From contig JAAZNC010000008.1 of assembly GCA_012798455.1 (NCBI GenBank), forward strand, positions 26,345 through 90,344: a stretch of DNA of 64,000 nucleotides, read 5' to 3'. Of this stretch, positions 1-64,000 are shown piece after piece. Below the pieces are notes generated by a model. The model was not told the DNA's origin. It saw only the letters and a program-made list of their open reading frames with translations, and searched no databases. Positions within the stretch are counted from its first letter, which is position 1. Each line of letters opens with the position of its first letter. Source of the DNA: Chloroflexota bacterium. Its GTDB lineage: Bacteria > Chloroflexota > Anaerolineae > Anaerolineales > Anaerolineaceae. Made by a program: the position numbers and the translations under genes.

Positions 1-1
1 C

Positions 2-466
2 GGAGAACTGGGTTTTTCAACCACCATTGAATCGGATGTGGCTCCCTTGAACAATATGATAGAGACTTTGCTGCTTGCAGCTCCGCATACCCATGTGTTA
101 CGCGACCCCACTCGTGGAGGAGTTGCCACTACCCTGAATGAAATCGCTCAGCAGAGCCGTGTCAATATTCTGCTGCAGGAAAGCGCTCTGCCCGTCAAGA
201 AGCAGGTGCAAGCTGCCTGTGAAATGCTGGGGTTCGACCCGCTCTATATTGCCAATGAAGGCAAATTGCTGGCATTTGTCCCGGAAGCAGAATCCGTCGC
301 AGCACTGGAAGCCATCCGCTCTCATCCTCTGGGGAATGACGCAGCGATCATCGGAAAGGTCGTTCCACTAGAGGGTGAAATCCCCCGAGTATTGATGAAA
401 ACATTGATCGGAGGGACACGTATCATCGATACTCTTTCAGGAGAATTGCTGCCGCGCATCTGCTGA
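2..466 (+). CDS. hypE: Hydrogenase expression/formation protein HypE, C-terminal part (5' truncated by window start)
   Basis: Open frame continues upstream of the listed ATG (GELGFSTTIESDVAPLNNMIE...); DPTRGGVATTLNEIA, ANEGKLLAFVP and IGG(T)RIIDTLSGELLPRIC are typical of the HypE C-terminus. Confidence 0.9.
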   Translation, partial: GELGFSTTIESDVAPLNNMIETLLLAAPHTHVLRDPTRGGVATTLNEIAQQSRVNILLQESALPVKKQVQAACEMLGFDPLYIANEGKLLAFVPEAESVAALEAIRSHPLGNDAAIIGKVVPLEGEIPRVLMKTLIGGTRIIDTLSGELLPRIC

Positions 467-526
467 TCGAACTTGACAACCCTCCAAGAGTCTTTATACT
501 TATTCAAAATTCCATAAAGGTGAAGC

Positions 527-1327
527 ATGAAAATTGATTATAAAGAAACTACTTCAGATCTATTAGCAAGAATTAACATCCATGAAAAATATGGCACCCG
601 CAATATTGATGATTGGATGATCGCGACCATTCCCCTGAAGGAAGGTATGAAAATCCTGGACGTGGGATGCGGCGCCGGGAAGCAGTGCTTTTCTTATTTC
701 GACACATTACATGGTAAAGCGGAGATCGTCGGTGGAGATATATCTACTGAATTATTAGCCAAAGCTCATGAGGAAAACAGTAAACGTAAAACGGATATCG
801 TTTTCGCTGAATTGGATTTCAACCAACCTTTTAATTTCAAAGATAATACCTTTGATCTGGCTTCTTGCAGTTTCGCCATTTATTACGCAGAAGATATCCC
901 CTTCACTATCAAAGAAATGCATCGTGTTTTAAAACCAGGTGGTTATCTTTTCACAACCGGACCCATGCCTGAAAACAAACAGGTATTTTACGACATTATC
1001 AAAGAAGCCACCGGGAAAACCATCCCCCCCATGCCGGGCAGTTCCCGTTACTCAACGGAGATATTGGGAGCAGTTAAATCATTGTTCTCCCACACGGATG
1101 TGATCATCTTTGAAAATCCTCTAGCATTTGATGAAGCCGAACCTTTCCTGATCTACACTCGTGCATCCCTTAGTGAAGACCGCAAGTTGTGGACCAGTTT
1201 CTTTGAGAATAAGGATGAATTCGAAATGGTCATGCAAAAGATCAAATCCATCACTGATAAACGAATTAAGCTTGAAGGTAAGATCGTTATGACCAAAGTT
1301 GTGGGTGGCATTCTAGCCCAGAAATAA
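527..1327 (+). CDS. Class I SAM-dependent methyltransferase
   Basis: ILDVGCGAGKQ motif I, FDLASCSFAIYYAED, MHRVLKPGGYLF motif. Confidence 0.85.
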   Translation: MKIDYKETTSDLLARINIHEKYGTRNIDDWMIATIPLKEGMKILDVGCGAGKQCFSYFDTLHGKAEIVGGDISTELLAKAHEENSKRKTDIVFAELDFNQPFNFKDNTFDLASCSFAIYYAEDIPFTIKEMHRVLKPGGYLFTTGPMPENKQVFYDIIKEATGKTIPPMPGSSRYSTEILGAVKSLFSHTDVIIFENPLAFDEAEPFLIYTRASLSEDRKLWTSFFENKDEFEMVMQKIKSITDKRIKLEGKIVMTKVVGGILAQK

Positions 1328-1335
1328 AAAAGATT

Positions 1336-1986
1336 ATGGCAAATGATTTAGTTTTTTATGGAAAACGGATATTTTTTATCGGGGCTCATCCCGATGATAT
1401 CGAGTTGGGTTGTGGAGCATTGATCTCGCACATAACCGGGAAAGCAGAGTTGTTCTGCATCACCCTTTCCGATAATCAAAAAAATCCCCTGCTTCAAAAT
1501 CTGGTGAGTGAACATCATCAAAGCATGCAGACTCTTGGGATCGATCTAGAACATGTCATTCTTAAAGATTTCACAACTAGGCGCTTTCAGCATGAAAGGC
1601 AGGAGATACTTGAATCCCTGTTCGAGCTGAACAAGAAATATCGTCCAGATATGGTCTTCACCCACACCAAAGCGGACCTACATCAGGACCACAGCACCGT
1701 CACCATGGAAACGTTACGTGCTTTCCGTGGTATCAGTGTATTTGGTTTCGACGTCATTCGCAGTAGCAGCGGATTTTTTCCCAACTTACTTGTCAAGGTT
1801 GAAGAAAAGGATGTTGAGAATAAAATTGCTGCATTAAGTGCATATTCCACATACCGTGATAAATACTATTTCTCTTCGGAGATAACCAGAGCTACTTTAA
1901 TTCGCAATGGTGCTTTGGCTGAAAGCCACTACGCAGAAGGCTTTGATATCTTCCGTATGATCGCTTCATTTGGCAGCCTGGATTAA
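1336..1986 (+). CDS. PIG-L family deacetylase (LmbE-like)
   Basis: IGAHPDDIELGCGALI zinc-binding motif and HTKADLHQDHSTV. Confidence 0.85.
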   Translation: MANDLVFYGKRIFFIGAHPDDIELGCGALISHITGKAELFCITLSDNQKNPLLQNLVSEHHQSMQTLGIDLEHVILKDFTTRRFQHERQEILESLFELNKKYRPDMVFTHTKADLHQDHSTVTMETLRAFRGISVFGFDVIRSSSGFFPNLLVKVEEKDVENKIAALSAYSTYRDKYYFSSEITRATLIRNGALAESHYAEGFDIFRMIASFGSLD

Positions 1987-2000
1987 GAAAATCGCAAAAA

Positions 2001-2036
2001 AAGAGCCAGTTCAACTGAAGGCTGGTTCTTTATTTT
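2001..2036 (+). terminator. Rho-independent terminator between convergent genes
   Basis: Stem aagagccag (2001-2009) / ctggttctt (2022-2030) with a G-T pair, followed by a T-rich run. Confidence 0.6.
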
Positions 2037-2434
2037 TCCTTTTCAAGTCCATATAGGGCAGCTTTGATCACTTTGAGGGGCAGCAGTGCACATTTTAAAC
2101 GTACCGGACCCAATTCAATTCCTAATAAATTGATCACATGCTGTGAATCAAAATGTTCGACTTCATTTACTTTTTTACCAATAATATCTTCCAGGAGAAT
2201 GTCAGCGGATGCCTGTGAAATGGCACAACCGTGCCCGCTGAAAACTGCATTTTTAATAACACCATTTTCGTCAACTTCGACATCCATATGAATGAAATCA
2301 CCACATAAAGGGTTCTCATCTTCGTAGCTGTGACTATGCGCTTCCAGCTCCCCTTTGTGGATTGGGGTTTTATAATGTTCCAGGATTATTTCACGGTATA
2401 GGTCATCCATCATTTCATTCACCTGTTCAACCAA
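2030..2434 (-). CDS. sufU: Fe-S cluster assembly scaffold SufU (real start probably the internal MDDLYREIILEHY, near 2410)
   Basis: DDLYREIILEHYKTPIHKG, NPLCGD, GHGCAISQASADIL, KCALLPLKVI: conserved SufU cysteines. Confidence 0.9.
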   Translation of the reverse strand: MVEQVNEMMDDLYREIILEHYKTPIHKGELEAHSHSYEDENPLCGDFIHMDVEVDENGVIKNAVFSGHGCAISQASADILLEDIIGKKVNEVEHFDSQHVINLLGIELGPVRLKCALLPLKVIKAALYGLEKEK

Positions 2435-3650
2435 AGACCTTTTTAACCTTATTGATTCCCATCACCAGCGCATCAATATCGGCTTCATCGTTATACAGAT
2501 AAAAACTAGCACGGGTAGATGCAGGGATATCCAACTTTTGATGAAGAGGCATAGCACAATGGTGCCCGGCACGAACTGCAATCCCTTCCGAATCGAGGAC
2601 CTGCGCCACATCATGAGGATGAATATCTTTCAACGTAAATGAAATTACACCACCTCTTTTTTCCGCGCTGGGACCTAAGATCGTTAACCCTGCTGTTTCT
2701 TTTAATGCATCATAGGCATAAGCTGTGATCTGACATTCATGGGAGTGGATTTCCTTCATTCCTATACCACTCAGATAATCTATGGCAGCGCCAAATCCAA
2801 TGGCTTCGGCGATCGCTGGCGTTCCTGCTTCGAATTTATATGGCAGCTCATTGGGTTGAAATCCATCGTAGGTAACCTTACGGATCATATCTCCCCCACC
2901 CAAAAATGGATCCATTTCATTCAATAATTTTTTATTTCCATATAGAATTCCTACACCGGTTGGTCCACACATTTTATGCGCGGAGAAAGCATAAAAATCA
3001 GCACCGATATCCTGTATATCGACTGGGAGATGAGGTACTGATTGTGCGCCATCGATCAACACGATTGCACCAATTCGGTGTGCCATTTCCGTCATTTTTT
3101 TTACCGGATTGATCACACCCAGCACATTGGACATATGGGCAAAAGCTACCAACTTTGGTTTGTGATTCAGCTGTTTTTGGAAGTCTTCCAGGTCAAGCAG
3201 CCCTTGCTCGTCGATCTCGGTAAAATCGATCTTGACATCCTTTTCTTTAGCAAGCATATACCAGGGAACCAAATTGGAATGGTGTTCCATCCGGGTCAAT
3301 AAAATATGGTCTCCGGTCTTGAGGAACTTGCGTCCCCATGCATACGCTACCAGATTGATGGATTCAGTCGTATTCCTGGTAAAGATCATCTGGGTAGGAT
3401 CAGGGATATGAACAAAATCACTTACCTTTTTACGAGCTACTTCGTACAATTCTGTTGATTCTTCAGCTAAGGCATGAATTCCTCGATGGATATTGGCATA
3501 ATGTTTTTCGTAAACATCATTCATTATATCCAACACGGTTTGCGGTTTTTGGCTGGAAGCAGCGGAATCAAGATAGACTAATCTTTTATCACCATTCACT
3601 AATCGGTTAAAGATTGGGAAATCTTTCCGGATATTCCGGGAATTGAGCAT
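2427..3650 (-). CDS. sufS: Cysteine desulfurase SufS
   Basis: RLVYLDSAASSQKP, NIHRGIHALAEEST, DGAQSVPHLPVD, AFSAHKMCGPTGVGILYG, VRAGHHCAMPLH. Confidence 0.95.
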   Translation of the reverse strand: MLNSRNIRKDFPIFNRLVNGDKRLVYLDSAASSQKPQTVLDIMNDVYEKHYANIHRGIHALAEESTELYEVARKKVSDFVHIPDPTQMIFTRNTTESINLVAYAWGRKFLKTGDHILLTRMEHHSNLVPWYMLAKEKDVKIDFTEIDEQGLLDLEDFQKQLNHKPKLVAFAHMSNVLGVINPVKKMTEMAHRIGAIVLIDGAQSVPHLPVDIQDIGADFYAFSAHKMCGPTGVGILYGNKKLLNEMDPFLGGGDMIRKVTYDGFQPNELPYKFEAGTPAIAEAIGFGAAIDYLSGIGMKEIHSHECQITAYAYDALKETAGLTILGPSAEKRGGVISFTLKDIHPHDVAQVLDSEGIAVRAGHHCAMPLHQKLDIPASTRASFYLYNDEADIDALVMGINKVKKVFG

Positions 3651-3659
3651 TTTTTAACC

Positions 3660-3926
3660 TTAACTACTTTTACTTTTTTTACGAAGATTAGGAGAATCGC
3701 TAGGATACCAAAGAATATGATCTGGCACCATCCAACCATCAGTAAGATACACATTTTCCTTGAATTGTACTGCTATTAACTTGGAATCTACCTGAACCAC
3801 CGTTCCCTTTAACCAGCCCTTAATCCGATCTTTCCCTTTGTCATGATCGCAATTAGCTTCGACTTGATCACCCACCTCATAGACATCTGCGATGTTGGGG
3901 GGGCGCATGAACGGTGTACTTGCCAT
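3660..3926 (-). CDS. Small SH3/Tudor-like protein embedded in the suf operon
   Basis: 88 aa ORF, 9 nt from sufS and co-directional; VGDQVEANCDHDKGKDRIKGWLKGTVVQVDSKLIAVQF reads as a small beta-barrel pattern. Family not recognised. Confidence 0.7.
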   Translation of the reverse strand: MASTPFMRPPNIADVYEVGDQVEANCDHDKGKDRIKGWLKGTVVQVDSKLIAVQFKENVYLTDGWMVPDHILWYPSDSPNLRKKSKSS

Positions 3927-3966
3927 AGTAAATCTCCTGATTGACTGAAATTTATTAATCTATCTA

Positions 3967-5301
3967 TTAAAGCATATCTTTGTTAATTTTAGATATGAAT
4001 TCATCCCAGAGAAATTGTTGAATTTCCTTCTCTACAACTCGATCGATCACCGTTTGGACAAAACCGGAAATGATCAATGCTTCACCTGTTTTATCAGGTA
4101 TTCCTCTTGACTCCAGATAGAATAATTGTTCTTTATCAAGATTCGTAATGGTAACCCCATGTGAGCAACGTACATCATTGGTCAATATCTCCAAGCCTGG
4201 GGTAGAATCTATCTTGGCAGTACGGCTGAGCACCAAATTATTGTTTGCTTGATACCCGTCAGTGTGAATCGCTTTTTCATCTACATATATCATACCTTCC
4301 CACATACTGCGGCTTTCTCCATCAACCACTCCCCGATACAATAGATCGCTGGTGGTATTCTTTGCCATGTGATTTTGTGCGGTATCCATAAAAATTTGTT
4401 GTTTTGCGGTAGGTATGAACAATCCTGAAACAATGGCACTACTGCCCTGCCCGTTCAAACTCACTTCTAGACGAGATTTGCTGAATTCACATCCCTTTAA
4501 TAACGAAAACCAATTGATACTGGCATCTTTTTGAAGTGAAGCTTTTTGATTTTGGAAATCCCAGGTCTGATGAGAGTTATCTTGAATATCGATCAGATCA
4601 AGGTGAGCATTTTCATCGAGATAGATCTCCATGATACCCACATTCATTATTTTAGTGCAGTTGCCTGATCGACGTTCTCGTATCAACGTTGCAGAAGAAT
4701 TTTTTCCAACATATAACAGTGTTGTGTTGGGGATGGCAATTTTATCACCATTGATGATCTCGTCAAAGTAAACCGGTCTGGTGAGATTGCAATTATCCTC
4801 TATCGAAATCACCACATGATTATTTGAAAAAGCATAACTGAAGGCAGCAAATTTATCACTATCAGGAGTGACGATCTGTCCGATCTTCCCAATAATATTC
4901 TCTGGAATGAAATCAGATCTATCCTTAACAATATCGACATGCAACGCCTTCACTATGTGATTGTCAATGCTCAATCTTGATCCTGCTGCATCGGATTCTA
5001 ATTTAACATAGATAACATTTTCGAATTTACCACTTCCCGAATCTTCATTCACGTTTTCTATTCTGCTTGATGCTTGCTCATGAAGAGTGAATACTTCGGG
5101 ACGTAATTCTCGCAGAGATATCTTCCGCCAGCCGGGTGTTTTTGTATTGGGAAAAGGCATCTTGCAATATTTATCCAGTGCAGATTGCTGAAGTTGTTTT
5201 AGATATCCTTCTTTTTTTTGCAGTAGTTTAAAATGCGCTACAAAAGAGAATTCAGGAATTTCTTCCTGTGCCATGACAGGTTGTTGGTTGATATTGCTCA
5301 T
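3967..5301 (-). CDS. sufD: Fe-S cluster assembly protein SufD
   Basis: SufBD core: DSTPGLEILTNDVRCSHGVTITNLDKEQLFYLESRGI; position next to sufB. Confidence 0.92.
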   Translation of the reverse strand: MSNINQQPVMAQEEIPEFSFVAHFKLLQKKEGYLKQLQQSALDKYCKMPFPNTKTPGWRKISLRELRPEVFTLHEQASSRIENVNEDSGSGKFENVIYVKLESDAAGSRLSIDNHIVKALHVDIVKDRSDFIPENIIGKIGQIVTPDSDKFAAFSYAFSNNHVVISIEDNCNLTRPVYFDEIINGDKIAIPNTTLLYVGKNSSATLIRERRSGNCTKIMNVGIMEIYLDENAHLDLIDIQDNSHQTWDFQNQKASLQKDASINWFSLLKGCEFSKSRLEVSLNGQGSSAIVSGLFIPTAKQQIFMDTAQNHMAKNTTSDLLYRGVVDGESRSMWEGMIYVDEKAIHTDGYQANNNLVLSRTAKIDSTPGLEILTNDVRCSHGVTITNLDKEQLFYLESRGIPDKTGEALIISGFVQTVIDRVVEKEIQQFLWDEFISKINKDML

Positions 5302-5302
5302 A

Positions 5303-6754
5303 CTAGCCTACGGATCCTTCCATTTGAAGTTGGATCAACCGGTTCATTTCCACCGCATATTCCATGGGAAGTTCCTTCACCAATGGTTCGATGAATCCGG
5401 AAATAATCATGGTGGTCGCTTCTTCCTGGCTCAATCCACGACTGGTCAAATAGAATAGTTGCTCCTCTCCTACCTTGGATACAGATGCTTCATGACCGAT
5501 GGATACATTTTCTGCGCGATTTTCAATATGCGGATATGTGTCTGAACGCGAATGTTCATCCAAAATAAGAGCATCACATACCACATTCGCCTTCGAATTT
5601 TCAGCCTTTTTATCGATATACAACAATCCTCGAAAGGATGAACGTCCACCATCTTTACTGATAGACTTGGATGTCACTTTACTAGTCGTATTTGGAGCAA
5701 GATGCAACATTTTGCCGCCGGCATCTTGATTCTGTCCCCTTCCAGCAAAAGCCATGGAGAGGATCTCGCCACGCGCACCCTCTCCAACTAAATAGCAAGA
5801 TGGGTATTTCATAGTCGCTTTGGCACCCAGATTGCTATCTACCCATTCCATCGTACCATTTTCATGCACCATGGCACGTTGGGTCACCAAATTATAAACA
5901 TTGGTTGACCAGTTCTGGATGGTAGTATAACGCACTCTGGCACCCTTTTTTACCACGATTTCAATCACACCACTGTGGAAAGAATTTTTTGTATATTGAG
6001 GAGCTGTACAACCTTCCACATAGTGGACTTGTGCTCCCTCATCAGCAATGATGATACTTCGTTCAAATTGCCCGATGCTGGCTGAGTTCAATCGGAAATA
6101 TGCTTGCAAAGGCAGTTCAACTTTGACCTTGGGTGGAATATACACAAAGGAACCACCTGACCAAACAGCCGTATTTAAAGCAGCGAATTTATTATCAGTA
6201 TAGGGAATCACAGTACCAAAATGTTCCCTAAAAATTTCAGGGTATTGGCGCAGCCCATCTTCAACGCTCAGAAATATCACACCTTGTTTTTCCAACTGGT
6301 GCTGGATATTGTGATATACCATTTCCGATTCATATTGGGCACCTACCCCAGCCAAGAATTTTTGTTCGGCTTCGGGGATTCCCAACCGATCGAAGGTGTT
6401 TTTTATCTCGCTGGGGATCTCATTCCAATCATTCTGAATGACATCGGTAGGTTTGACATAATAATACAGATCATCCATATCCAGATCAGCAAGATCCACA
6501 CCCCAACTAGGGAGAGGTACAGAATTGAAATGAGCCAATGCTTTAAGGCGATATTCTAGCATCCAATTCGGTTCCCCTTTATAGGCAGAAATTTGGCGGA
6601 CAACTTCCGCATCCAAACCTTTTCTGGTCTTGAACACATAATTCTCAGGTTCGTGAAAATCATAACGCTGGGTATCGATTCCTCGCAGGATATCGTTTTC
6701 TATCATCATATTTGTCTTTCCAGTGGATAGATCAATTCTTAAGCTTTCACCCAA
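5303..6754 (-). CDS. sufB: Fe-S cluster assembly protein SufB (start probably the internal [10 protein letters not shown], near 6709)
   Basis: [82 protein letters not shown]. Confidence 0.95.
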
Positions 6755-7491
6755 CCATACCCTTCGTCCTCTAGACGGAGTGCCAGGTCAGGTCCTCCAC
6801 TTTCCACAATTTTCCCATCCATCATCACATGTACCACATCTGGTTTGAGATAATTAAGAATACGTTGATAATGGGTTATTACAAGGATTCCTAATTTTTC
6901 ATTTTTCAATGTATTGATCCCTTGAGCAACGATACGTAATGCGTCAATATCCAATCCGGAATCCGTCTCATCTAACACTGCCATATTTGGCTCCAGCATC
7001 GCCATCTGCAAAATTTCAACGCGTTTTTTCTCGCCGCCCGAAAAGCCGTCATTCAGATACCGCCCCCCCATTTTTGGGTCCATGTCTAGCAATTTCATTT
7101 TTTCCAGCATCAGTTTCCTAAATTCTGGAATTGAAATGCCATGATAATCAGGGTCGACAGATTTACGTTGGGTATTGATCGCAGTTCGCAGAAAATTTGC
7201 AACGGTTACACCGGGAATCGCCACCGGATATTGAAATGCCAGGAATAACCCTTTGTGTGATCTTTCCTCTGGAGCCAATCCCATGATGCTTTCCCCATTT
7301 AACAAAGCATCTCCCATGGTGACCGTGTATTTTGGATGTCCCATTAGAGAATATGCCAGGGTAGATTTGCCCGTCCCGTTGGGTCCCATGATAGCATGTA
7401 CCTCACCGGCTGGTACCCTAAGATCAATTCCATGCAGGATTTCAATGGACTCCACTTCTACATAAAGGTTTTTTATTTCTAAACCCATCAT
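6739..7491 (-). CDS. sufC: Fe-S cluster assembly ATPase SufC
   Basis: [24 protein letters not shown] Walker [48 protein letters not shown]. Start refined from ORF start 7530 to [13 protein letters not shown]. Confidence 0.95.
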
Positions 7492-7520
7492 TCTTTTTAT
7501 TCCTTTCCGGTAGCAGCGAG

Positions 7521-7549
7521 AGTATACCATGCTGCTACGATTTGGTCAA
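7521..7549 (-). promoter_or_regulatory. Sigma70-type promoter for sufC operon
   Basis: Minus strand TTGACC - 17 nt - TATACT. Confidence 0.7.
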
Positions 7550-7566
7550 TATTTATTATAAATATC
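7549..7566. promoter_or_regulatory. Candidate operator, inverted repeat ATATTT-N6-AAATAT between the divergent suf promoters
   Basis: Perfect 6-bp arms lying between the two -35 boxes; AT-rich context weakens specificity. Confidence 0.4.
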
Positions 7567-7574
7567 ACTATTAT

Positions 7575-7603
7575 TGACTTTTCTATCAGCCCATGTTATA
7601 GTG
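7575..7603 (+). promoter_or_regulatory. Sigma70-type promoter for the SufR-like regulator
   Basis: TTGACT - 17 nt - TATAGT. Confidence 0.7.
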
Positions 7604-7630
7604 TTACCGGAAAATAGTAGAAATGAACAT

Positions 7631-8254
7631 ATGAAAACAACCCGCGAAAAAGTATTATCAACCATAAAAACCCATCCAAAATCAACGATCATTGAGATCG
7701 CTAAACAGGTGGATATCAATGCCATTTCAGTCCGACATCACCTCACCAACCTACAAGCGGAGGGGTTGATCGTAGCCGAAGAGGAACGTCATGGTGTTGG
7801 TCGTCCCAGGTTGGTATATTCTCTTACTGATAAGGGCATGGAAAATTTCCCCTCCCGCTACTACCACCTAGTTAATTCTTTGATGGACGAGATTAAGAAT
7901 GCTTTACCAGCCAATAATGTAAATACTATCTTCAATAATATGGCAGATAAATTAACCTCAGAATATGAACCCTTATTGAAAACCATGACGATTGAAGAAC
8001 GACTCGATCTGCTTACCACGATTCTAGACAATGAAGGTTTTGATGTGGAATGGGAAAAAGACGGGGATGAATATCGAATAAGAGAAATTTCATGCCCATT
8101 TTTCAAAATTGGTGATAATCATCCTGAAGTATGTTTGTTCGACCGCTCCATTATTTCCAACATCCTGGATATCCCTGCAAATCAGATCTCACACCAAAAA
8201 CAAGATAAAGATCTTTGTACCTATTCCTTTACTGTGATAAATCAAAATGCCTGA
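7631..8254 (+). CDS. sufR: SufR-like HTH transcriptional regulator with C-terminal cysteines
   Basis: N-terminal winged helix (IIEIAKQVDINAISVRHHLTNLQAEGLI, GVGRPRLVYSLTDKG); C-terminal CPFFKIGDNHPEVCLFD...LCTYSF; divergent to sufC. Start refined from 7574. Confidence 0.8.
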   Translation: MKTTREKVLSTIKTHPKSTIIEIAKQVDINAISVRHHLTNLQAEGLIVAEEERHGVGRPRLVYSLTDKGMENFPSRYYHLVNSLMDEIKNALPANNVNTIFNNMADKLTSEYEPLLKTMTIEERLDLLTTILDNEGFDVEWEKDGDEYRIREISCPFFKIGDNHPEVCLFDRSIISNILDIPANQISHQKQDKDLCTYSFTVINQNA

Positions 8255-8591
8255 AGAAAAAATCAATATACCTGAATGGAAAGCCAATACCACTCATCCT
8301 GAACTCGCCGGTGAATTGAGAGAAGCTTTTCGCGACGTGAAAGATCCTGAAATTGGAAGTGATATCATCCAGTTGGGATTGGTACGAGACGTGGAAATTT
8401 CTGACGAACAGGTCATCGTCACCATGATTCTCACTACCCCTTATTGCCCCTATGGTCCCGTTTTGCTGGAATCCGCTCGCCGGATTGCGAAAGACACCAC
8501 CGGCAAAAAAGCTACGGTAATCTATGGTAGCGAGGTATGGGATCAATCGATGATGGAAGATCCATCTGCTTTCAATTGGGGATTATTTTAG
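8247..8591 (+). CDS. MIP18/DUF59 family metal-sulfur cluster assembly factor (SufT-like)
   Basis: REAFRDVKDPEIGSDIIQLGLVRDVEI, MILTTPYCPYGPVLLE; overlaps the regulator stop by 8 nt. Confidence 0.85.
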   Translation: MPEEKINIPEWKANTTHPELAGELREAFRDVKDPEIGSDIIQLGLVRDVEISDEQVIVTMILTTPYCPYGPVLLESARRIAKDTTGKKATVIYGSEVWDQSMMEDPSAFNWGLF

Positions 8592-9217
8592 CCGATCCGC
8601 TCAAAACACAAGCGAATCGAAGCACCATCTTCTTTGAGTTCTATTGCCTTGAAACCGCATCCAATGACCAGAGATTGAATTTCCGACATACGAAAGAACC
8701 TGCTTTTCATACCTAACATCCATTCAAGCAAGGCAACGATCTTCACTGTAAACTTTTTGATATTGGGCTCAAAGATGTAGAGAATACCGCCTTTGCGCAA
8801 TAATCTGGCGCACTCCCCGATCGCTTCTTCCCGATTTTGGAAATGGTGATAAGCATCCGCTATTAGAATACCGGCAACACATCCTTGGCGAAAAGGCAAG
8901 CGTACAGCATCTGCACCCACTACCCATAGTCCTGCTCTTTTGGTGGATTGCAGCAGCATCTTCATCGATGCATCGGCAACCAATACCTTCCTTTTTCCAT
9001 TCTGTAGCGAGACTGCCATCCGTCCGGTTCCCCCACCGATATCCACAATGATACCTTCATCCGCGAATCCACCCTGCTGGCAAAGTTCGCCCAGAGCAGG
9101 GTGGAAAACATGATCATAAATAGGCGCGGTCAGGTTGAAAAAACCGATCTTTCTAGATGATGGCAAGGTCCTTCCCAACTTTCTCAAAGATTCGCAGCAC
9201 TTTTTCAATCTGTTCAT
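8588..9217 (-). CDS. Class I SAM-dependent methyltransferase (start uncertain; overlaps the upstream ORF by 65 nt if the listed ATG is used)
   Basis: IIVDIGGGTGRMAVSL, GADAVRLPF, ADAYHHFQNREEAIGECARLLRKGGILYIFEP. Confidence 0.8.
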   Translation of the reverse strand: MNRLKKCCESLRKLGRTLPSSRKIGFFNLTAPIYDHVFHPALGELCQQGGFADEGIIVDIGGGTGRMAVSLQNGKRKVLVADASMKMLLQSTKRAGLWVVGADAVRLPFRQGCVAGILIADAYHHFQNREEAIGECARLLRKGGILYIFEPNIKKFTVKIVALLEWMLGMKSRFFRMSEIQSLVIGCGFKAIELKEDGASIRLCFERIG

Positions 9218-10331
9218 CTGTTTGAGTAGCCATGTAGCTTGTTCTCAGTAATTGCTGTCCCGCTGGTACAGCTGGAGAGACCACTGGATTTACAAAAACT
9301 CCGTTTTCAAACAATGCTTTCCATGTCATGAATGTGAGGGTATCATCTCCAATGATGACCGGAACAATGGGTGTTACCGAATCACCAATATTAAAGCCCA
9401 TCCTGCGTAATTCAGTTCGAATTGTCTCACCAATAGCATTTACCCGATCAACTCGTTCTGGCTCGGCTCTGATAACTTTGATCGCTTCAAGAACAGAAGC
9501 AGCATTGGAAGCAGGAATGCTGGCACTAAATATAAGGGCACGTGCAGTGTGTTTTATATAATGGACGATATCGCTATCTCCTGCTATAAAACCACCCAAA
9601 GAAGCGAAGGATTTGCTGAATGTGGACATAATCAGATCTACATCGTCATCCATTCCAAATTCATGCGCGGTTCCTTTCCCTCCACCAGTCACACCCATGC
9701 CATGTGCATCATCCACCATGATGCGGGCACCATACTTCTTTGCCAACGGGATTATTTGAGGGAGATCGGCCAGATCCCCACCCATGGAAAACACACCGTC
9801 AACAACGACCAGTTTGCCATTGTTCTCAGGAATGGATTTTAAAACCCGCTCAAGATGTTCAACGTCATTATGACGAAAACGTTCGATCTTGCCATATCCG
9901 AGACGGGCTCCATCCACAATACTAGCGTGGTCTTCTTTATCAAGAATTACTATATCATCCCTAGTCACCAGACTGCTAATAGTTCCCAGGTTAGTTTGCA
10001 TACCAGTTGAGAAAACCAGTGCTTCTTCTTTGCCAACAAAATCAGCCAGTTCTTTCTCAAGCTGCTCATGCAATTCCAAAGTGCCGTTCAAGAATCTGGA
10101 ACCGGTACAGCTTGTGCCAAAGCGTTCAATAGCTTTAATGGCGGCTTCCTTCACTTTTGGATGCGTGGTAAGACCTAGATAATTATTGGAACCGCACATA
10201 ATGATACGCTTCCCTTCATACACCACCTCTGTCCCCTCGTTTTCCGCCAGAGCAAGAAAGTAAGGGTAGATTCCTTTTGCCATAACAGCTTTCGCGTCGG
10301 TGTATTCTCTGCATTTTTTAAAAATATCCAT
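9153..10331 (-). CDS. Alpha-oxoamine synthase family PLP enzyme, serine palmitoyltransferase-like
   Basis: MCGSNNYLGLTTHPKVKEAAIKAIERFGTSCTGSRFLNGTLELHEQLEKELADFVGKEEALVFSTG; VDDAHGMGVTGGGKGTAHEFG; STFSKSFASLGGFIAGD (PLP Lys). Resembles bacterial SPT more than KBL/BioF. Confidence 0.8.
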   Translation of the reverse strand: MDIFKKCREYTDAKAVMAKGIYPYFLALAENEGTEVVYEGKRIIMCGSNNYLGLTTHPKVKEAAIKAIERFGTSCTGSRFLNGTLELHEQLEKELADFVGKEEALVFSTGMQTNLGTISSLVTRDDIVILDKEDHASIVDGARLGYGKIERFRHNDVEHLERVLKSIPENNGKLVVVDGVFSMGGDLADLPQIIPLAKKYGARIMVDDAHGMGVTGGGKGTAHEFGMDDDVDLIMSTFSKSFASLGGFIAGDSDIVHYIKHTARALIFSASIPASNAASVLEAIKVIRAEPERVDRVNAIGETIRTELRRMGFNIGDSVTPIVPVIIGDDTLTFMTWKALFENGVFVNPVVSPAVPAGQQLLRTSYMATQTDEQIEKVLRIFEKVGKDLAII

Positions 10332-10446
10332 GCGCTATGAATCCTTTCGCTTTAATCCAAGATGAATAACCCTTGTATTATAAAAGCGATATGGAGTTAA
10401 ATGGGAATTTTAAAGTTAAAATAATAGAAAATAAAAATAATAGGAA

Positions 10447-11343
10447 TTGAATATGTATGCTGGTATAGAAGCAGGCGGAACAAAATTTAATTGTATTATT
10501 GCAGAAGATCCTCAAAACATTCTAACTGAAACGAGAATTCCCACCACCACCCCGCATGAAACCCTCACCAATGTCATAGATTTCTTTCTCAAAGAAGCCC
10601 TTTCCAGAAATGTAACATTGAAATCCTTGGGAATTGGATCATTTGGTCCCCTGGATTTGAATAAACAGTCACCACATTATGGGTGCATCACATCCACACC
10701 CAAAACTGCCTGGCAGAATGTAAATATTGTGAAAGAACTAGAAGACAGGCTTCACTTACCTGTTGAGTTGGATACTGATGTAAATGCAGCTGCGCTGGGT
10801 GAATTATGTTGGGGTGCCGGACAGGGATGGCAGAACATTCTTTACATCACCATAGGTACAGGTATTGGAGGAGGTGCCATCATTGCAGGCAAACCCTACC
10901 ATGGTCTTTTACATCCGGAAATGGGTCATATTTTCCTCACACAATCCTCCACCAAAGACAACTTTAAAGGGGTCTGTCCCTATCATTCTCATTGTTTTGA
11001 AGGATTGGCAAGTGGTCCCGCTTTGAAAGCGCAATGGGGACAGGATGCTGCTTTAATAGAATCGCATCATCCTGCCTGGGATCAGGAGGCTTTTTATATT
11101 GCCCAAGCATTGAGTATCTATATCAGTATTTTGTCCCCGGAAATCATCATTCTGGGAGGCGGGGTAATGCAACAAACTCATCTTTTCCCGTTAATTCGCA
11201 CCAAAGTCATCGAATTGCTAAATGGTTATTTGCAAACTCCTGCCATCCTTGAGAACATAGAGCATTATATTGTCCCACCAGGATTAGGCACTCAATCGGG
11301 GGTATTGGGAGCGATTGCACTGGCGCGTTCGCTGGATGCTTAA
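10447..11343 (+). CDS. ROK family sugar kinase (fructokinase-like)
   Basis: MYAGIEAGGTKFNCII, GTGIGGGAIIAGKPYHGLLHPEMGH, CPYHSHCFEGLASGPAL (ROK zinc motif). Confidence 0.88.
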   Translation: MNMYAGIEAGGTKFNCIIAEDPQNILTETRIPTTTPHETLTNVIDFFLKEALSRNVTLKSLGIGSFGPLDLNKQSPHYGCITSTPKTAWQNVNIVKELEDRLHLPVELDTDVNAAALGELCWGAGQGWQNILYITIGTGIGGGAIIAGKPYHGLLHPEMGHIFLTQSSTKDNFKGVCPYHSHCFEGLASGPALKAQWGQDAALIESHHPAWDQEAFYIAQALSIYISILSPEIIILGGGVMQQTHLFPLIRTKVIELLNGYLQTPAILENIEHYIVPPGLGTQSGVLGAIALARSLDA

Positions 11344-14105
11344 CTCTCGAATTCTAAATTTAGTGATTTAAGATCATCATCTTGCAGATGGATATGCAAT
11401 ACCTTGCGTTTTGTAACATCCAGCGCTTCGATATCACCCAGTGCTTGTGCATGAATAAGTTGTTCGAAGGTGATACCAAGATCAGGCACTATGATATGTT
11501 CTTCTTCAGTAGTAGTGATTACGATAAAGTAACCATTATTCTTACCGCCTTTATGTAGTTGCCCGGTAGAATGCAAGAAGCGCGGTCCAAAGCCCAGGGT
11601 AGTGGCAACACCAAATTGCTCACCGATTCTCTGTCTAAGATTCTGCAATAGGATTTGATTATTCTCGTCTCGTTCCACAAATGCGTTCAGCGCCACATAG
11701 CTATCAGGGGATATACCGTTTAGGAATTGTTGTAATATCTCTCTAAAGTTTTGACCCTTTATTTCGTTGATGGAGTTTGAGGATATCTGAATACTTTCAT
11801 CTTCCCATAGGATATCTTCTTTTTCAAGCTTGCCCGTCTCCTGGATCATCTTGATCTTATTCTTGGTGCGTGTTTTGCTATCTTGGACATTCGGCTGGTC
11901 GAAAGCGTTCACTCCGATAATGGCGCAGGCGGTGGCAGTAGCGAATTCCCAGTGATAGAATTCCTGCACCAGTGCATTTTTTTCAGCCACTTCTAATACC
12001 AAACAGGGATGTCCGGTAGCTTTAAGATCTGCAATCCGTTGATCTTCCTCTCCACCCTGACGTAAATATACAAAGATACGGTCCTGGGTATAACGTGTCG
12101 CATCCCTGGCTGGTTCCAAATCAATCGGTAGGATGCCTTTTCCTTCTTTTCCACTGCTTTCTGCGATTAGCTGTTCAACCCACGAACCAAAAGGAAGCCA
12201 TCCCTGATCAGTGATAATGGTTAGCTTATCCCTTCCATTACGATATGCTTCTCCGAGCACAGCTCCTAAAACCAGACCTGGATTTCTTCCGGCAGGCACA
12301 CCTGAACCACATTTTTCCCGCAATGCCTGTGCTGATTTTAATAACGATGCAATATCACATCCGATCAAAGCGGCAGGAACGAGTCCGAAAGCAGTTAATG
12401 CGGAATAACGCCCTCCCACATTCGGGTCAGCATTGAAAACTGCCCGAAAATGATGTTCTTCTGCCAATTTTTGTAATGAGGTACCCGGATCAGTAACTGC
12501 AATGAAATGGCTGCCTGGTTCTTCAGTTCCTTCCGCAACCATTTGCCGCCAGGCGTACTGGAATCCAGCCATGACCTCCGCTGTTCCCCCAGATTTACTA
12601 CTGATCAAGAAGATCGTTTTCTCGATACCAGCCCATGTGAACAGGTGCTCTATCTGGGATGGATCCGTTGAATCCAATATGCGCAGTTCAAGTCCGTTTC
12701 CCTGTTTTCCCAGGATCTTGCTCATTACCTCTGCCGCCAGAGAAGATCCGCCCATGCCAATTAGAACAGCATGAAGATATCCTTCTTTATGAAGAATTTT
12801 CGTAAGGTTTTCTAATTCAGGGACTAATGAAAATCCATTTTCTGGAGCTTCCAACCAGTCCAATCGGATTTTCGCTTCCATTTGCCCGGCTTCATCCTTA
12901 GTCCACAAGTCAGCCTGTTTGGCAAACATTCTTGTACAGAATTGATCTCGATCTAGGATTGCAACACGATCTATTGTCGCCTGCTGCAGAGGACCCAATT
13001 CGCGAACTGCTTTAGTACGTTGATCTTCCAAGGCTTCCATCATTTCCGTAAAAGCATCTATGAATTGCTGGACTCCCTCACGTTCAAGTTCCGTGGCAAC
13101 CTCTTCAAGATCAATACCCAATCCAGATAATGTTTTTACAATCTTGGCTTCCTCTGTTGAAAGGCCAGAAAGCTTATCCACAACCTTGCCATGCTCTGTA
13201 AATGCTTCCAGAGTAACAGGAGGAATAGTATTAACTGTGTCAGCGCCGATTAATTCCTCTACATACAACACATCGCGATAATCCAGATTCTTTGTGCTGG
13301 TAGAAGCCCATAGTGGTCTTTGAAGTTGGGCGCCTTTTTTCTTTAAAGCAAGGAAGCGCTCCCCCTGAAATACTCGCTTGAAACTGCCATATGCCTGTCT
13401 GGCATTAGCAATAGCCGCTTTACCGAATAAATCATCTGTTTGAGAAGTAGATAGATCCGCTAAAAGTTTATCGATCTTCGTATCAAAACGGGAAACGAAG
13501 AAAGAAGCTACGGATGCGATGCCAGAGATTTCCTTTCCTTCCCGAAGACGATCCTCTAGACCACTCAGATAAGCATCCATCACTTTCCTATAACGTTCTA
13601 TAGAAAAGATCAGTGTCACATTGACATTGATTCCCGCCGCTATGCTGGCACGGATTGCTGGAATACCCTCTACGGTAGCTGGGATTTTTATCATTAAGTT
13701 TGTCCGATCCACAGCTTTCCATAAACGCCTGGCTTCCGAGATGGTGGCATTGGTATCATATGCTAAACGTGGATCGACCTCCAAACTTACAAAACCATCT
13801 TTTCTCCTACAATTCTTATATGTAGGAAGCAGATAATCTGCAGCTTTTTGAATATCCTCTACTACCAAGTTCTCATAAATCTGAGGGGTATTCCAACCTG
13901 CCCAAGCCATGGTTTTCAGGGGTTGTTGATAGCTGAGGGAACTCAAAATAGCTTTTTTGAAAATTGATGGATTTGAAGTAATGCCGGAGATTATGCCGGC
14001 ATTAACATATCGTTCGATCGTCCCATCTTCAAGCAAATCCCGCTGGATATTGTCATACCATATGGATTGACCAATCTTTGACAAAGTTGCAAATTTATCC
14101 ATCAT
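11340..14105 (-). CDS. Bifunctional transaldolase / glucose-6-phosphate isomerase
   Basis: N-terminal transaldolase ([49 protein letters not shown]); C-terminal PGI-type sugar isomerase ([30 protein letters not shown]). Confidence 0.93.
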
Positions 14106-14578
14106 TCCCCCATGTAAGTCCCTGATTCGATTGCTTTGATTTTTCCACGGCGCTTCTGATGCCGTTCCATTTCCTCGGTTTGCGCATTGAGAAAACTGAT
14201 CACGATCTCACGCGCCAATTCCGGACCAATCACGCGACCACCCAAACACAGCACGTTCATTCCATCATGCTCCACACCCTGGTGAGCCGAATAAGTATCA
14301 TGGCATACCCCGGCATATATTCCATTCATTTTGTTGGAAGCGATACATGCGCCAATCCCGGAACCACAGATAGTGATCCCGCGTACTGCCAGTCCGTCTT
14401 GGATCGTTTTCCCCACCTTGTATGCAAAATCCGGATAATCTACCGATTTGGCATCGGAAAAAGTACCGACGTCGAGTACTTCGTGTCCTAATTCATTGAC
14501 AGTGTCAACCACGGTTTGCTTTAAGAGAAATCCTGCATGATCTGTCCCAACTGCTACTTTCATTTTCGATCCTTTCAA
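14102..14578 (-). CDS. rpiB: Ribose-5-phosphate isomerase B
   Basis: [62 protein letters not shown]. Confidence 0.95.
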
Positions 14579-16581
14579 CTGAAAAGTTTTAAGGTTTGAT
14601 CTACCACATTCTCCACCGTGAAACCAAATTTTTCGAATAAGACTTCTGCCGGAGCAGAAGCGCCGTAGTGTTCAAGCCCGATCATGATGCCCTTTTCACC
14701 CAACCATTTTTCCCAACCTTGTTTAATACCGGCTTCGATCGCAACCCTATTTTGAACAGATGGGAGCAAGACGGAATCCTGATATTCCTTAGGCTGCTTG
14801 CTGAATAATTCCCAGGATGGGAAGGAAATCACGCGTACAGATTTCCCTTTTTCAACCAACGCTTTGGCTGCATCGATTGCAAGCTGCACTTCCGATCCGG
14901 TCGCCATGAGAATTATTTCAACACTACCCTTCCCCAGATCTGCCAATACATAAGCACCTTTCAATAACCCATCCGCAGAACTATATACGGAACGATCAAT
15001 GGTTGGTAAATCTTGACGGCTGAGCACCAAGACAGTCGGACCATCCTTCCGTTTTATGGCTGATTTCCATGCTTGGCTTACTTCGTTCGCATCTGCTGGA
15101 CGGATAGTGACAAGATTAGGAATCGCTCGTAAAGCCGCTAAATGTTCCACTGGTTGGTGGGTTGGTCCATCTTCACCCAAACCAATACTGTCATGGGTAA
15201 AGACCCATACCACTGGATAATGGGATAATGCCGAGACTCTGATCGCAGGGCGCATATAATCGGAAAAGACCAAGAAAGTCGCTCCATAAGGGATCAATCC
15301 CTCATGAACTGCCATGCCATTTAACACTGATCCCATACCATGTTCGCGAACCCCGAAGTGGAGATTCGCACCAACGCGATCGCTCGCAGAAAAAATTCCA
15401 CTTTCATCCATCCAAGTCTTGGTGGATGGTGTTAGATCAGCTGAACCACCCATCATCTCCGGAAGTATTTTTGCAATAACATTAATCACTTTCCCGGAAG
15501 AAACACGGGTAGCCATACCTTTCATATCCGCTGGAAATACTGGAAGATTTTTCTCCCATTCGTTCGGCAGTTCTCCCGCTATCCTACGTTTGAGTTCGGA
15601 CGCCTTCTTTGGATATTTTTCTTGATATTTCTTAACCAGTTCATTCCATTCAGTCTCGTATTTTTCACCATTCACGCGAATTTCCTGATATACAGCTAAG
15701 ACATCTTCTGGAATGAAGAAATGCGGTTCCACAGGCCAATCCTGCGCTTCCTTCGATGCATCAATTTCGCTCCATCCCGGAGGGCTACCATGAGCTCCTG
15801 CGGTATCTTGTTTGGTGGGTAAACTGTACCCAATATGAGTACGGCAAATAATGATAGAGGGACGCGGATCTTGCTTTGCTGCACTGATCGCTTTATCGAT
15901 CGCATTCACATCATTACCATTTTCTACATGCTGTACATGCCACCCATACGCCTCAAAACGTTTGGCACGATCTTCGGTAAATGCCAGGTCAGTTGAACCA
16001 TCGATGGAAATGCGATTATCATCATAAAGATAGATCAATTTACCCAACTTCAGTGTTCCTGCCAAAGATGCAGCTTCTGAAGCCACACCTTCCATGAGAT
16101 CGCCATCTGTCACAATAGCATACACATAATGATCGACCACATCAAACTGTGGTTCATTGAATTCAGCCCCCATATGCGCTTCGGCGATCGCCATACCTAC
16201 TCCATTGGCAAATCCCTGTCCCAATGGTCCGGTGGTCGTTTCCACACCCGGGGTTAATCCATACTCTGGATGGCCGGGGGTCAAGCTGCCCCATTGACGG
16301 AAATGTTTCAATTCATCCAAACTTAAGTCAAAGCCCGAGAGATGGAGCAATGAATAAACGAGCATCGATCCATGCCCGCCAGAAAGAACAAACCGGTCCC
16401 GGTTGAACCAATTTGGATTTTTAGGGTTGACTTTGAGATGCCGAGTCCAGATAGTATATGCAATCGCTGCTGTACCCATCGGTAATCCAGGGTGCCCTGA
16501 ATTAGCAGTCTGGACACCATCAACTGATAAATATCGCAATGTTTTAATTGCTCTTGATTCCAGATCTTTATTTGTGCTCAT
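14575..16581 (-). CDS. tkt: Transketolase
   Basis: [74 protein letters not shown]. Confidence 0.96.
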
Positions 16582-16611
16582 GTTTTTTCCTTGGAATAAT
16601 AAATTTTTGTT

Positions 16612-16641
16612 ATTCTACCATGCGGTTAAATTCTAAATCAA
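16612..16641 (-). promoter_or_regulatory. Candidate tkt promoter
   Basis: Minus strand TTGATT - 18 nt - TAGAAT upstream of tkt. Confidence 0.5.
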
Positions 16642-16667
16642 CCCTATCAGTGACACCCTATCAGTGA
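16641..16667. repeat. Two tandem 13-bp direct repeats (accctatcagtga) separated by 1 nt
   Basis: accctatcagtga at 16641-16653 and 16655-16667, directly upstream of the candidate tkt -35 box. Confidence 0.85.
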
Positions 16668-16695
16668 GCACTTCGGCAAGTACCCACAGATCTAA

Positions 16696-19119
16696 TTACA
16701 GTTTTCTCCGTTTTAGACGCAGACTGTTGGTAACTACAAACACACTGGAAAATGCCATGGCACCGGCTGCGAACATAGGGCTCAGATAGCCCATGGCAGC
16801 TACTGGAATGAGGATCACATTATAAAAGAAAGCCCAAAACAGGTTTTGCTTGATCGTGCTAAGAGTTTTTCGAGAAAGTTTGATAGCATCCACTACTTTA
16901 CCAAGTTCACTACTAAGCAACGTGATAGGAGCAGTGGAAAGTGCCACATCCGTCCCCGTACCTACTGCAATGCCAATATCAGCTTGTGCCAGAGCCGGAG
17001 CATCGTTCACGCCATCCCCCACCATCGTCACATTCTTTCCATGATTCTGCAAGGTTTTTATCGCATCTGCTTTTCCCATCGGTAATACATCTGCCATCAC
17101 AGTATCGATGCCCGCCTGGTATGCAATCGCTTCAGCAGTGGCTTGATTGTCGCCGGTCAACAGCACCACCTGTATACCCATCGCTTTTAGCGCTCGCACT
17201 GTTTCGATAGATTCCGACTTGATCTGATCTGCAATTCCAAAAATACCTACCAGTTCGCCATCTACCGCAATATAAATTCCTGTTTGAGCATTTTCCTGAA
17301 GCAGTTTTTTTAACTTCTTGTCCACGTTATTTAGAATATTGTTTTCCTTTAAAAAACGCTCATTCCCGATTTGAATGACCCTGTTGTCGATCTTTGCAGA
17401 TACACCCATTCCGGGAAATGCACGAAAGTCAGTCATAGGTGATAATTTCAACCCTCGATTGCCCGCTTCTGCCAGCAGTGCATCCCCTAAGACATGTTCG
17501 CTTCCATTCTCAACGCTGGCAGCCATTTGCAATAATTCATTCTCGCCGTAACGTGTGCCGATCACAAAGATATCGATGACTGTGGGTTGTCCTTTTGTGA
17601 TCGTACCGGTCTTATCAAAAACCAATATGTCTACCCTTCCTGCTTTTTCCAGAGATTCGGCGGACCGGAACAGGATTCCCATCTCTGCTCCTCTTCCCGA
17701 ACCTACCATGACCGCGGTAGGGGTGGCTAAACCCATGGCGCAGGGGCAAGCAATCACCAGAACTGCGGTCATATTGATCAAAGCTCGTGAGAATAGGGTC
17801 TGTTCAGGATCACTTACAGGGATCTGTAGGATAAAATACCACAGTAAAAATGTGATTGCTGCCAACAAGATCACGATCGGCACAAAATATGCAGAAACGG
17901 TATCTGCCAACCGTTGAATGGGAGCTTTGCTGCTCTGTGCTTCTTCCACCATTTTAATGATCTGGGAGAGTACCGTATCTTTCCCGATCTTAGTCGCCTT
18001 GAATGTGATCAAGCCCTGTTTGTTGATAGTTCCCCCGATCACCTGATCCCCCTGAGTCTTACTGACCGGCAAAGATTCACCGGTGATCAGCGATTCATCT
18101 ATAGAGGTATGCCCCTCGATGACTTCACCATCAACCGCGATCTTTTCACCGGGGCGAACAATAATAACATCTCCGATTTGAATTTCTTCGGCGGGGATCT
18201 TTATCTCTTTCCCATTCTTCTTAACTGTGGCTTGTTTTACCTGTAAGTTGACCAGTTTCTTGATCGCTTCACTGGTTCTCCCTTTGGCTTTTACTTCCAG
18301 AAATTTACCTACGCGGATCAAAGTAATGATCATGGCAGATGTCTCAAAATATACGTGCCCTTTGACTAACCCGCTCATAACCAGAATGGAAAATATATAA
18401 GCAACTGAAGAACCCAAGGCAATCAATACATCCATATTGGCAGATCCACCTCGCAAAGATTTGATTGCACCCTGGTAATATTGGGCACCCACATAAAACT
18501 GCACCGGGGTTGCCAGTATCAGAAAGAAATAGTTCAACCAACCAGTATTACCCAGAAACTGTGGCAACAAGCCAAAATCACGAGCCATGGATAAAATAAA
18601 CAGCGGTATAGTGAAAAACAATCCTATTATCAACAAGGTACGCTGTTTCTTGATCTCTCGCTCCCGTGCGGATTGTTCAGAATCGATCGCTCCATCCGGG
18701 ATGATTGGGGTAAAGCCCAGTTTTCGGATGACCTTATGAATTTCCTGGATATCGATGATGGTCGGGATATATGTGACAGAGATCTCTTCTTTTACAACAT
18801 TCCCATTCACACCGGTAATACCATCTAACTCAGATAGCTTTTTTACGATTCGACCAACTTCATGGGTATCACTAAGCTTTTCAAGCAGAATATCATTTTT
18901 TACCTGTAAAACCCCATAGCCGGCGCGTTCTACTCTTTTTACCAGCGCATCCAGATTGGTTTCATCTTCTGCAAAATTTACCACCGCACGTTCTGAAGAA
19001 AGATTGACAGATACTTGTGAAACACCTTTATCTTTCTTAAGATTACGTTCAATGGTTGCCACACAATTAGCGCAGGTCATCCCCTGGATTGGTAAAATGA
19101 TATTCTTTGTTTTTTCCAT
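16696..19119 (-). CDS. copA: Heavy-metal (copper) translocating P-type ATPase
   Basis: GMTCANC HMA motif, ACPCAMGLATPTAVMVG, FDKTGTITKGQPTV, MVGDGVNDAPALAQADIGIAVGTGTDVA. Confidence 0.95.
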   Translation of the reverse strand: MEKTKNIILPIQGMTCANCVATIERNLKKDKGVSQVSVNLSSERAVVNFAEDETNLDALVKRVERAGYGVLQVKNDILLEKLSDTHEVGRIVKKLSELDGITGVNGNVVKEEISVTYIPTIIDIQEIHKVIRKLGFTPIIPDGAIDSEQSAREREIKKQRTLLIIGLFFTIPLFILSMARDFGLLPQFLGNTGWLNYFFLILATPVQFYVGAQYYQGAIKSLRGGSANMDVLIALGSSVAYIFSILVMSGLVKGHVYFETSAMIITLIRVGKFLEVKAKGRTSEAIKKLVNLQVKQATVKKNGKEIKIPAEEIQIGDVIIVRPGEKIAVDGEVIEGHTSIDESLITGESLPVSKTQGDQVIGGTINKQGLITFKATKIGKDTVLSQIIKMVEEAQSSKAPIQRLADTVSAYFVPIVILLAAITFLLWYFILQIPVSDPEQTLFSRALINMTAVLVIACPCAMGLATPTAVMVGSGRGAEMGILFRSAESLEKAGRVDILVFDKTGTITKGQPTVIDIFVIGTRYGENELLQMAASVENGSEHVLGDALLAEAGNRGLKLSPMTDFRAFPGMGVSAKIDNRVIQIGNERFLKENNILNNVDKKLKKLLQENAQTGIYIAVDGELVGIFGIADQIKSESIETVRALKAMGIQVVLLTGDNQATAEAIAYQAGIDTVMADVLPMGKADAIKTLQNHGKNVTMVGDGVNDAPALAQADIGIAVGTGTDVALSTAPITLLSSELGKVVDAIKLSRKTLSTIKQNLFWAFFYNVILIPVAAMGYLSPMFAAGAMAFSSVFVVTNSLRLKRRKL

Positions 19120-19134
19120 GTTTAATCCTTATGT

Positions 19135-19356
19135 CTAGCTTTCAACAGGATATCCAATTTCATCCAGTGTCTCTAGAATGGTTTTTTCAAGCTCTGGGTT
19201 ATCAAAAGTAATACTTACCTTCTTTGAATCCAGATCGGCTTCCACATTTTGAACACCTTCCAATTCAGACAACTCCATCTTGATGGTATATACACAATGC
19301 TGACAGTGAATACTTGGCACAGAATAGGTCTTGTTCATTTTCGTTTTTCCTTTCAA
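19135..19356 (-). CDS. copZ: Heavy-metal-associated domain copper chaperone (CopZ-like; start probably MNKTYSVPSIHCQHC)
   Basis: IHCQHCVYTIKMELSELEGVQNVEADLDSKKVSITFD; adjacent to copA. Confidence 0.85.
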   Translation of the reverse strand: MKGKTKMNKTYSVPSIHCQHCVYTIKMELSELEGVQNVEADLDSKKVSITFDNPELEKTILETLDEIGYPVES

Positions 19357-19420
19357 GTTTCTGCAAGAATTATATTACATGATTATTTTCATAATTATTA
19401 ACATATTTACAGAATCCCTC

Positions 19421-19448
19421 TTGACATCAGGAGATAATCCAGTAGGAT
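19421..19448 (+). promoter_or_regulatory. Candidate promoter of the folate cluster
   Basis: TTGACA - 16 nt - TAGGAT upstream of 19463. Confidence 0.5.
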
Positions 19449-19462
19449 AAAATTAATTAGAA

Positions 19463-20188
19463 ATGAAAAAATTAACCGGGAAAACCATTTTCGTCACAGG
19501 CGCCGCTAAACGCATTGGGCGCGAACTCGCCTTGGCAGCAGCATGCGAAGGTGCTGATATCATCCTGCATTACAGGAATTCAAAGGACGATGCACTTTCT
19601 ACTAAATCCGCTATAGAGACACTGGGCACTCAATGCATACTTGTTCAGGCTGACTTCTCCGATCCCGAAAAAGGTCTTCATAAATTATCTTCTATCTTAT
19701 CTGAAAATAAGATTGATGGCTTGGTTAACAACGCATCCATGTTTCGGCAAAATCATTTACTGGATGCTTCACTGGCAGATTGGAACGCCCATTTTGCAGT
19801 CAACTTGACCATACCTTTTCTACTCACACAGGCGTATGCCAACTCACCAGCAAACCATCAGGGAAAAATTATCAATATGTTAGATTGGAGGGCATTAAGA
19901 CCTGGATATGATCATTTTGCCTATACCATCAGCAAAGCTGGACTAGTATCTCTGACCGAAGCATGCGCGTTGGCACTGGCACCCAATTTTCAGGTGAATG
20001 GACTGGCACTGGGCGCCATCTTACCCCCCTCGGATGGTGGGGACAGCGATACAATCATCAATTCCGTACCTGCACGTCGTTGGGCAGACATGGAAGAAAT
20101 AACAGAGACATTCCTGTTTTTACTGACTGCCCCAACCTATCTCACCGGTGAGATCATTCACATTGACGGAGGAAGACACCTGGTCTAA
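19463..20188 (+). CDS. Short-chain dehydrogenase, pteridine reductase/FolM-like
   Basis: VTGAAKRIGRELALAAACEGADIILHYR, NNASMF, YTISKAGL active site; clustered with folB/folK. Confidence 0.82.
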   Translation: MKKLTGKTIFVTGAAKRIGRELALAAACEGADIILHYRNSKDDALSTKSAIETLGTQCILVQADFSDPEKGLHKLSSILSENKIDGLVNNASMFRQNHLLDASLADWNAHFAVNLTIPFLLTQAYANSPANHQGKIINMLDWRALRPGYDHFAYTISKAGLVSLTEACALALAPNFQVNGLALGAILPPSDGGDSDTIINSVPARRWADMEEITETFLFLLTAPTYLTGEIIHIDGGRHLV

Positions 20189-20189
20189 T

Positions 20190-20555
20190 ATGATTATGGA
20201 TAAAATATTTATTAAAGACTTAATGGTGCGTGGCATTATTGGCATCAGCGAGCGTGAGCGATCTCAACCGCAAGATATTATGGTAAATGTCACCTTGTAC
20301 ACCAATATCACCTATGGATCTCAAACCGACAACATTGACAATTGTGTAAATTATCGCACCGTTGCCAAATCCATTATTGCATTTGTTGAGAAAACTGCCC
20401 GCTATACTGTAGAAGCATTAGCACAGGATATTGCTGATATTTGTTTGAAAACCGAAAATGTAGAAAAAGTCAAAGTTATGGTTGAAAAGCCAGGAGCAGT
20501 GCGTTTTTCAAGATCAGTGGGAGTGGAGATAACCAGAAGCAAAGAAAAGTCGTAA
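20190..20555 (+). CDS. folB: Dihydroneopterin aldolase
   Basis: IFIKDLMVRGIIGISERERSQPQDIMVNVTLY, NCVNYRTVAKSI, TVEALAQDIADICL. Start refined from 20148 to 20190. Confidence 0.9.
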   Translation: MIMDKIFIKDLMVRGIIGISERERSQPQDIMVNVTLYTNITYGSQTDNIDNCVNYRTVAKSIIAFVEKTARYTVEALAQDIADICLKTENVEKVKVMVEKPGAVRFSRSVGVEITRSKEKS

Positions 20556-20556
20556 C

Positions 20557-21021
20557 ATGCATCAGGCTTATCTTTTGATCGGATCCAATATTCAATCGCA
20601 GCAAAACATTCAAGCTGCTCTTAGAATATTGAATGGTAGTTGCTTGATCAAAAGATGTTCGAAAATTTGGAAAACCCCTGCTTATGGCAGTGCCGGGCCT
20701 GATTTCTTGAATATTGCGGTCCTGATCGGTACCCCCTTGGAAAAAGATCAGATCAAAACACAAATAATCACCTCAATTGAGATGAAACTGAAAAGAAAAC
20801 GTTACCCAAATAAAAACGCACCACGCACAATCGATGTCGATATTATCATCTTCGATGACGAAGTGGTTGATCAGGGATTATGGCATAAATTCTTCATCGC
20901 TGTTCCGGTGGCTGATTTATTACCAGAATTGAAAAACCCTGATTCCGGCAAATCCTTGCATGAAATTGCACAAGAAATGATCAATCAGGGTCTGGCTGTT
21001 TTTTACTCAGATTGTTTATAA
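20557..21021 (+). CDS. folK: 2-amino-4-hydroxy-6-hydroxymethyldihydropteridine diphosphokinase
   Basis: AYLLIGSNIQSQQNIQAAL, KTPAYGSAGPDFLNIAVLIGT, PRTIDVDIIIFDDEVV. Confidence 0.9.
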   Translation: MHQAYLLIGSNIQSQQNIQAALRILNGSCLIKRCSKIWKTPAYGSAGPDFLNIAVLIGTPLEKDQIKTQIITSIEMKLKRKRYPNKNAPRTIDVDIIIFDDEVVDQGLWHKFFIAVPVADLLPELKNPDSGKSLHEIAQEMINQGLAVFYSDCL

Positions 21022-21023
21022 AG

Positions 21024-21683
21024 TTAGAATTCTAACGGTCGGGCTCCGCGAGAGATATTATCCAGAAATTCCATACGGGTAGCTTCCCTATTTCTGAAAG
21101 CACCCAGCATGGATGAAGTGGTCATACGCGCATCGTGCTTGCGTACCCCCCGTACCATAGCGCACATATGGACAGCTTCGACCACAACCGCAACACCACG
21201 TGGTTTGAGCAGAACATTGATAAAATCAGCGATCTGGCGGGTCATACGTTCCTGCACCTGCAATCTGCGTGAAAACATATCCACAATGCGAGGGATCTTC
21301 GATAATCCGATCACCCTTTTATTGGGAAGATACGCAACATGGGCTCTCCCCAAGAATGGTAGCATATGATGCTCACACATGCTGAAAAATTCAATATCTC
21401 GCACGATCACCATATCATCATATTCCACACTGAACAACGCCTTGTTCACCAGTTTAATGGGGTCGGTCCGATAGCCCTCTAGCATTTCGCGGTAAGCTCT
21501 GGCGACTCGGTCAGGTGTTTTCTCTAACCCCTCCCGTGATTTATCCTCACCGATCGCATCTAGAATATCCTCAACGGCTTTCTCGATTTTTTTTGTATCG
21601 ACTTCCGAATCACAAAAAAGATCGGCAAATTGAAATAATTCTGACTCATTACATTCCACTCGTGCCATATCTGGTCCTTTCAA
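21024..21683 (-). CDS. folE: GTP cyclohydrolase I
   Basis: [77 protein letters not shown]. Confidence 0.95.
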
Positions 21684-21689
21684 TTTAAT

Positions 21690-22703
21690 TTAGTGATTTC
21701 TATCAAGTAGTTCGTCGGTCAATTGAACAATTGCATTCAATGCATTTGGATTACCAGCAACTGTTTCGATCATTGAAAGTGCTTTATTATTATAATATGC
21801 AGCTTTATTCAGAGTTTGCTGCTGGATATCATATTGATCTAGCAATACAACCATTTCAAGGAGTTGCTTGGGCGAAAATTCTTCATTATCTAACCAGGCC
21901 TGCTTGAATTCAGGGATTTGTTGAATTCCCAACAACACTGGGTAGCTAACCTTTTTTTCGATCAGATCGCTGGAGCACAGCTTGCCAGTTTGTGATTCGT
22001 CTCCCCAGATGCCCAGCCAATCATCATAAATTTGAAAAGCCAAACCTAGATTTAATCCAAATAAATGTAATTTATTTCGAATCCTTTTTTCCTCGTTAAA
22101 AACGATTGCGCTGATCTCACTGCTGAAAGCCAGCAGCACTCCTGTCTTTCCTGTGATCATTCTTATATAATCGTCCAGCGTAACTGATACTTGACCTTCA
22201 TAAGCCATATCCATCTGTTGTCCTTGGAAAAGTGAAAAAGCAGTTTGCATAAAAGCCTGTGAACCTTGCAAAATATCTTTCTCATCGATCCCTTCGGGTA
22301 CTGTTTGCATGGTCTTACCCGCGATTGCAAAAAGTGCATCTCCGATGTTGATCGCTTTCTCAACTCCCCAGCGTTTCCATACGGTTGCTCTCCCCCTTCG
22401 AAGGATGCTGTGATCTTCAACATCATCATGGATCAATGAAAGATTATGCAGTATTTCTACCGCACAAGCAGCTGGTAGTACCTTGTGCCAATCTTGCTCC
22501 AGCAATTCTGCGCCCAAAAGAATTAATAATGGACGAATAAATTTTCCATGTTTTTGTATGTCATTTTTTTCAGAGAAGCCAAAATGAAAATAGATCGCAT
22601 CTTTTAACTCTGGATAACTTTTATCAAGCATCGTTTTTAATGTTACAAACAATTCACTCTCTATCATCGGAATGAACAGTTTCCGATATTCTTCCAATGA
22701 CAT
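21690..22703 (-). CDS. Polyprenyl synthetase family protein
   Basis: HNLSLIHDDVEDHSILRRGRATVWKRWGVEKAINIGDALF, AFQIYDDWLGIWGDESQTGK. Confidence 0.92.
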   Translation of the reverse strand: MSLEEYRKLFIPMIESELFVTLKTMLDKSYPELKDAIYFHFGFSEKNDIQKHGKFIRPLLILLGAELLEQDWHKVLPAACAVEILHNLSLIHDDVEDHSILRRGRATVWKRWGVEKAINIGDALFAIAGKTMQTVPEGIDEKDILQGSQAFMQTAFSLFQGQQMDMAYEGQVSVTLDDYIRMITGKTGVLLAFSSEISAIVFNEEKRIRNKLHLFGLNLGLAFQIYDDWLGIWGDESQTGKLCSSDLIEKKVSYPVLLGIQQIPEFKQAWLDNEEFSPKQLLEMVVLLDQYDIQQQTLNKAAYYNNKALSMIETVAGNPNALNAIVQLTDELLDRNH

Positions 22704-22704
22704 A

Positions 22705-23727
22705 TTATCGTTTTCCTAATGGGGTTTTCTGTAACGATGAAATATTTGGCGCTCCCGCAACGAACATACTGATGCGCAGACCGATGATTATTTCATTGAT
22801 TTTGTCAATCAATCTCGCTTCCGATATAGATGCAGCCCGTAGAAACATACCAGCAAATCCACAGTTACATGCACCCAACGCAATACATTTTGCGACATCC
22901 ACGCCACTCCGCAACCCTCCCGAAGCGAAGATTGGCAATTCCGGGCATGCTTCGCGCACGTCGATGATCGATTGCGCTGTGCTAATGCCCCAATCACGAA
23001 ACGAAGAAGCAATGTTTCTATATACCTCATCTTCCATGCGATTTTTCTCGACCTCCGACCAAGACGTCCCTCCTGCACCTGCCACATCGATCACTGCGAC
23101 TCCGCTCTCCACTAACTTTTTAGCAGTTGCAAGCGAAATTCCCCAACCCACTTCTTTGATGACAACCGGCACTGGAACACGATGGCAAACTTCTGCGATC
23201 TTTTTTTGTAACCCGGAAAAATTAGTGTCACCTTCCGACTGTAAAGCTTCTTGTAGAGGATTCAAGTGCAGAATGAGCGCATCAGCACCGATGCTCTCAA
23301 CAATAGCTTTACAATCATCAGGGGAGATCGAATAATTCAACTGCACTGCGCCAATATTTGCCATCAAGATTATATCGGGAGCATATTTCCTGATATCAAA
23401 AAATGCCATTTTTCTTTCTTCCTCGAGCCCGATGCGTTGCGAACCGACCCCCATACCAATTCCAAAACTTTGTGCTACTGAAGCTAACTTTTCATTGATC
23501 ACAAGTGTCTCTTTAGTACCACCAATCATGGACGAAATAAAGATGGGTGCTTTTTGCGATTTCCCAAATAGTTTCAATGAGGTATCTATTTGTTTCAGGT
23601 CAAGTTCCGGGAGAGCCTGATGTTCAAAATAATAACGTTCTAATCCATTCGAAATAGCAGAATTGACATCTTCTTCAAGATTTATTCTTAAATGATCTTC
23701 TTTCCGTCTATCGATCTTATTTTTCAT
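22705..23727 (-). CDS. fni: Type 2 isopentenyl-diphosphate delta-isomerase
   Basis: KIDRRKEDHLRINLEEDV, SSMIGGTKE, GVGSQR, HLNPLQEALQSEGDTNF, VIKEVGWGIS, GAGGTSWSEVE. ORF start 23889 rejected because it overlaps acpP; MKNKIDRRK at 23727. Confidence 0.94.
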   Translation of the reverse strand: MKNKIDRRKEDHLRINLEEDVNSAISNGLERYYFEHQALPELDLKQIDTSLKLFGKSQKAPIFISSMIGGTKETLVINEKLASVAQSFGIGMGVGSQRIGLEEERKMAFFDIRKYAPDIILMANIGAVQLNYSISPDDCKAIVESIGADALILHLNPLQEALQSEGDTNFSGLQKKIAEVCHRVPVPVVIKEVGWGISLATAKKLVESGVAVIDVAGAGGTSWSEVEKNRMEDEVYRNIASSFRDWGISTAQSIIDVREACPELPIFASGGLRSGVDVAKCIALGACNCGFAGMFLRAASISEARLIDKINEIIIGLRISMFVAGAPNISSLQKTPLGKR

Positions 23728-23807
23728 TGATTTTGCAACACTTCTTGATTTTATGTGTTTAATACTATAATTGATTTTACATTTAAATTGTATTTGGAGG
23801 TACCTGC

Positions 23808-24038
23808 ATGAGTGATGTATTGAAAGGTGTAAAAGAAGTGATCGTGGATGTCCTGAAGGTCGATGAAAAAGATATCTCACTGGGAACAAGTTTTGTGGAT
23901 GACCTAAAAGCTGATTCCATGGATCAATTCTTCCTCATCGACGGACTCTGTGAGAAATTTGACCTGTCGATTTCTGATGAAGATGCCAGGAATATCAAGA
24001 CTGTCAAAGATGCAGTTGACTTTATTGAAAAAAAGTAG
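23808..24038 (+). CDS. acpP: Acyl carrier protein
   Basis: FVDDLKADSMDQFFLIDGLCEKFDLSISDEDARNIKTVKDAVDFIEKK; DS(M) phosphopantetheine site; SD ggaggt upstream. Confidence 0.93.
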   Translation: MSDVLKGVKEVIVDVLKVDEKDISLGTSFVDDLKADSMDQFFLIDGLCEKFDLSISDEDARNIKTVKDAVDFIEKK

Positions 24039-24057
24039 CGCATCAAATTGATCTATC

Positions 24058-24918
24058 TTAGAGAAGAGCAGGAATATCTTCTGGGTATTCCGCAACTTTG
24101 ACACCAGCTTTTCTAAACAGTTCGATCTTTTGCATAGCGGAACCTGCTCTTCCTTCGATAATTGCACCTGCGTGTCCCATTCTCTTGCCTTTGGGGGCAG
24201 TTCTTCCAGCTATGTAGGCTACGACAGGTTTCGTCATTTCGGTGGCAATGTAATCAGCAGCAAGTTCTTCTTCTTTGCCACCAATCTCTCCGATCAAAAT
24301 CACTTTTTCAGTATCTGCATCTTGATCAAACATTGAAAGGATATCGATAAAGCTTGATCCGATAATAGCATCACCCCCGATTCCCACACAAGTGGACACT
24401 CCTTTTTCATTTTCTTTCAACGCATGCAATACTTCATATGTGAGCGTTCCTGAGCGAGATACGACCCCGATATTCCCGGGAAGGGCAATATTCCCGGGGA
24501 TAATACCAACCTTTGCTTGTCCAGGGGTAATGATTCCTGGTGAGTTTGGACCAATCAGAATCGAATTAGAGGTTCTGAGAATGGATTTGATCTTCAACAT
24601 GTCCATAGCGGGGATACCTTCTGTGATACATATGATCAATTCCATTTGCGATTCAATTGCCTCATAAATAGCATCAAAGGAAAACTTTGCTGGGACAAAA
24701 ATGACGCTCACATTCGCTCCAGTCGCCTTCACTGCGGTTTGAACCGTATCAAAGATAGGGACCTTTTCATCCAAAACCCATTCCCCACCCTTGCCTGGTG
24801 TCACACCGGCAACAATGTTGGTACCATTCTCACGCATTTGCTCGCTATGGAACAAACCTTCTTTACCAGTTATTCCCTGAACCAGCAGACGGGTTTCGCG
24901 ATCGATGAGAATGCTCAT
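24058..24918 (-). CDS. sucD: Succinate-CoA ligase subunit alpha
   Basis: [68 protein letters not shown]. Confidence 0.95.
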
Positions 24919-26060
24919 AATTTCTTCCCTACTACCAGGTTGATCGCCAATTGGGCTGCCTCAGTTAACGAATGCCCTACCGGTAATTTACGCTTTTCCA
25001 GGATCTTGTAACCTTCCTCGGCATTGGTACCCGCCAGGCGCACCACAATAGGTATTTTTATCTTTTTTTGTTCTTCCATGGCAATGGTAATGCCCTGTGC
25101 AATTTCATCGCAACGGGTTATTCCCCCAAAAATATTCACCAAGATTGCTGAAACTTTTTCATCCGACAACAAGATTCGAAACGCGGAAGATACCTTTTCT
25201 GCGCTGGCACCTCCCCCTATATCAAGGAAGTTTGCTGGTTCTCCACCTTTCAATTTCAATATATCCATGGTTGCCATCGCCAACCCCGCCCCATTTACCA
25301 GGCAACCGATATTACCCGGCATATGTATATACGAAATACCATATTTTTGTGCTTCGATCTCGTAAGGATTTTCCATATCCAGATCGCGCAAGTCAGCCAA
25401 TTCAGGATGCCGGAATAGCGCATTATCATCGATAGTCATCTTTCCATCCAGTGCCATCAACCCATTCCCCTCTGAGATAACCAACGGATTGATTTCTACC
25501 AATGATGCATCATACGATTCATAGATTTCCCATAATGCATTGGCTATCTGAGTGAATCTTCTCCAATGCTTTCTGGAAAGATCAATGGAAACTGCCAGGC
25601 AGCGGATCTGGAAATCGCACAAACCAACCAGTGGATCGATTTGAACACGTGAGACCTTCTCGGGAGCTTCTTCTGCCGTTTCTTCGATATCCATCCCTCC
25701 ATAACTGGAAGCTATGATCACGGGAGACGCTTGCAACCGATCAGTGGCTATACCAAGGTAAAGTTCTTGCTGGATATCGACCGCTTCTTCAACCAGTACC
25801 TTGTGAATTGGAAATCCGTTGATTTCCATACCCATCATTTCAGTTGCGATTTCCTCAGCTTCATCCGGACTATTCGCCAATCGAATGCCACCCGCTTTAC
25901 CTCTACCACCAACCAATACCTGGGCTTTAATCACAATCTTATCACCAAGATCTTCGGCTATCTGTTCAACATAACTTGCATTTAATGCGACTTGTCCTTT
26001 AGGGGTTGGGATTTCATACTTCGAGAAAATTTGTTTGACTTGATATTCTTGTATTTTCAT
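24915..26060 (-). CDS. sucC: Succinate-CoA ligase subunit beta
   Basis: [57 protein letters not shown]. Confidence 0.95.
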
Positions 26061-26119
26061 TTTAATTTTATTTTATGGAATGTTGCCCACCTTTTGGGAT
26101 TATAACATAGGCAAAGAAA

Positions 26120-26148
26120 AGAAAAAGCCCGATGAATATCACCGGGCT
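26120..26148 (-). terminator. Rho-independent terminator downstream of the SPFH gene
   Basis: Minus strand AGCCCG...CGGGCT stem followed by TTTTTC. Confidence 0.7.
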
Positions 26149-26168
26149 CAAAGTCACTTGATACTTCC

Positions 26169-27206
26169 CTACCCTTTGAGAAAGGATTCCAGAGCTTCTT
26201 TACTGATACGGTAAGCATTTCCAATTTTTCTTGCTTTCAATGAATTATCAGCAATAGCAGCTAGCACATCTTCTTCGGATACCCGCAAAATATTTGCCGC
26301 TTCTGCCGGGGTCATCACAGAAGGAATGCCAATCGGTACACTTTCAGGTGTAACAGAACTCTTTCCGGAATTTTTTAGCGATTCGGAGATCACATTTCCC
26401 AACCCCATACCAGCCCCGATGCCAGCGGTCAACCCTGCACCACCGCTTGGATTTTTGGCAGCATCGCGTAACGCATCGGCTGCTTGCAACTGAGTATAGG
26501 TATTCATATCTAGCATGCCCATTGCACGTAGTTCTTCTGCTGACTTGTCAGATGGTTTCAAATTGGCAATATAGAACGACTTGAGCGTCAAACCGATGGC
26601 AGCAAAATCATCCTGTGCTTTGGCGCGCACCCCAGCACTGACTTCTTCTGTCAAACCAATCAGATCCAGCACAGATTTCTTTCCGGTTGTTTCCCCTAAA
26701 AGATCCTGCAGTTTTGAAAGCAGCATGGCTTTCAAACGGGATTCGATATCTTCCATGCGGTACATACCCTGCGCTCCGACCAGTTGAGTGACCACCTGTT
26801 GCGAGTCCTTCACCTGGAAACTATAGGTGCCGAAACCCTGGATCAACGCAATACCCAGTCCAACTCCAGCATTGCGCACGATGATGGGTTGGGGTGTCCC
26901 CCATTTCTGATCAGCAAATTCTTTCTTAGAAACGTAGTAAACTTCGGCAGTGAAAGGAGTGCGATTATTGAAAGCTTTTCCTATCAGGTCAATCAATAGG
27001 GGAATATTAGCAGTTGTAATTGTATGCCTCCCCGGGCCTAAAACGTCCAAAGCTTTTCCATCACGAAAGAATACCACTTCTTGTGATTCACGGACAATCA
27101 CCTGTGACCCAATACGAAGGTCAGCGACCCCCTGCTCTGGAAAACGATGAACGATTTCATCTTTCATCTCATTTGGGTATTCAACTACATCAAAAATTCT
27201 AGCCAT
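26169..27206 (-). CDS. SPFH-domain (virion core protein-like) protein with C-terminal excisionase/MerR-type HTH
   Basis: N-term MARIFDVVEYPNEMKDEIVHRFPEQGVADLRIGSQVIVRESQEVVFFRDGKALDVLGPGRHTITTANIP; C-term MTPAEAANILRVSEEDVLAAIADNSLKARKIGNAYRISKEALESFLKG. Confidence 0.85.
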   Translation of the reverse strand: MARIFDVVEYPNEMKDEIVHRFPEQGVADLRIGSQVIVRESQEVVFFRDGKALDVLGPGRHTITTANIPLLIDLIGKAFNNRTPFTAEVYYVSKKEFADQKWGTPQPIIVRNAGVGLGIALIQGFGTYSFQVKDSQQVVTQLVGAQGMYRMEDIESRLKAMLLSKLQDLLGETTGKKSVLDLIGLTEEVSAGVRAKAQDDFAAIGLTLKSFYIANLKPSDKSAEELRAMGMLDMNTYTQLQAADALRDAAKNPSGGAGLTAGIGAGMGLGNVISESLKNSGKSSVTPESVPIGIPSVMTPAEAANILRVSEEDVLAAIADNSLKARKIGNAYRISKEALESFLKG

Positions 27207-27248
27207 TATATTTCTCCATTTATGGTTATTCAGTTATTTACTGATTTA

Positions 27249-27782
27249 TTAACTTTCGCCTTCACCACTGAGTGAAAGGATCACTTCTTTGCGTTTTTCA
27301 AAGGTATCAATGCAGCTTTGAGCCAGGCTAACCAGATTTCGGATCGATGCCGGTAAGCCATCTGTTCCGACCGAACTTTGAATATTATCAATGGCATTAG
27401 CAACTTCATCTCCCAGATCAAGGAAATGCAGATCGTATTCATAGATGGCAGCTAATTCTTCTTGTTTCACTTTGATCGCGTCAAAGAAACCAGCATAGCC
27501 ATAGGCAGCATTTTTAATCCGGTCAATGAACTGGCGCAATTTAATGGCAGCAGCCTCGATATCACCAACCACTTCGATTCCACCCTCAGAGATAAAAGAT
27601 CGTTGTATTTCTGATGTCCGCTGCCATAAACTCTCAAACTGTGTAGCAATGGTTTCTCTTAAAAGCTTATCTGCAGATCGCCGATTGCTGCGTTCTGCAT
27701 AGCCGTTGAAACCGGGAATCTTTCCGAGAATTTTCTTGAAGAAATCTTGTTCATCGGTCACACGCTGATAATAATCCGTCAT
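27249..27782 (-). CDS. Conserved helical protein of unknown function upstream of the SPFH gene
   Basis: Long open frame, GGAGG SD before MTDYYQRV (start refined from 27794); mostly helical composition. Confidence 0.7.
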   Translation of the reverse strand: MTDYYQRVTDEQDFFKKILGKIPGFNGYAERSNRRSADKLLRETIATQFESLWQRTSEIQRSFISEGGIEVVGDIEAAAIKLRQFIDRIKNAAYGYAGFFDAIKVKQEELAAIYEYDLHFLDLGDEVANAIDNIQSSVGTDGLPASIRNLVSLAQSCIDTFEKRKEVILSLSGEGES

Positions 27783-27861
27783 TTTTTCCTCCACAAATTC
27801 ATTTATCTTATCTTTAAATATTATATATTTCTTTTTATAATACGTAATCTATATAGATAAG

Positions 27862-27889
27862 TTGCGTAATACTGTTTTTACGTTATACT
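27862..27889 (+). promoter_or_regulatory. Candidate promoter for the pilin-like micro-ORF
   Basis: TTGCGT - 16 nt - TATACT. Confidence 0.45.
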
Positions 27890-27910
27890 GGAAAAAGAGA
27901 GATTTCTATC

Positions 27911-28066
27911 ATGAAAAGTTCATCTGATTTCGAAGCGAAAGGCATTATTGAATATATACTCATCGCCATCTTGATCATTTTGATCGTGCGTGTTTTGTAT
28001 AATCTGTTAGGTCCCGCAGTAAAAGCGTTTATCGAAAATTTGTTAGAATCGGTTTCAACTTCTTAA
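27911..28066 (+). CDS. Flp/Fap-type pilin-like micro-protein (51 aa)
   Basis: Manual translation: MKSSSDFEAKGIIEYILIAILIILIVRVLYNLLGPAVKAFIENLLESVSTS*. Matches the Flp layout G-x-x-EY followed by a hydrophobic helix and LGPAV. Not in the supplied ORF track. Confidence 0.6.
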   Translation: MKSSSDFEAKGIIEYILIAILIILIVRVLYNLLGPAVKAFIENLLESVSTS

Positions 28067-28125
28067 ATTCAACAATAATGATGTATGATATTAAGTAAGA
28101 GTCTGGATCAACGAGAGAAAGTGAG

Positions 28126-28872
28126 ATGCAGGTAGCCCTACATAAAAATTCACAATGGCTAAAAGCATATTCTCTTGCCTGGAAGTTCGTTGACCTTGTT
28201 TATCCCCCTCAGTGTATTCAATGTAAGAAAATTGGCTATAGGATTTGCCCAACCTGCTGGCAACAGCGTATTTATTTTTCCGAAAAGATCTGCGCTGTTT
28301 GTGGCTCTCCACTGCAAGAAAATTCAATATGCCTAGGATGTGCAACTGAATCCCAAAGATTTGAAAAAATCCGATCATTAGGACCATACCAGGGGATCTT
28401 ACGAAGTTTCATTCTTGCCATGAAATTCAAACGTGATCTTGGCTTACCCGAGTTGATCCTGCCAGACCTAGTTGCCCTCATCGAAAAATCAGGTTTTCCT
28501 GTTGATTGTCTTATTCCGGTTCCTTTGAGCAAAAAGCGTTTAAAACAGCGTGGTTACAATCAAGTTGTATTGTGGGGAATCCCATTAGGAAAGGTACTTG
28601 GCATTCCCTTCAATACAACCATTCTTACCCAAACTAAAGAAACAGCTTCTCAGGTTTCCCTTTCCGCAGAAGAGCGCTGGAAAAACATCCGCGGCGCCTT
28701 TTCTGTAGATATTGACCAAGTAGAAGGAAAGGATATTTTAATTCTGGATGATGTGATCACCACTGGGGCGACATTAGATGAATGTGCCCGGGTGTTAAGA
28801 AAGGCAGGTGCAAGGAAAATATCGGCTTTGACCATTGCTCGATCAACCATCAAAAATCATCACCCACAATAA
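28126..28872 (+). CDS. comF: ComF family phosphoribosyltransferase
   Basis: CIQCKKIGYRICPTCW...CAVCGSPLQENSICLGC zinc ribbon; DILILDDVITTGATLDECARVLRKAGA PRPP motif. Confidence 0.92.
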   Translation: MQVALHKNSQWLKAYSLAWKFVDLVYPPQCIQCKKIGYRICPTCWQQRIYFSEKICAVCGSPLQENSICLGCATESQRFEKIRSLGPYQGILRSFILAMKFKRDLGLPELILPDLVALIEKSGFPVDCLIPVPLSKKRLKQRGYNQVVLWGIPLGKVLGIPFNTTILTQTKETASQVSLSAEERWKNIRGAFSVDIDQVEGKDILILDDVITTGATLDECARVLRKAGARKISALTIARSTIKNHHPQ

Positions 28873-28882
28873 GGAGGTACGT

Positions 28883-29440
28883 ATGTCTGAAAAACCCGAG
28901 ATCTTTGTGAAGAATCTGACATTAACAGATGATCTACAAGACTATGTGACCAAGAAAACAAAAAAAATGAATCGATACCTTAAAACGGTTGACGAAATTC
29001 GTGTTGATCTATCTTACGCAAAAACCGCCCGGGAATCTAACAATCGCTTCATCGCTCAGATCACATTACGAGGAAAAGGGTTCATCTTGCGTGCTGAAGA
29101 AAGAGCAGAAGATATGAATGCAGCGATTGATCTGGTGATCGATAAGATTCAACGCCAGATTGAACGTTATAAAGGGAAAAAGTATCTGAAACGGGCTGAA
29201 TCCACCAGTACCGCTGAAATGACTTCAGAAATGGTAAATGCGGAATCCAATAGCGATCTCATTGCCCGTAGAAAAACCTTCACACTGATTCCGATGGATG
29301 AATGTGAGGCGATCGAACAAATGACATTACTTGGGCACGAGGATTTCTTTATTTTTTACAATGCCAACACTAACAAGATCAATGTCTTGTATAAACGCCG
29401 CGATGGGACCTATGGACTGATCATCCCTGAAATAGGCTAG
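28883..29440 (+). CDS. hpf: Long-form ribosome hibernation promoting factor
   Basis: MSEKPEIFVKNLTLTDDLQDYVTKKTKKMNRYL; C-terminal dimerisation domain ARRKTFTLIPMDECEAIEQMTLLGHEDFFIFYNANTNKINVLYKRRDGTYGLI; SD aaggaggt. Start refined from 28835. Confidence 0.92.
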   Translation: MSEKPEIFVKNLTLTDDLQDYVTKKTKKMNRYLKTVDEIRVDLSYAKTARESNNRFIAQITLRGKGFILRAEERAEDMNAAIDLVIDKIQRQIERYKGKKYLKRAESTSTAEMTSEMVNAESNSDLIARRKTFTLIPMDECEAIEQMTLLGHEDFFIFYNANTNKINVLYKRRDGTYGLIIPEIG

Positions 29441-29507
29441 CCTTTATCGAATTGTCGTTTGCATGCTATAATCTCACCGATTATTTAATTCACTACAAGG
29501 TGCAGGT

Positions 29508-30071
29508 ATGATTGATGTAAACGAACTTAGAAAAGGTGTGACATTTCAGATCGACAATGATATTTACAAGGTCTTGGATTACCACCACAATAAACCGGGG
29601 AGAGGTGCGGCTACGATTCGCATCAAAGCTCGTAATTTGCGAACCGGAACTACTATCGAAAAGACCTTTGGTTCTGGAGAAAGGGTTCAGGATATTCGTT
29701 TGGAATATCACACAGTACAATTCCTTTATTCTGATGGCGACCTCTACTACTTCATGGATACTGAGACCTTTGAACAACCGGGTATCGGCAAGGAGCTATT
29801 GGGTGACAATATAGCTTACCTTAAGGAAGGTACAGAGGTTAAGCTGACATATTTCGGCACTGAACCAATTGATGTTGAGATGCCCACCACAGTAGATTTT
29901 AAAGTCATCGAGTCTGAAGCAGCTGTTAGGGGCGACACTGCTACTGGTGTTAGTAAAAAGGTAAAGGTTGATACGGGTTTTGAATTCAGTGTGCCAGCTT
30001 TCATCAATAACGGTGACATCATCAGAGTCGATACAAGAACTGGCGAATATGTAACACGTGTTCAGAATTAA
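29508..30071 (+). CDS. efp: Elongation factor P
   Basis: VLDYHHNKPGRGAATIRIKARNLRTGTTIEKTFGSGE, FMDTETFEQ, NNGDIIRVDTRTGEYVTRV. Confidence 0.95.
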   Translation: MIDVNELRKGVTFQIDNDIYKVLDYHHNKPGRGAATIRIKARNLRTGTTIEKTFGSGERVQDIRLEYHTVQFLYSDGDLYYFMDTETFEQPGIGKELLGDNIAYLKEGTEVKLTYFGTEPIDVEMPTTVDFKVIESEAAVRGDTATGVSKKVKVDTGFEFSVPAFINNGDIIRVDTRTGEYVTRVQN

Positions 30072-30093
30072 TATTATATACCCCCCAACATAG

Positions 30094-30117
30094 AATCCCA
30101 CAGAAATGTGGGATTTT
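30094..30117 (+). terminator. Rho-independent terminator after efp
   Basis: aatcccaca-gaaa-tgtgggatt then tt. Confidence 0.65.
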
Positions 30118-30187
30118 CATTTATATATGAAATCTCTTAATAATATGGCAAATGAATGCTTTATAGATTATGTTAATGAATGATTGG

Positions 30188-30210
30188 TATAATCTCACAT
30201 GAATTCATGT
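30188..30210 (+). promoter_or_regulatory. ftsH extended -10 (TGGTATAAT) and 14-bp perfect palindrome ACATGAATTCATGT
   Basis: TATAAT 30188-30193; palindrome 30197-30210 covering the expected transcription start. Confidence 0.6.
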
Positions 30211-30225
30211 AATATGGAGGTTTAG

Positions 30226-32085
30226 GTGAAACCTAGTTTTCAAACTAATTTTGTATATCTGTTAATTCTCGTTGCAATACTTGCAATGGTTTTCTTAAAT
30301 TTTAATAATGTCAATGCTACCAGTGAGATATCAATCAATGAGTTAGCTTCACAAATTCAAGCAGGGCAAATTTCGAAAATTGTCGAAGATGATAATTCGC
30401 TAACCATCGTTACGACTGACCAGCAGGAATTCACATCTACTAAAGAGAGCAATTCCACTTTAGTTGAACAGTTGATTCACTATGGTGTGACCGCCGAAGA
30501 CCTACAATCTTCAACTCTATCCATTCAAATTAAACAACCTGGTTTGTGGACCAGTTTGTTATCACTCTTGAGCTACTTACTACCCTTCCTGTTCATTGCT
30601 ATCGCTTTCTTCTTCATTTTCAGACAGGCACAAGGTAGTAATAATTCAGCCATGGCGTTTGGAAAATCAAGAGCAAGAATGTTCAGCGGTGATAAACCGA
30701 AGGTCACTTTTGCGGATGTGGCTGGGGTGGACGAAGCTAAAGAGGAACTGCAGGAAGTCGTTGAATTTCTACGAGAACCGCAGAAGTTCATTTCCCTCGG
30801 AGCACGTATTCCCAAAGGTGTCTTGCTGGTTGGACCTCCTGGAGGAGGAAAGACCCTTCTAGCAAAAGCAGTCTCAGGAGAAGCCGGTGTGCCTTTTTTC
30901 TCGATTTCCGGTTCAGAATTTGTTGAAATGTTCGTAGGTGTTGGTGCCAGCCGTGTACGTGACCTATTTGACCAAGCTAAAAAGCATTCCCCCTGCATCG
31001 TTTTCATTGATGAAATCGATGCGGTTGGTCGCCACCGTGGAGCAGGATTGGGTGGCAGTCACGACGAACGAGAACAGACCCTGAACCAGATGCTGGTTGA
31101 AATGGATGGCTTTGATACCGATACAAACGTGATCATTATGGCTGCTACAAATCGTCCAGATATCCTCGATCCGGCATTGATGCGCCCCGGTCGTTTTGAC
31201 CGTCGCGTAGTGCTTGATCGACCGGATGTCCGTGGAAGAGAAGCTATCTTGAAAGTGCATGTCCGTGGAAAACCAATCGCTAAAGATGTTGATCTATCTG
31301 TCTTGGCTAAAGGAACACCTGGTTTTGTGGGGGCGGATATTGAAAACCTTGTTAATGAAGCCGCAATCTTGGCAGCACGCCATAATAAGAAAACCATTGA
31401 CCAGATCGATTTTGAAGAAGCCATTGAACGTGTCATTGCGGGACCACAACGCAAGAGTCGGCTAATCCACGAAGACGAAAAACGTATCATCGCTTATCAT
31501 GAAGCTGGTCATGCCATCGTTATTGCCTCCCTGCCTGAAGCTGATTTGGTACATAAGATATCGATCATTTCCCGTGGTATGGCTGCAGGTTATACCATTG
31601 CTCTACCCGATGATGATCACTCACTTACCTCTCGGAAGAAGATTATGGCAGAAATGACCGGATTGTTAGGTGGTCGCGCTGCGGAAGAATTGATCTTTAA
31701 CGACATCACTTCCGGCGCTTCTAACGACATTGAAAATGTAACCAAATTAGCTCGTAAGATGGTGACTCGTTTGGGAATGAGTGCTGATCTTGGACCAATG
31801 GTCTACGGGCAAAAAGACGAATTAGTCTTCTTGGGTCGCGAAATCGGTGAACAGCGTGATTATTCAGAAGCTATCGCTGAAAAGATCGATGCAGAAGTAC
31901 AGAAACTGGTCGAACAAGCCTATGTAGAAGCAAAGAATATTCTAAAAAAATACCGAAAACAACTTGAAGCGGTTGCAACTAAACTACTTGAAGTGGAGAC
32001 TCTCAGCAAAGCTGAATTTGAAGCCATCTTCCCTCCCCCGGTAGAGAAAAATAATGGCGGAATTCCGCAATTAGCTAAAGCGTAA
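30226..32085 (+). CDS. ftsH: ATP-dependent zinc metalloprotease FtsH (GTG start)
   Basis: [62 protein letters not shown] zinc motif. Confidence 0.97.
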
Positions 32086-32092
32086 AAAAGAG

Positions 32093-32124
32093 AAAGGTCT
32101 TGATTGGCTCAAGACCTTTTTTCA
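32093..32124 (+). terminator. Terminator shared by convergent ftsH and acyl-CoA synthetase genes
   Basis: aaaggtcttga-ttggc-tcaagaccttttttc; the minus-strand stop codon of the opposing gene lies inside the stem. Confidence 0.8.
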
Positions 32125-33791
32125 TTGTATTTTCTAATCAATTCCCTGCGCAGAATTTTTCCCACACTGGTACGAGGTATTTCATCAATAAAGATCACCT
32201 CTTTAGGAATTTTATAAGCAACCAGGCATTTGCGGCAGTGATCTCGCACAGTCTCTTTATCTAATTTCATACCCTCGTCCAATACAAGCCATGCGATCAC
32301 TTTTTCATCTCCTGTTTCTTCTTGGATACCCGCAACAACCGCATTTTTAACCCCGTTAATTTGAAGTAATACCTCTTCAATCTCATTAGGCCATACCTGA
32401 AAACCACCAACTTTGATCAGGTCTTTTTTTCTGTCAACGAAATAGAAATAACCCTGTTCATCCATGCGCACGATATCCCCGGTGTGCAACCACCCATTCT
32501 TCAAAGTCAATTTTGACTCACTGCAATTTTGAAAATACCCAGCCATGATCTGAGGGCCACGAATGAGCAATTCGCCCTGTTCACCACAGTCCATAATTTT
32601 CTGGTCGTTCTCTACATCCACCACCATGCATTCCACATCCGGGAGCGGTAAACCAAATGATCCACCCTTATTTCGTCCCACCAGCGGATTGCAATGTGTT
32701 GCTGTGGGTGCTTCTGAAAGCCCATAACCTTCTACCAATTTTCCGCCTGTGATACGTTCGAACTCAGTTTTAACCCGCGGATGAAGCGGTGCAGATCCCG
32801 AGATGCAAGCTTTGATGGAGTGCAGATCATATTTACCTTCCTGCAGTTTCTTATTACAGATAATACTGGCATAGAAATTCGGCACGCCTGGAAAAAATGT
32901 CGCTTTTTTGTCGGTGATACTTTGAAGCAAAAAATCTTGATCTCGTGGATCAGGGAATAGCAGAATTTTGGCTGCTATTCTGATTCCCAACACCATCGCC
33001 AAAACCATCCCATAAACATGATAAAGAGGGATCATCGCTACAAAGGTTTCTGTTGCTACCTGCAAATCACACCAGGTTAGAAACTGTAATGTATTAGCAA
33101 CAATGTTCTTGTGCAACCCTATGGCAGCTTTTGGGATTCCGGTCGTTCCACCTGAGTATTGGAAGATCGCTGGAGTTGCTGAACTGAATGAGAGATCAAG
33201 GTTAATGTTCTGGATTTCCTTCCGGATACAATCGTTAAAAGCAACCGGATGTTGGATTGAGCAGATTTCAGTATCTTCGATCTTGTCAAGTGTACTTCCA
33301 AAAGGATCGTCTTTTATGAAATCATTGTTTTCAGAGATAATCACACAATGGAACTGTCCTTTTTCAACAAGGTCGTGCAATAAATAATACTGATCTTCCA
33401 TACAAATAAGGCAATGTACACCACAATCTCTGATGATCTTCTCAAATTCTGGTTTTTTGTAAAGCGGATTCATCGCCACCACAATTCCCTCAATTTTCAG
33501 TATTGCAAAAAAAGAAATCACAAATTGAGGTGAATTGGGGAAGATTATCCCTACCCGTTCTCCTTTTTTGAAACCATAAAAACGTAGCCATTTTGCCAGT
33601 GAGTCAGAGGCATAGTTGATCTGTCGATAGCTGTATTCCATTCCAAGGTAATCCAAGCAGACATTGTCAGGGTATTCCATTGAAGTCTTTTTAAGAATCT
33701 GCGGGATATTCAAGGTTGAATATGGCAAAGAAGGTGGTACAAAACGGTCATAATATTCCAACCACGGTTTTTGTTCATAAATATTCTTCAT
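32109..33791 (-). CDS. Long-chain fatty acid-CoA ligase / AMP-dependent synthetase
   Basis: IFQYSGGTTGIPKAAIGLHKN, EGYGLSEAPTATHCNP, GWLHTGDIVRMDEQGYFYFVDRKKDLIKVGGFQVWPNEIEE, PRTSVGKILRREL. Start refined from 33812. Confidence 0.92.
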   Translation of the reverse strand: MKNIYEQKPWLEYYDRFVPPSLPYSTLNIPQILKKTSMEYPDNVCLDYLGMEYSYRQINYASDSLAKWLRFYGFKKGERVGIIFPNSPQFVISFFAILKIEGIVVAMNPLYKKPEFEKIIRDCGVHCLICMEDQYYLLHDLVEKGQFHCVIISENNDFIKDDPFGSTLDKIEDTEICSIQHPVAFNDCIRKEIQNINLDLSFSSATPAIFQYSGGTTGIPKAAIGLHKNIVANTLQFLTWCDLQVATETFVAMIPLYHVYGMVLAMVLGIRIAAKILLFPDPRDQDFLLQSITDKKATFFPGVPNFYASIICNKKLQEGKYDLHSIKACISGSAPLHPRVKTEFERITGGKLVEGYGLSEAPTATHCNPLVGRNKGGSFGLPLPDVECMVVDVENDQKIMDCGEQGELLIRGPQIMAGYFQNCSESKLTLKNGWLHTGDIVRMDEQGYFYFVDRKKDLIKVGGFQVWPNEIEEVLLQINGVKNAVVAGIQEETGDEKVIAWLVLDEGMKLDKETVRDHCRKCLVAYKIPKEVIFIDEIPRTSVGKILRRELIRKYNEKRS

Positions 33792-34765
33792 TGATCTATT
33801 TCTCTTTCCCATCCATTATTTGATGAAATGAATTTTATTAGATCCTCTACACCAGTATCGGCAACATCAAACCAGTGGATTCTTTTATCCGTAAACTTGA
33901 ACCAGTTCGACTGGTGCCGGATAAAATTGCGGGTGCGACGTTTGATTGATATAACAGCTTCTTCCAAAGAAAGTTCTTGATTCAGATAGGCATAGATTTC
34001 TTTGTATCCTATCGCAGACATGGAGGGTAGTGTGGGTTCATATCCGTTGGCTACCAATTTCTTTACTTCATCGATAAATCCTTGTTGTAGCATTTTTTCT
34101 ATGCGTGCATCTACCTGCTGATACAGATCGCTCCGCTGTCGATTCAATCCGATGATCTTATAGCTATATGGAGGGGGATTTTTTTCTTTCTGTTTTGAGA
34201 ATAGTTCTCCACTGCTGAAGATCACCTCCAGCGCCCGGATGGATCGACGTACATTGTGTGGTTCGATCTTTTCAGCCGCTTTGGGGTCGATCATCTTCAC
34301 ATAACGAAATATATTTACCGCTCCGATCTCATCGGATAAGGTTTCCAATACCTCCCGTATTTGTGCGTTCGGTTTTGTTCGCGGAGGTTGCCAACCTTCT
34401 ACAACACTCCATAAATACTGTCCTGTTCCACCTACTAGAAATGGAATTTTTTTTCTTTGATGAATTTCATTAATATATTGGTAGACATCCGATTGGAATA
34501 CAGCCATGCTGATCAATGCGTCAGGATCCACCACATCAATCATGAAATGGGGAATCCCTTTTCTTTCAGCTTGCGTAGGCTTGGCTGTTCCGACATCCAT
34601 CCCCCGATAGAGATAACGGGAATCAACAGAGATGATCTCTCCGTTAAAGTAATGAGCCAGTTCAATGGAGAATGCAGTCTTGCCAACCGCCGTAGGGCCC
34701 AAAATGACGACGACAGGGTTACTCACTGGTAATGGCATTTTCGATCCAATCATACTGCATGACAT
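33788..34765 (-). CDS. miaA: tRNA dimethylallyltransferase (start probably MPLPVSNPVVVILGPTAVGKT, near 34738)
   Basis: VVVILGPTAVGKTAFSIELA, ISVDSRYLYRGMDVGTAKP, FLVGGTGQYLW, MSAIGYKEI. Confidence 0.95.
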   Translation of the reverse strand: MSCSMIGSKMPLPVSNPVVVILGPTAVGKTAFSIELAHYFNGEIISVDSRYLYRGMDVGTAKPTQAERKGIPHFMIDVVDPDALISMAVFQSDVYQYINEIHQRKKIPFLVGGTGQYLWSVVEGWQPPRTKPNAQIREVLETLSDEIGAVNIFRYVKMIDPKAAEKIEPHNVRRSIRALEVIFSSGELFSKQKEKNPPPYSYKIIGLNRQRSDLYQQVDARIEKMLQQGFIDEVKKLVANGYEPTLPSMSAIGYKEIYAYLNQELSLEEAVISIKRRTRNFIRHQSNWFKFTDKRIHWFDVADTGVEDLIKFISSNNGWEREIDQ

Positions 34766-35132
34766 TTCCCTTTTTAAGAATCGAGATCACATCGATCCGC
34801 CAGAAGGAATCCAGCAGGTCATTCTCCTGTAAATAAAACAGACTGGAATTGATCAGGGCATTCCTTTTTTTCGCGGTGATACTCTCTTCAGGGAATCCAT
34901 ATTTCCGTGAGGTGCGCGTTTTTACTTCACAGAAAATCAGCAAATCTCCTTTTTTCCCTATAATATCGATCTCCCCATACGGCGTATAGTAGTTCATGGT
35001 AAGAACAGCCACTCCATTACTCTCAAGGTACCTGGCAGCCTGTTTTTCACCGGTTTTTCCAATTTGCATGGTACGCCTAGTCATAGTACTATCATAATTG
35101 AATTTCTTCCCAACGGGAGGGGAAAATCGCAA
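34719..35132 (-). CDS. UPF0102/YraN family endonuclease-like protein (start probably internal)
   Basis: IGKTGEKQAARYLESNGVAVLTMNYYTPYGEIDIIGKKGDLLIFCEVKTRTSRKYGFPEESITAKKR. Confidence 0.9.
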   Translation of the reverse strand: MRFSPPVGKKFNYDSTMTRRTMQIGKTGEKQAARYLESNGVAVLTMNYYTPYGEIDIIGKKGDLLIFCEVKTRTSRKYGFPEESITAKKRNALINSSLFYLQENDLLDSFWRIDVISILKKGNVMQYDWIENAITSE

Positions 35133-35134
35133 CT

Positions 35135-36142
35135 ATGAAAACAAAACAATACTCCATTTGGAATAGCCGAGGAACACTGACTTTCTTTATAGTTCTCATC
35201 GGAATCCTTCTCTTTACGGGATGTGAAGCAAATAACGATCAAATTGATCTATCCCTCTTAAAAACTTCTTCCGGCAGTTCTGACCTGATTGTTGAGGAAT
35301 ACGAGCTGGTAGACGTCGAAACAGATTCACCCACACATCTTGAGTTCACCCAGTGGTTAACTTCTGAAATGATCGATAAACGTACAGTATGGAAGAACCT
35401 TAACCCTGATCGCACCATTCAGGATATCAACACTGTCCTTTCGAAATATGGCTTCAGCATCAAGCATGAACCCATGCTATCTTCCTATACCTATCGCTTA
35501 TTAGAAAACTATGCCATTCTCCTGAATGATATTTATCCGGTTGGGACTGCTACTGAAAATCAGAATCGGGATGATTTTGCTCTGCTAGTTCAAAATTATG
35601 AGGGAGAATCCTATCTTCTTCAAAAATCAGGGGTGCAGGAATGGCATCCGGATGATATTTTCGTCTATGCACCCATTTATTATCAGAACGAGTTGGTCTA
35701 TCCGGTTGTTGATTCCAATATCCAAATAGTATCAGAAAGTGGAAATGTTATTTATGAAACTTCCCTGCCATCCAATCCTGTGATGGCTCCCATTCAATCT
35801 TTCCAGAGTTGGAATGGGCACTGGATATTGGAAAAAGAAGGGGAAGTGGTTATGGATGGGAAATCCTTGAATGAAGAACTCGGCTTTGATGAAATCTTTG
35901 AGTGGCGCATTATTCAGGGAGAACCTTTTTTCTTTGTATTTGCTGATGAAAGCAGCACCTACTCCATGGTTTATGCAGGGAAACTGCTTGACCAGAAGTA
36001 TGATGACATTGCACATTATCAATGCTGCGAACCTGCTATGTTCAATCCGGACGGCACCAGTTACATGACCTGGTTTTATGCCGTACGCGATGGTAAGTGG
36101 TATTACGTGGAAGCAGGGATTTATCCAGAATTGGAGAAATGA
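35135..36142 (+). CDS. Predicted lipoprotein of unknown function
   Basis: Signal peptide with lipobox LLFTGCEAN; no recognised domain. Confidence 0.75.
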   Translation: MKTKQYSIWNSRGTLTFFIVLIGILLFTGCEANNDQIDLSLLKTSSGSSDLIVEEYELVDVETDSPTHLEFTQWLTSEMIDKRTVWKNLNPDRTIQDINTVLSKYGFSIKHEPMLSSYTYRLLENYAILLNDIYPVGTATENQNRDDFALLVQNYEGESYLLQKSGVQEWHPDDIFVYAPIYYQNELVYPVVDSNIQIVSESGNVIYETSLPSNPVMAPIQSFQSWNGHWILEKEGEVVMDGKSLNEELGFDEIFEWRIIQGEPFFFVFADESSTYSMVYAGKLLDQKYDDIAHYQCCEPAMFNPDGTSYMTWFYAVRDGKWYYVEAGIYPELEK

Positions 36143-36206
36143 ACATTCCATATATCCCTCCGGGTAAATTTCTGCTAAAATTGGTGAAATTTTCCGAAGG
36201 GTTTCA

Positions 36207-37316
36207 ATGGCGACAGCAGAGATCATTACAATCGGTACAGAATTGCTCTTGGGTGAAATTCCTGATACCAATTCCCAGTATCTAGCCAAGGCGCTGAATG
36301 ATGAGGGTTTTGATGTCTTCCGCGTGACTACAGTTGGGGATAATGTCACGCGCATTTCCCAAGTTATTCGCGAAGCTTTACGGCGTAGTGATCTCATCAT
36401 CACCACCGGTGGTTTGGGGCCTACAATTGATGATCCCACCCGCGATGCTGTTGCTCTGGCTTTTGATGTAAGCACAGTTTATCATGAAGAGTTATGGGAA
36501 CAGATTGAAGCCCGTTTTCGAAGTTTCAACCGTCTTCCCACTGAGAATAATCAGCGGCAGGCTTACATACCAGCCAATGCCACTGCCATCGAAAATAAGG
36601 TTGGGACCGCACCGGCTTTCTATATTGTTCATCAGGATATATTTTTATGCTCCCTGCCGGGAGTGCCTTCTGAGATGCAGTTTCTTTTTGTGAATCACAT
36701 CAAACCTCTCATCAGAAAATATCTCCCAACCAATTCCGTTTTGCTCACTACCATCATCCACACCATCGGTATTGGAGAATCGCATATCGATCAATTGATC
36801 GGCAATTTTGAACGGCTTCAAAATCCTACTGTCGGATTAGCTGCTCATATGGGCAGCGTGGATATCCGTATCTCTGCCAAAGCATGCGATAAACAGACCG
36901 CGCAAGAAATGATCCAACCCGTATTGAAAAACATTCAGGCATTATTGGGCAAATACATTTATGGTTACGATCAGCAGAACTTATTTGCCGTACTTCGTGA
37001 TTTATTGGTCAGTCAAGACAGTAATATTGTTTTTAAGATCTCTCCTAAGCTGAACAAACTTGATAATATTTTGACTCAATTACAAACTGAGGTGGCAGAA
37101 AACCTTGTGAAAAATCAGTACAATAATACCAATAGAAAATACATTAAGATGGATATAACCTTTCATGATATAGATGAAAAAACAAGATTGACTGTTTCTC
37201 TTGATGGTGGTCCAAAAAATAACGTTGAAGATTTTACATTTTCAAATGACATTAGCGTATTTGACGAGTGGGTCTTCAATCAGACTATGGGATCACTTTA
37301 TAAACTCTTGAAATAA
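36207..37316 (+). CDS. cinA: CinA N-terminal (MoCF-like) domain protein with an atypical C-terminus
   Basis: AEIITIGTELLLGEIPDTNSQYLAKALNDEGFDVFRVTTVGDN, IITTGGLGPTIDDPTRDAVALA; CinA amidohydrolase domain (AESCTGG) absent. Confidence 0.85.
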   Translation: MATAEIITIGTELLLGEIPDTNSQYLAKALNDEGFDVFRVTTVGDNVTRISQVIREALRRSDLIITTGGLGPTIDDPTRDAVALAFDVSTVYHEELWEQIEARFRSFNRLPTENNQRQAYIPANATAIENKVGTAPAFYIVHQDIFLCSLPGVPSEMQFLFVNHIKPLIRKYLPTNSVLLTTIIHTIGIGESHIDQLIGNFERLQNPTVGLAAHMGSVDIRISAKACDKQTAQEMIQPVLKNIQALLGKYIYGYDQQNLFAVLRDLLVSQDSNIVFKISPKLNKLDNILTQLQTEVAENLVKNQYNNTNRKYIKMDITFHDIDEKTRLTVSLDGGPKNNVEDFTFSNDISVFDEWVFNQTMGSLYKLLK

Positions 37317-37329
37317 TTAAGGATAAAAA

Positions 37330-39309
37330 ATGGAAAAAACAATCGTTCTTGAAAATGCACTTGTCCTGGTCATGAATGAATCTCTGACCAAATATGAAAA
37401 AGGAGCCGTGGCGGTAACAGGTACCACTATCGCAGCCGTTGGAGACCAGACTGAGATAGAGAGCCAATTCCCCGATGCGGAATTCATTGATTGTGATGGT
37501 AAGGTATTAATGCCAGGTTTCATCAACACCCATGCTCATATCGCCATGAATCTGGTGCGTGGCTTTTCTGATGACCTGCGGCTGGATGTCTGGTTGAATG
37601 GGTATATCATGCCGGTGGAAAGGGAATTTGTCACCCCTGAATTCGTGCGCTTGGGCACGCAATTGGGATGTGCCGAATTGATCCGCACCGGTGTCACCTG
37701 TTTCCTGGATATGTATTATTTTGAAGACGTGGTTGCAGAGGCTACTGCCAAAATGGGTCTGCGAGGCGTGCTTTCACAAACCGTAATGAAATATCCAACT
37801 CCGGATGCACATTCCTACGAAGAATCCATGGAATACTGCACCCGTTTTATCAAGAAGTGGAAAGGGCACGAACTCATCACCCCTTCTGTCGCGCCGCATG
37901 CTCCTTATACTACTGGTGAAGAGATCTTGAAGGCGACCAAGGACCTCGCTTTGGAATATGATGTGCCGCTGCATATTCATATTTCCGAGACGGCGCAGGA
38001 AGTGGAAGCCATGCGCAAAGAAAAAGGCATGCCAGTAGTTCCATTTGTGAAGAAACAGGGAGTATTCGAAGCAAAGACCATCGCCGCCCATTGCGTCCAT
38101 ATTGACGAAGGCGAAATGCGCACACTCGAACACGCCAATGTTGGTGTTGCTCATAATCCTTCCTCAAACCTCAAACTCGCATCCGGCATCGCACCTGTCA
38201 CCCGCATGCTGGAACTTGGACTGAAAGTTGGCATCGGGACGGATGGCACAGCTTCCAACAATGATCTGGACTTTTTCGAGGAAATGCGCCTGGCGTCTTT
38301 CCTCGCGAAGGGATCAACCGGCGACCCTACCGTGGTCCCCGCGCAACAAACCCTCGCCATGGCTACCCGTATTGGTGCCGAAGCGATCCACATGGCAGAT
38401 CAGATCGGAACCCTGGAAGTTGGCAAGAAAGCGGATCTCATCCTTATCGATGTCCACACTTTGCATAACAGCCCTACTTTCAAACATAGTGAATATGGTG
38501 TATATGCACAATTGATCTTTGCTGGGAAATCCACGGATGTAAGCGATGTGATGGTTAATGGAAAATGGTTGATGCGCGAGCACCAATTGCTGGAAGTAGA
38601 TGAAAAAGATCTCATTGCACAAAGCCAGGTCTACGCAGAAAAGATGGACGCATTCATCATTTCTCGAGAAAAATCGGTTCTTTCAAAGCTTATTGCCATT
38701 GGAGGTGCCAGCCAAGAGGAAAGTTTCGAAGTTCAGGCAAAGGTAGCTATCAAAGATCGTCAAAAAGTTTTACAGAAACTGGAAAGCGATCAAATTTCTA
38801 TCACTCGTAAACGCCATTATCATGAATATGATACTTATTTCAAATTTGCTTCCAACGACGAGGGCACCGTTCGTTTTCGCGAAGATCATTTCGTAGAAGA
38901 CAATGGAAAAATTTCTCATGTGCGTTCCCGCTTGACGCTCATCGGACCGACCCGCGAGCACCATTATCCACAGGATGTCCTCTTGTCTCGCAGTCGTTAT
39001 CTTGCTCCAGCTACTCAAAGCCTGCGATTCTATCGCGAATATTTCAAACCGGATTTAGAGGTTGAGATCGAAAAAGATCGCTTGCGTTTTCTGATCGAAT
39101 TCGAAGGGGAGGAGTTCTTTGTCAATCTTGACCAGATAAAAAAACCCGACATGGGTTATTTCCTGGAGATCAAAGCCAGAACCTGGAGCATGAACGATGC
39201 CGGGGAGAAATCTGAAAAGATCGGTAAATTGATCCGCTTTCTTGGTATTGAGGAAGAAGAGAAGATCTGTAAAGATTATTTGGAAATGGTTGAGGATTAT
39301 TTGAAATAA
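37330..39309 (+). CDS. Fusion protein: amidohydrolase (MTA/SAH deaminase-like) plus C-terminal CYTH-like domain
   Basis: N-term MPGFINTHAHIAMNLVRGFSDDLRLDVWL, VGIGTDGTASNNDLDFFEEMRLASFLAKG; C-term SFEVQAKVAIKDRQKVLQKLE...RFREDHFVEDNGKISHVRSRLTLIGP...FLEIKARTWS. Confidence 0.85.
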   Translation: MEKTIVLENALVLVMNESLTKYEKGAVAVTGTTIAAVGDQTEIESQFPDAEFIDCDGKVLMPGFINTHAHIAMNLVRGFSDDLRLDVWLNGYIMPVEREFVTPEFVRLGTQLGCAELIRTGVTCFLDMYYFEDVVAEATAKMGLRGVLSQTVMKYPTPDAHSYEESMEYCTRFIKKWKGHELITPSVAPHAPYTTGEEILKATKDLALEYDVPLHIHISETAQEVEAMRKEKGMPVVPFVKKQGVFEAKTIAAHCVHIDEGEMRTLEHANVGVAHNPSSNLKLASGIAPVTRMLELGLKVGIGTDGTASNNDLDFFEEMRLASFLAKGSTGDPTVVPAQQTLAMATRIGAEAIHMADQIGTLEVGKKADLILIDVHTLHNSPTFKHSEYGVYAQLIFAGKSTDVSDVMVNGKWLMREHQLLEVDEKDLIAQSQVYAEKMDAFIISREKSVLSKLIAIGGASQEESFEVQAKVAIKDRQKVLQKLESDQISITRKRHYHEYDTYFKFASNDEGTVRFREDHFVEDNGKISHVRSRLTLIGPTREHHYPQDVLLSRSRYLAPATQSLRFYREYFKPDLEVEIEKDRLRFLIEFEGEEFFVNLDQIKKPDMGYFLEIKARTWSMNDAGEKSEKIGKLIRFLGIEEEEKICKDYLEMVEDYLK

Positions 39310-39311
39310 TC

Positions 39312-40775
39312 ATGCTCCTTTCCAACATGGAGAAAGTCAATATTCTTTTCGTTGCCTCTGAAGCTGCTCCACTGATTAAGATAGGTGGATTAGGTGATTA
39401 CGTTGGTTCATTGCCAAAAGCACTGACCAGCGAAGCTCGTCAATGGGAAGTGGGAGTCAAAATGGATATTCGCATCGCACTTCCCTTTTCACAAGAGATC
39501 AATCCGCTTTTTATTGATCGGGACAAAAGATTTTCCTTTACAAGCACACAAGGGAAAAAATCAAACCGTTTCAATGTTTATACCGCAGTTGTCGATGCAA
39601 TCCCACATTATATCCTCGAAAATACCACCCTTCCTCATCTGCAACAAAACGTTTATGCAGCAGATCCATCAGAAGATGGTGAAAAATTTATCTCTTTTTC
39701 CTTGGCATGCAATGATTTGATGAATATATTGAACTGGAAAGCGGATATTGTCCAATGCAATGATTGGCAAACAGGTGTTCTATGTGCCTGGCTGAAAGCA
39801 CACAATACTAAAATAACCAGAACCGTAAAAAGTATTTTTGTCATCCATAACCTGCCGTTCATGGGAGCGGGTACAGCTTCCATAATGGAAGAATATGGCA
39901 TCAGACCGGTTTTCCATCCTGCTCTTCCCCAATGGGGCAATGATCTTCCGTTGCTTTCAGGGATCATGAATGCAGATAAAGTAATCACGGTTTCCCCCAC
40001 TTATGCAAAAGAGATCCTGACACCGGATTTTGGAAATGATTTACAGGATTTTCTCCGAACACAGCAGGATAAATTAACCGGCATTCTTAACGGAATTGAC
40101 CAATCCATCTGGGATCCGGAAACAGATCCGTATATTACCAGGAATTTTTCTTGTTCAAGTCTGAAAGCCAGAGCCATGAACAAGGAACATATACAATTAT
40201 CTCTCTCACTTGAAACAAATCCTCAAACTCCGCTATTGGTCATGGTAAGCCGTCTGGATGTTCAAAAAGGTGTGAATCTGCTGGTAGATACCCTACGCGC
40301 TCTTCCTAAGATGGATTGGCAGGCTGTTATCCTTGGGACAGGCAATGCTGCCCAAGAACAATTAACCCGCCAATTGGAACAGGATTTTCCCCGACAGGTA
40401 CGTGTCATCAATCGCTTTGAAGCAGCTTTCTCTCATCAGTTATATGCCGGGGGAGATATGTTTTTAATGCCGTCTCTTTACGAACCATGTGGCACATCGC
40501 AAATGATTGCCATGCGCTACGGATGCATCCCTATTGCTCATGCGGTAGGAGGTCTGGTTGATTCCATTCAGGATGAGGAAGAACAGCGCACCGGGTTCCT
40601 TTTTTCCGACGCTACCGTAAAAGGTTTTTTAGATAAATTAATTATGGCATTAAGGAGATATCAAAAATCCAAGGAATGGGTTATCATACAAAAAAGAGCC
40701 ATGCAGCAGGATTTTTCATGGAAAAAATCCGCCAGGAAATATCTGGAAGTCTATGAATCAATTTTAAGGGAGTAA
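39312..40775 (+). CDS. glgA: Glycogen synthase
   Basis: [42 protein letters not shown]-like block, [24 protein letters not shown]. Confidence 0.93.
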
Positions 40776-40777
40776 AA

Positions 40778-42034
40778 ATGCATACTCGTGCGGTTATTCT
40801 GGCTGGGGGAGAAGGTACCCGGCTGGGTGTACTGACCGCAAAACGTACTAAGCCAGCAGTCCCATTTGCAGGGAAATATCGTATTATCGATTTCCCGCTT
40901 TCCAATTGTGTAAACTCCAAGATCTTCGATGTGATGCTCATTACACAATATCGTCCCCAGTCCCTCATCCACCATATTGGATCAGGAGGTCCCTGGGATC
41001 TCAATCGTGAGTTCTCTGGTGGCATCAAGATTTTTACCCCGTATAAAACCCAAGGTATCAACTGGTTCTCCGGCACTGCTGATGCAATTATGCAGAATCT
41101 GAGCTACATATTAAGCAGTAAACCAGACCATGTTCTGGTGCTTTCAGGCGATCATATCTATTCCATGCACTACGATGAGTTGATTCATTATCATGAACAA
41201 AAAAAAGCGGAGATCACCATCTGTATCCACAGTGTTCCTAAAAAACAAGCCAGCCGGTTCGGAGTGGTGGAAGTAGATAAAAAGATGCGGGTTACCAACT
41301 TCGTCGAAAAACCAGAAAATCCTTCATCCAACATGATTAATATGGGCATCTATCTGTTCAACACAGAAATTCTTAAGCAGCTCCTAATCGAAGATGCTAG
41401 AGAGATCACATCCCAGCATGACTTCGGCAAAAACATCTTGCCCGCCCTTGTGAAATCCAATATCTCCATGGTTGCCTATCCTTTCCGTGATTATTGGGTG
41501 GATGTTGGCACGGTACAATCTTATTGGAATGCCCACATGGATCTGCTCACAGAGCCACCTAGATATAATATCCGTGATCGCAATTGGATAATCCACACCC
41601 GCTCAGAAGAACGCGCGCCGACATACATTCACCCTGATGCCAGTATCCAGAGTTCATTGATCTGCGACGGTTGTATAATAGAACCCAATGTAATCATTCA
41701 AAACAGTGTCCTTTCGCCGGGGGTGATCATCCACCGGGGAACACAGATCATGAACTCGATTATTTTGACAGATACGATTGTCGGGAAACAAAGCGTGATA
41801 CAAAAAAGCGTCATTGATAAACATACCAGCATAGGCAGCAGATCACATATTGGGCTTTCTGATGGAAAGAGAACACGTATTTCGATGATTGGGAAAAACG
41901 TATTACTGCCTGATAATATGGTACTTGAAAATGGCGGTATGGTAGGTTGTGATGTAAAACCAGTCGACCTTGCCGAAAAAAGAATTCATTTTGGAGAGTT
42001 TGTATTGCCAAAAGGGAGAGATTATGACTTTTAA
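40778..42034 (+). CDS. glgC: Glucose-1-phosphate adenylyltransferase
   Basis: [84 protein letters not shown]. Confidence 0.94.
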
Positions 42035-43514
42035 ACGTTCTTCTGGAGTATTACTGCATGTCAGCAGCCTGCCTGGGACAGATGGTATTGGTGACCTGGG
42101 ATCCGTTGCCTATCAATTTGTGGATTTCCTATCTGTTACCCAAACGAAATTATGGCAGGTTTTACCATTGAATCCAACAGGCTATGGCAATTCTCCATAC
42201 CAGGGTCTTTCAGCATCGGCGGGTAACCCTTTATTCATTTCTCTGGAAGAATTTGTCCCACTTGGGCTTCTCTCGAAGAAAGATTTCTCAAAACGACCAT
42301 ATTTTCCAAAAAACACGGTTGATTTTGGTAAAGTAATTCCCTGGAAAATGGAGAAATTGCACCAGGTATTTCTGAATTTTCAACAGGGCAAGACATTGCA
42401 ACAAGAAAAAGATTTTCAAAAATTCTGTGGAAAGAACAAAGACTGGCTGGATGATTTTGCCCTGTTCATGACTATTAAAAAACAGCAAGGATTACGCGCA
42501 TGGGATACCTGGCCGGATACATTGCGGTTTCGAGATCCCGTAGTATTGAAAAAGTTCACCAGGTTGAATAAAGATTCGATCACCGAAGAAAAATTCTATC
42601 AGTATCTTTTCTTTGAACAGTGGCTGCGCCTGAAGAAATATGCCAATCAGAAGGGCGTGCAGATTGTTGGCGATATCCCGATCTTTGTAGGCTATGATTG
42701 TGCCGATACCTGGACCAATCCCGATCTTTTCTATTTCGATGATCAGTTCAAACCGATTATCGTAGCCGGAGTTCCGCCAGATTTCTTCTCCAAGACCGGT
42801 CAATTGTGGGGAAATCCCTTATATGATTGGGAAAAACACAAAAAGAGCGGGTACCAGTGGTGGATCCGACGCATCCAAAACACACTAGATTTAGTGGATA
42901 TCATCCGCCTAGATCATTTTCGTGGTTTCGCTGGTTTCTATGCCATCCCAGCCGGGAACAAAACCGCCGAAATCGGTAAATGGATGGACGGACCGCGCAG
43001 TGATCTGTTCGATGCACTTTATACTAACTTTGGAGATCTGCCCCTTATTGCCGAAGATCTCGGTGTCATGACACCAGATGTCATTGAATTACGCGAACGC
43101 TATAGTTTACCCGGGATGAAGATCGTCCAGTTTGGGTTTAATCCCAACCCCGAAGTCGATTTCCAACCACATCACATCCAGGAAAACGCAGTCGCTTACA
43201 CTGGCACTCACGACAACTCAACTGCCCAAGGATGGTTCAAGTCTATTCCAAAAGAAGCACAGGATTACTTCCTTGCATATGCTGGTCAAACCAGAGAAAC
43301 TGTTGCACATGCCATGATCCGCTTGCTATGGTTGTCATCTGCAATCATCGCTGTCGCCCCCATGCAGGATCTGCTTAATTTGGGAGATGAAGCGCGGATG
43401 AATTTGCCAGGGTCGCTTGGCAATAATTGGGAATGGAAAATGGATGCGAAATGGGAATCAAATAAATTAAGGCACTGGTTTGCCGAGATCAACCACCTTT
43501 ATTCCAGGGACTGA
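42024..43514 (+). CDS. malQ: 4-alpha-glucanotransferase
   Basis: RSSGVLLHVSSLPGTDGIGDLG, WQVLPLNPTGYGNSPYQGLSASAGNPLFISLE, IIRLDHFRGFAGFY, AYTGTHDNSTAQGWF. Start refined from 41970. Confidence 0.95.
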   Translation: MTFKRSSGVLLHVSSLPGTDGIGDLGSVAYQFVDFLSVTQTKLWQVLPLNPTGYGNSPYQGLSASAGNPLFISLEEFVPLGLLSKKDFSKRPYFPKNTVDFGKVIPWKMEKLHQVFLNFQQGKTLQQEKDFQKFCGKNKDWLDDFALFMTIKKQQGLRAWDTWPDTLRFRDPVVLKKFTRLNKDSITEEKFYQYLFFEQWLRLKKYANQKGVQIVGDIPIFVGYDCADTWTNPDLFYFDDQFKPIIVAGVPPDFFSKTGQLWGNPLYDWEKHKKSGYQWWIRRIQNTLDLVDIIRLDHFRGFAGFYAIPAGNKTAEIGKWMDGPRSDLFDALYTNFGDLPLIAEDLGVMTPDVIELRERYSLPGMKIVQFGFNPNPEVDFQPHHIQENAVAYTGTHDNSTAQGWFKSIPKEAQDYFLAYAGQTRETVAHAMIRLLWLSSAIIAVAPMQDLLNLGDEARMNLPGSLGNNWEWKMDAKWESNKLRHWFAEINHLYSRD

Positions 43515-44422
43515 ATTTCTGGCTTTCCCCTTCGGAGAGCCAGAAAAATTCCACATAATACGAAAAGCCCACCGATCAGATCATAGAATGTAGGGTTTTC
43601 ATGCAAGAAAAACCATGCCAGGATGATCGAACCTACCGGTTCACCCAGCAAAGCGATAGAAGCATATACAGCTTGCATCTGGCGCACGGCATTGTTGAAA
43701 AGAGTGTGCCCGATGACCTGTGGTATGAGTGCCAGCAAGAAGATCCATATAAAACCACTATGATAGCCTGAAGTGATTTGGGCGATATCTCGAATGGCAA
43801 AGAGCAGGGCAATCACGCCAGCCACTCCATATACCAGGAAGACATAGCTTTTCAATGGCAGCTTGTCACGCACTCCGCGTCCCACCATGGTATAAGCAGC
43901 TGCCAACCATGCTCCGCATAATGCCAGAAAGTTCCCCAGCAGATTCTGTTTGGTCATTATTATTTGCAAATTGCCATAGGACGGACCTATGATCAAGATA
44001 AAAATCCCTCCCATAGCGATGGTTAGCCCGAAGATGATCTTAGATGTGATGTGTTCTTTCAATACCAGGGGTGAAAACAACGCCACCCAGATTGGGGTCG
44101 TGGTGACAAGGATTACAGAACTCGCAATACTGGTGAGCTCCAGTGATTTGATCCACACCAGAAAATGAAAACCAAGGAATAATCCCGCCAGCATAATCTG
44201 AATGCGATCCTTTCCTGAGAGCTTGGAATACTGCCCAGCGGCATCTTTCAAGCAAAACGGTATCAGGATGACAGTAGCCAATCCAAGCCTGCCAGCAGCA
44301 ATCATGGTAGATGGGATATTCTGCTGGGCATTGCGAATAAAAATTGAGGCAGTAGATACTGCCAGAATTCCTATAAAAAGCATCAAGCTTGGCTTATTAA
44401 GAGTTCTCATATATTCACGCAA
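43499..44422 (-). CDS. EamA/DMT family transporter
   Basis: Ten hydrophobic segments, two EamA-like halves (GAWLAAAYTMVGRGVR, SIALLGEPVGSIILAWFFLHENP). Confidence 0.88.
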   Translation of the reverse strand: MREYMRTLNKPSLMLFIGILAVSTASIFIRNAQQNIPSTMIAAGRLGLATVILIPFCLKDAAGQYSKLSGKDRIQIMLAGLFLGFHFLVWIKSLELTSIASSVILVTTTPIWVALFSPLVLKEHITSKIIFGLTIAMGGIFILIIGPSYGNLQIIMTKQNLLGNFLALCGAWLAAAYTMVGRGVRDKLPLKSYVFLVYGVAGVIALLFAIRDIAQITSGYHSGFIWIFLLALIPQVIGHTLFNNAVRQMQAVYASIALLGEPVGSIILAWFFLHENPTFYDLIGGLFVLCGIFLALRRGKPEIQSLE

Positions 44423-44485
44423 CTTGTTCTACACTATAGTATTGATATCTAAAATTACACATTCATTAAATGAAATGGAGGAAAG

Positions 44486-45103
44486 ATGTCATTTATTTTA
44501 CCTGAACTTCCCTATGCATATGATGCTCTTGAACCTTATATGGATGCATTGACCACCGAGATCCACCATGATAAACATCATGCCGGATACACCAAGAACC
44601 TGAATGCCGCACTGGAAAAATACCCGGAATTCTTTGATAAATCCATTGAAGAAATCCTGGCAGATCTCAACTCCGTGCCCGAAGAAATTCGAACAGCCGT
44701 ACGCAATAGCGGTGGTGGTTACTATCATCACAATTTGTGGTGGGTCGAACTGGGACCGAATGCAGGCGGCGAACCAAACGGCAAACTGGCAGATGCTATC
44801 AAAAAGGAATTCGGTGATTTCGAATCCTTCAAGCAAAAGGTTAATAGTGCTGCCCTGACACGTTTTGGCAGTGGTTGGGCATGGCTCAGCAAGCGCAGTG
44901 ATGGTACCCTCATCATTCACTCCACCCCCAACCAGGATTCCCCTCTCTCTCAGGGGTTGATCCCGCTTCTAGGAATTGACGTATGGGAACATGCTTACTA
45001 CCTGAAATACCAAAACCGCCGCAACGAATTCGTGGACGCCTTTTGGAATGTAGTGAAATGGGATGAAGTTGAGAGACGGTTTGAAGAATCGACTCTTCCC
45101 TAA
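44486..45103 (+). CDS. Superoxide dismutase (Fe/Mn)
   Basis: [68 protein letters not shown]. Confidence 0.96.
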
Positions 45104-45113
45104 TTCTCGAGCA

Positions 45114-45148
45114 AAGGAGTGGCTTTATTGCCACTCCTTCTTTTTTTT
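45114..45148 (+). terminator. Rho-independent terminator after sod
   Basis: aaggagtggc-tttatt-gccactcctt then cttttttttc. Confidence 0.85.
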
Positions 45149-45886
45149 CGTCAATTCTGCATAGCGGGCTGCGCCAATAATGCCTGCCAAGTTTAGAAGT
45201 TCCGCCGGTAACAGTTTTGCTTTAACGTTAAGATAAGGGAAAAATCTTTCGTGGTTTTTACTGGCACCTCCACCGATGACGATGACATCCGGACTGAATA
45301 AAAACTCCACCCTATCCAAATATTCCTGCAACAATACTGCCCATTCCTTCCAGCGCAGATCTTTCTTCTGCCTGACCGCATCCGAAGCTCTTTTCTCTGC
45401 ATATTTGCCCCTAATCTTCAAGTGCCCCAATTCAGTATTAGGGAGCAATTCGCCACGCACAAAAATCGCAGACCCGATCCCCGTTCCTAAGGTCAGAATG
45501 ATCACAATATCTTTTTTATAGGAACGCCCCGCACCGAATTCCATTTCAGCAATCCCCGCTGCATCGGCGTCATTGACACAATAGGTATTCAACCCGGTTT
45601 TTTTATGAACTTGCTCAGTAATATTGAACCCCACCCATTTTTTATTGATATTGGCAGCCGTGAGAGCGATACCATTCTTGACAACTGCCGGAAAACCGAT
45701 CCCAATCATGCCATCCCATTGCAGGTCTTTTACAAAGGTATTGATGATTTCCAGAACTCTGATAGGTTTATCCTTTTCTTCCGTTGGATAGCGTTTTCGT
45801 TCTGTGATTAAGATACCTTTCCTTGTATCGACCAGGGCACCTTTGATACCGGAGCCGCCCACATCAATTCCCAGGACCTTTGCCAT
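45125..45886 (-). CDS. ppgK: ROK family polyphosphate glucokinase-like
   Basis: LGIDVGGSGIKGALVDTRKG, CVNDADAAGIAEMEFGAG, LTLGTGIGSAIFVRGELLPNTELGHLKIRGKYAEKRASD, IVIGGGASKNHERFFPYL. Confidence 0.87.
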   Translation of the reverse strand: MAKVLGIDVGGSGIKGALVDTRKGILITERKRYPTEEKDKPIRVLEIINTFVKDLQWDGMIGIGFPAVVKNGIALTAANINKKWVGFNITEQVHKKTGLNTYCVNDADAAGIAEMEFGAGRSYKKDIVIILTLGTGIGSAIFVRGELLPNTELGHLKIRGKYAEKRASDAVRQKKDLRWKEWAVLLQEYLDRVEFLFSPDVIVIGGGASKNHERFFPYLNVKAKLLPAELLNLAGIIGAARYAELTKKKKEWQ

Positions 45887-45898
45887 ATTTCCTCCTTA

Positions 45899-47032
45899 TT
45901 AAGGGCATGCGTTCAACTGATGTTCTGCATAGCTCTGTGCAAAAACATGATACCCACTCCCATCACAGGCAGAACGAAAATAAAAATAGTCACTCTGCTG
46001 TGGAAACGCTACAGCGATCAGACTATTGATGCTCACCGAACAGATGGGAGTGGGGGTCAGACCACCATAGATATATGTATTATACGGTGAAGAAACCGCC
46101 AGATCATCAGCAGCCAGAGGGGATTTCCACCACGATTGGTTCGCTCCATCCCATCCCAGTGCGTATTGAACAGTAGGATCACTTTGCAGTGGCATACCGA
46201 TCCGCAGACGGTTGAGAAAAACGGAAACAATAACCGATTTTTCTTCTGCCTGAATCGCTTCTTTTTCGACGATGGACGCCAGGGTGATTGCTTGATACAC
46301 ATCCAGCCCTTGTTGGGAGAAAGCACCGGTTACTTCAGGTGTAAACTGTGCAGCAGTCTGATCAATGAGAGTTTGCAAGAATTCCACAGCACTGGCTGAA
46401 CGAAGGATCACATAATCACCCGCCATAATCAACCCCTCCAGATTTTCCGCACTTTGAAAAACTGGAGGTAATATCAAGCCTTCACCGCTTTCAAAGAGAG
46501 CAAGCAGTTCATCTGCTGAAAAATCCAGCCCCGAGGTTGGGATCAAAGCAGCAATTTCCGTATAGCGCATGCCGGGTAGGATGACGAAGTCCACATCCTC
46601 CGGGGTGGGATCAATCATCATAGCTGCAATTTCCACAGCAGATTGTGTCTTCGAAAATGAATAGCTCCCACTCTGTAAAATGGAATCATAACCTTTATAG
46701 ATCAAATATCTCAGAAAGATTTCCTTGTCAGGAATCAAGCCGACTTCAGCCAGGCGGGTGCTGATCACACTGGCACTATCCCCTGCATTGATTTTAATTT
46801 TCAGTGTTTCATGCGGCTGTTCATCCGTCCCCTCAAGAAGATCTGCTTGGTGGGTATACAATAGCCAGGCATAACGGCTCACTGTTCCTATCCCTAACCC
46901 ACTTGCAGGAGCGCCATACAGTTCCATCACGCGGGTTGGTATTGTAATTAAAAATATATATGCACTGCTTAACAGGATAACAGCGATGAAGATAACCGGT
47001 ATGAAAATGGTGATCAAGCGCTTGCCGGTCAT
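45899..47032 (-). CDS. mltG: Endolytic murein transglycosylase MltG
   Basis: LASIVEKEAIQAEEKSVIVSVFLNRLRIGMPLQSDPTVQYALG, PYNTYIYGGLTPTPICSVS; N-terminal TM. Confidence 0.92.
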   Translation of the reverse strand: MTGKRLITIFIPVIFIAVILLSSAYIFLITIPTRVMELYGAPASGLGIGTVSRYAWLLYTHQADLLEGTDEQPHETLKIKINAGDSASVISTRLAEVGLIPDKEIFLRYLIYKGYDSILQSGSYSFSKTQSAVEIAAMMIDPTPEDVDFVILPGMRYTEIAALIPTSGLDFSADELLALFESGEGLILPPVFQSAENLEGLIMAGDYVILRSASAVEFLQTLIDQTAAQFTPEVTGAFSQQGLDVYQAITLASIVEKEAIQAEEKSVIVSVFLNRLRIGMPLQSDPTVQYALGWDGANQSWWKSPLAADDLAVSSPYNTYIYGGLTPTPICSVSINSLIAVAFPQQSDYFYFRSACDGSGYHVFAQSYAEHQLNACP

Positions 47033-47511
47033 ACTTGTTCTATTCCTTTCTGTGTGATCTGCTCATCAATATAGGATTGCAGTAAGATACAAGCTGCCAC
47101 ATCATCCAGATGACCCTGGCGCTTTTTCTTTTTTACTCCCATTTGGATGCGCGAACGTTGGGCTCCTCTAGTTGTACCATGTTCATCCCAGTAAATTATC
47201 GGTATATCCGAAATCATATGTATTGCATCACCCAATCGTAACCCTCTCCTTCCGGAGAAACTGGCATTCTCATTTCTATCATAGCTAATGCCAATAATGA
47301 TCTGCCCAACTTCCTTTTCCTCGCACAGCTTAACGATCTGCTGTGCGCTGGTTGTGTAAGAAATAAACTGGATGACCAACAGGGGACGTGAAATCGTCCC
47401 ACTGGGATCAGAAATAGAAATACCGATCCGTTTTTCTCCCGGATCGATCCCCAGCAACCTGGCATTGATCTTAGGTTCATCCATAGCACTCACTGGCATT
47501 ATACAATACAT
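47029..47511 (-). CDS. ruvX: Putative Holliday junction resolvase RuvX/YqgF (start probably internal, near 47484)
   Basis: LLGIDPGEKRIGISISDPSG, IIIGISYDRNENASFSGR, YWDEHGTTRGAQ, HLDDVAACILLQSYID; 4-nt overlap with mltG. Confidence 0.88.
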   Translation of the reverse strand: MYCIMPVSAMDEPKINARLLGIDPGEKRIGISISDPSGTISRPLLVIQFISYTTSAQQIVKLCEEKEVGQIIIGISYDRNENASFSGRRGLRLGDAIHMISDIPIIYWDEHGTTRGAQRSRIQMGVKKKKRQGHLDDVAACILLQSYIDEQITQKGIEQV

Positions 47512-47634
47512 ACATTTCTAAAAGAATTGAAAATAGATTGTTATTCATCTCTGCGAACTTCTTATATTGTTCTAAAATTGGTTAACCAATTGTGGATTTA
47601 CTATAATAAACACAATAAGAGAAGGAATGAGAAC

Positions 47635-48453
47635 ATGAAAAAAATACTGGTCGTCGGGATTTTTCTAAGCTCCCTGTTGCTTTTACAAGCCTGTAATTTC
47701 CCTTTATTTAAAGGTTCATCTTTTGATGATGAGGTCGCTACTCAGGCTGCCCTTGCTTTCACACAAACAGCCCAGCAAAACCTCATTCTGCTACCCACTA
47801 ACACGCTTTCATCTTCCACTCCGCAGGTTACTCTCACTCACACCAGTACCAATGATAATCCTAAAGCACAGCTAGGCAGTGCAATTTGGCAAGATGCCCT
47901 CACCTCCGGCAACAGCTTTGGGATTGGCAATGACATAACCCAGGTTGAAGGGACCAATGCCTCGGTCTGGATCGAAGACGGCAGTTTCAATATGTACCGT
48001 TCCAGCGCTTCGGGAGGATACATCTGGTATTGCGCTTATCCTAATATTGCTGATTTCTATCTGGAGGGAAAATTCGAAACCCAGAATTGCAATGGTGCTG
48101 ATCTATATGGATTGACTTTTCGCAAACCCGATTTTGGAGATAAAACAGGTTATTACTTTTTGGTTACTTGCGATGGAAAATTCAATTTGATGCGCTGGAC
48201 CAATAATGATTCTACCCTCCTGGGAGACTGGACAACCAATGATAATCTCACACAAGGACCTGCTGCAGTCAATACGCTGGGTGTGTGGGCAGAGGGTTCC
48301 ACCATCAAGCTGTATATCAATGATAGGCTTGCCGCTGAATTTACCGATGATTCCAACTTGAAATCGGGTTATTTTGGATTGGTCAGCAATCCATTGCAAA
48401 CTGCTGGCATGACCATTAAATTGGATGAGATCGCCTACTACAATTTACCTTGA
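47635..48453 (+). CDS. Secreted lipoprotein with concanavalin/LamG-like domain
   Basis: Lipobox LLLLQACN; Ser/Thr linker; C-term GLTFRKPDFGDKTGYYFLVTCDGKFNLMRW...GYFGLVSNPLQTAGMTIKLDEIAYYNL. Start refined from 47527. Confidence 0.75.
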   Translation: MKKILVVGIFLSSLLLLQACNFPLFKGSSFDDEVATQAALAFTQTAQQNLILLPTNTLSSSTPQVTLTHTSTNDNPKAQLGSAIWQDALTSGNSFGIGNDITQVEGTNASVWIEDGSFNMYRSSASGGYIWYCAYPNIADFYLEGKFETQNCNGADLYGLTFRKPDFGDKTGYYFLVTCDGKFNLMRWTNNDSTLLGDWTTNDNLTQGPAAVNTLGVWAEGSTIKLYINDRLAAEFTDDSNLKSGYFGLVSNPLQTAGMTIKLDEIAYYNLP

Positions 48454-48472
48454 ATAAGAAGGGATAGATCGC

Positions 48473-49405
48473 ATGATTGAAAAGAAAAAGCCGGATGTCA
48501 TTACACCGCAGGAACTGTATCAGTCACGTCGTAAATTCTTGAAGACAAGTCTCACATATTCTTCGGCTGCCGCCTTGCTGGCAGCTTGTCAGCCTATTGC
48601 TCCAACCCCCACTCCCCAGACAGGTACGTCATCTGCTTTAAGCGACGAGTTAGGAGATCTCACTACCTCCGAAGAAGATATCGCCGGATTTACCAACTAC
48701 TACGAATTTTCCTCCAGCAAGAAACAACCTACCGAACTGGCAGCAGATTTTGTCACTCAACCATGGACTGTTCAGATCGGCGGACTGGTAAAGAAACCAC
48801 AAGAAATTCTGGTCACTGATCTAAAACAGCAATTCAACATGATTGACCGCATCTACCGCATGCGCTGTGTGGAAGCCTGGTCGATGGTGATCCCGTGGAG
48901 CGGCATCCTACTCAAAGATCTGCTGGATGCCGTGCAACCCACCAGCGCTGCCAAATACATCCGTTTTGAGGGAACTTTCGATCCCGATCAGATGCCTGGA
49001 CAGAATCACTCATCCTATCCCTGGCCTTATGTGGAAGGACTTCGTCTGGATGAAGCCACGCACGATTTGACGCTCCTGGCAACCGGCATCTATGGCAAAG
49101 ACCTGACCTCTCAAAATGGCGCGCCTATCCGTCTGGTGGTACCCTGGAAATATGGCTTCAAATCTATTAAAGCCATCAAAAAGATCGACTTGGTCGAGGA
49201 GATGCCCACCTCATTCTGGATGGCACTCTCTTCCCAGGAATACGGTTTTTATGCCAATGTGAACCCCAACGTTCCCCATCCACGCTGGTCACAAGCTTCT
49301 GAGCAGCGCATTGGTGAATCGGGACGCCGGGATACTCTGCTTTTCAACGGCTATGATGAAGTGGCAGATCTCTATACTGGTATGGATCTCAGTGTGAATT
49401 TCTAA
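48473..49405 (+). CDS. msrP: Protein-methionine-sulfoxide reductase catalytic subunit MsrP (YedY)
   Basis: SRRKFLKTS Tat motif, ITPQELYQSRRKFL, MRCVEAWSMVIPWSGILLKDLLD (Mo-ligand Cys), WKYGFKSIKAI. Confidence 0.92.
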   Translation: MIEKKKPDVITPQELYQSRRKFLKTSLTYSSAAALLAACQPIAPTPTPQTGTSSALSDELGDLTTSEEDIAGFTNYYEFSSSKKQPTELAADFVTQPWTVQIGGLVKKPQEILVTDLKQQFNMIDRIYRMRCVEAWSMVIPWSGILLKDLLDAVQPTSAAKYIRFEGTFDPDQMPGQNHSSYPWPYVEGLRLDEATHDLTLLATGIYGKDLTSQNGAPIRLVVPWKYGFKSIKAIKKIDLVEEMPTSFWMALSSQEYGFYANVNPNVPHPRWSQASEQRIGESGRRDTLLFNGYDEVADLYTGMDLSVNF

Positions 49406-50040
49406 TGGAAAAGCGGTTCAGTAAAGTCCAAAACATCACGTTATTGATCTCGGTCATTCCGACAGGGGTGTTTCTGTTCAACTACACGCAGAACGCCTAT
49501 GATCCCTATCCCACTTTATTCCTGACTCAATTCTCTGCCAAGACCGCCTTACTTTTCCTGTTGGTTTCTCTAACCTGCACCCCACTGCGAAATATCCTGG
49601 GGATGAGTGCTTGGCTCAAAGTTAGGAAAACCAGTGGTTTGGCTGCTTTTTATTATGCCCTGTTGCACACATTCACCTTCATCGTGTTGGATTATCAATT
49701 AAACCCGAACTGGCTCATCCCCGAATTCAGGGATAAACCTTATTTGCTGTTGGGTTTGGCAGCGCTGGTTCTTTTGATCCCGCTGGCACTCACCTCTGGA
49801 GAACGGATTCAGGCACGCCTAGGAAAAATATGGAAACGCATCCATCGCCTGGTATATCTCATAGGTCTGTTAATCCTGGCACACCAGTACTTCGCCATCA
49901 AAGGAGACAAGAGTAGTGCTGTTCTTTACATCATTGTTTATGGAATATTGATGATGTTGCGGCTGCCGTTCATCAGGGATACCCTCAAGATCAAGCCCTG
50001 TACGATCTGCCAGACCATTAACCAATGGCTGATTTCCTGA
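49405..50040 (+). CDS. msrQ: Heme-binding subunit MsrQ (YedZ)
   Basis: Multi-TM; LTCTPLRNILGMSAWLKVRKTSGLAAFYYALLHTFTF, WKRIHRLVYLIGLLILAHQYFAIK; directly after msrP. Confidence 0.9.
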   Translation: MEKRFSKVQNITLLISVIPTGVFLFNYTQNAYDPYPTLFLTQFSAKTALLFLLVSLTCTPLRNILGMSAWLKVRKTSGLAAFYYALLHTFTFIVLDYQLNPNWLIPEFRDKPYLLLGLAALVLLIPLALTSGERIQARLGKIWKRIHRLVYLIGLLILAHQYFAIKGDKSSAVLYIIVYGILMMLRLPFIRDTLKIKPCTICQTINQWLIS

Positions 50041-50051
50041 TAGGATAAAGG

Positions 50052-52157
50052 GTGATGGACACTATTTCCTTCAACACTGCCCAACAACAACTGCTTGATT
50101 TACCCATCCCAATTCACATTGCACTGGATGGACCTTTTAAAAGCGGTAAAACTACCGTTGCGGTTGCCCGTATGATGCAGATCAGCGCTCATTGCAACCC
50201 ATTCCAACGCTTGCTGGTGCTGGTACCCCAATTATCGCTGGCAGAGAAATATCGCCAAGCGGTGCGGGATGCACAATTCCCGGCAGGCAATCCTCCCACC
50301 ATTACCACACTGGCTGGCTTATCGCGCCAGTTCATCCAGCTTTACTGGCCATTTATCCAGGGAAGTGCCGGTTTCAGCTCCATCGGTTCCCGCCCTACTT
50401 TTCTCAATATGGAAACCGCTCAGTATTTCATGGAACAGGTCTGCCAGCCTTTCCTTGATAAAAAATATTTCCTTGAGATCCGCATCGATCGTGCCCGTCT
50501 TTTCAGCCAGATTCTGGATACCATGAATAAGGCTGCACTGGTAGGTTATGCACTGGAAGAGACCGCTCTGCGCTTGAAAGCTGCCTGGACGGGTGAAAAC
50601 ATCCGCGAGAAGCATTACGAACAATCCCAGGAATGCGCCCTGGCTTTTCGAGCTTTCTGTTTGCAAAACAATGTGCTGGATTATTCCCTGCAGGTTGAGC
50701 TGTTCCGGCATTTTATCCTGCAGGATGTTTCGCTCCAAAAAGAATTTTTCGTGCCCTATGCTTTTTTGATCGCAGATAATCTGGAAGAAGACGTACCGAT
50801 TCTGCATGACTTGATCCTTAGTTTGAACGAACATATTCCATCCATGCTATTCATCAACGATCAGCATGCCGGCTATCGCTCTTTTCTGGGAGCAGACGCC
50901 ACCAGCGCCGCACGGCTGGCAACCATCTGCCAACAGCATTTCACTTTCAGCGAACAATTCAATATGGCAGAGGATGTAAAAGCATTCAATATGTCTTTAA
51001 TTCGCTGCATTCAAAGAAAAGAAACCCACCAGTTCCCAACCGCTGCCCAAGCCGCTTACACACTGCAGAATCTGCCCTTCTATCCCGATATGGTAGATGC
51101 GGTCTGCCAGACCATTCTTCAGCTTGTCAAAGATCAGCACGAATCACCTGGTCAAATAGCGGTTTTATCCCCTTATCTACCGGACTCCTTGAAATTCGCG
51201 TTGACGCAAAAATTGAGCGCTATGGGTATACCCTTTATCTCCACCCGTCCTTCGCGCACTCTGGCAGACGAATCCATTACCCGTACCATGTTGGTTTTTG
51301 CCAAAGCAGCTCACCCGAACTGGAATCTGTCCATTCAAGTTGAGGAACTGCGTCTCGCCATCATGACCATTTTCCCAAAATGTGATATCCTGCGCGCTGC
51401 GCTGCTGGCAGAAAATTCACTAACAGATGGAAATCGATTACTTCCCTTCACGGATATCCCGGCATTCACGCGCGAACGCATCTCCCATCAGATCGGTAAT
51501 CAATATAATGAATTGATCCAATGGATCGAAGACTATCGACATAAACAAGAACCCTTGCCGTTGGATATATTTCTTTCGCAGCTATTCGGCGAAAAACTTG
51601 CGCAACCCGGTTTCGGATTGCACGAGGATGTAGACAAAGCTGCTGTGTTGAACAACCTGATCCGCTCCATGCATGATTTTCGCACCACTTTCACTGCACT
51701 GGCTGAAACACAGCAGGTGGATGTCAATCAAATGTATATGCAGACCCTGCAAAACGGGCTGCTGCCTTCCCGCCACCCGCTGTGGAATGACGAGATGGAT
51801 GCGGTGTTAATCTCCCCCGCCTTCACTTTCTTGATGAAAAATAGGAGTGTGAAATACCAATTCTGGCTGGATATCGGATCCATGGGGTGGTGGGAACGTC
51901 TTGACCAACCCCTCACTCATCCCCATGTGCTCAACCGCAACTGGCAAATGGAAAAACGTTGGACAGACACAGAGGAATATCAAGCCAATCAGGCTGCACT
52001 GGCAAGATTGGTAAAGGGTTTGTTGGAGCGTTGTGAAAACCATATTTACCTATATGCGGTTGGATTAAATCAAGCCGGTATCAACCAGAGCAGCCCCTTA
52101 CTGAGCGCCATGCAGCTCTTCTTAAAGCGCATGCGAGGAGCAAATAACCATGCCTGA
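50052..52157 (+). CDS. SF1-helicase-fold protein, AddB-like, with Walker A but degenerate Walker B
   Basis: HIALDGPFKSGKTTVAVARMM Walker A; FLIADNLEEDVPILHDLI instead of DEAQD; operon with UvrD helicase and nuclease. Confidence 0.7.
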   Translation: MMDTISFNTAQQQLLDLPIPIHIALDGPFKSGKTTVAVARMMQISAHCNPFQRLLVLVPQLSLAEKYRQAVRDAQFPAGNPPTITTLAGLSRQFIQLYWPFIQGSAGFSSIGSRPTFLNMETAQYFMEQVCQPFLDKKYFLEIRIDRARLFSQILDTMNKAALVGYALEETALRLKAAWTGENIREKHYEQSQECALAFRAFCLQNNVLDYSLQVELFRHFILQDVSLQKEFFVPYAFLIADNLEEDVPILHDLILSLNEHIPSMLFINDQHAGYRSFLGADATSAARLATICQQHFTFSEQFNMAEDVKAFNMSLIRCIQRKETHQFPTAAQAAYTLQNLPFYPDMVDAVCQTILQLVKDQHESPGQIAVLSPYLPDSLKFALTQKLSAMGIPFISTRPSRTLADESITRTMLVFAKAAHPNWNLSIQVEELRLAIMTIFPKCDILRAALLAENSLTDGNRLLPFTDIPAFTRERISHQIGNQYNELIQWIEDYRHKQEPLPLDIFLSQLFGEKLAQPGFGLHEDVDKAAVLNNLIRSMHDFRTTFTALAETQQVDVNQMYMQTLQNGLLPSRHPLWNDEMDAVLISPAFTFLMKNRSVKYQFWLDIGSMGWWERLDQPLTHPHVLNRNWQMEKRWTDTEEYQANQAALARLVKGLLERCENHIYLYAVGLNQAGINQSSPLLSAMQLFLKRMRGANNHA

Positions 52158-54372
52158 ATTCATTCCTCGCCCTGCCCAGGCAGCCATTCTGCGTTATAGC
52201 CATGGCAAGATGGGCATTGCTGCTGTCCCCGGCAGCGGAAAAACGCATACCCTTTCCTACCTTGCAGCTGACCTGATCGCCTCCGACCGCATTAAAGAAG
52301 ACCAGGAAGTGCTAATCGTGACGCTGGTGAATTCGGCTGTGCAGAATTTTTCCAAGCGCATCGCACTTTTTATGCGCCAGACAGGTCTGCTGGAAAATAT
52401 CGGGTATCGCGTGCGCACCCTGCATGGATTGGCGCACGATATCGTGCGCGAAAGACCTGATCTGGCCGGGTTATCCAATAATTTCCAAATTCTGGATGAA
52501 CGAGCCAGTAATGACCTGCTGGACCAGATTGTCGGCACCTGGCAGCGCAATAACCTCGATTTTCTAATCCGGTACACCACTCCTGAGTCCCGCGATAACA
52601 TACAATATTTAAGCAATAAATGGAAACAGATATTGCTTTCCATGGCATCCGCTTTTATTCAGCAAGCCAAGGATTTGGAGTTGAGCCCACAGCACATCCA
52701 ATCTGAAATGGTGCATACTGGCATCGATCAGGAACTACTACGCTTTGGGATAGAAGTCTATCAAGATTACCAAAATGCTTTGAGTTATCAAGCTGCCATC
52801 GATTTTCAAGACCTCATCCGGCTAGCTTACTCCATTTTGAAATTAGATGCAGATTACCTGCAGCGTCTGCAGCAACGTTGGCCATATATCCTCGAGGATG
52901 AAGCCCAGGATTCATCTGCCCTGCAGGAGAAGATCCTGCGCCTGTTATGTGGGAAGAAAGGCAATTGGGTGCGGGTCGGTGATCCGAATCAGGCTATTTA
53001 TGAAACCTTCACCACCGCTGACCCGAAATACCTATTGCACTTTCTGCACGAAAAAGGAGTGCAATCTTATGACTTGCCCAACTCCGGCAGGTCAACATAC
53101 AGCATTATCCATCTGGCAAACCACCTCATCGAATGGAATCAAAAAGAACCTGCTCCAGAGTTATTAAAGGCACTTGTTCCACCTTTCATCCAACCTACCG
53201 GGCAGGATGATCCACAACCCAATCCCCCGGATATACCGGAACATATCTACCTGTATGATAAAGCCCTCTCTCCCGAAAAAGAAGAGGATATGGTCGTACA
53301 GTCGGTAGTGCGCTGGCTAGCAGAAAATCCACGACAGACTGTGGCAATCCTGGTCACCCGCAACGACAAAGGCGCCAGTCTCGTGCAGAAGTTGAAAAAC
53401 AAGAAAGTAAAAACAGTGGAGCTTCTACAGACCAGTTTTGCTACGCGCAGAATAGCAAAAATATTATCTGATCTGATGTATTTTTTTGCAGAACCACAAA
53501 GCGCTAAAAAACTGACTGCCGCTTTCCAGAGCCTGTATGAGGAGCGTTTTGAGGATGCGGAAGAGAAAAAACTCTTCCGGGCTTTTTGCTCCAGACTGAA
53601 AAAGGAAACGCTGGTAGAAAATCTGCTTTTCCATCCCCCTGAGAAGAATGAACAATCATTACTGGAGCCGCTTCATTCCACTTTCCGAGAAATTTTTCAA
53701 CAGTTTGCCACCTTCGTGCACAATAATCAAAATGCCACCCTCTTGCCCATTCATGAATTCATCCTGACCCTCTCGGTGCAATTATTCACTGAAGCTCATG
53801 AACTGGCACTTACTTATAAATTAGCGGAAATGATGGAAAGGGCTGCGGTCGCCAACCCTGTTTTAACGTTGAAGGATGTAGCAGTCGAACTGGATCGTAT
53901 CTACAGCAACCGCATCCGCATCAACGGCTTTTCGGATGAAGAATTGGAATTTGACCCAGACCAGCATCGCGGAGAAGTGGTGGTTTCCACCATCCATAAA
54001 GCCAAGGGATTGGAGTGGGACCGTGTCTATCTAGTCTCGGTGAACAATTACGATTTCCCTACCAACCAACCTTACGACCAGTATATTTCAGAACGTTATT
54101 TCATTCGCGACCGTCTCAACCTGGAAGCGGAAATGCTAGCCTCTTTGAAGAACCTGTCAAAAGGAACGCCTTATCAAGAAGGAGATCCCACCTTACAGGC
54201 ACGCATCAGCTACAGCGCTGAAAGACTACGGTTATTGTATGTGGGCATCACACGTGCCCGCCGTGAATTGGTGATGACATGGAATGAAGGAAAATTCAAT
54301 AATTGTGTGATGGCAATCCCCTTTGTGGAATTGACCGCCTTTTGGGAGCAATATCATGCCGCACCTGACTGA
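52150..54372 (+). CDS. UvrD/Rep-family SF1 DNA helicase
   Basis: MGIAAVPGSGKTHTLSYL, YILEDEAQDSSALQEKIL, VVVSTIHKAKGLEWDRVYLVSV, LRLLYVGITRARREL. Confidence 0.93.
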   Translation: MPEFIPRPAQAAILRYSHGKMGIAAVPGSGKTHTLSYLAADLIASDRIKEDQEVLIVTLVNSAVQNFSKRIALFMRQTGLLENIGYRVRTLHGLAHDIVRERPDLAGLSNNFQILDERASNDLLDQIVGTWQRNNLDFLIRYTTPESRDNIQYLSNKWKQILLSMASAFIQQAKDLELSPQHIQSEMVHTGIDQELLRFGIEVYQDYQNALSYQAAIDFQDLIRLAYSILKLDADYLQRLQQRWPYILEDEAQDSSALQEKILRLLCGKKGNWVRVGDPNQAIYETFTTADPKYLLHFLHEKGVQSYDLPNSGRSTYSIIHLANHLIEWNQKEPAPELLKALVPPFIQPTGQDDPQPNPPDIPEHIYLYDKALSPEKEEDMVVQSVVRWLAENPRQTVAILVTRNDKGASLVQKLKNKKVKTVELLQTSFATRRIAKILSDLMYFFAEPQSAKKLTAAFQSLYEERFEDAEEKKLFRAFCSRLKKETLVENLLFHPPEKNEQSLLEPLHSTFREIFQQFATFVHNNQNATLLPIHEFILTLSVQLFTEAHELALTYKLAEMMERAAVANPVLTLKDVAVELDRIYSNRIRINGFSDEELEFDPDQHRGEVVVSTIHKAKGLEWDRVYLVSVNNYDFPTNQPYDQYISERYFIRDRLNLEAEMLASLKNLSKGTPYQEGDPTLQARISYSAERLRLLYVGITRARRELVMTWNEGKFNNCVMAIPFVELTAFWEQYHAAPD

Positions 54373-55195
54373 TTTTCGCTTCAGTGCACAATCACTGCAA
54401 GATTATGTGGAATGTCCGCGACGCTTTCTGCTGCGCTACATCCAGAAGCTGGATTGGCCCGCCGAACAGAGCAACCCTTATCTGGCTTTCGAGCAATATC
54501 GCTATAAAGGAGAATTGTTTCATATTTGTGTTGATCAGTATTTCCACAACATTGATCCTGTTTTGATTGAACAACAGATCCACAATGATGATCTGCGCAC
54601 CTGGTGGCAACATTTCCTGGAATTCATTCAGGAACAGAATTTTCTTCACACCGTTTCAGAGATCCTTTTTCAAGCCAGTCTGGGAGACCATCTTCTGATA
54701 GCCAAATTTGATCTGCTGGCAGTTACTGCCGATCACAACGTAATCATTTTCGATTGGAAAACCATTGCTGGGGATCGCAAGCCTACCCATCACATCCTGG
54801 TTGAAAAGATGCAAACTCTTATTTATCCATATATCCTATGCCGGGCTGGGTTATCTGTGAATGGAGAGCAACTTGCCCATCCAACGAATGTGACATTGCA
54901 ATATTGGTTCCCGCAATATCCGCATGAACCCGAACCTTTCAAATATTCATCTGTACAAATGCAACAAGATCAAACACAATTACGCGGATTGATGGAGGAA
55001 ATAGAGATCAAGACAATGGGTGATTTCCTTATGACCGAAGACGAAAAGCGCTGCCGTTTTTGTGTTTACCGTTCCTACTGCGGACGGGGTGATGTGGCAG
55101 GGAATGTATTGAATGAGGATCAGGAAACCGCACTGAATTTGGATCTGGACAATCTGGACCTGAATTTTGAGAATATCGAGGAAATTGTATACTGA
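54356..55195 (+). CDS. PD-(D/E)XK nuclease family protein with predicted 4Fe-4S cluster
   Basis: YVECPRRFLLRYIQ, GELFHICVDQYF, LIAKFDLLAVTADHNVIIFDWKT catalytic core, CRFCVYRSYCGRG. Confidence 0.87.
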   Translation: MPHLTDFRFSAQSLQDYVECPRRFLLRYIQKLDWPAEQSNPYLAFEQYRYKGELFHICVDQYFHNIDPVLIEQQIHNDDLRTWWQHFLEFIQEQNFLHTVSEILFQASLGDHLLIAKFDLLAVTADHNVIIFDWKTIAGDRKPTHHILVEKMQTLIYPYILCRAGLSVNGEQLAHPTNVTLQYWFPQYPHEPEPFKYSSVQMQQDQTQLRGLMEEIEIKTMGDFLMTEDEKRCRFCVYRSYCGRGDVAGNVLNEDQETALNLDLDNLDLNFENIEEIVY

Positions 55196-55197
55196 AC

Positions 55198-57531
55198 ATG
55201 CGCTGGATAACCCCCGAACCCGTTATTGTCCCTGATAGCCTGCGTGCTTATTATGAGCATTCCCCTTATCTAGCAGAAGCACTGGTGAGGAAAGGAATCA
55301 CTGATGCCGATCGAGCCATTCCCTTTCTGGATTATACCTGTTATCCTCCCACCAATCCATGCGAGTTGCCGGGGATAGAAGCAGCAACCCAGCGCCTCTT
55401 ACAAGCACTGTCAAAAAAAGAAAGGATCGGCATTTGGGGCGATTTTGATGTGGATGGACAGACCTCCACTGCACTGCTGGTCAGTTTCTTTCGAACCATT
55501 CAACTCCCTGTGCAATACCATATCCCTATTCGGGAGGAAGAGTCCCATGGCATTCTCAAACAGCCCTTGGAACATTTTCTCAAGCAGGGAGTGGATGTGT
55601 TGGTTACCTGCGATACGGGCATCTCTGCTCATGAAGCGCTGGATTTTGCTACCCAACAGGGTGTAGATGTGATCATCACCGACCATCATACTCCACCCAA
55701 ACAATTGCCCTCCGTACTGGTTTCCATCAATCCTCATTTTGTTGATACTGAGCATGCTTTTCACAACTTGAGTGGTGTGGGGACTGCTTTTATTTTGACC
55801 CGTGCCATCGCTGCTGAATTGGATATGCTGGATGAATGGCAGGAATCAGTTTTGGATCTGGTTGCACTGGGCACCATCGCGGATGTTGCTCCTCTGCTTC
55901 ACGAAAACCGCTACATGGTGCAATATGGGCTTGATCTTCTACGTCGCCGCCCACGCCTAGCTATCCAAGAAATGTTGCGCACTGCCGATGTACCACTGGA
56001 TTCTGTGGATGAGCAAACCGTCAGTTTCATTCTCGCCCCGCGCATGAATGCCCGCGGGCGTCTGGGAGATGCTAATCCTATGGTGGAATTTTTACTAACG
56101 GATGACCTAACACTTGCCCGGCGTACTGCTGCCGAATTGGAAGGACTGAACAACCAGCGCAAGATGCTGGTCAACCAGGTATATCAGGCAGCCATTTCCC
56201 AAATTGAAAAAGATCCCGTTTTTGAAGAGAAAAGCATTATCATCCTGACTAATCCAACCTGGCCGGCAGGCATCTTAGGCATCGTTGCCAATCATTTGTG
56301 CGATACCTATGACAAACCAGCTATTTTATTGACTAAAGATCGCCACGGTATGTTAAAAGGTTCCGCCCGCTCTATCTCAGGCATCGATATCACGCAGCAA
56401 TTACAGGTACACAGCCACTTGCTGGTATCCTTCGGAGGACATGCCATGGCAGCCGGTATGGCGCTGCACCAGCAACAATTCGACTCGTTTGTGCAGCAAC
56501 TAAACAGATCCATAGCATCCATCGTCGGGGTTGGTGAAATAGAAGCAACTTTGCCTATTGATGCTTATCTGCCGCTGGCTGGCGTGGATGAATCTTTTAT
56601 GCAATCCATAGAAAAATTAGCACCTTATGGAGCTGGCAATCCTGCTCCCACCTTCCTGGCGGAACATCTGCACATCGCTGGTTCCTGCTATCTCGATCGT
56701 GATAAAGTGCACCGTTCTATTCAAGTTGCATCTGCCGAGGGGCAACGCTATGAAGTGAAATGGTGGCACGCCTTTGATACTCCCCTGCCCTCTGGTGAGA
56801 TCGATCTAGCATATACGGTCAGGCGCAGCACTTTCCGAAGTGAAAGCAGTCTGGAATTGGGCTGGGTGGATGCACGCAAACGCCAACCTGAATCTATCAC
56901 CATCGCAAAGAATAAACCAGATACTGTCATCCTAGATTGCCGTTATGTAACCAACAGTCTATCTGACCTGCTGCAATTCTGCCGCACCGAAAAGGCCCTC
57001 TGTTGGGGTGAACACATCACAATTGACCAGATCCAGGTGCACAATCGACTTCAGTTGCAAGAGTGCCCCGTGCTGGTATTCTTGCATATGCCCCCACATG
57101 CTATAATCTTGCGATCCATTCTGGCGACAGTCCAACCCCACACTATGGCATTATTCAACCTGCCACAAGATGCCATGGACCCACGTATTTTTCTGCAAAC
57201 ATTGATGGGTATGCTCAAATATGCGCTACGTGAAAAACAGGGCATCATCTCACTGGAACAATATGCTGCAATGCTAGGGGTACCGTCTTCCATGATCGAA
57301 ATTGGTTTGAACCTGCTTCAGGTTGAAGGGCATATCCAGGTGGAAGCCAGGAGTAAAGAGAAACGCACTATTACCACCAGCAGCTCTCCTGCTGATATGA
57401 GTGCCCGGGCACACTGGCAAGCACAGCTGTTGCAATCTTTCAGTGAGATGGTTGCCTTCCAGCGTTTTTTATTGCGCCTGCCACCCGATAAGATCCTGCA
57501 AGATTATGGTACAACGCAAACGAATAATTAA
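55198..57531 (+). CDS. recJ: RecJ-family single-stranded-DNA exonuclease with C-terminal extension
   Basis: IGIWGDFDVDGQTSTALL, DVIITDHHTPP, INPHF, GVGTAF, ILAPRMNARGRLGDA, SFGGHAMAAGMAL. Confidence 0.92.
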   Translation: MRWITPEPVIVPDSLRAYYEHSPYLAEALVRKGITDADRAIPFLDYTCYPPTNPCELPGIEAATQRLLQALSKKERIGIWGDFDVDGQTSTALLVSFFRTIQLPVQYHIPIREEESHGILKQPLEHFLKQGVDVLVTCDTGISAHEALDFATQQGVDVIITDHHTPPKQLPSVLVSINPHFVDTEHAFHNLSGVGTAFILTRAIAAELDMLDEWQESVLDLVALGTIADVAPLLHENRYMVQYGLDLLRRRPRLAIQEMLRTADVPLDSVDEQTVSFILAPRMNARGRLGDANPMVEFLLTDDLTLARRTAAELEGLNNQRKMLVNQVYQAAISQIEKDPVFEEKSIIILTNPTWPAGILGIVANHLCDTYDKPAILLTKDRHGMLKGSARSISGIDITQQLQVHSHLLVSFGGHAMAAGMALHQQQFDSFVQQLNRSIASIVGVGEIEATLPIDAYLPLAGVDESFMQSIEKLAPYGAGNPAPTFLAEHLHIAGSCYLDRDKVHRSIQVASAEGQRYEVKWWHAFDTPLPSGEIDLAYTVRRSTFRSESSLELGWVDARKRQPESITIAKNKPDTVILDCRYVTNSLSDLLQFCRTEKALCWGEHITIDQIQVHNRLQLQECPVLVFLHMPPHAIILRSILATVQPHTMALFNLPQDAMDPRIFLQTLMGMLKYALREKQGIISLEQYAAMLGVPSSMIEIGLNLLQVEGHIQVEARSKEKRTITTSSSPADMSARAHWQAQLLQSFSEMVAFQRFLLRLPPDKILQDYGTTQTNN

Positions 57532-57555
57532 TACTAAACTTGTCCAAATTATTGG

Positions 57556-57561
57556 TATAAT
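57556..57561 (+). promoter_or_regulatory. Extended -10 (TGGTATAAT) immediately before the L,D-transpeptidase ATG
   Basis: TATAAT ends 8 nt before the ATG at 57570; no SD possible between. Confidence 0.5.
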
Positions 57562-57569
57562 GCGCGCAA

Positions 57570-58598
57570 ATGACTGACATTAGCAGAAGAGATTTTTTAA
57601 AAAACTTAGGAGCCGGGGCGGTGGGTCTGGCTTTGTGGGGCAGATCTAGCACACCAAATTTAATACTTGCCCCCGAACTCGGACGAGTGACCAGAGAATC
57701 TCTCAGTGTATACGCCGAACCGAATGACACCAGCGTTATCCTATTTCAGCACTACCGGGATGATATCTTGCACATTTATAAAGAGATCACATCCCCGGAT
57801 GGTCCGGGGTACAACCCCGTCTGGTATCGGGTATGGGGCGGCTATGTACATAGTAGTTTTGTACAGAAAGTGAAATATCAACTCAACACCCTGATTGATA
57901 AATTCCCTTCACAGGGGCAGCTCATGGAGGTGACTGTTCCCTACTCCCAATCTTATCGCCACCGCGTGAATGAAGCGTGGGAGAAATTCTACCGTCTATA
58001 TTACAGTTCTGTTCATTGGGTCTTCAGCGCTAAAGAAGGACCAGATGGTTTGCCATGGTACGAGATCAGAGATGGACTAGTAGATCTCTCTTACTATGTG
58101 CCAGTTGAGCACCTACGCCCGGTCAGCGCTGACGAACTCACCCCCATCCATGCGGATGTGACACCCAGTTTGAAGCGGATCGAGATCTCGGTCGATTTTC
58201 AGAAACTGATGGCATTTGAAGGGGACCAACTTGTCAGGGAGATTAAAGTTTCCACTGGGCTACCCTATCTTAGCAGTGCTCCCAATACTATTCCCACCGA
58301 TACCCCACGTGGCAATTTCAAGATCCATGCCAAGCGTCCGAGTGTACACATGGGGGATGGCACTCTGCGTTCGGATGCCGAAGCTTACGAATTGCCCGGT
58401 GTTCCCTGGGTATCCTATTTTGAATCCTCCACTGGGGTCGCCATTCACGGCACTTTTTGGCATAATAACTTTGGCATGACCATGAGCCATGGCTGCATTA
58501 ATACACTCTCCGAAGAAGCCAAGTGGATCTACCGTTGGACCACCATCCCGGATGATGGCAACAGTGAGAAGTACCGCACCCCTGTGCTGGTTTACTAG
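57570..58598 (+). CDS. Tat-exported L,D-transpeptidase (YkuD domain)
   Basis: ISRRDFLKNLGAGAVGLALWG Tat signal; VAIHGTFWHNNFGMTMSHGCINTLSEEAKWIYRWT (HxxxSHGCxN). Confidence 0.93.
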   Translation: MTDISRRDFLKNLGAGAVGLALWGRSSTPNLILAPELGRVTRESLSVYAEPNDTSVILFQHYRDDILHIYKEITSPDGPGYNPVWYRVWGGYVHSSFVQKVKYQLNTLIDKFPSQGQLMEVTVPYSQSYRHRVNEAWEKFYRLYYSSVHWVFSAKEGPDGLPWYEIRDGLVDLSYYVPVEHLRPVSADELTPIHADVTPSLKRIEISVDFQKLMAFEGDQLVREIKVSTGLPYLSSAPNTIPTDTPRGNFKIHAKRPSVHMGDGTLRSDAEAYELPGVPWVSYFESSTGVAIHGTFWHNNFGMTMSHGCINTLSEEAKWIYRWTTIPDDGNSEKYRTPVLVY

Positions 58599-58640
58599 AT
58601 TTTCCTTCAATATAAGTAATTGAAATCCTATATAGAAATC

Positions 58641-59840
58641 TCAGTCTAACAGAAAGCGTTGGAAGACCTGGTTCCCTACTAATTTTCCCCTGCGGGTCAG
58701 TCGGATGGCGCGCGGTACTTCTTCTATCACTTCCAGCAATCCCAGATGAACCAGTTCCGCGATCTGTTCTTCATATACATCGAATAAAGATTTCTCAAAC
58801 TTTTCATAAAAAAGATCAGCACGCAATCCTTCTTCGACCAACCGCAGTCCCAGCATGGCGCTTTCCCCCATTTCATCTGCTGGTGTCAATGCATGACCTT
58901 CCTCCATCCAAGGAAAAGGAAAAACGAGTTTATCATGGTTATCGACCGCTGCGATAGCATTTAAGTATTCTGTTATAGATAGAGGATTCGCCCAGCGCCA
59001 CCCATGCAGATGGCTGTGGGCTGCCACCCCTAACCCAAGGTAGGAAGAATTACGCCAGTACAGTAGATTATGTTGGCAGCGATGATCATATCCATCCTCC
59101 TGCTTTGCCCAATTGGAGATCTCGTATTGCTGGAACCCTTGTGTTCCCAGAAAATCCATCACCCATTCGTACATATCCGCTGCCAGGTCATCATCCATGG
59201 CAGGCAGGGTTCCTCGCTGAATGGCTGTTGCCAGAGGGGTATCTTCCTCTATTGTCAGCGCATATAATGAAAGATGGGTGGGCTGCAGTTCTAGTGCTTT
59301 CTTCACCGAATCTTGCCAGTCTGCCAGTGTTTGCCGTGGCAGTCCGAACATCAAATCCAGACTGATATTGCCTATTCCGATATTGTGTAGTACTTGAACA
59401 GCATTCACTACGTCCTGGAAACAATGCCGTCTGCCAAGCATCTTCAATTCCTGCTCTTGTGCACTTTGCATACCCAGACTTATCCTGTTGATGTCAGCTT
59501 GCTGCCAATCTCGTGCAGTTTGTTCCACGACATCTGCCGGATTAGCCTCCATCGAGATTTCTACCTCAGGAGAAATATTAAAATGATCCCTGCATGTCTT
59601 CAATATTTCGATCAGAGATTGAGACGGAAAATAGGATGGAGTTCCACCTCCCAGATAGATCGAATTTACCAATAATGACTCTGGTAGATATGCCCCACTG
59701 AGATTGAGTTCTTTCAGCAAGGTGTCACGGTAATTTGCAAAGTACTTTTCCATACCTGCACTTGTGTTAAAATCACAATAGGTACAGCGACTTTTACAGA
59801 ACGGAAAATGAATATAAATTCCTGCCTTTTTCATCAGCAA
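58641..59840 (-). CDS. hemW: Radical SAM coproporphyrinogen III oxidase-like protein HemW
   Basis: GIYIHFPFCKSRCTYCDFN CxxxCxxC; LGGGTPSYF; RISLGMQSAQEQELKMLGR. Confidence 0.92.
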   Translation of the reverse strand: MLMKKAGIYIHFPFCKSRCTYCDFNTSAGMEKYFANYRDTLLKELNLSGAYLPESLLVNSIYLGGGTPSYFPSQSLIEILKTCRDHFNISPEVEISMEANPADVVEQTARDWQQADINRISLGMQSAQEQELKMLGRRHCFQDVVNAVQVLHNIGIGNISLDLMFGLPRQTLADWQDSVKKALELQPTHLSLYALTIEEDTPLATAIQRGTLPAMDDDLAADMYEWVMDFLGTQGFQQYEISNWAKQEDGYDHRCQHNLLYWRNSSYLGLGVAAHSHLHGWRWANPLSITEYLNAIAAVDNHDKLVFPFPWMEEGHALTPADEMGESAMLGLRLVEEGLRADLFYEKFEKSLFDVYEEQIAELVHLGLLEVIEEVPRAIRLTRRGKLVGNQVFQRFLLD

Positions 59841-59902
59841 AATCTATCATATCATTGATGTTATAATATTGCGGCTTTGACAACCAAAAAGAGTGAAGCA
59901 AA

Positions 59903-61045
59903 ATGAACCCCAAAAATAAACAAATCAACGATAAAGTATGTCCTACCTGCGGTACCCATCTGAACCCCAATGCAACGCGTTGCCTTGTCTGCGGGAGAAC
60001 GTTTACAGATGTGCCAGTCAGCACCAATCCAACCAATAAGATCAAAACCCGTGGGCTGCCACAATTCACCCTCAGTTTGCCAGTCGCCCTGGGTGCAATC
60101 CTGATCCTGATCGCTATCGGTGCAGGGGTGATCTATTTTATCCTGCGTGAAGCCGGGCAGATCACTGCTGCACAACCCACTGCCACCCCCACCGCCACTG
60201 CGACGCTGGAGCAGAGTCCCACCCCCACTCTTTCCCCGACTCCAGAACCGACCTTAACTCCTGAACCACCCATCTCCTACGCAGTGCAAGCAGATGACAC
60301 ATGCAGTTCCATTGCCTTCCAGTTTAATGTTTCTGTAAAAAGCATCGCTGATCTGAACAACTTGGCTTCCGACTGCGGTGTGCTGACCATCAACCAAGAA
60401 CTGCTCATCCCACGTCCCACCCCAACTGCCTCCCCGCAGCCTACTGGCACCCTCAGTATTGCCCAAGCAACTGAAGCTGCCTGCCAGAAAATTACGTACA
60501 CTGTGGGGGAAAATGATACTCTCAGTGGCATTGCCGCCAACTATAATATTTCGGTAGAGACCCTACGCACTTACAATGGCAAAACTTCCGATAATGTCTA
60601 TTTGAACGAAGTCTTGACCATTCCACTGTGCGAACGCTTGCCAACTGCCGGACCGACACCCACTGCCACATTACCGGCACCCTTTAGCGCAACCAACCTG
60701 CTATTACCTTCCGATGGTTCAGTCTTCAACGGTACTAACGATACCGTCACCTTGCAGTGGGCAGCTATCGGGGGTATGTTGGAAAGTGATTCCTATGCAG
60801 TCACCATCGAAGATCTGACTGCCGGTGAAGGAAAGAAACTGGTAGATTATACCAAAGACACCAAGTATATTATTCCAGTCAGCTTCCGTCCCGCTGAAAC
60901 CAATCCACATGTCATCCGCTGGTACATTCAACCTGTGCGTCAATCTGGCACCACCAATAATGGAGATGCCATTTGGGTCACTGCCGGTTATCCCAGCACT
61001 GCACGTGTTTTTATCTGGTCTGGCATTGGTACTACACAACAATAA
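59903..61045 (+). CDS. Membrane protein with N-terminal zinc ribbon, TM helix, Thr/Pro-rich linker and two LysM domains
   Basis: VCPTCGTHLNPNATRCLVCGRTF; hydrophobic LPVALGAILILIAIGAGVIYFIL; ISYAVQADDTCSSIAFQFNVSVKSIADLNNL and ITYTVGENDTLSGIAANYNISVETLRTYNG. Confidence 0.88.
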   Translation: MNPKNKQINDKVCPTCGTHLNPNATRCLVCGRTFTDVPVSTNPTNKIKTRGLPQFTLSLPVALGAILILIAIGAGVIYFILREAGQITAAQPTATPTATATLEQSPTPTLSPTPEPTLTPEPPISYAVQADDTCSSIAFQFNVSVKSIADLNNLASDCGVLTINQELLIPRPTPTASPQPTGTLSIAQATEAACQKITYTVGENDTLSGIAANYNISVETLRTYNGKTSDNVYLNEVLTIPLCERLPTAGPTPTATLPAPFSATNLLLPSDGSVFNGTNDTVTLQWAAIGGMLESDSYAVTIEDLTAGEGKKLVDYTKDTKYIIPVSFRPAETNPHVIRWYIQPVRQSGTTNNGDAIWVTAGYPSTARVFIWSGIGTTQQ

Positions 61046-61081
61046 AAAAGATTGGTAATTTTGGTTCTCAAAACTTTAGAT

Positions 61082-61127
61082 AACAAAACTGACACCTTAA
61101 AATTCAGGTGCCAGTTTTGTTGTTTTA
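61082..61127 (+). terminator. Rho-independent terminator after the LysM gene
   Basis: aacaaaactgacacct / aggtgccagttttgtt 16-bp stem (one mismatch) then gtttt. Confidence 0.75.
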
Positions 61128-61130
61128 GTA

Positions 61131-61158
61131 ATTTATTTTGCCTCTTCATATGAGGCAA
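61131..61158 (-). terminator. Terminator for the convergent ABC ATPase gene
   Basis: Minus strand ttgcctc-N7-gaggcaa followed by aataaat; T-tract weak. Confidence 0.45.
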
Positions 61159-61200
61159 TTTACCCATTACACTACTTTGATATTTTATTTGCAGTGGTTC

Positions 61201-62319
61201 TTACCTAACCGCAACCGGGTTCTCAGGATTCTGCGAAGGATCGAAGATATGGATATTTTCCATATTGAAAGCAACTTTGATTTCATCTCCAGCCATCACG
61301 CGAGTACGAGGGTCAACCCGTGCAACGTATACAGGATCTTCTTCACGATGTTTCAAGTGCAGAAAGATCTCATTTCCCATCAATTCGGTCACATCCACTT
61401 TGCTCTTGACAAGTGCCGGTTTGATACCTGCTGGTAAGAATTCGGGGTTATGAATATCTTCGGGACGGATCCCAAAGATGACTTTTTTGCTGGAAAGATG
61501 ATCGAAGATCTTGACACGATCTTTGGGGATCTCGACTTCGAAACCCTCTGTTTTGAGAAATAATTTTCCATCCCGTTTATCCATGACACCGTTGAAGAAG
61601 TTCATTGCCGGCGAACCGATGAATCCAGCGACGAACAAATTGGCTGGTTTGTCATAAAGGGTTTGCGGTGTGTCAATCTGCTGCAAGACACCATGATTGA
61701 GCACTGCAATACGAGTGCCCATCGTCATAGCTTCCATTTGATCATGGGTCACATAGATGAAGGTCGTTTGCAGACGTTGATGGAGTTTGGTGATCTCGGT
61801 TCTCATTTGTACACGCAATTTCGCATCCAGGTTTGAGAGTGGTTCGTCAAAGAGGAAAACTTTCGGCTCGCGTACGATAGCGCGACCGACGGCAACGCGC
61901 TGTCTCTGACCACCCGATAATTCCTTGGGCTTGCGATGCAGCAACATTTCGATGTTCAATACTTTGGCTGCTTCTTCCACTTTCTTCTTGATCTCATCTT
62001 TGGGTGTTTTACGCAGTTTCAGACCGAACGCCATATTGTCAAATACGGTCATATGCGGATAAAGGGCGTATGACTGGAACACCATTGCAATATCACGATC
62101 TTTTGGTGCCACATCGTTGACCACCTTATCATCAATTTTAATCTCCCCTGATGTAATTTCTTCCAATCCCGCCAGACAACGCAAGGCGGTGGTTTTCCCG
62201 CATCCCGAGGGACCGACCAAAACCAGGAATTCCTTATCCTCTAAGTTAAAACTTAGATCGTTTACTGCGACAACGTCACCGAATTTTTTGACCACATGAT
62301 CAAAGATAACGTTTGCCAT
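61201..62319 (-). CDS. ugpC: ABC transporter ATP-binding protein, UgpC/MalK type
   Basis: [81 protein letters not shown]-terminal TOBE. Confidence 0.92.
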
Positions 62320-62376
62320 TGTTTCCTCCTTTCGGAACGAATATAGTGATTAAATTATAGACTCATTTTTTAAAAA

Positions 62377-62404
62377 ATGAACCGGAGTTTTCACTCCGAT
62401 TCAT
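62377..62404 (-). terminator. Terminator between the aminotransferase gene and ugpC
   Basis: Minus strand ATGAATCGGAGT-GAAA-ACTCCGGTTCAT then TTTTTTA; 12-bp stem, one mismatch. Confidence 0.75.
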
Positions 62405-62439
62405 ATGTTTTTTTTCCTGATAAATACATTCGTATCCCG

Positions 62440-63576
62440 TCAATTCGGAAAGGTTTTTAGTGCATCGCAGACAATTTGAATATCATCGCTGGTCATGATA
62501 GGAGACATATGCCCGATGCGGAAGATCTTCGATTTCAGTTCTCCCAATCCGCCTGAGATCTGAATGGCATATTCTTCCAGCAGATATTCTACAATCTGGG
62601 CACTGTTGATGCCGTGTGGCATCACTCCTGCGGTCAGGACCGGATTCATCTTTGCATCATCGGTAAAAGGTGGCATTCCCGCAGCACGCATACCATCTCT
62701 TAACTGCATTGCCAAGTTTCGGTAGCGTTCCATACGCACATTGATACCTTCTTCCATGAGTTGAGCCAGGGATACCATTAATGCATTGACACTGTTGGTT
62801 GCCATGGTGATCGGGGATGGGTGCCAATCTCCCCATTCGGTTGCATATTGCCGCCATACACGCAAATCAGCATACCAGCCGTGCTCGCCCTTTTCTTTTC
62901 GGTTAATACTCTTCCAGGCACGTTCATTGACAGCGATAGGCGCCAATCCGGGAGGAGCACCCAGGCATTTTTGTGTGGCGGAAGCGCACACATCAATGCA
63001 CCAGTCATCCATATCAAATGGAACACCGCCCAAGGATGACACTGCATCCACCAGGAATAATGCTCCTTGCTCACGAACTATCGGACCGATCTCCTGGACG
63101 GGATTCAGAACAGTAGTTGATGTCTCACCATGCACAACAGCCACGGCTTTGATGGTAGAATCCTTTTTCAATGCATCCTGAATGGCCTGTGGGTCAAGTT
63201 CTTTGCCCCATTCCCCCTTGACCTGAACCACATCCAATCCATTGTGTTCCGCGATAGAAATCAATCTATCACCAAAGAATCCATTGTTTCCAATCAGAAT
63301 GCGTTCACCATTTTGCAAACAGCTTCCAAAACCCGAATCGATAGCACAAGTACCCGAACCGACCATCAAGAATATGTCCCCTGTAGTGTTGAAAATAGTC
63401 GCCAGCATTTCCATTACTCGCCGGTTTTTTTCCACCCAGGCATCTCCATAGTGCGGCTCCACCGGTGAACCCATGGCTCTCAACACATCCGGATGCACCT
63501 CCACCGGTCCCGGGATCATCATACGAAACTTCTTGTTTCTCTCCAACTTGTCACTCCCTTCGCTCGTATTCATCAT
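62440..63576 (-). CDS. Alanine-glyoxylate / serine-pyruvate aminotransferase family protein
   Basis: MIPGPVEVHPDVLRAMGSPVEPHYGDAW, VHGETSTTVLNPV, LVDAVSSLGGVPFDMDDWCIDVCASATQKCLGAPPGL (PLP Lys). Confidence 0.9.
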   Translation of the reverse strand: MMNTSEGSDKLERNKKFRMMIPGPVEVHPDVLRAMGSPVEPHYGDAWVEKNRRVMEMLATIFNTTGDIFLMVGSGTCAIDSGFGSCLQNGERILIGNNGFFGDRLISIAEHNGLDVVQVKGEWGKELDPQAIQDALKKDSTIKAVAVVHGETSTTVLNPVQEIGPIVREQGALFLVDAVSSLGGVPFDMDDWCIDVCASATQKCLGAPPGLAPIAVNERAWKSINRKEKGEHGWYADLRVWRQYATEWGDWHPSPITMATNSVNALMVSLAQLMEEGINVRMERYRNLAMQLRDGMRAAGMPPFTDDAKMNPVLTAGVMPHGINSAQIVEYLLEEYAIQISGGLGELKSKIFRIGHMSPIMTSDDIQIVCDALKTFPN

Positions 63577-63879
63577 AACACCTTGTCAATAAATTCACTT
63601 CTGCTACAAATCATTGAAATAAATGGAAAAGATCGCTGCTTGCTCTCCTTTGATCATTATCCCTATGTATTAATATTAGAAAGGCAGGTGAATGAATTGA
63701 TCCACTTGCTTCTTATTATGTTGGTATTCTCATAACGCAAAACAACATATTATTGTACTACAGTGAACTTTTCTCTGTTCTTCTTGCGAATTGCCTCAAA
63801 TAAAAAGTAACTATGGGAAGAAACGATGACTCAATAAGAATGTTACCATCCGGCAGAGAAAAGATGCCGGGAGGAGCCA

Positions 63880-64000
63880 ATGATGAGTCAACGCAGCAAG
63901 CGAGAATTATGGGAAATCATCCAACCAAGGTATCTCAAAGCTTCCAAAGCAGACAAGCACAAAATACTGGATGAATTCATCGCCTCCAGCGGGTATCACC
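63880..64000 (+). CDS. N-terminus of an integrase-core transposase-like protein (truncated by window end)
   Basis: Manual translation MMSQRSKRELWEIIQPRYLKASKADKHKILDEFIASSGYH...; resembles the N-terminal region of integrase-catalytic-domain transposases (RYLKA.KA.K..ILDEF...TGYH.K.A). SD gggagga upstream. Confidence 0.6.
   Translation, partial: MMSQRSKRELWEIIQPRYLKASKADKHKILDEFIASSGYH

Follow-up and report, generated by a model that had tools for sequence, protein, structure and literature searches.

A four-gene pseudo-helicase, helicase, nuclease and RecJ module of Anaerolineae: a candidate DNA end-resection machine partitioned differently from AddAB and AdnAB

Four adjacent genes of an Anaerolineaceae bacterium encode what is, on balance, likely to be a chromosomal end-resection machine of the AddAB/AdnAB type, differently partitioned from those enzymes and with a RecJ built in; its probable task is to trim broken DNA ends in bacteria that often lack the usual AddAB or RecBCD. 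In most bacteria recombinational repair begins with RecBCD, AddAB or AdnAB, enzymes in which helicase and nuclease are fused. We show here the folds and active-site states of the four proteins, the co-inheritance and linkage of their genes, a transfer of all four, a duplication of RecJ and the lack of detectable AddAB in this genome. The genes occupy positions 50052-57531 (+ strand) of the window, the whole 64,000-nucleotide stretch analysed here, whose source MAG is a Pelolinea-like Anaerolineaceae. As a sequence-only reading of this DNA had described, they run in one direction, with overlaps of 8 nt (genes 1 and 2) and 17 nt (genes 2 and 3) and a 2-nt gap between genes 3 and 4, and we find every open reading frame where that reading placed it. 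Promoter and terminator scans of the locus scored about the same as shuffled background.

Gene 1 (50052..52157, +; 701 aa, with the ATG at 50055 a possible alternative start to the GTG at 50052) matches no Pfam or NCBIfam family; public family collections do not yet annotate it. Its AlphaFold model (pLDDT 92) has a full-length SF1A helicase fold, and Foldseek comparison of the model with known structures returned UvrD (E 4e-20), AddB (E 3e-17) and AdnB, the last with the best TM-score (0.68); RecC was absent from the best 50 structural matches. The Walker A motif GPFKSGKTT noticed earlier (residues 27-35; 50130..50156, +) is present, and its Gly, Lys and Thr are close to invariant among 68 homologues, with Lys33 retained in 66 of them. 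Motif II reads LIADNLEED (residues 239-247; 50766..50792, +) where DEAQD would be expected, again as had been reported; Asp242 is kept and the catalytic Glu is replaced by an invariant Asn243. Across the 68 homologues the pattern is D-N-x-E-E-D, in which N243, E245 and E246 are invariant, as compared with D-G-F-D in the local AddB, and this is degeneration of the AddB type. When gene 1 was aligned with other profiles by hhalign, the local AddB was the best of those tried (E 6e-9), followed by AddA (2e-7) and gene 2 (2.5e-5), so that the proposed comparison with AddB is borne out by both profile and structure. AddB joins a motor-dead SF1 fold to a C-terminal Fe-S nuclease; gene 1 has the fold only, a search of it with the AddB model gave no match, and the nuclease is encoded by a separate gene. 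Profile comparison and predicted structure support an assignment of gene 1 as an AddB-like degenerate SF1A helicase.

Gene 2 (52150..54372, +; 740 aa) is an intact, UvrD-like SF1A helicase, with Pfam matches to UvrD-helicase (E 1e-48) and UvrD_C (E 1e-24) and to no nuclease family. Its active-site motifs are invariant; they include Walker A, AVPGSGKTH (52222..52248, +), and motif II, DEAQD (residues 250-254; 52897..52911, +; invariant in 58 homologues). The earlier description of a complete UvrD helicase is correct as to the intact SF1A motor but not as to lineage, since in our tree gene 2 forms a clade of its own (support 100/100) on a very long stem, outside both AddA and UvrD/Rep/PcrA; the RecB branch in this tree is long, and placement is to be read with caution. 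Gene 2 scores higher with the NCBIfam model for PcrA (149 bits) than with that for AddA (73 bits, against an equivalog cut-off of 708), it is not an AddA-clade helicase, and it lacks the C-terminal PD-(D/E)XK nuclease that is fused to the SF1A helicase in AddA. A viral origin of gene 2 was considered and rejected: its highest score is with a family of phage helicases, phrog_1967 (215 bits), but no close homologue was found in phages or viral contigs.

Gene 3 (54356..55195, +) encodes a stand-alone PD-(D/E)XK nuclease of 279 aa (PDDEXK_1, E 3e-23) with a predicted Fe-S cluster, whose ligands would be Cys20 (54413..54415, +) and the three cysteines of C-x2-C-x5-C (Cys233, 236 and 242; 55052..55081, +). 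The catalytic D-W-K lies at residues 133-135 (54752..54760, +), and C20, C233, C236, C242, H56, E102, D119, K135, Q153 and Y157 are invariant. This combination of PD-(D/E)XK core and four cysteines is that of the PF12705, or AddB/Cas4-type, nucleases. The core and the C...CxxCx5C pattern had both been recognized in the sequence; the likeness to AddB drawn from them is less apt, for although gene 3 also aligns to the AddB nuclease domain, its closest solved structures by Foldseek are the AdnA nuclease domain (best) and Cas4-type nucleases, and not AddB. UvrD-type helicases next to stand-alone Cas4-like PF12705 nucleases, in operons and as fusions, were described by Hudaiberdiev et al. 2017 (PMC5704561), where the unfused operons, mostly from Clostridiales, are noted as possibly acting in DNA repair. 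Genes 2 and 3 resemble this arrangement; in the passages of PMC5704561 on those operons, neither a pseudo-helicase partner nor a dedicated RecJ is mentioned.

Gene 4 (55198..57531, +; 777 aa) is a RecJ, scoring 497 bits with the RecJ equivalog (cut-off 397), with DHH, DHHA1 and RecJ OB domains and invariant active-site motifs, among them motif I, DFDVDG (55441..55458, +), and DHH (55681..55689, +). It aligns over its full length with the long Bacillota-type RecJ, and its C-terminal extension (56896..57528, +) aligns to the C-terminal region of the solved 757-aa example (PDB 8y30). Unlike that enzyme it is a second RecJ, tied to the module, and a canonical RecJ of 590 aa is encoded elsewhere in the window's genome. 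The long RecJs form a single clade (support 100/99) and are present in 34 of 42 module genomes versus 1 of 19 others. Gene 4 was therefore rightly named a RecJ, but the separate canonical copy and the long-RecJ clade mark it as a dedicated paralogue and not the cell's RecJ of the RecFOR pathway, which the earlier reading had cited for RecJ.

In E. coli mismatch repair UvrD acts with RecJ, ExoX or ExoI, and the pairing of a UvrD-type helicase with RecJ raises the question of nick-directed excision, in mismatch or other single-strand repair, with the helicase opening a nick and RecJ (5'-3') and gene 3 or a DEDDh exonuclease removing the strand. In some genera, amounting to about 15 of 80 loci, the gene immediately upstream of gene 1 does encode a DEDDh (RNase_T) exonuclease. 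We nevertheless consider such a role unlikely: a pseudo-helicase and a PD-(D/E)XK Fe-S nuclease are typical traits of end-resection enzymes and not of those for mismatch excision; the tree places gene 2 outside UvrD; a PcrA and a canonical RecJ are already present in the cell; and neighbourhood clustering recognized no mutS or mutL next to the module.

The four genes are inherited together. Among 61 relatives, genes 1 and 2 go together almost without exception: they co-occur in 40 of 40 genomes and are both absent from 19. Genes 1, 2 and 3 are clustered in 29 of 32 of the relatives' loci, usually with RecJ next, and the same clustering is found in most GTDB loci that have enough sequence; the synteny check proposed earlier thus came out in favor of a conserved unit that includes RecJ. 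All four genes, in unchanged order, are also carried by plasmid pSR56 of Salinibacter ruber (Rhodothermota), and therefore the genes move as a unit. This is the only plasmid copy found, and pSR56 also bears restriction-modification genes. An Ilyobacter plasmid match (19% identity) was rejected as a module member; it is a lone UvrD-domain protein with no cassette. Synteny in dozens of genomes excludes chance association, and a chance operon of unrelated repair genes, already disfavored, is highly improbable. Such an operon might explain family f12, where genes 3 and 4 lie apart from genes 1 and 2, but f12 genomes retain all four genes in spite of the separation (seen on one contig in G047), and joint transfer to a plasmid of another phylum also speaks against it.

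Of 161 good Anaerolineae genomes, 108 encode gene 1, whereas about 263 other Chloroflexota all lack it; weak N-terminal hits of its profile, seen throughout the phylum at E 1e-10 to 1e-3, were discarded as other Walker A helicases. The module is inherited mostly vertically in this one class, a broad distribution that is not the patchy one of a defence system. Degradation of foreign linear DNA in anti-phage or anti-plasmid defence is suggested by GajB models, which match gene 1 weakly and gene 2 clearly, by the restriction-modification genes that accompany the sole plasmid copy, and by UvrD and Cas4-like nucleases in defence loci elsewhere, as noted in PMC5704561. We regard it as quite unlikely, given also that the flanking genes are housekeeping ones (YqgF, MltG, HemW and rpsF-ssb-rpsR, with ssb close by in some loci), that no gene 1 homologue was found in phages or viral contigs, and that a GajA-type partner is absent, the window's neighbor genes not being GajA-like and the set not constituting a Gabija system.

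We detect no AddAB in the genome from which the window comes; it has two UvrD-type helicases, three PDDEXK_1 matches, RecO and SbcD, and no AddB. The sequence-only reading would have fallen with a complete separate AddAB or RecBCD in the genome and four genes not conserved together, or with a gene 1 unrelated to AddB or RecC, and neither case is what we find. Canonical AddAB does accompany the module in about 10 relatives; with AddB counted within the class only above about 480 bits, AddAB is present in 10 of 42 module genomes versus 1 of 19 others, and there is no anticorrelation. Smaller AddB-profile scores were set aside as most likely PcrA/UvrD-type matches (N-terminal, in frames of about 750 aa). 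The module is therefore neither strictly a replacement for AddAB nor simply AddAB cut up, and since some relatives have neither, the class can live without both.

This coexistence bears on a true descent from AddAB, in which AddA and AddB underwent fission, the AddA nuclease was lost and the AddB nuclease became a separate gene. AddB is gene 1's best profile alignment, and gene 3 can be aligned to the AddB nuclease domain; but gene 2 does not join AddA and scores better as PcrA, the best solved match of gene 3 is AdnA or Cas4-type, and canonical AddAB persists in several of the same genomes. Because of these three points a split of AddAB is not demonstrable, and we hold it to be very unlikely. 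Of the earlier idea of a split AddAB-like machine coupled to RecJ, the AddB-like gene 1 and the inclusion of RecJ stand, and a literal split of AddAB is not borne out.

The differently partitioned resection machine that we favor shares with AddAB (RexAB) one SF1A motor, a motor-dead SF1A partner with Walker A retained, and, from one and the same family, an Fe-S PD-(D/E)XK nuclease. It differs in having one separate 279-aa nuclease and not two, with neither helicase fused to it, and in its dedicated RecJ, a gene 2 outside the AddA clade, and its coexistence with real AddAB in some genomes. Mycobacterial AdnAB supplies the best Foldseek match to gene 3 (AdnA nuclease domain) and the best TM-score for gene 1 (AdnB), but AdnA and AdnB each fuse helicase and nuclease, whereas the module has three separate chains. 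With RecBCD it shares a motor-dead SF1 partner (a RecC-like role) and a single nuclease, but the nuclease is not fused and the operon has no RecD.

By analogy with its family, gene 2 would be the sole motor, translocating 3'-to-5' on one strand and unwinding from the DNA end. Gene 1, predicted to be a helicase fold without motor function though perhaps still able to bind ATP, would be placed beside it as AddB or RecC is placed beside the motor, where it could split or guide the second strand and perhaps read a regulatory signal. Gene 3, as the single PD-(D/E)XK Fe-S nuclease, would act in trans and not as a fused C-terminal domain, and gene 4 would degrade the 5'-ended strand as it is displaced, so that a 3' single strand remains for RecA, which might be loaded by RecFOR (RecO is encoded in the window's genome).

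Such a machine would account for end resection in genomes without detectable AddAB, and this alternative partition, complete with a RecJ of its own, seems to be in use throughout a class of bacteria that are common in the environment. More tentatively, the module may be a fourth architectural class beside RecBCD, AddAB and AdnAB, ancestral to much of Anaerolineae, mobile between phyla and independent of AddAB in origin. With motor, scaffold and nuclease naturally on separate proteins, it offers a system for asking why a dead helicase is retained in these machines, and the module is present in the cultured type strains Pelolinea submarina, Longilinea arvoryzae, Bellilinea caldifistulae, Ornatilinea apprima and Anaerolinea thermolimosa.

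Re-examination of the window, which comes from a metagenome-assembled Anaerolineaceae genome (phylum Chloroflexota, class Anaerolineae; 2.68 Mb in 117 contigs, about 95.6% complete), recovered at the same coordinates the four forward-strand ORFs, with their overlaps, that the sequence-only reading had described; at this locus the genome is closest, among named relatives, to a Pelolinea sp. MAG. A lipoprotein gene and a molybdopterin-oxidoreductase/ferric-reductase-like pair lie 5' of this module, and an L,D-transpeptidase gene and a HemW-like gene lie 3' of it. The 5' pair is MsrPQ-like (a molybdopterin oxidoreductase plus a ferric-reductase-like membrane gene, 48473-50040) and, in the window's genus as well as in a few others, immediately precedes gene 1; it is not at that place in the remaining genera.

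Pfam and NCBIfam searches with gene 1 (50052-52157) gave no match, and PADLOC returned a weak GajB match and nothing else. An AlphaFold model built from a 68-sequence alignment (pLDDT 92.2, pTM 0.89) gave full-length Foldseek matches to UvrD, Rep, PcrA, AddB and AdnB. The active site is degenerate and its degeneration is conserved in that alignment: the Walker A Lys is present in 66 and the motif II Asp in 64 of the 68 homologues, and the position of the catalytic Glu is an invariant Asn. Canonical AddB of the relatives reads D-G-F-D where gene 1 has its degenerate motif II. Profile comparison bears out the earlier description of gene 1 as AddB-like, since AddB ranks first (E 6e-9), followed by AddA (2e-7) and gene 2 (2.5e-5). 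Given the degenerate site and this ranking, gene 1 is predicted to be a motor-dead helicase partner rather than the product of a recent duplication of gene 2.

The SF1A motifs of gene 2 (52150-54372) are all intact and are invariant across 58 homologues. Its NCBIfam scores favour PcrA (149 bits) over AddA (73 bits), and all equivalog cut-offs lie far above them. When the gene 2 proteins are placed in a tree together with local AddA, the PcrA encoded by the window's genome, and UvrD, Rep and RecB of E. coli, they form one clade (100/100) on a long stem; the long branch of E. coli RecB makes deep placement uncertain. Gene 2 scores 215 bits against the phage helicase family phrog_1967, above any NCBIfam helicase model, but no close phage homologue was found. 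Gene 3 (54356-55195) is a PDDEXK_1 protein with complete catalytic residues and four invariant cysteines; its structural matches are the AdnA nuclease domain, an Argonaute-associated Cas4, Exo5 and Dna2, and the C-terminal nuclease of local AddB can also be aligned with it. A second stand-alone PDDEXK_1 nuclease, 275 aa long, is present in the window's genome (L002:1399-2226, protein C115), and matches of similar length occur in several relatives.

RecJ comes in two sizes among the relatives, about 565–620 aa in most genomes and about 770–870 aa at the module, and the window's genome carries both, a 590-aa protein (C85) and the operon copy (C88; gene 4, 55198-57531). The long RecJs form a single clade (100/99) apart from canonical RecJs. 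A 757-aa RecJ of solved structure has a C-terminal region to which that of gene 4 can be aligned, so the domain itself was already known; what is new is the duplication of RecJ and its tie to the module.

Of 61 relatives, 40 carry gene 1, 42 carry gene 2 and 19 have neither; the two cases of gene 2 without gene 1 are contig-end fragments in broken assemblies. Long RecJ is present in 34 of the 42 module genomes versus 1 of the 19 others, and that one genome is 64% complete. Fisher values for these associations (7e-14 and 2e-8) treat the genomes as more independent than they are, because the genomes are related. In one family (f12) the module genes are dispersed yet all present, as in the single-contig genome G047, where protein length was the sole basis for the RecJ assignment. 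Across 38 cassettes, the pairwise distances for each of the four proteins correlate with those for the others at 0.82–0.94 (uncorrected for the species tree).

Two proteins of the window's genome, PcrA and gene 2, are UvrD-type helicases, and three belong to PDDEXK_1; the genome also encodes RecO and SbcD, and AddB was not found in it. Adjacent canonical AddB and AddA genes occur in 11 of the 61 relatives, 10 of which also have the module (two of the 11 pairs were checked against NCBIfam). In the class subset of a phylum sample, 25 genomes have the module only, 6 both, 2 AddB only and 5 neither. Thus, the module is often the sole machine of its kind, yet it is no strict substitute for AddAB. 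The canonical pairs (loci L148-L158) are patchy over families, which suggests that AddAB was repeatedly lost or gained within the class. By their parts, co-inheritance and housekeeping setting, genes 1–4 are consistent with a resection machine that would keep its motor, its dead partner and its nuclease on separate chains and have RecJ built in; here we infer both complex formation and activity. Unfused UvrD plus Cas4-like operons in Clostridiales were recorded in a 2017 Cas4 survey (PMC5704561), whose passages on them mention no pseudo-helicase partner or dedicated RecJ. We found no paper on the four-gene set in an incomplete coverage of the literature.

Gene 1 is present in 143 of 249 Anaerolineae genomes (108 of the 161 good ones), and in the phylum sample it is full-length in 31 of 38 class genomes and in none of about 263 others. 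Beyond the class, the cassette occurs in one Fraserbacteria MAG, and Salinibacter ruber plasmid pSR56 carries all four genes in unchanged order. The RecJs of both nest within the long-RecJ clade, and the Salinibacter cassette genes nest within Anaerolineae diversity (RecJ tree, protein distances), which points to transfer of the whole unit. On pSR56 (L177), an HTH plus IrrE-like (Peptidase_M78) regulator gene (8059-9237) lies immediately 5' of the cassette; a type I restriction-modification set is also encoded on the plasmid, as is BrnTA.

Finally, about 15 of 80 GTDB loci have a DEDDh exonuclease gene (RNase_T family, about 190 aa) within about 40 nt on the 5' side of gene 1; no stand-alone form was found in the window's genus, and in other Anaerolineaceae such a gene is close to or directly 5' of gene 1 at L102:9414-9983, L073:9412-9987 and about 19 more loci. 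An rpsF-ssb-rpsR cluster lies 3' of RecJ in 6–9 loci, and SSB thus adjoins the module where long RecJ is followed by this cluster (L102, L073, L099, L110, L116 and L141).
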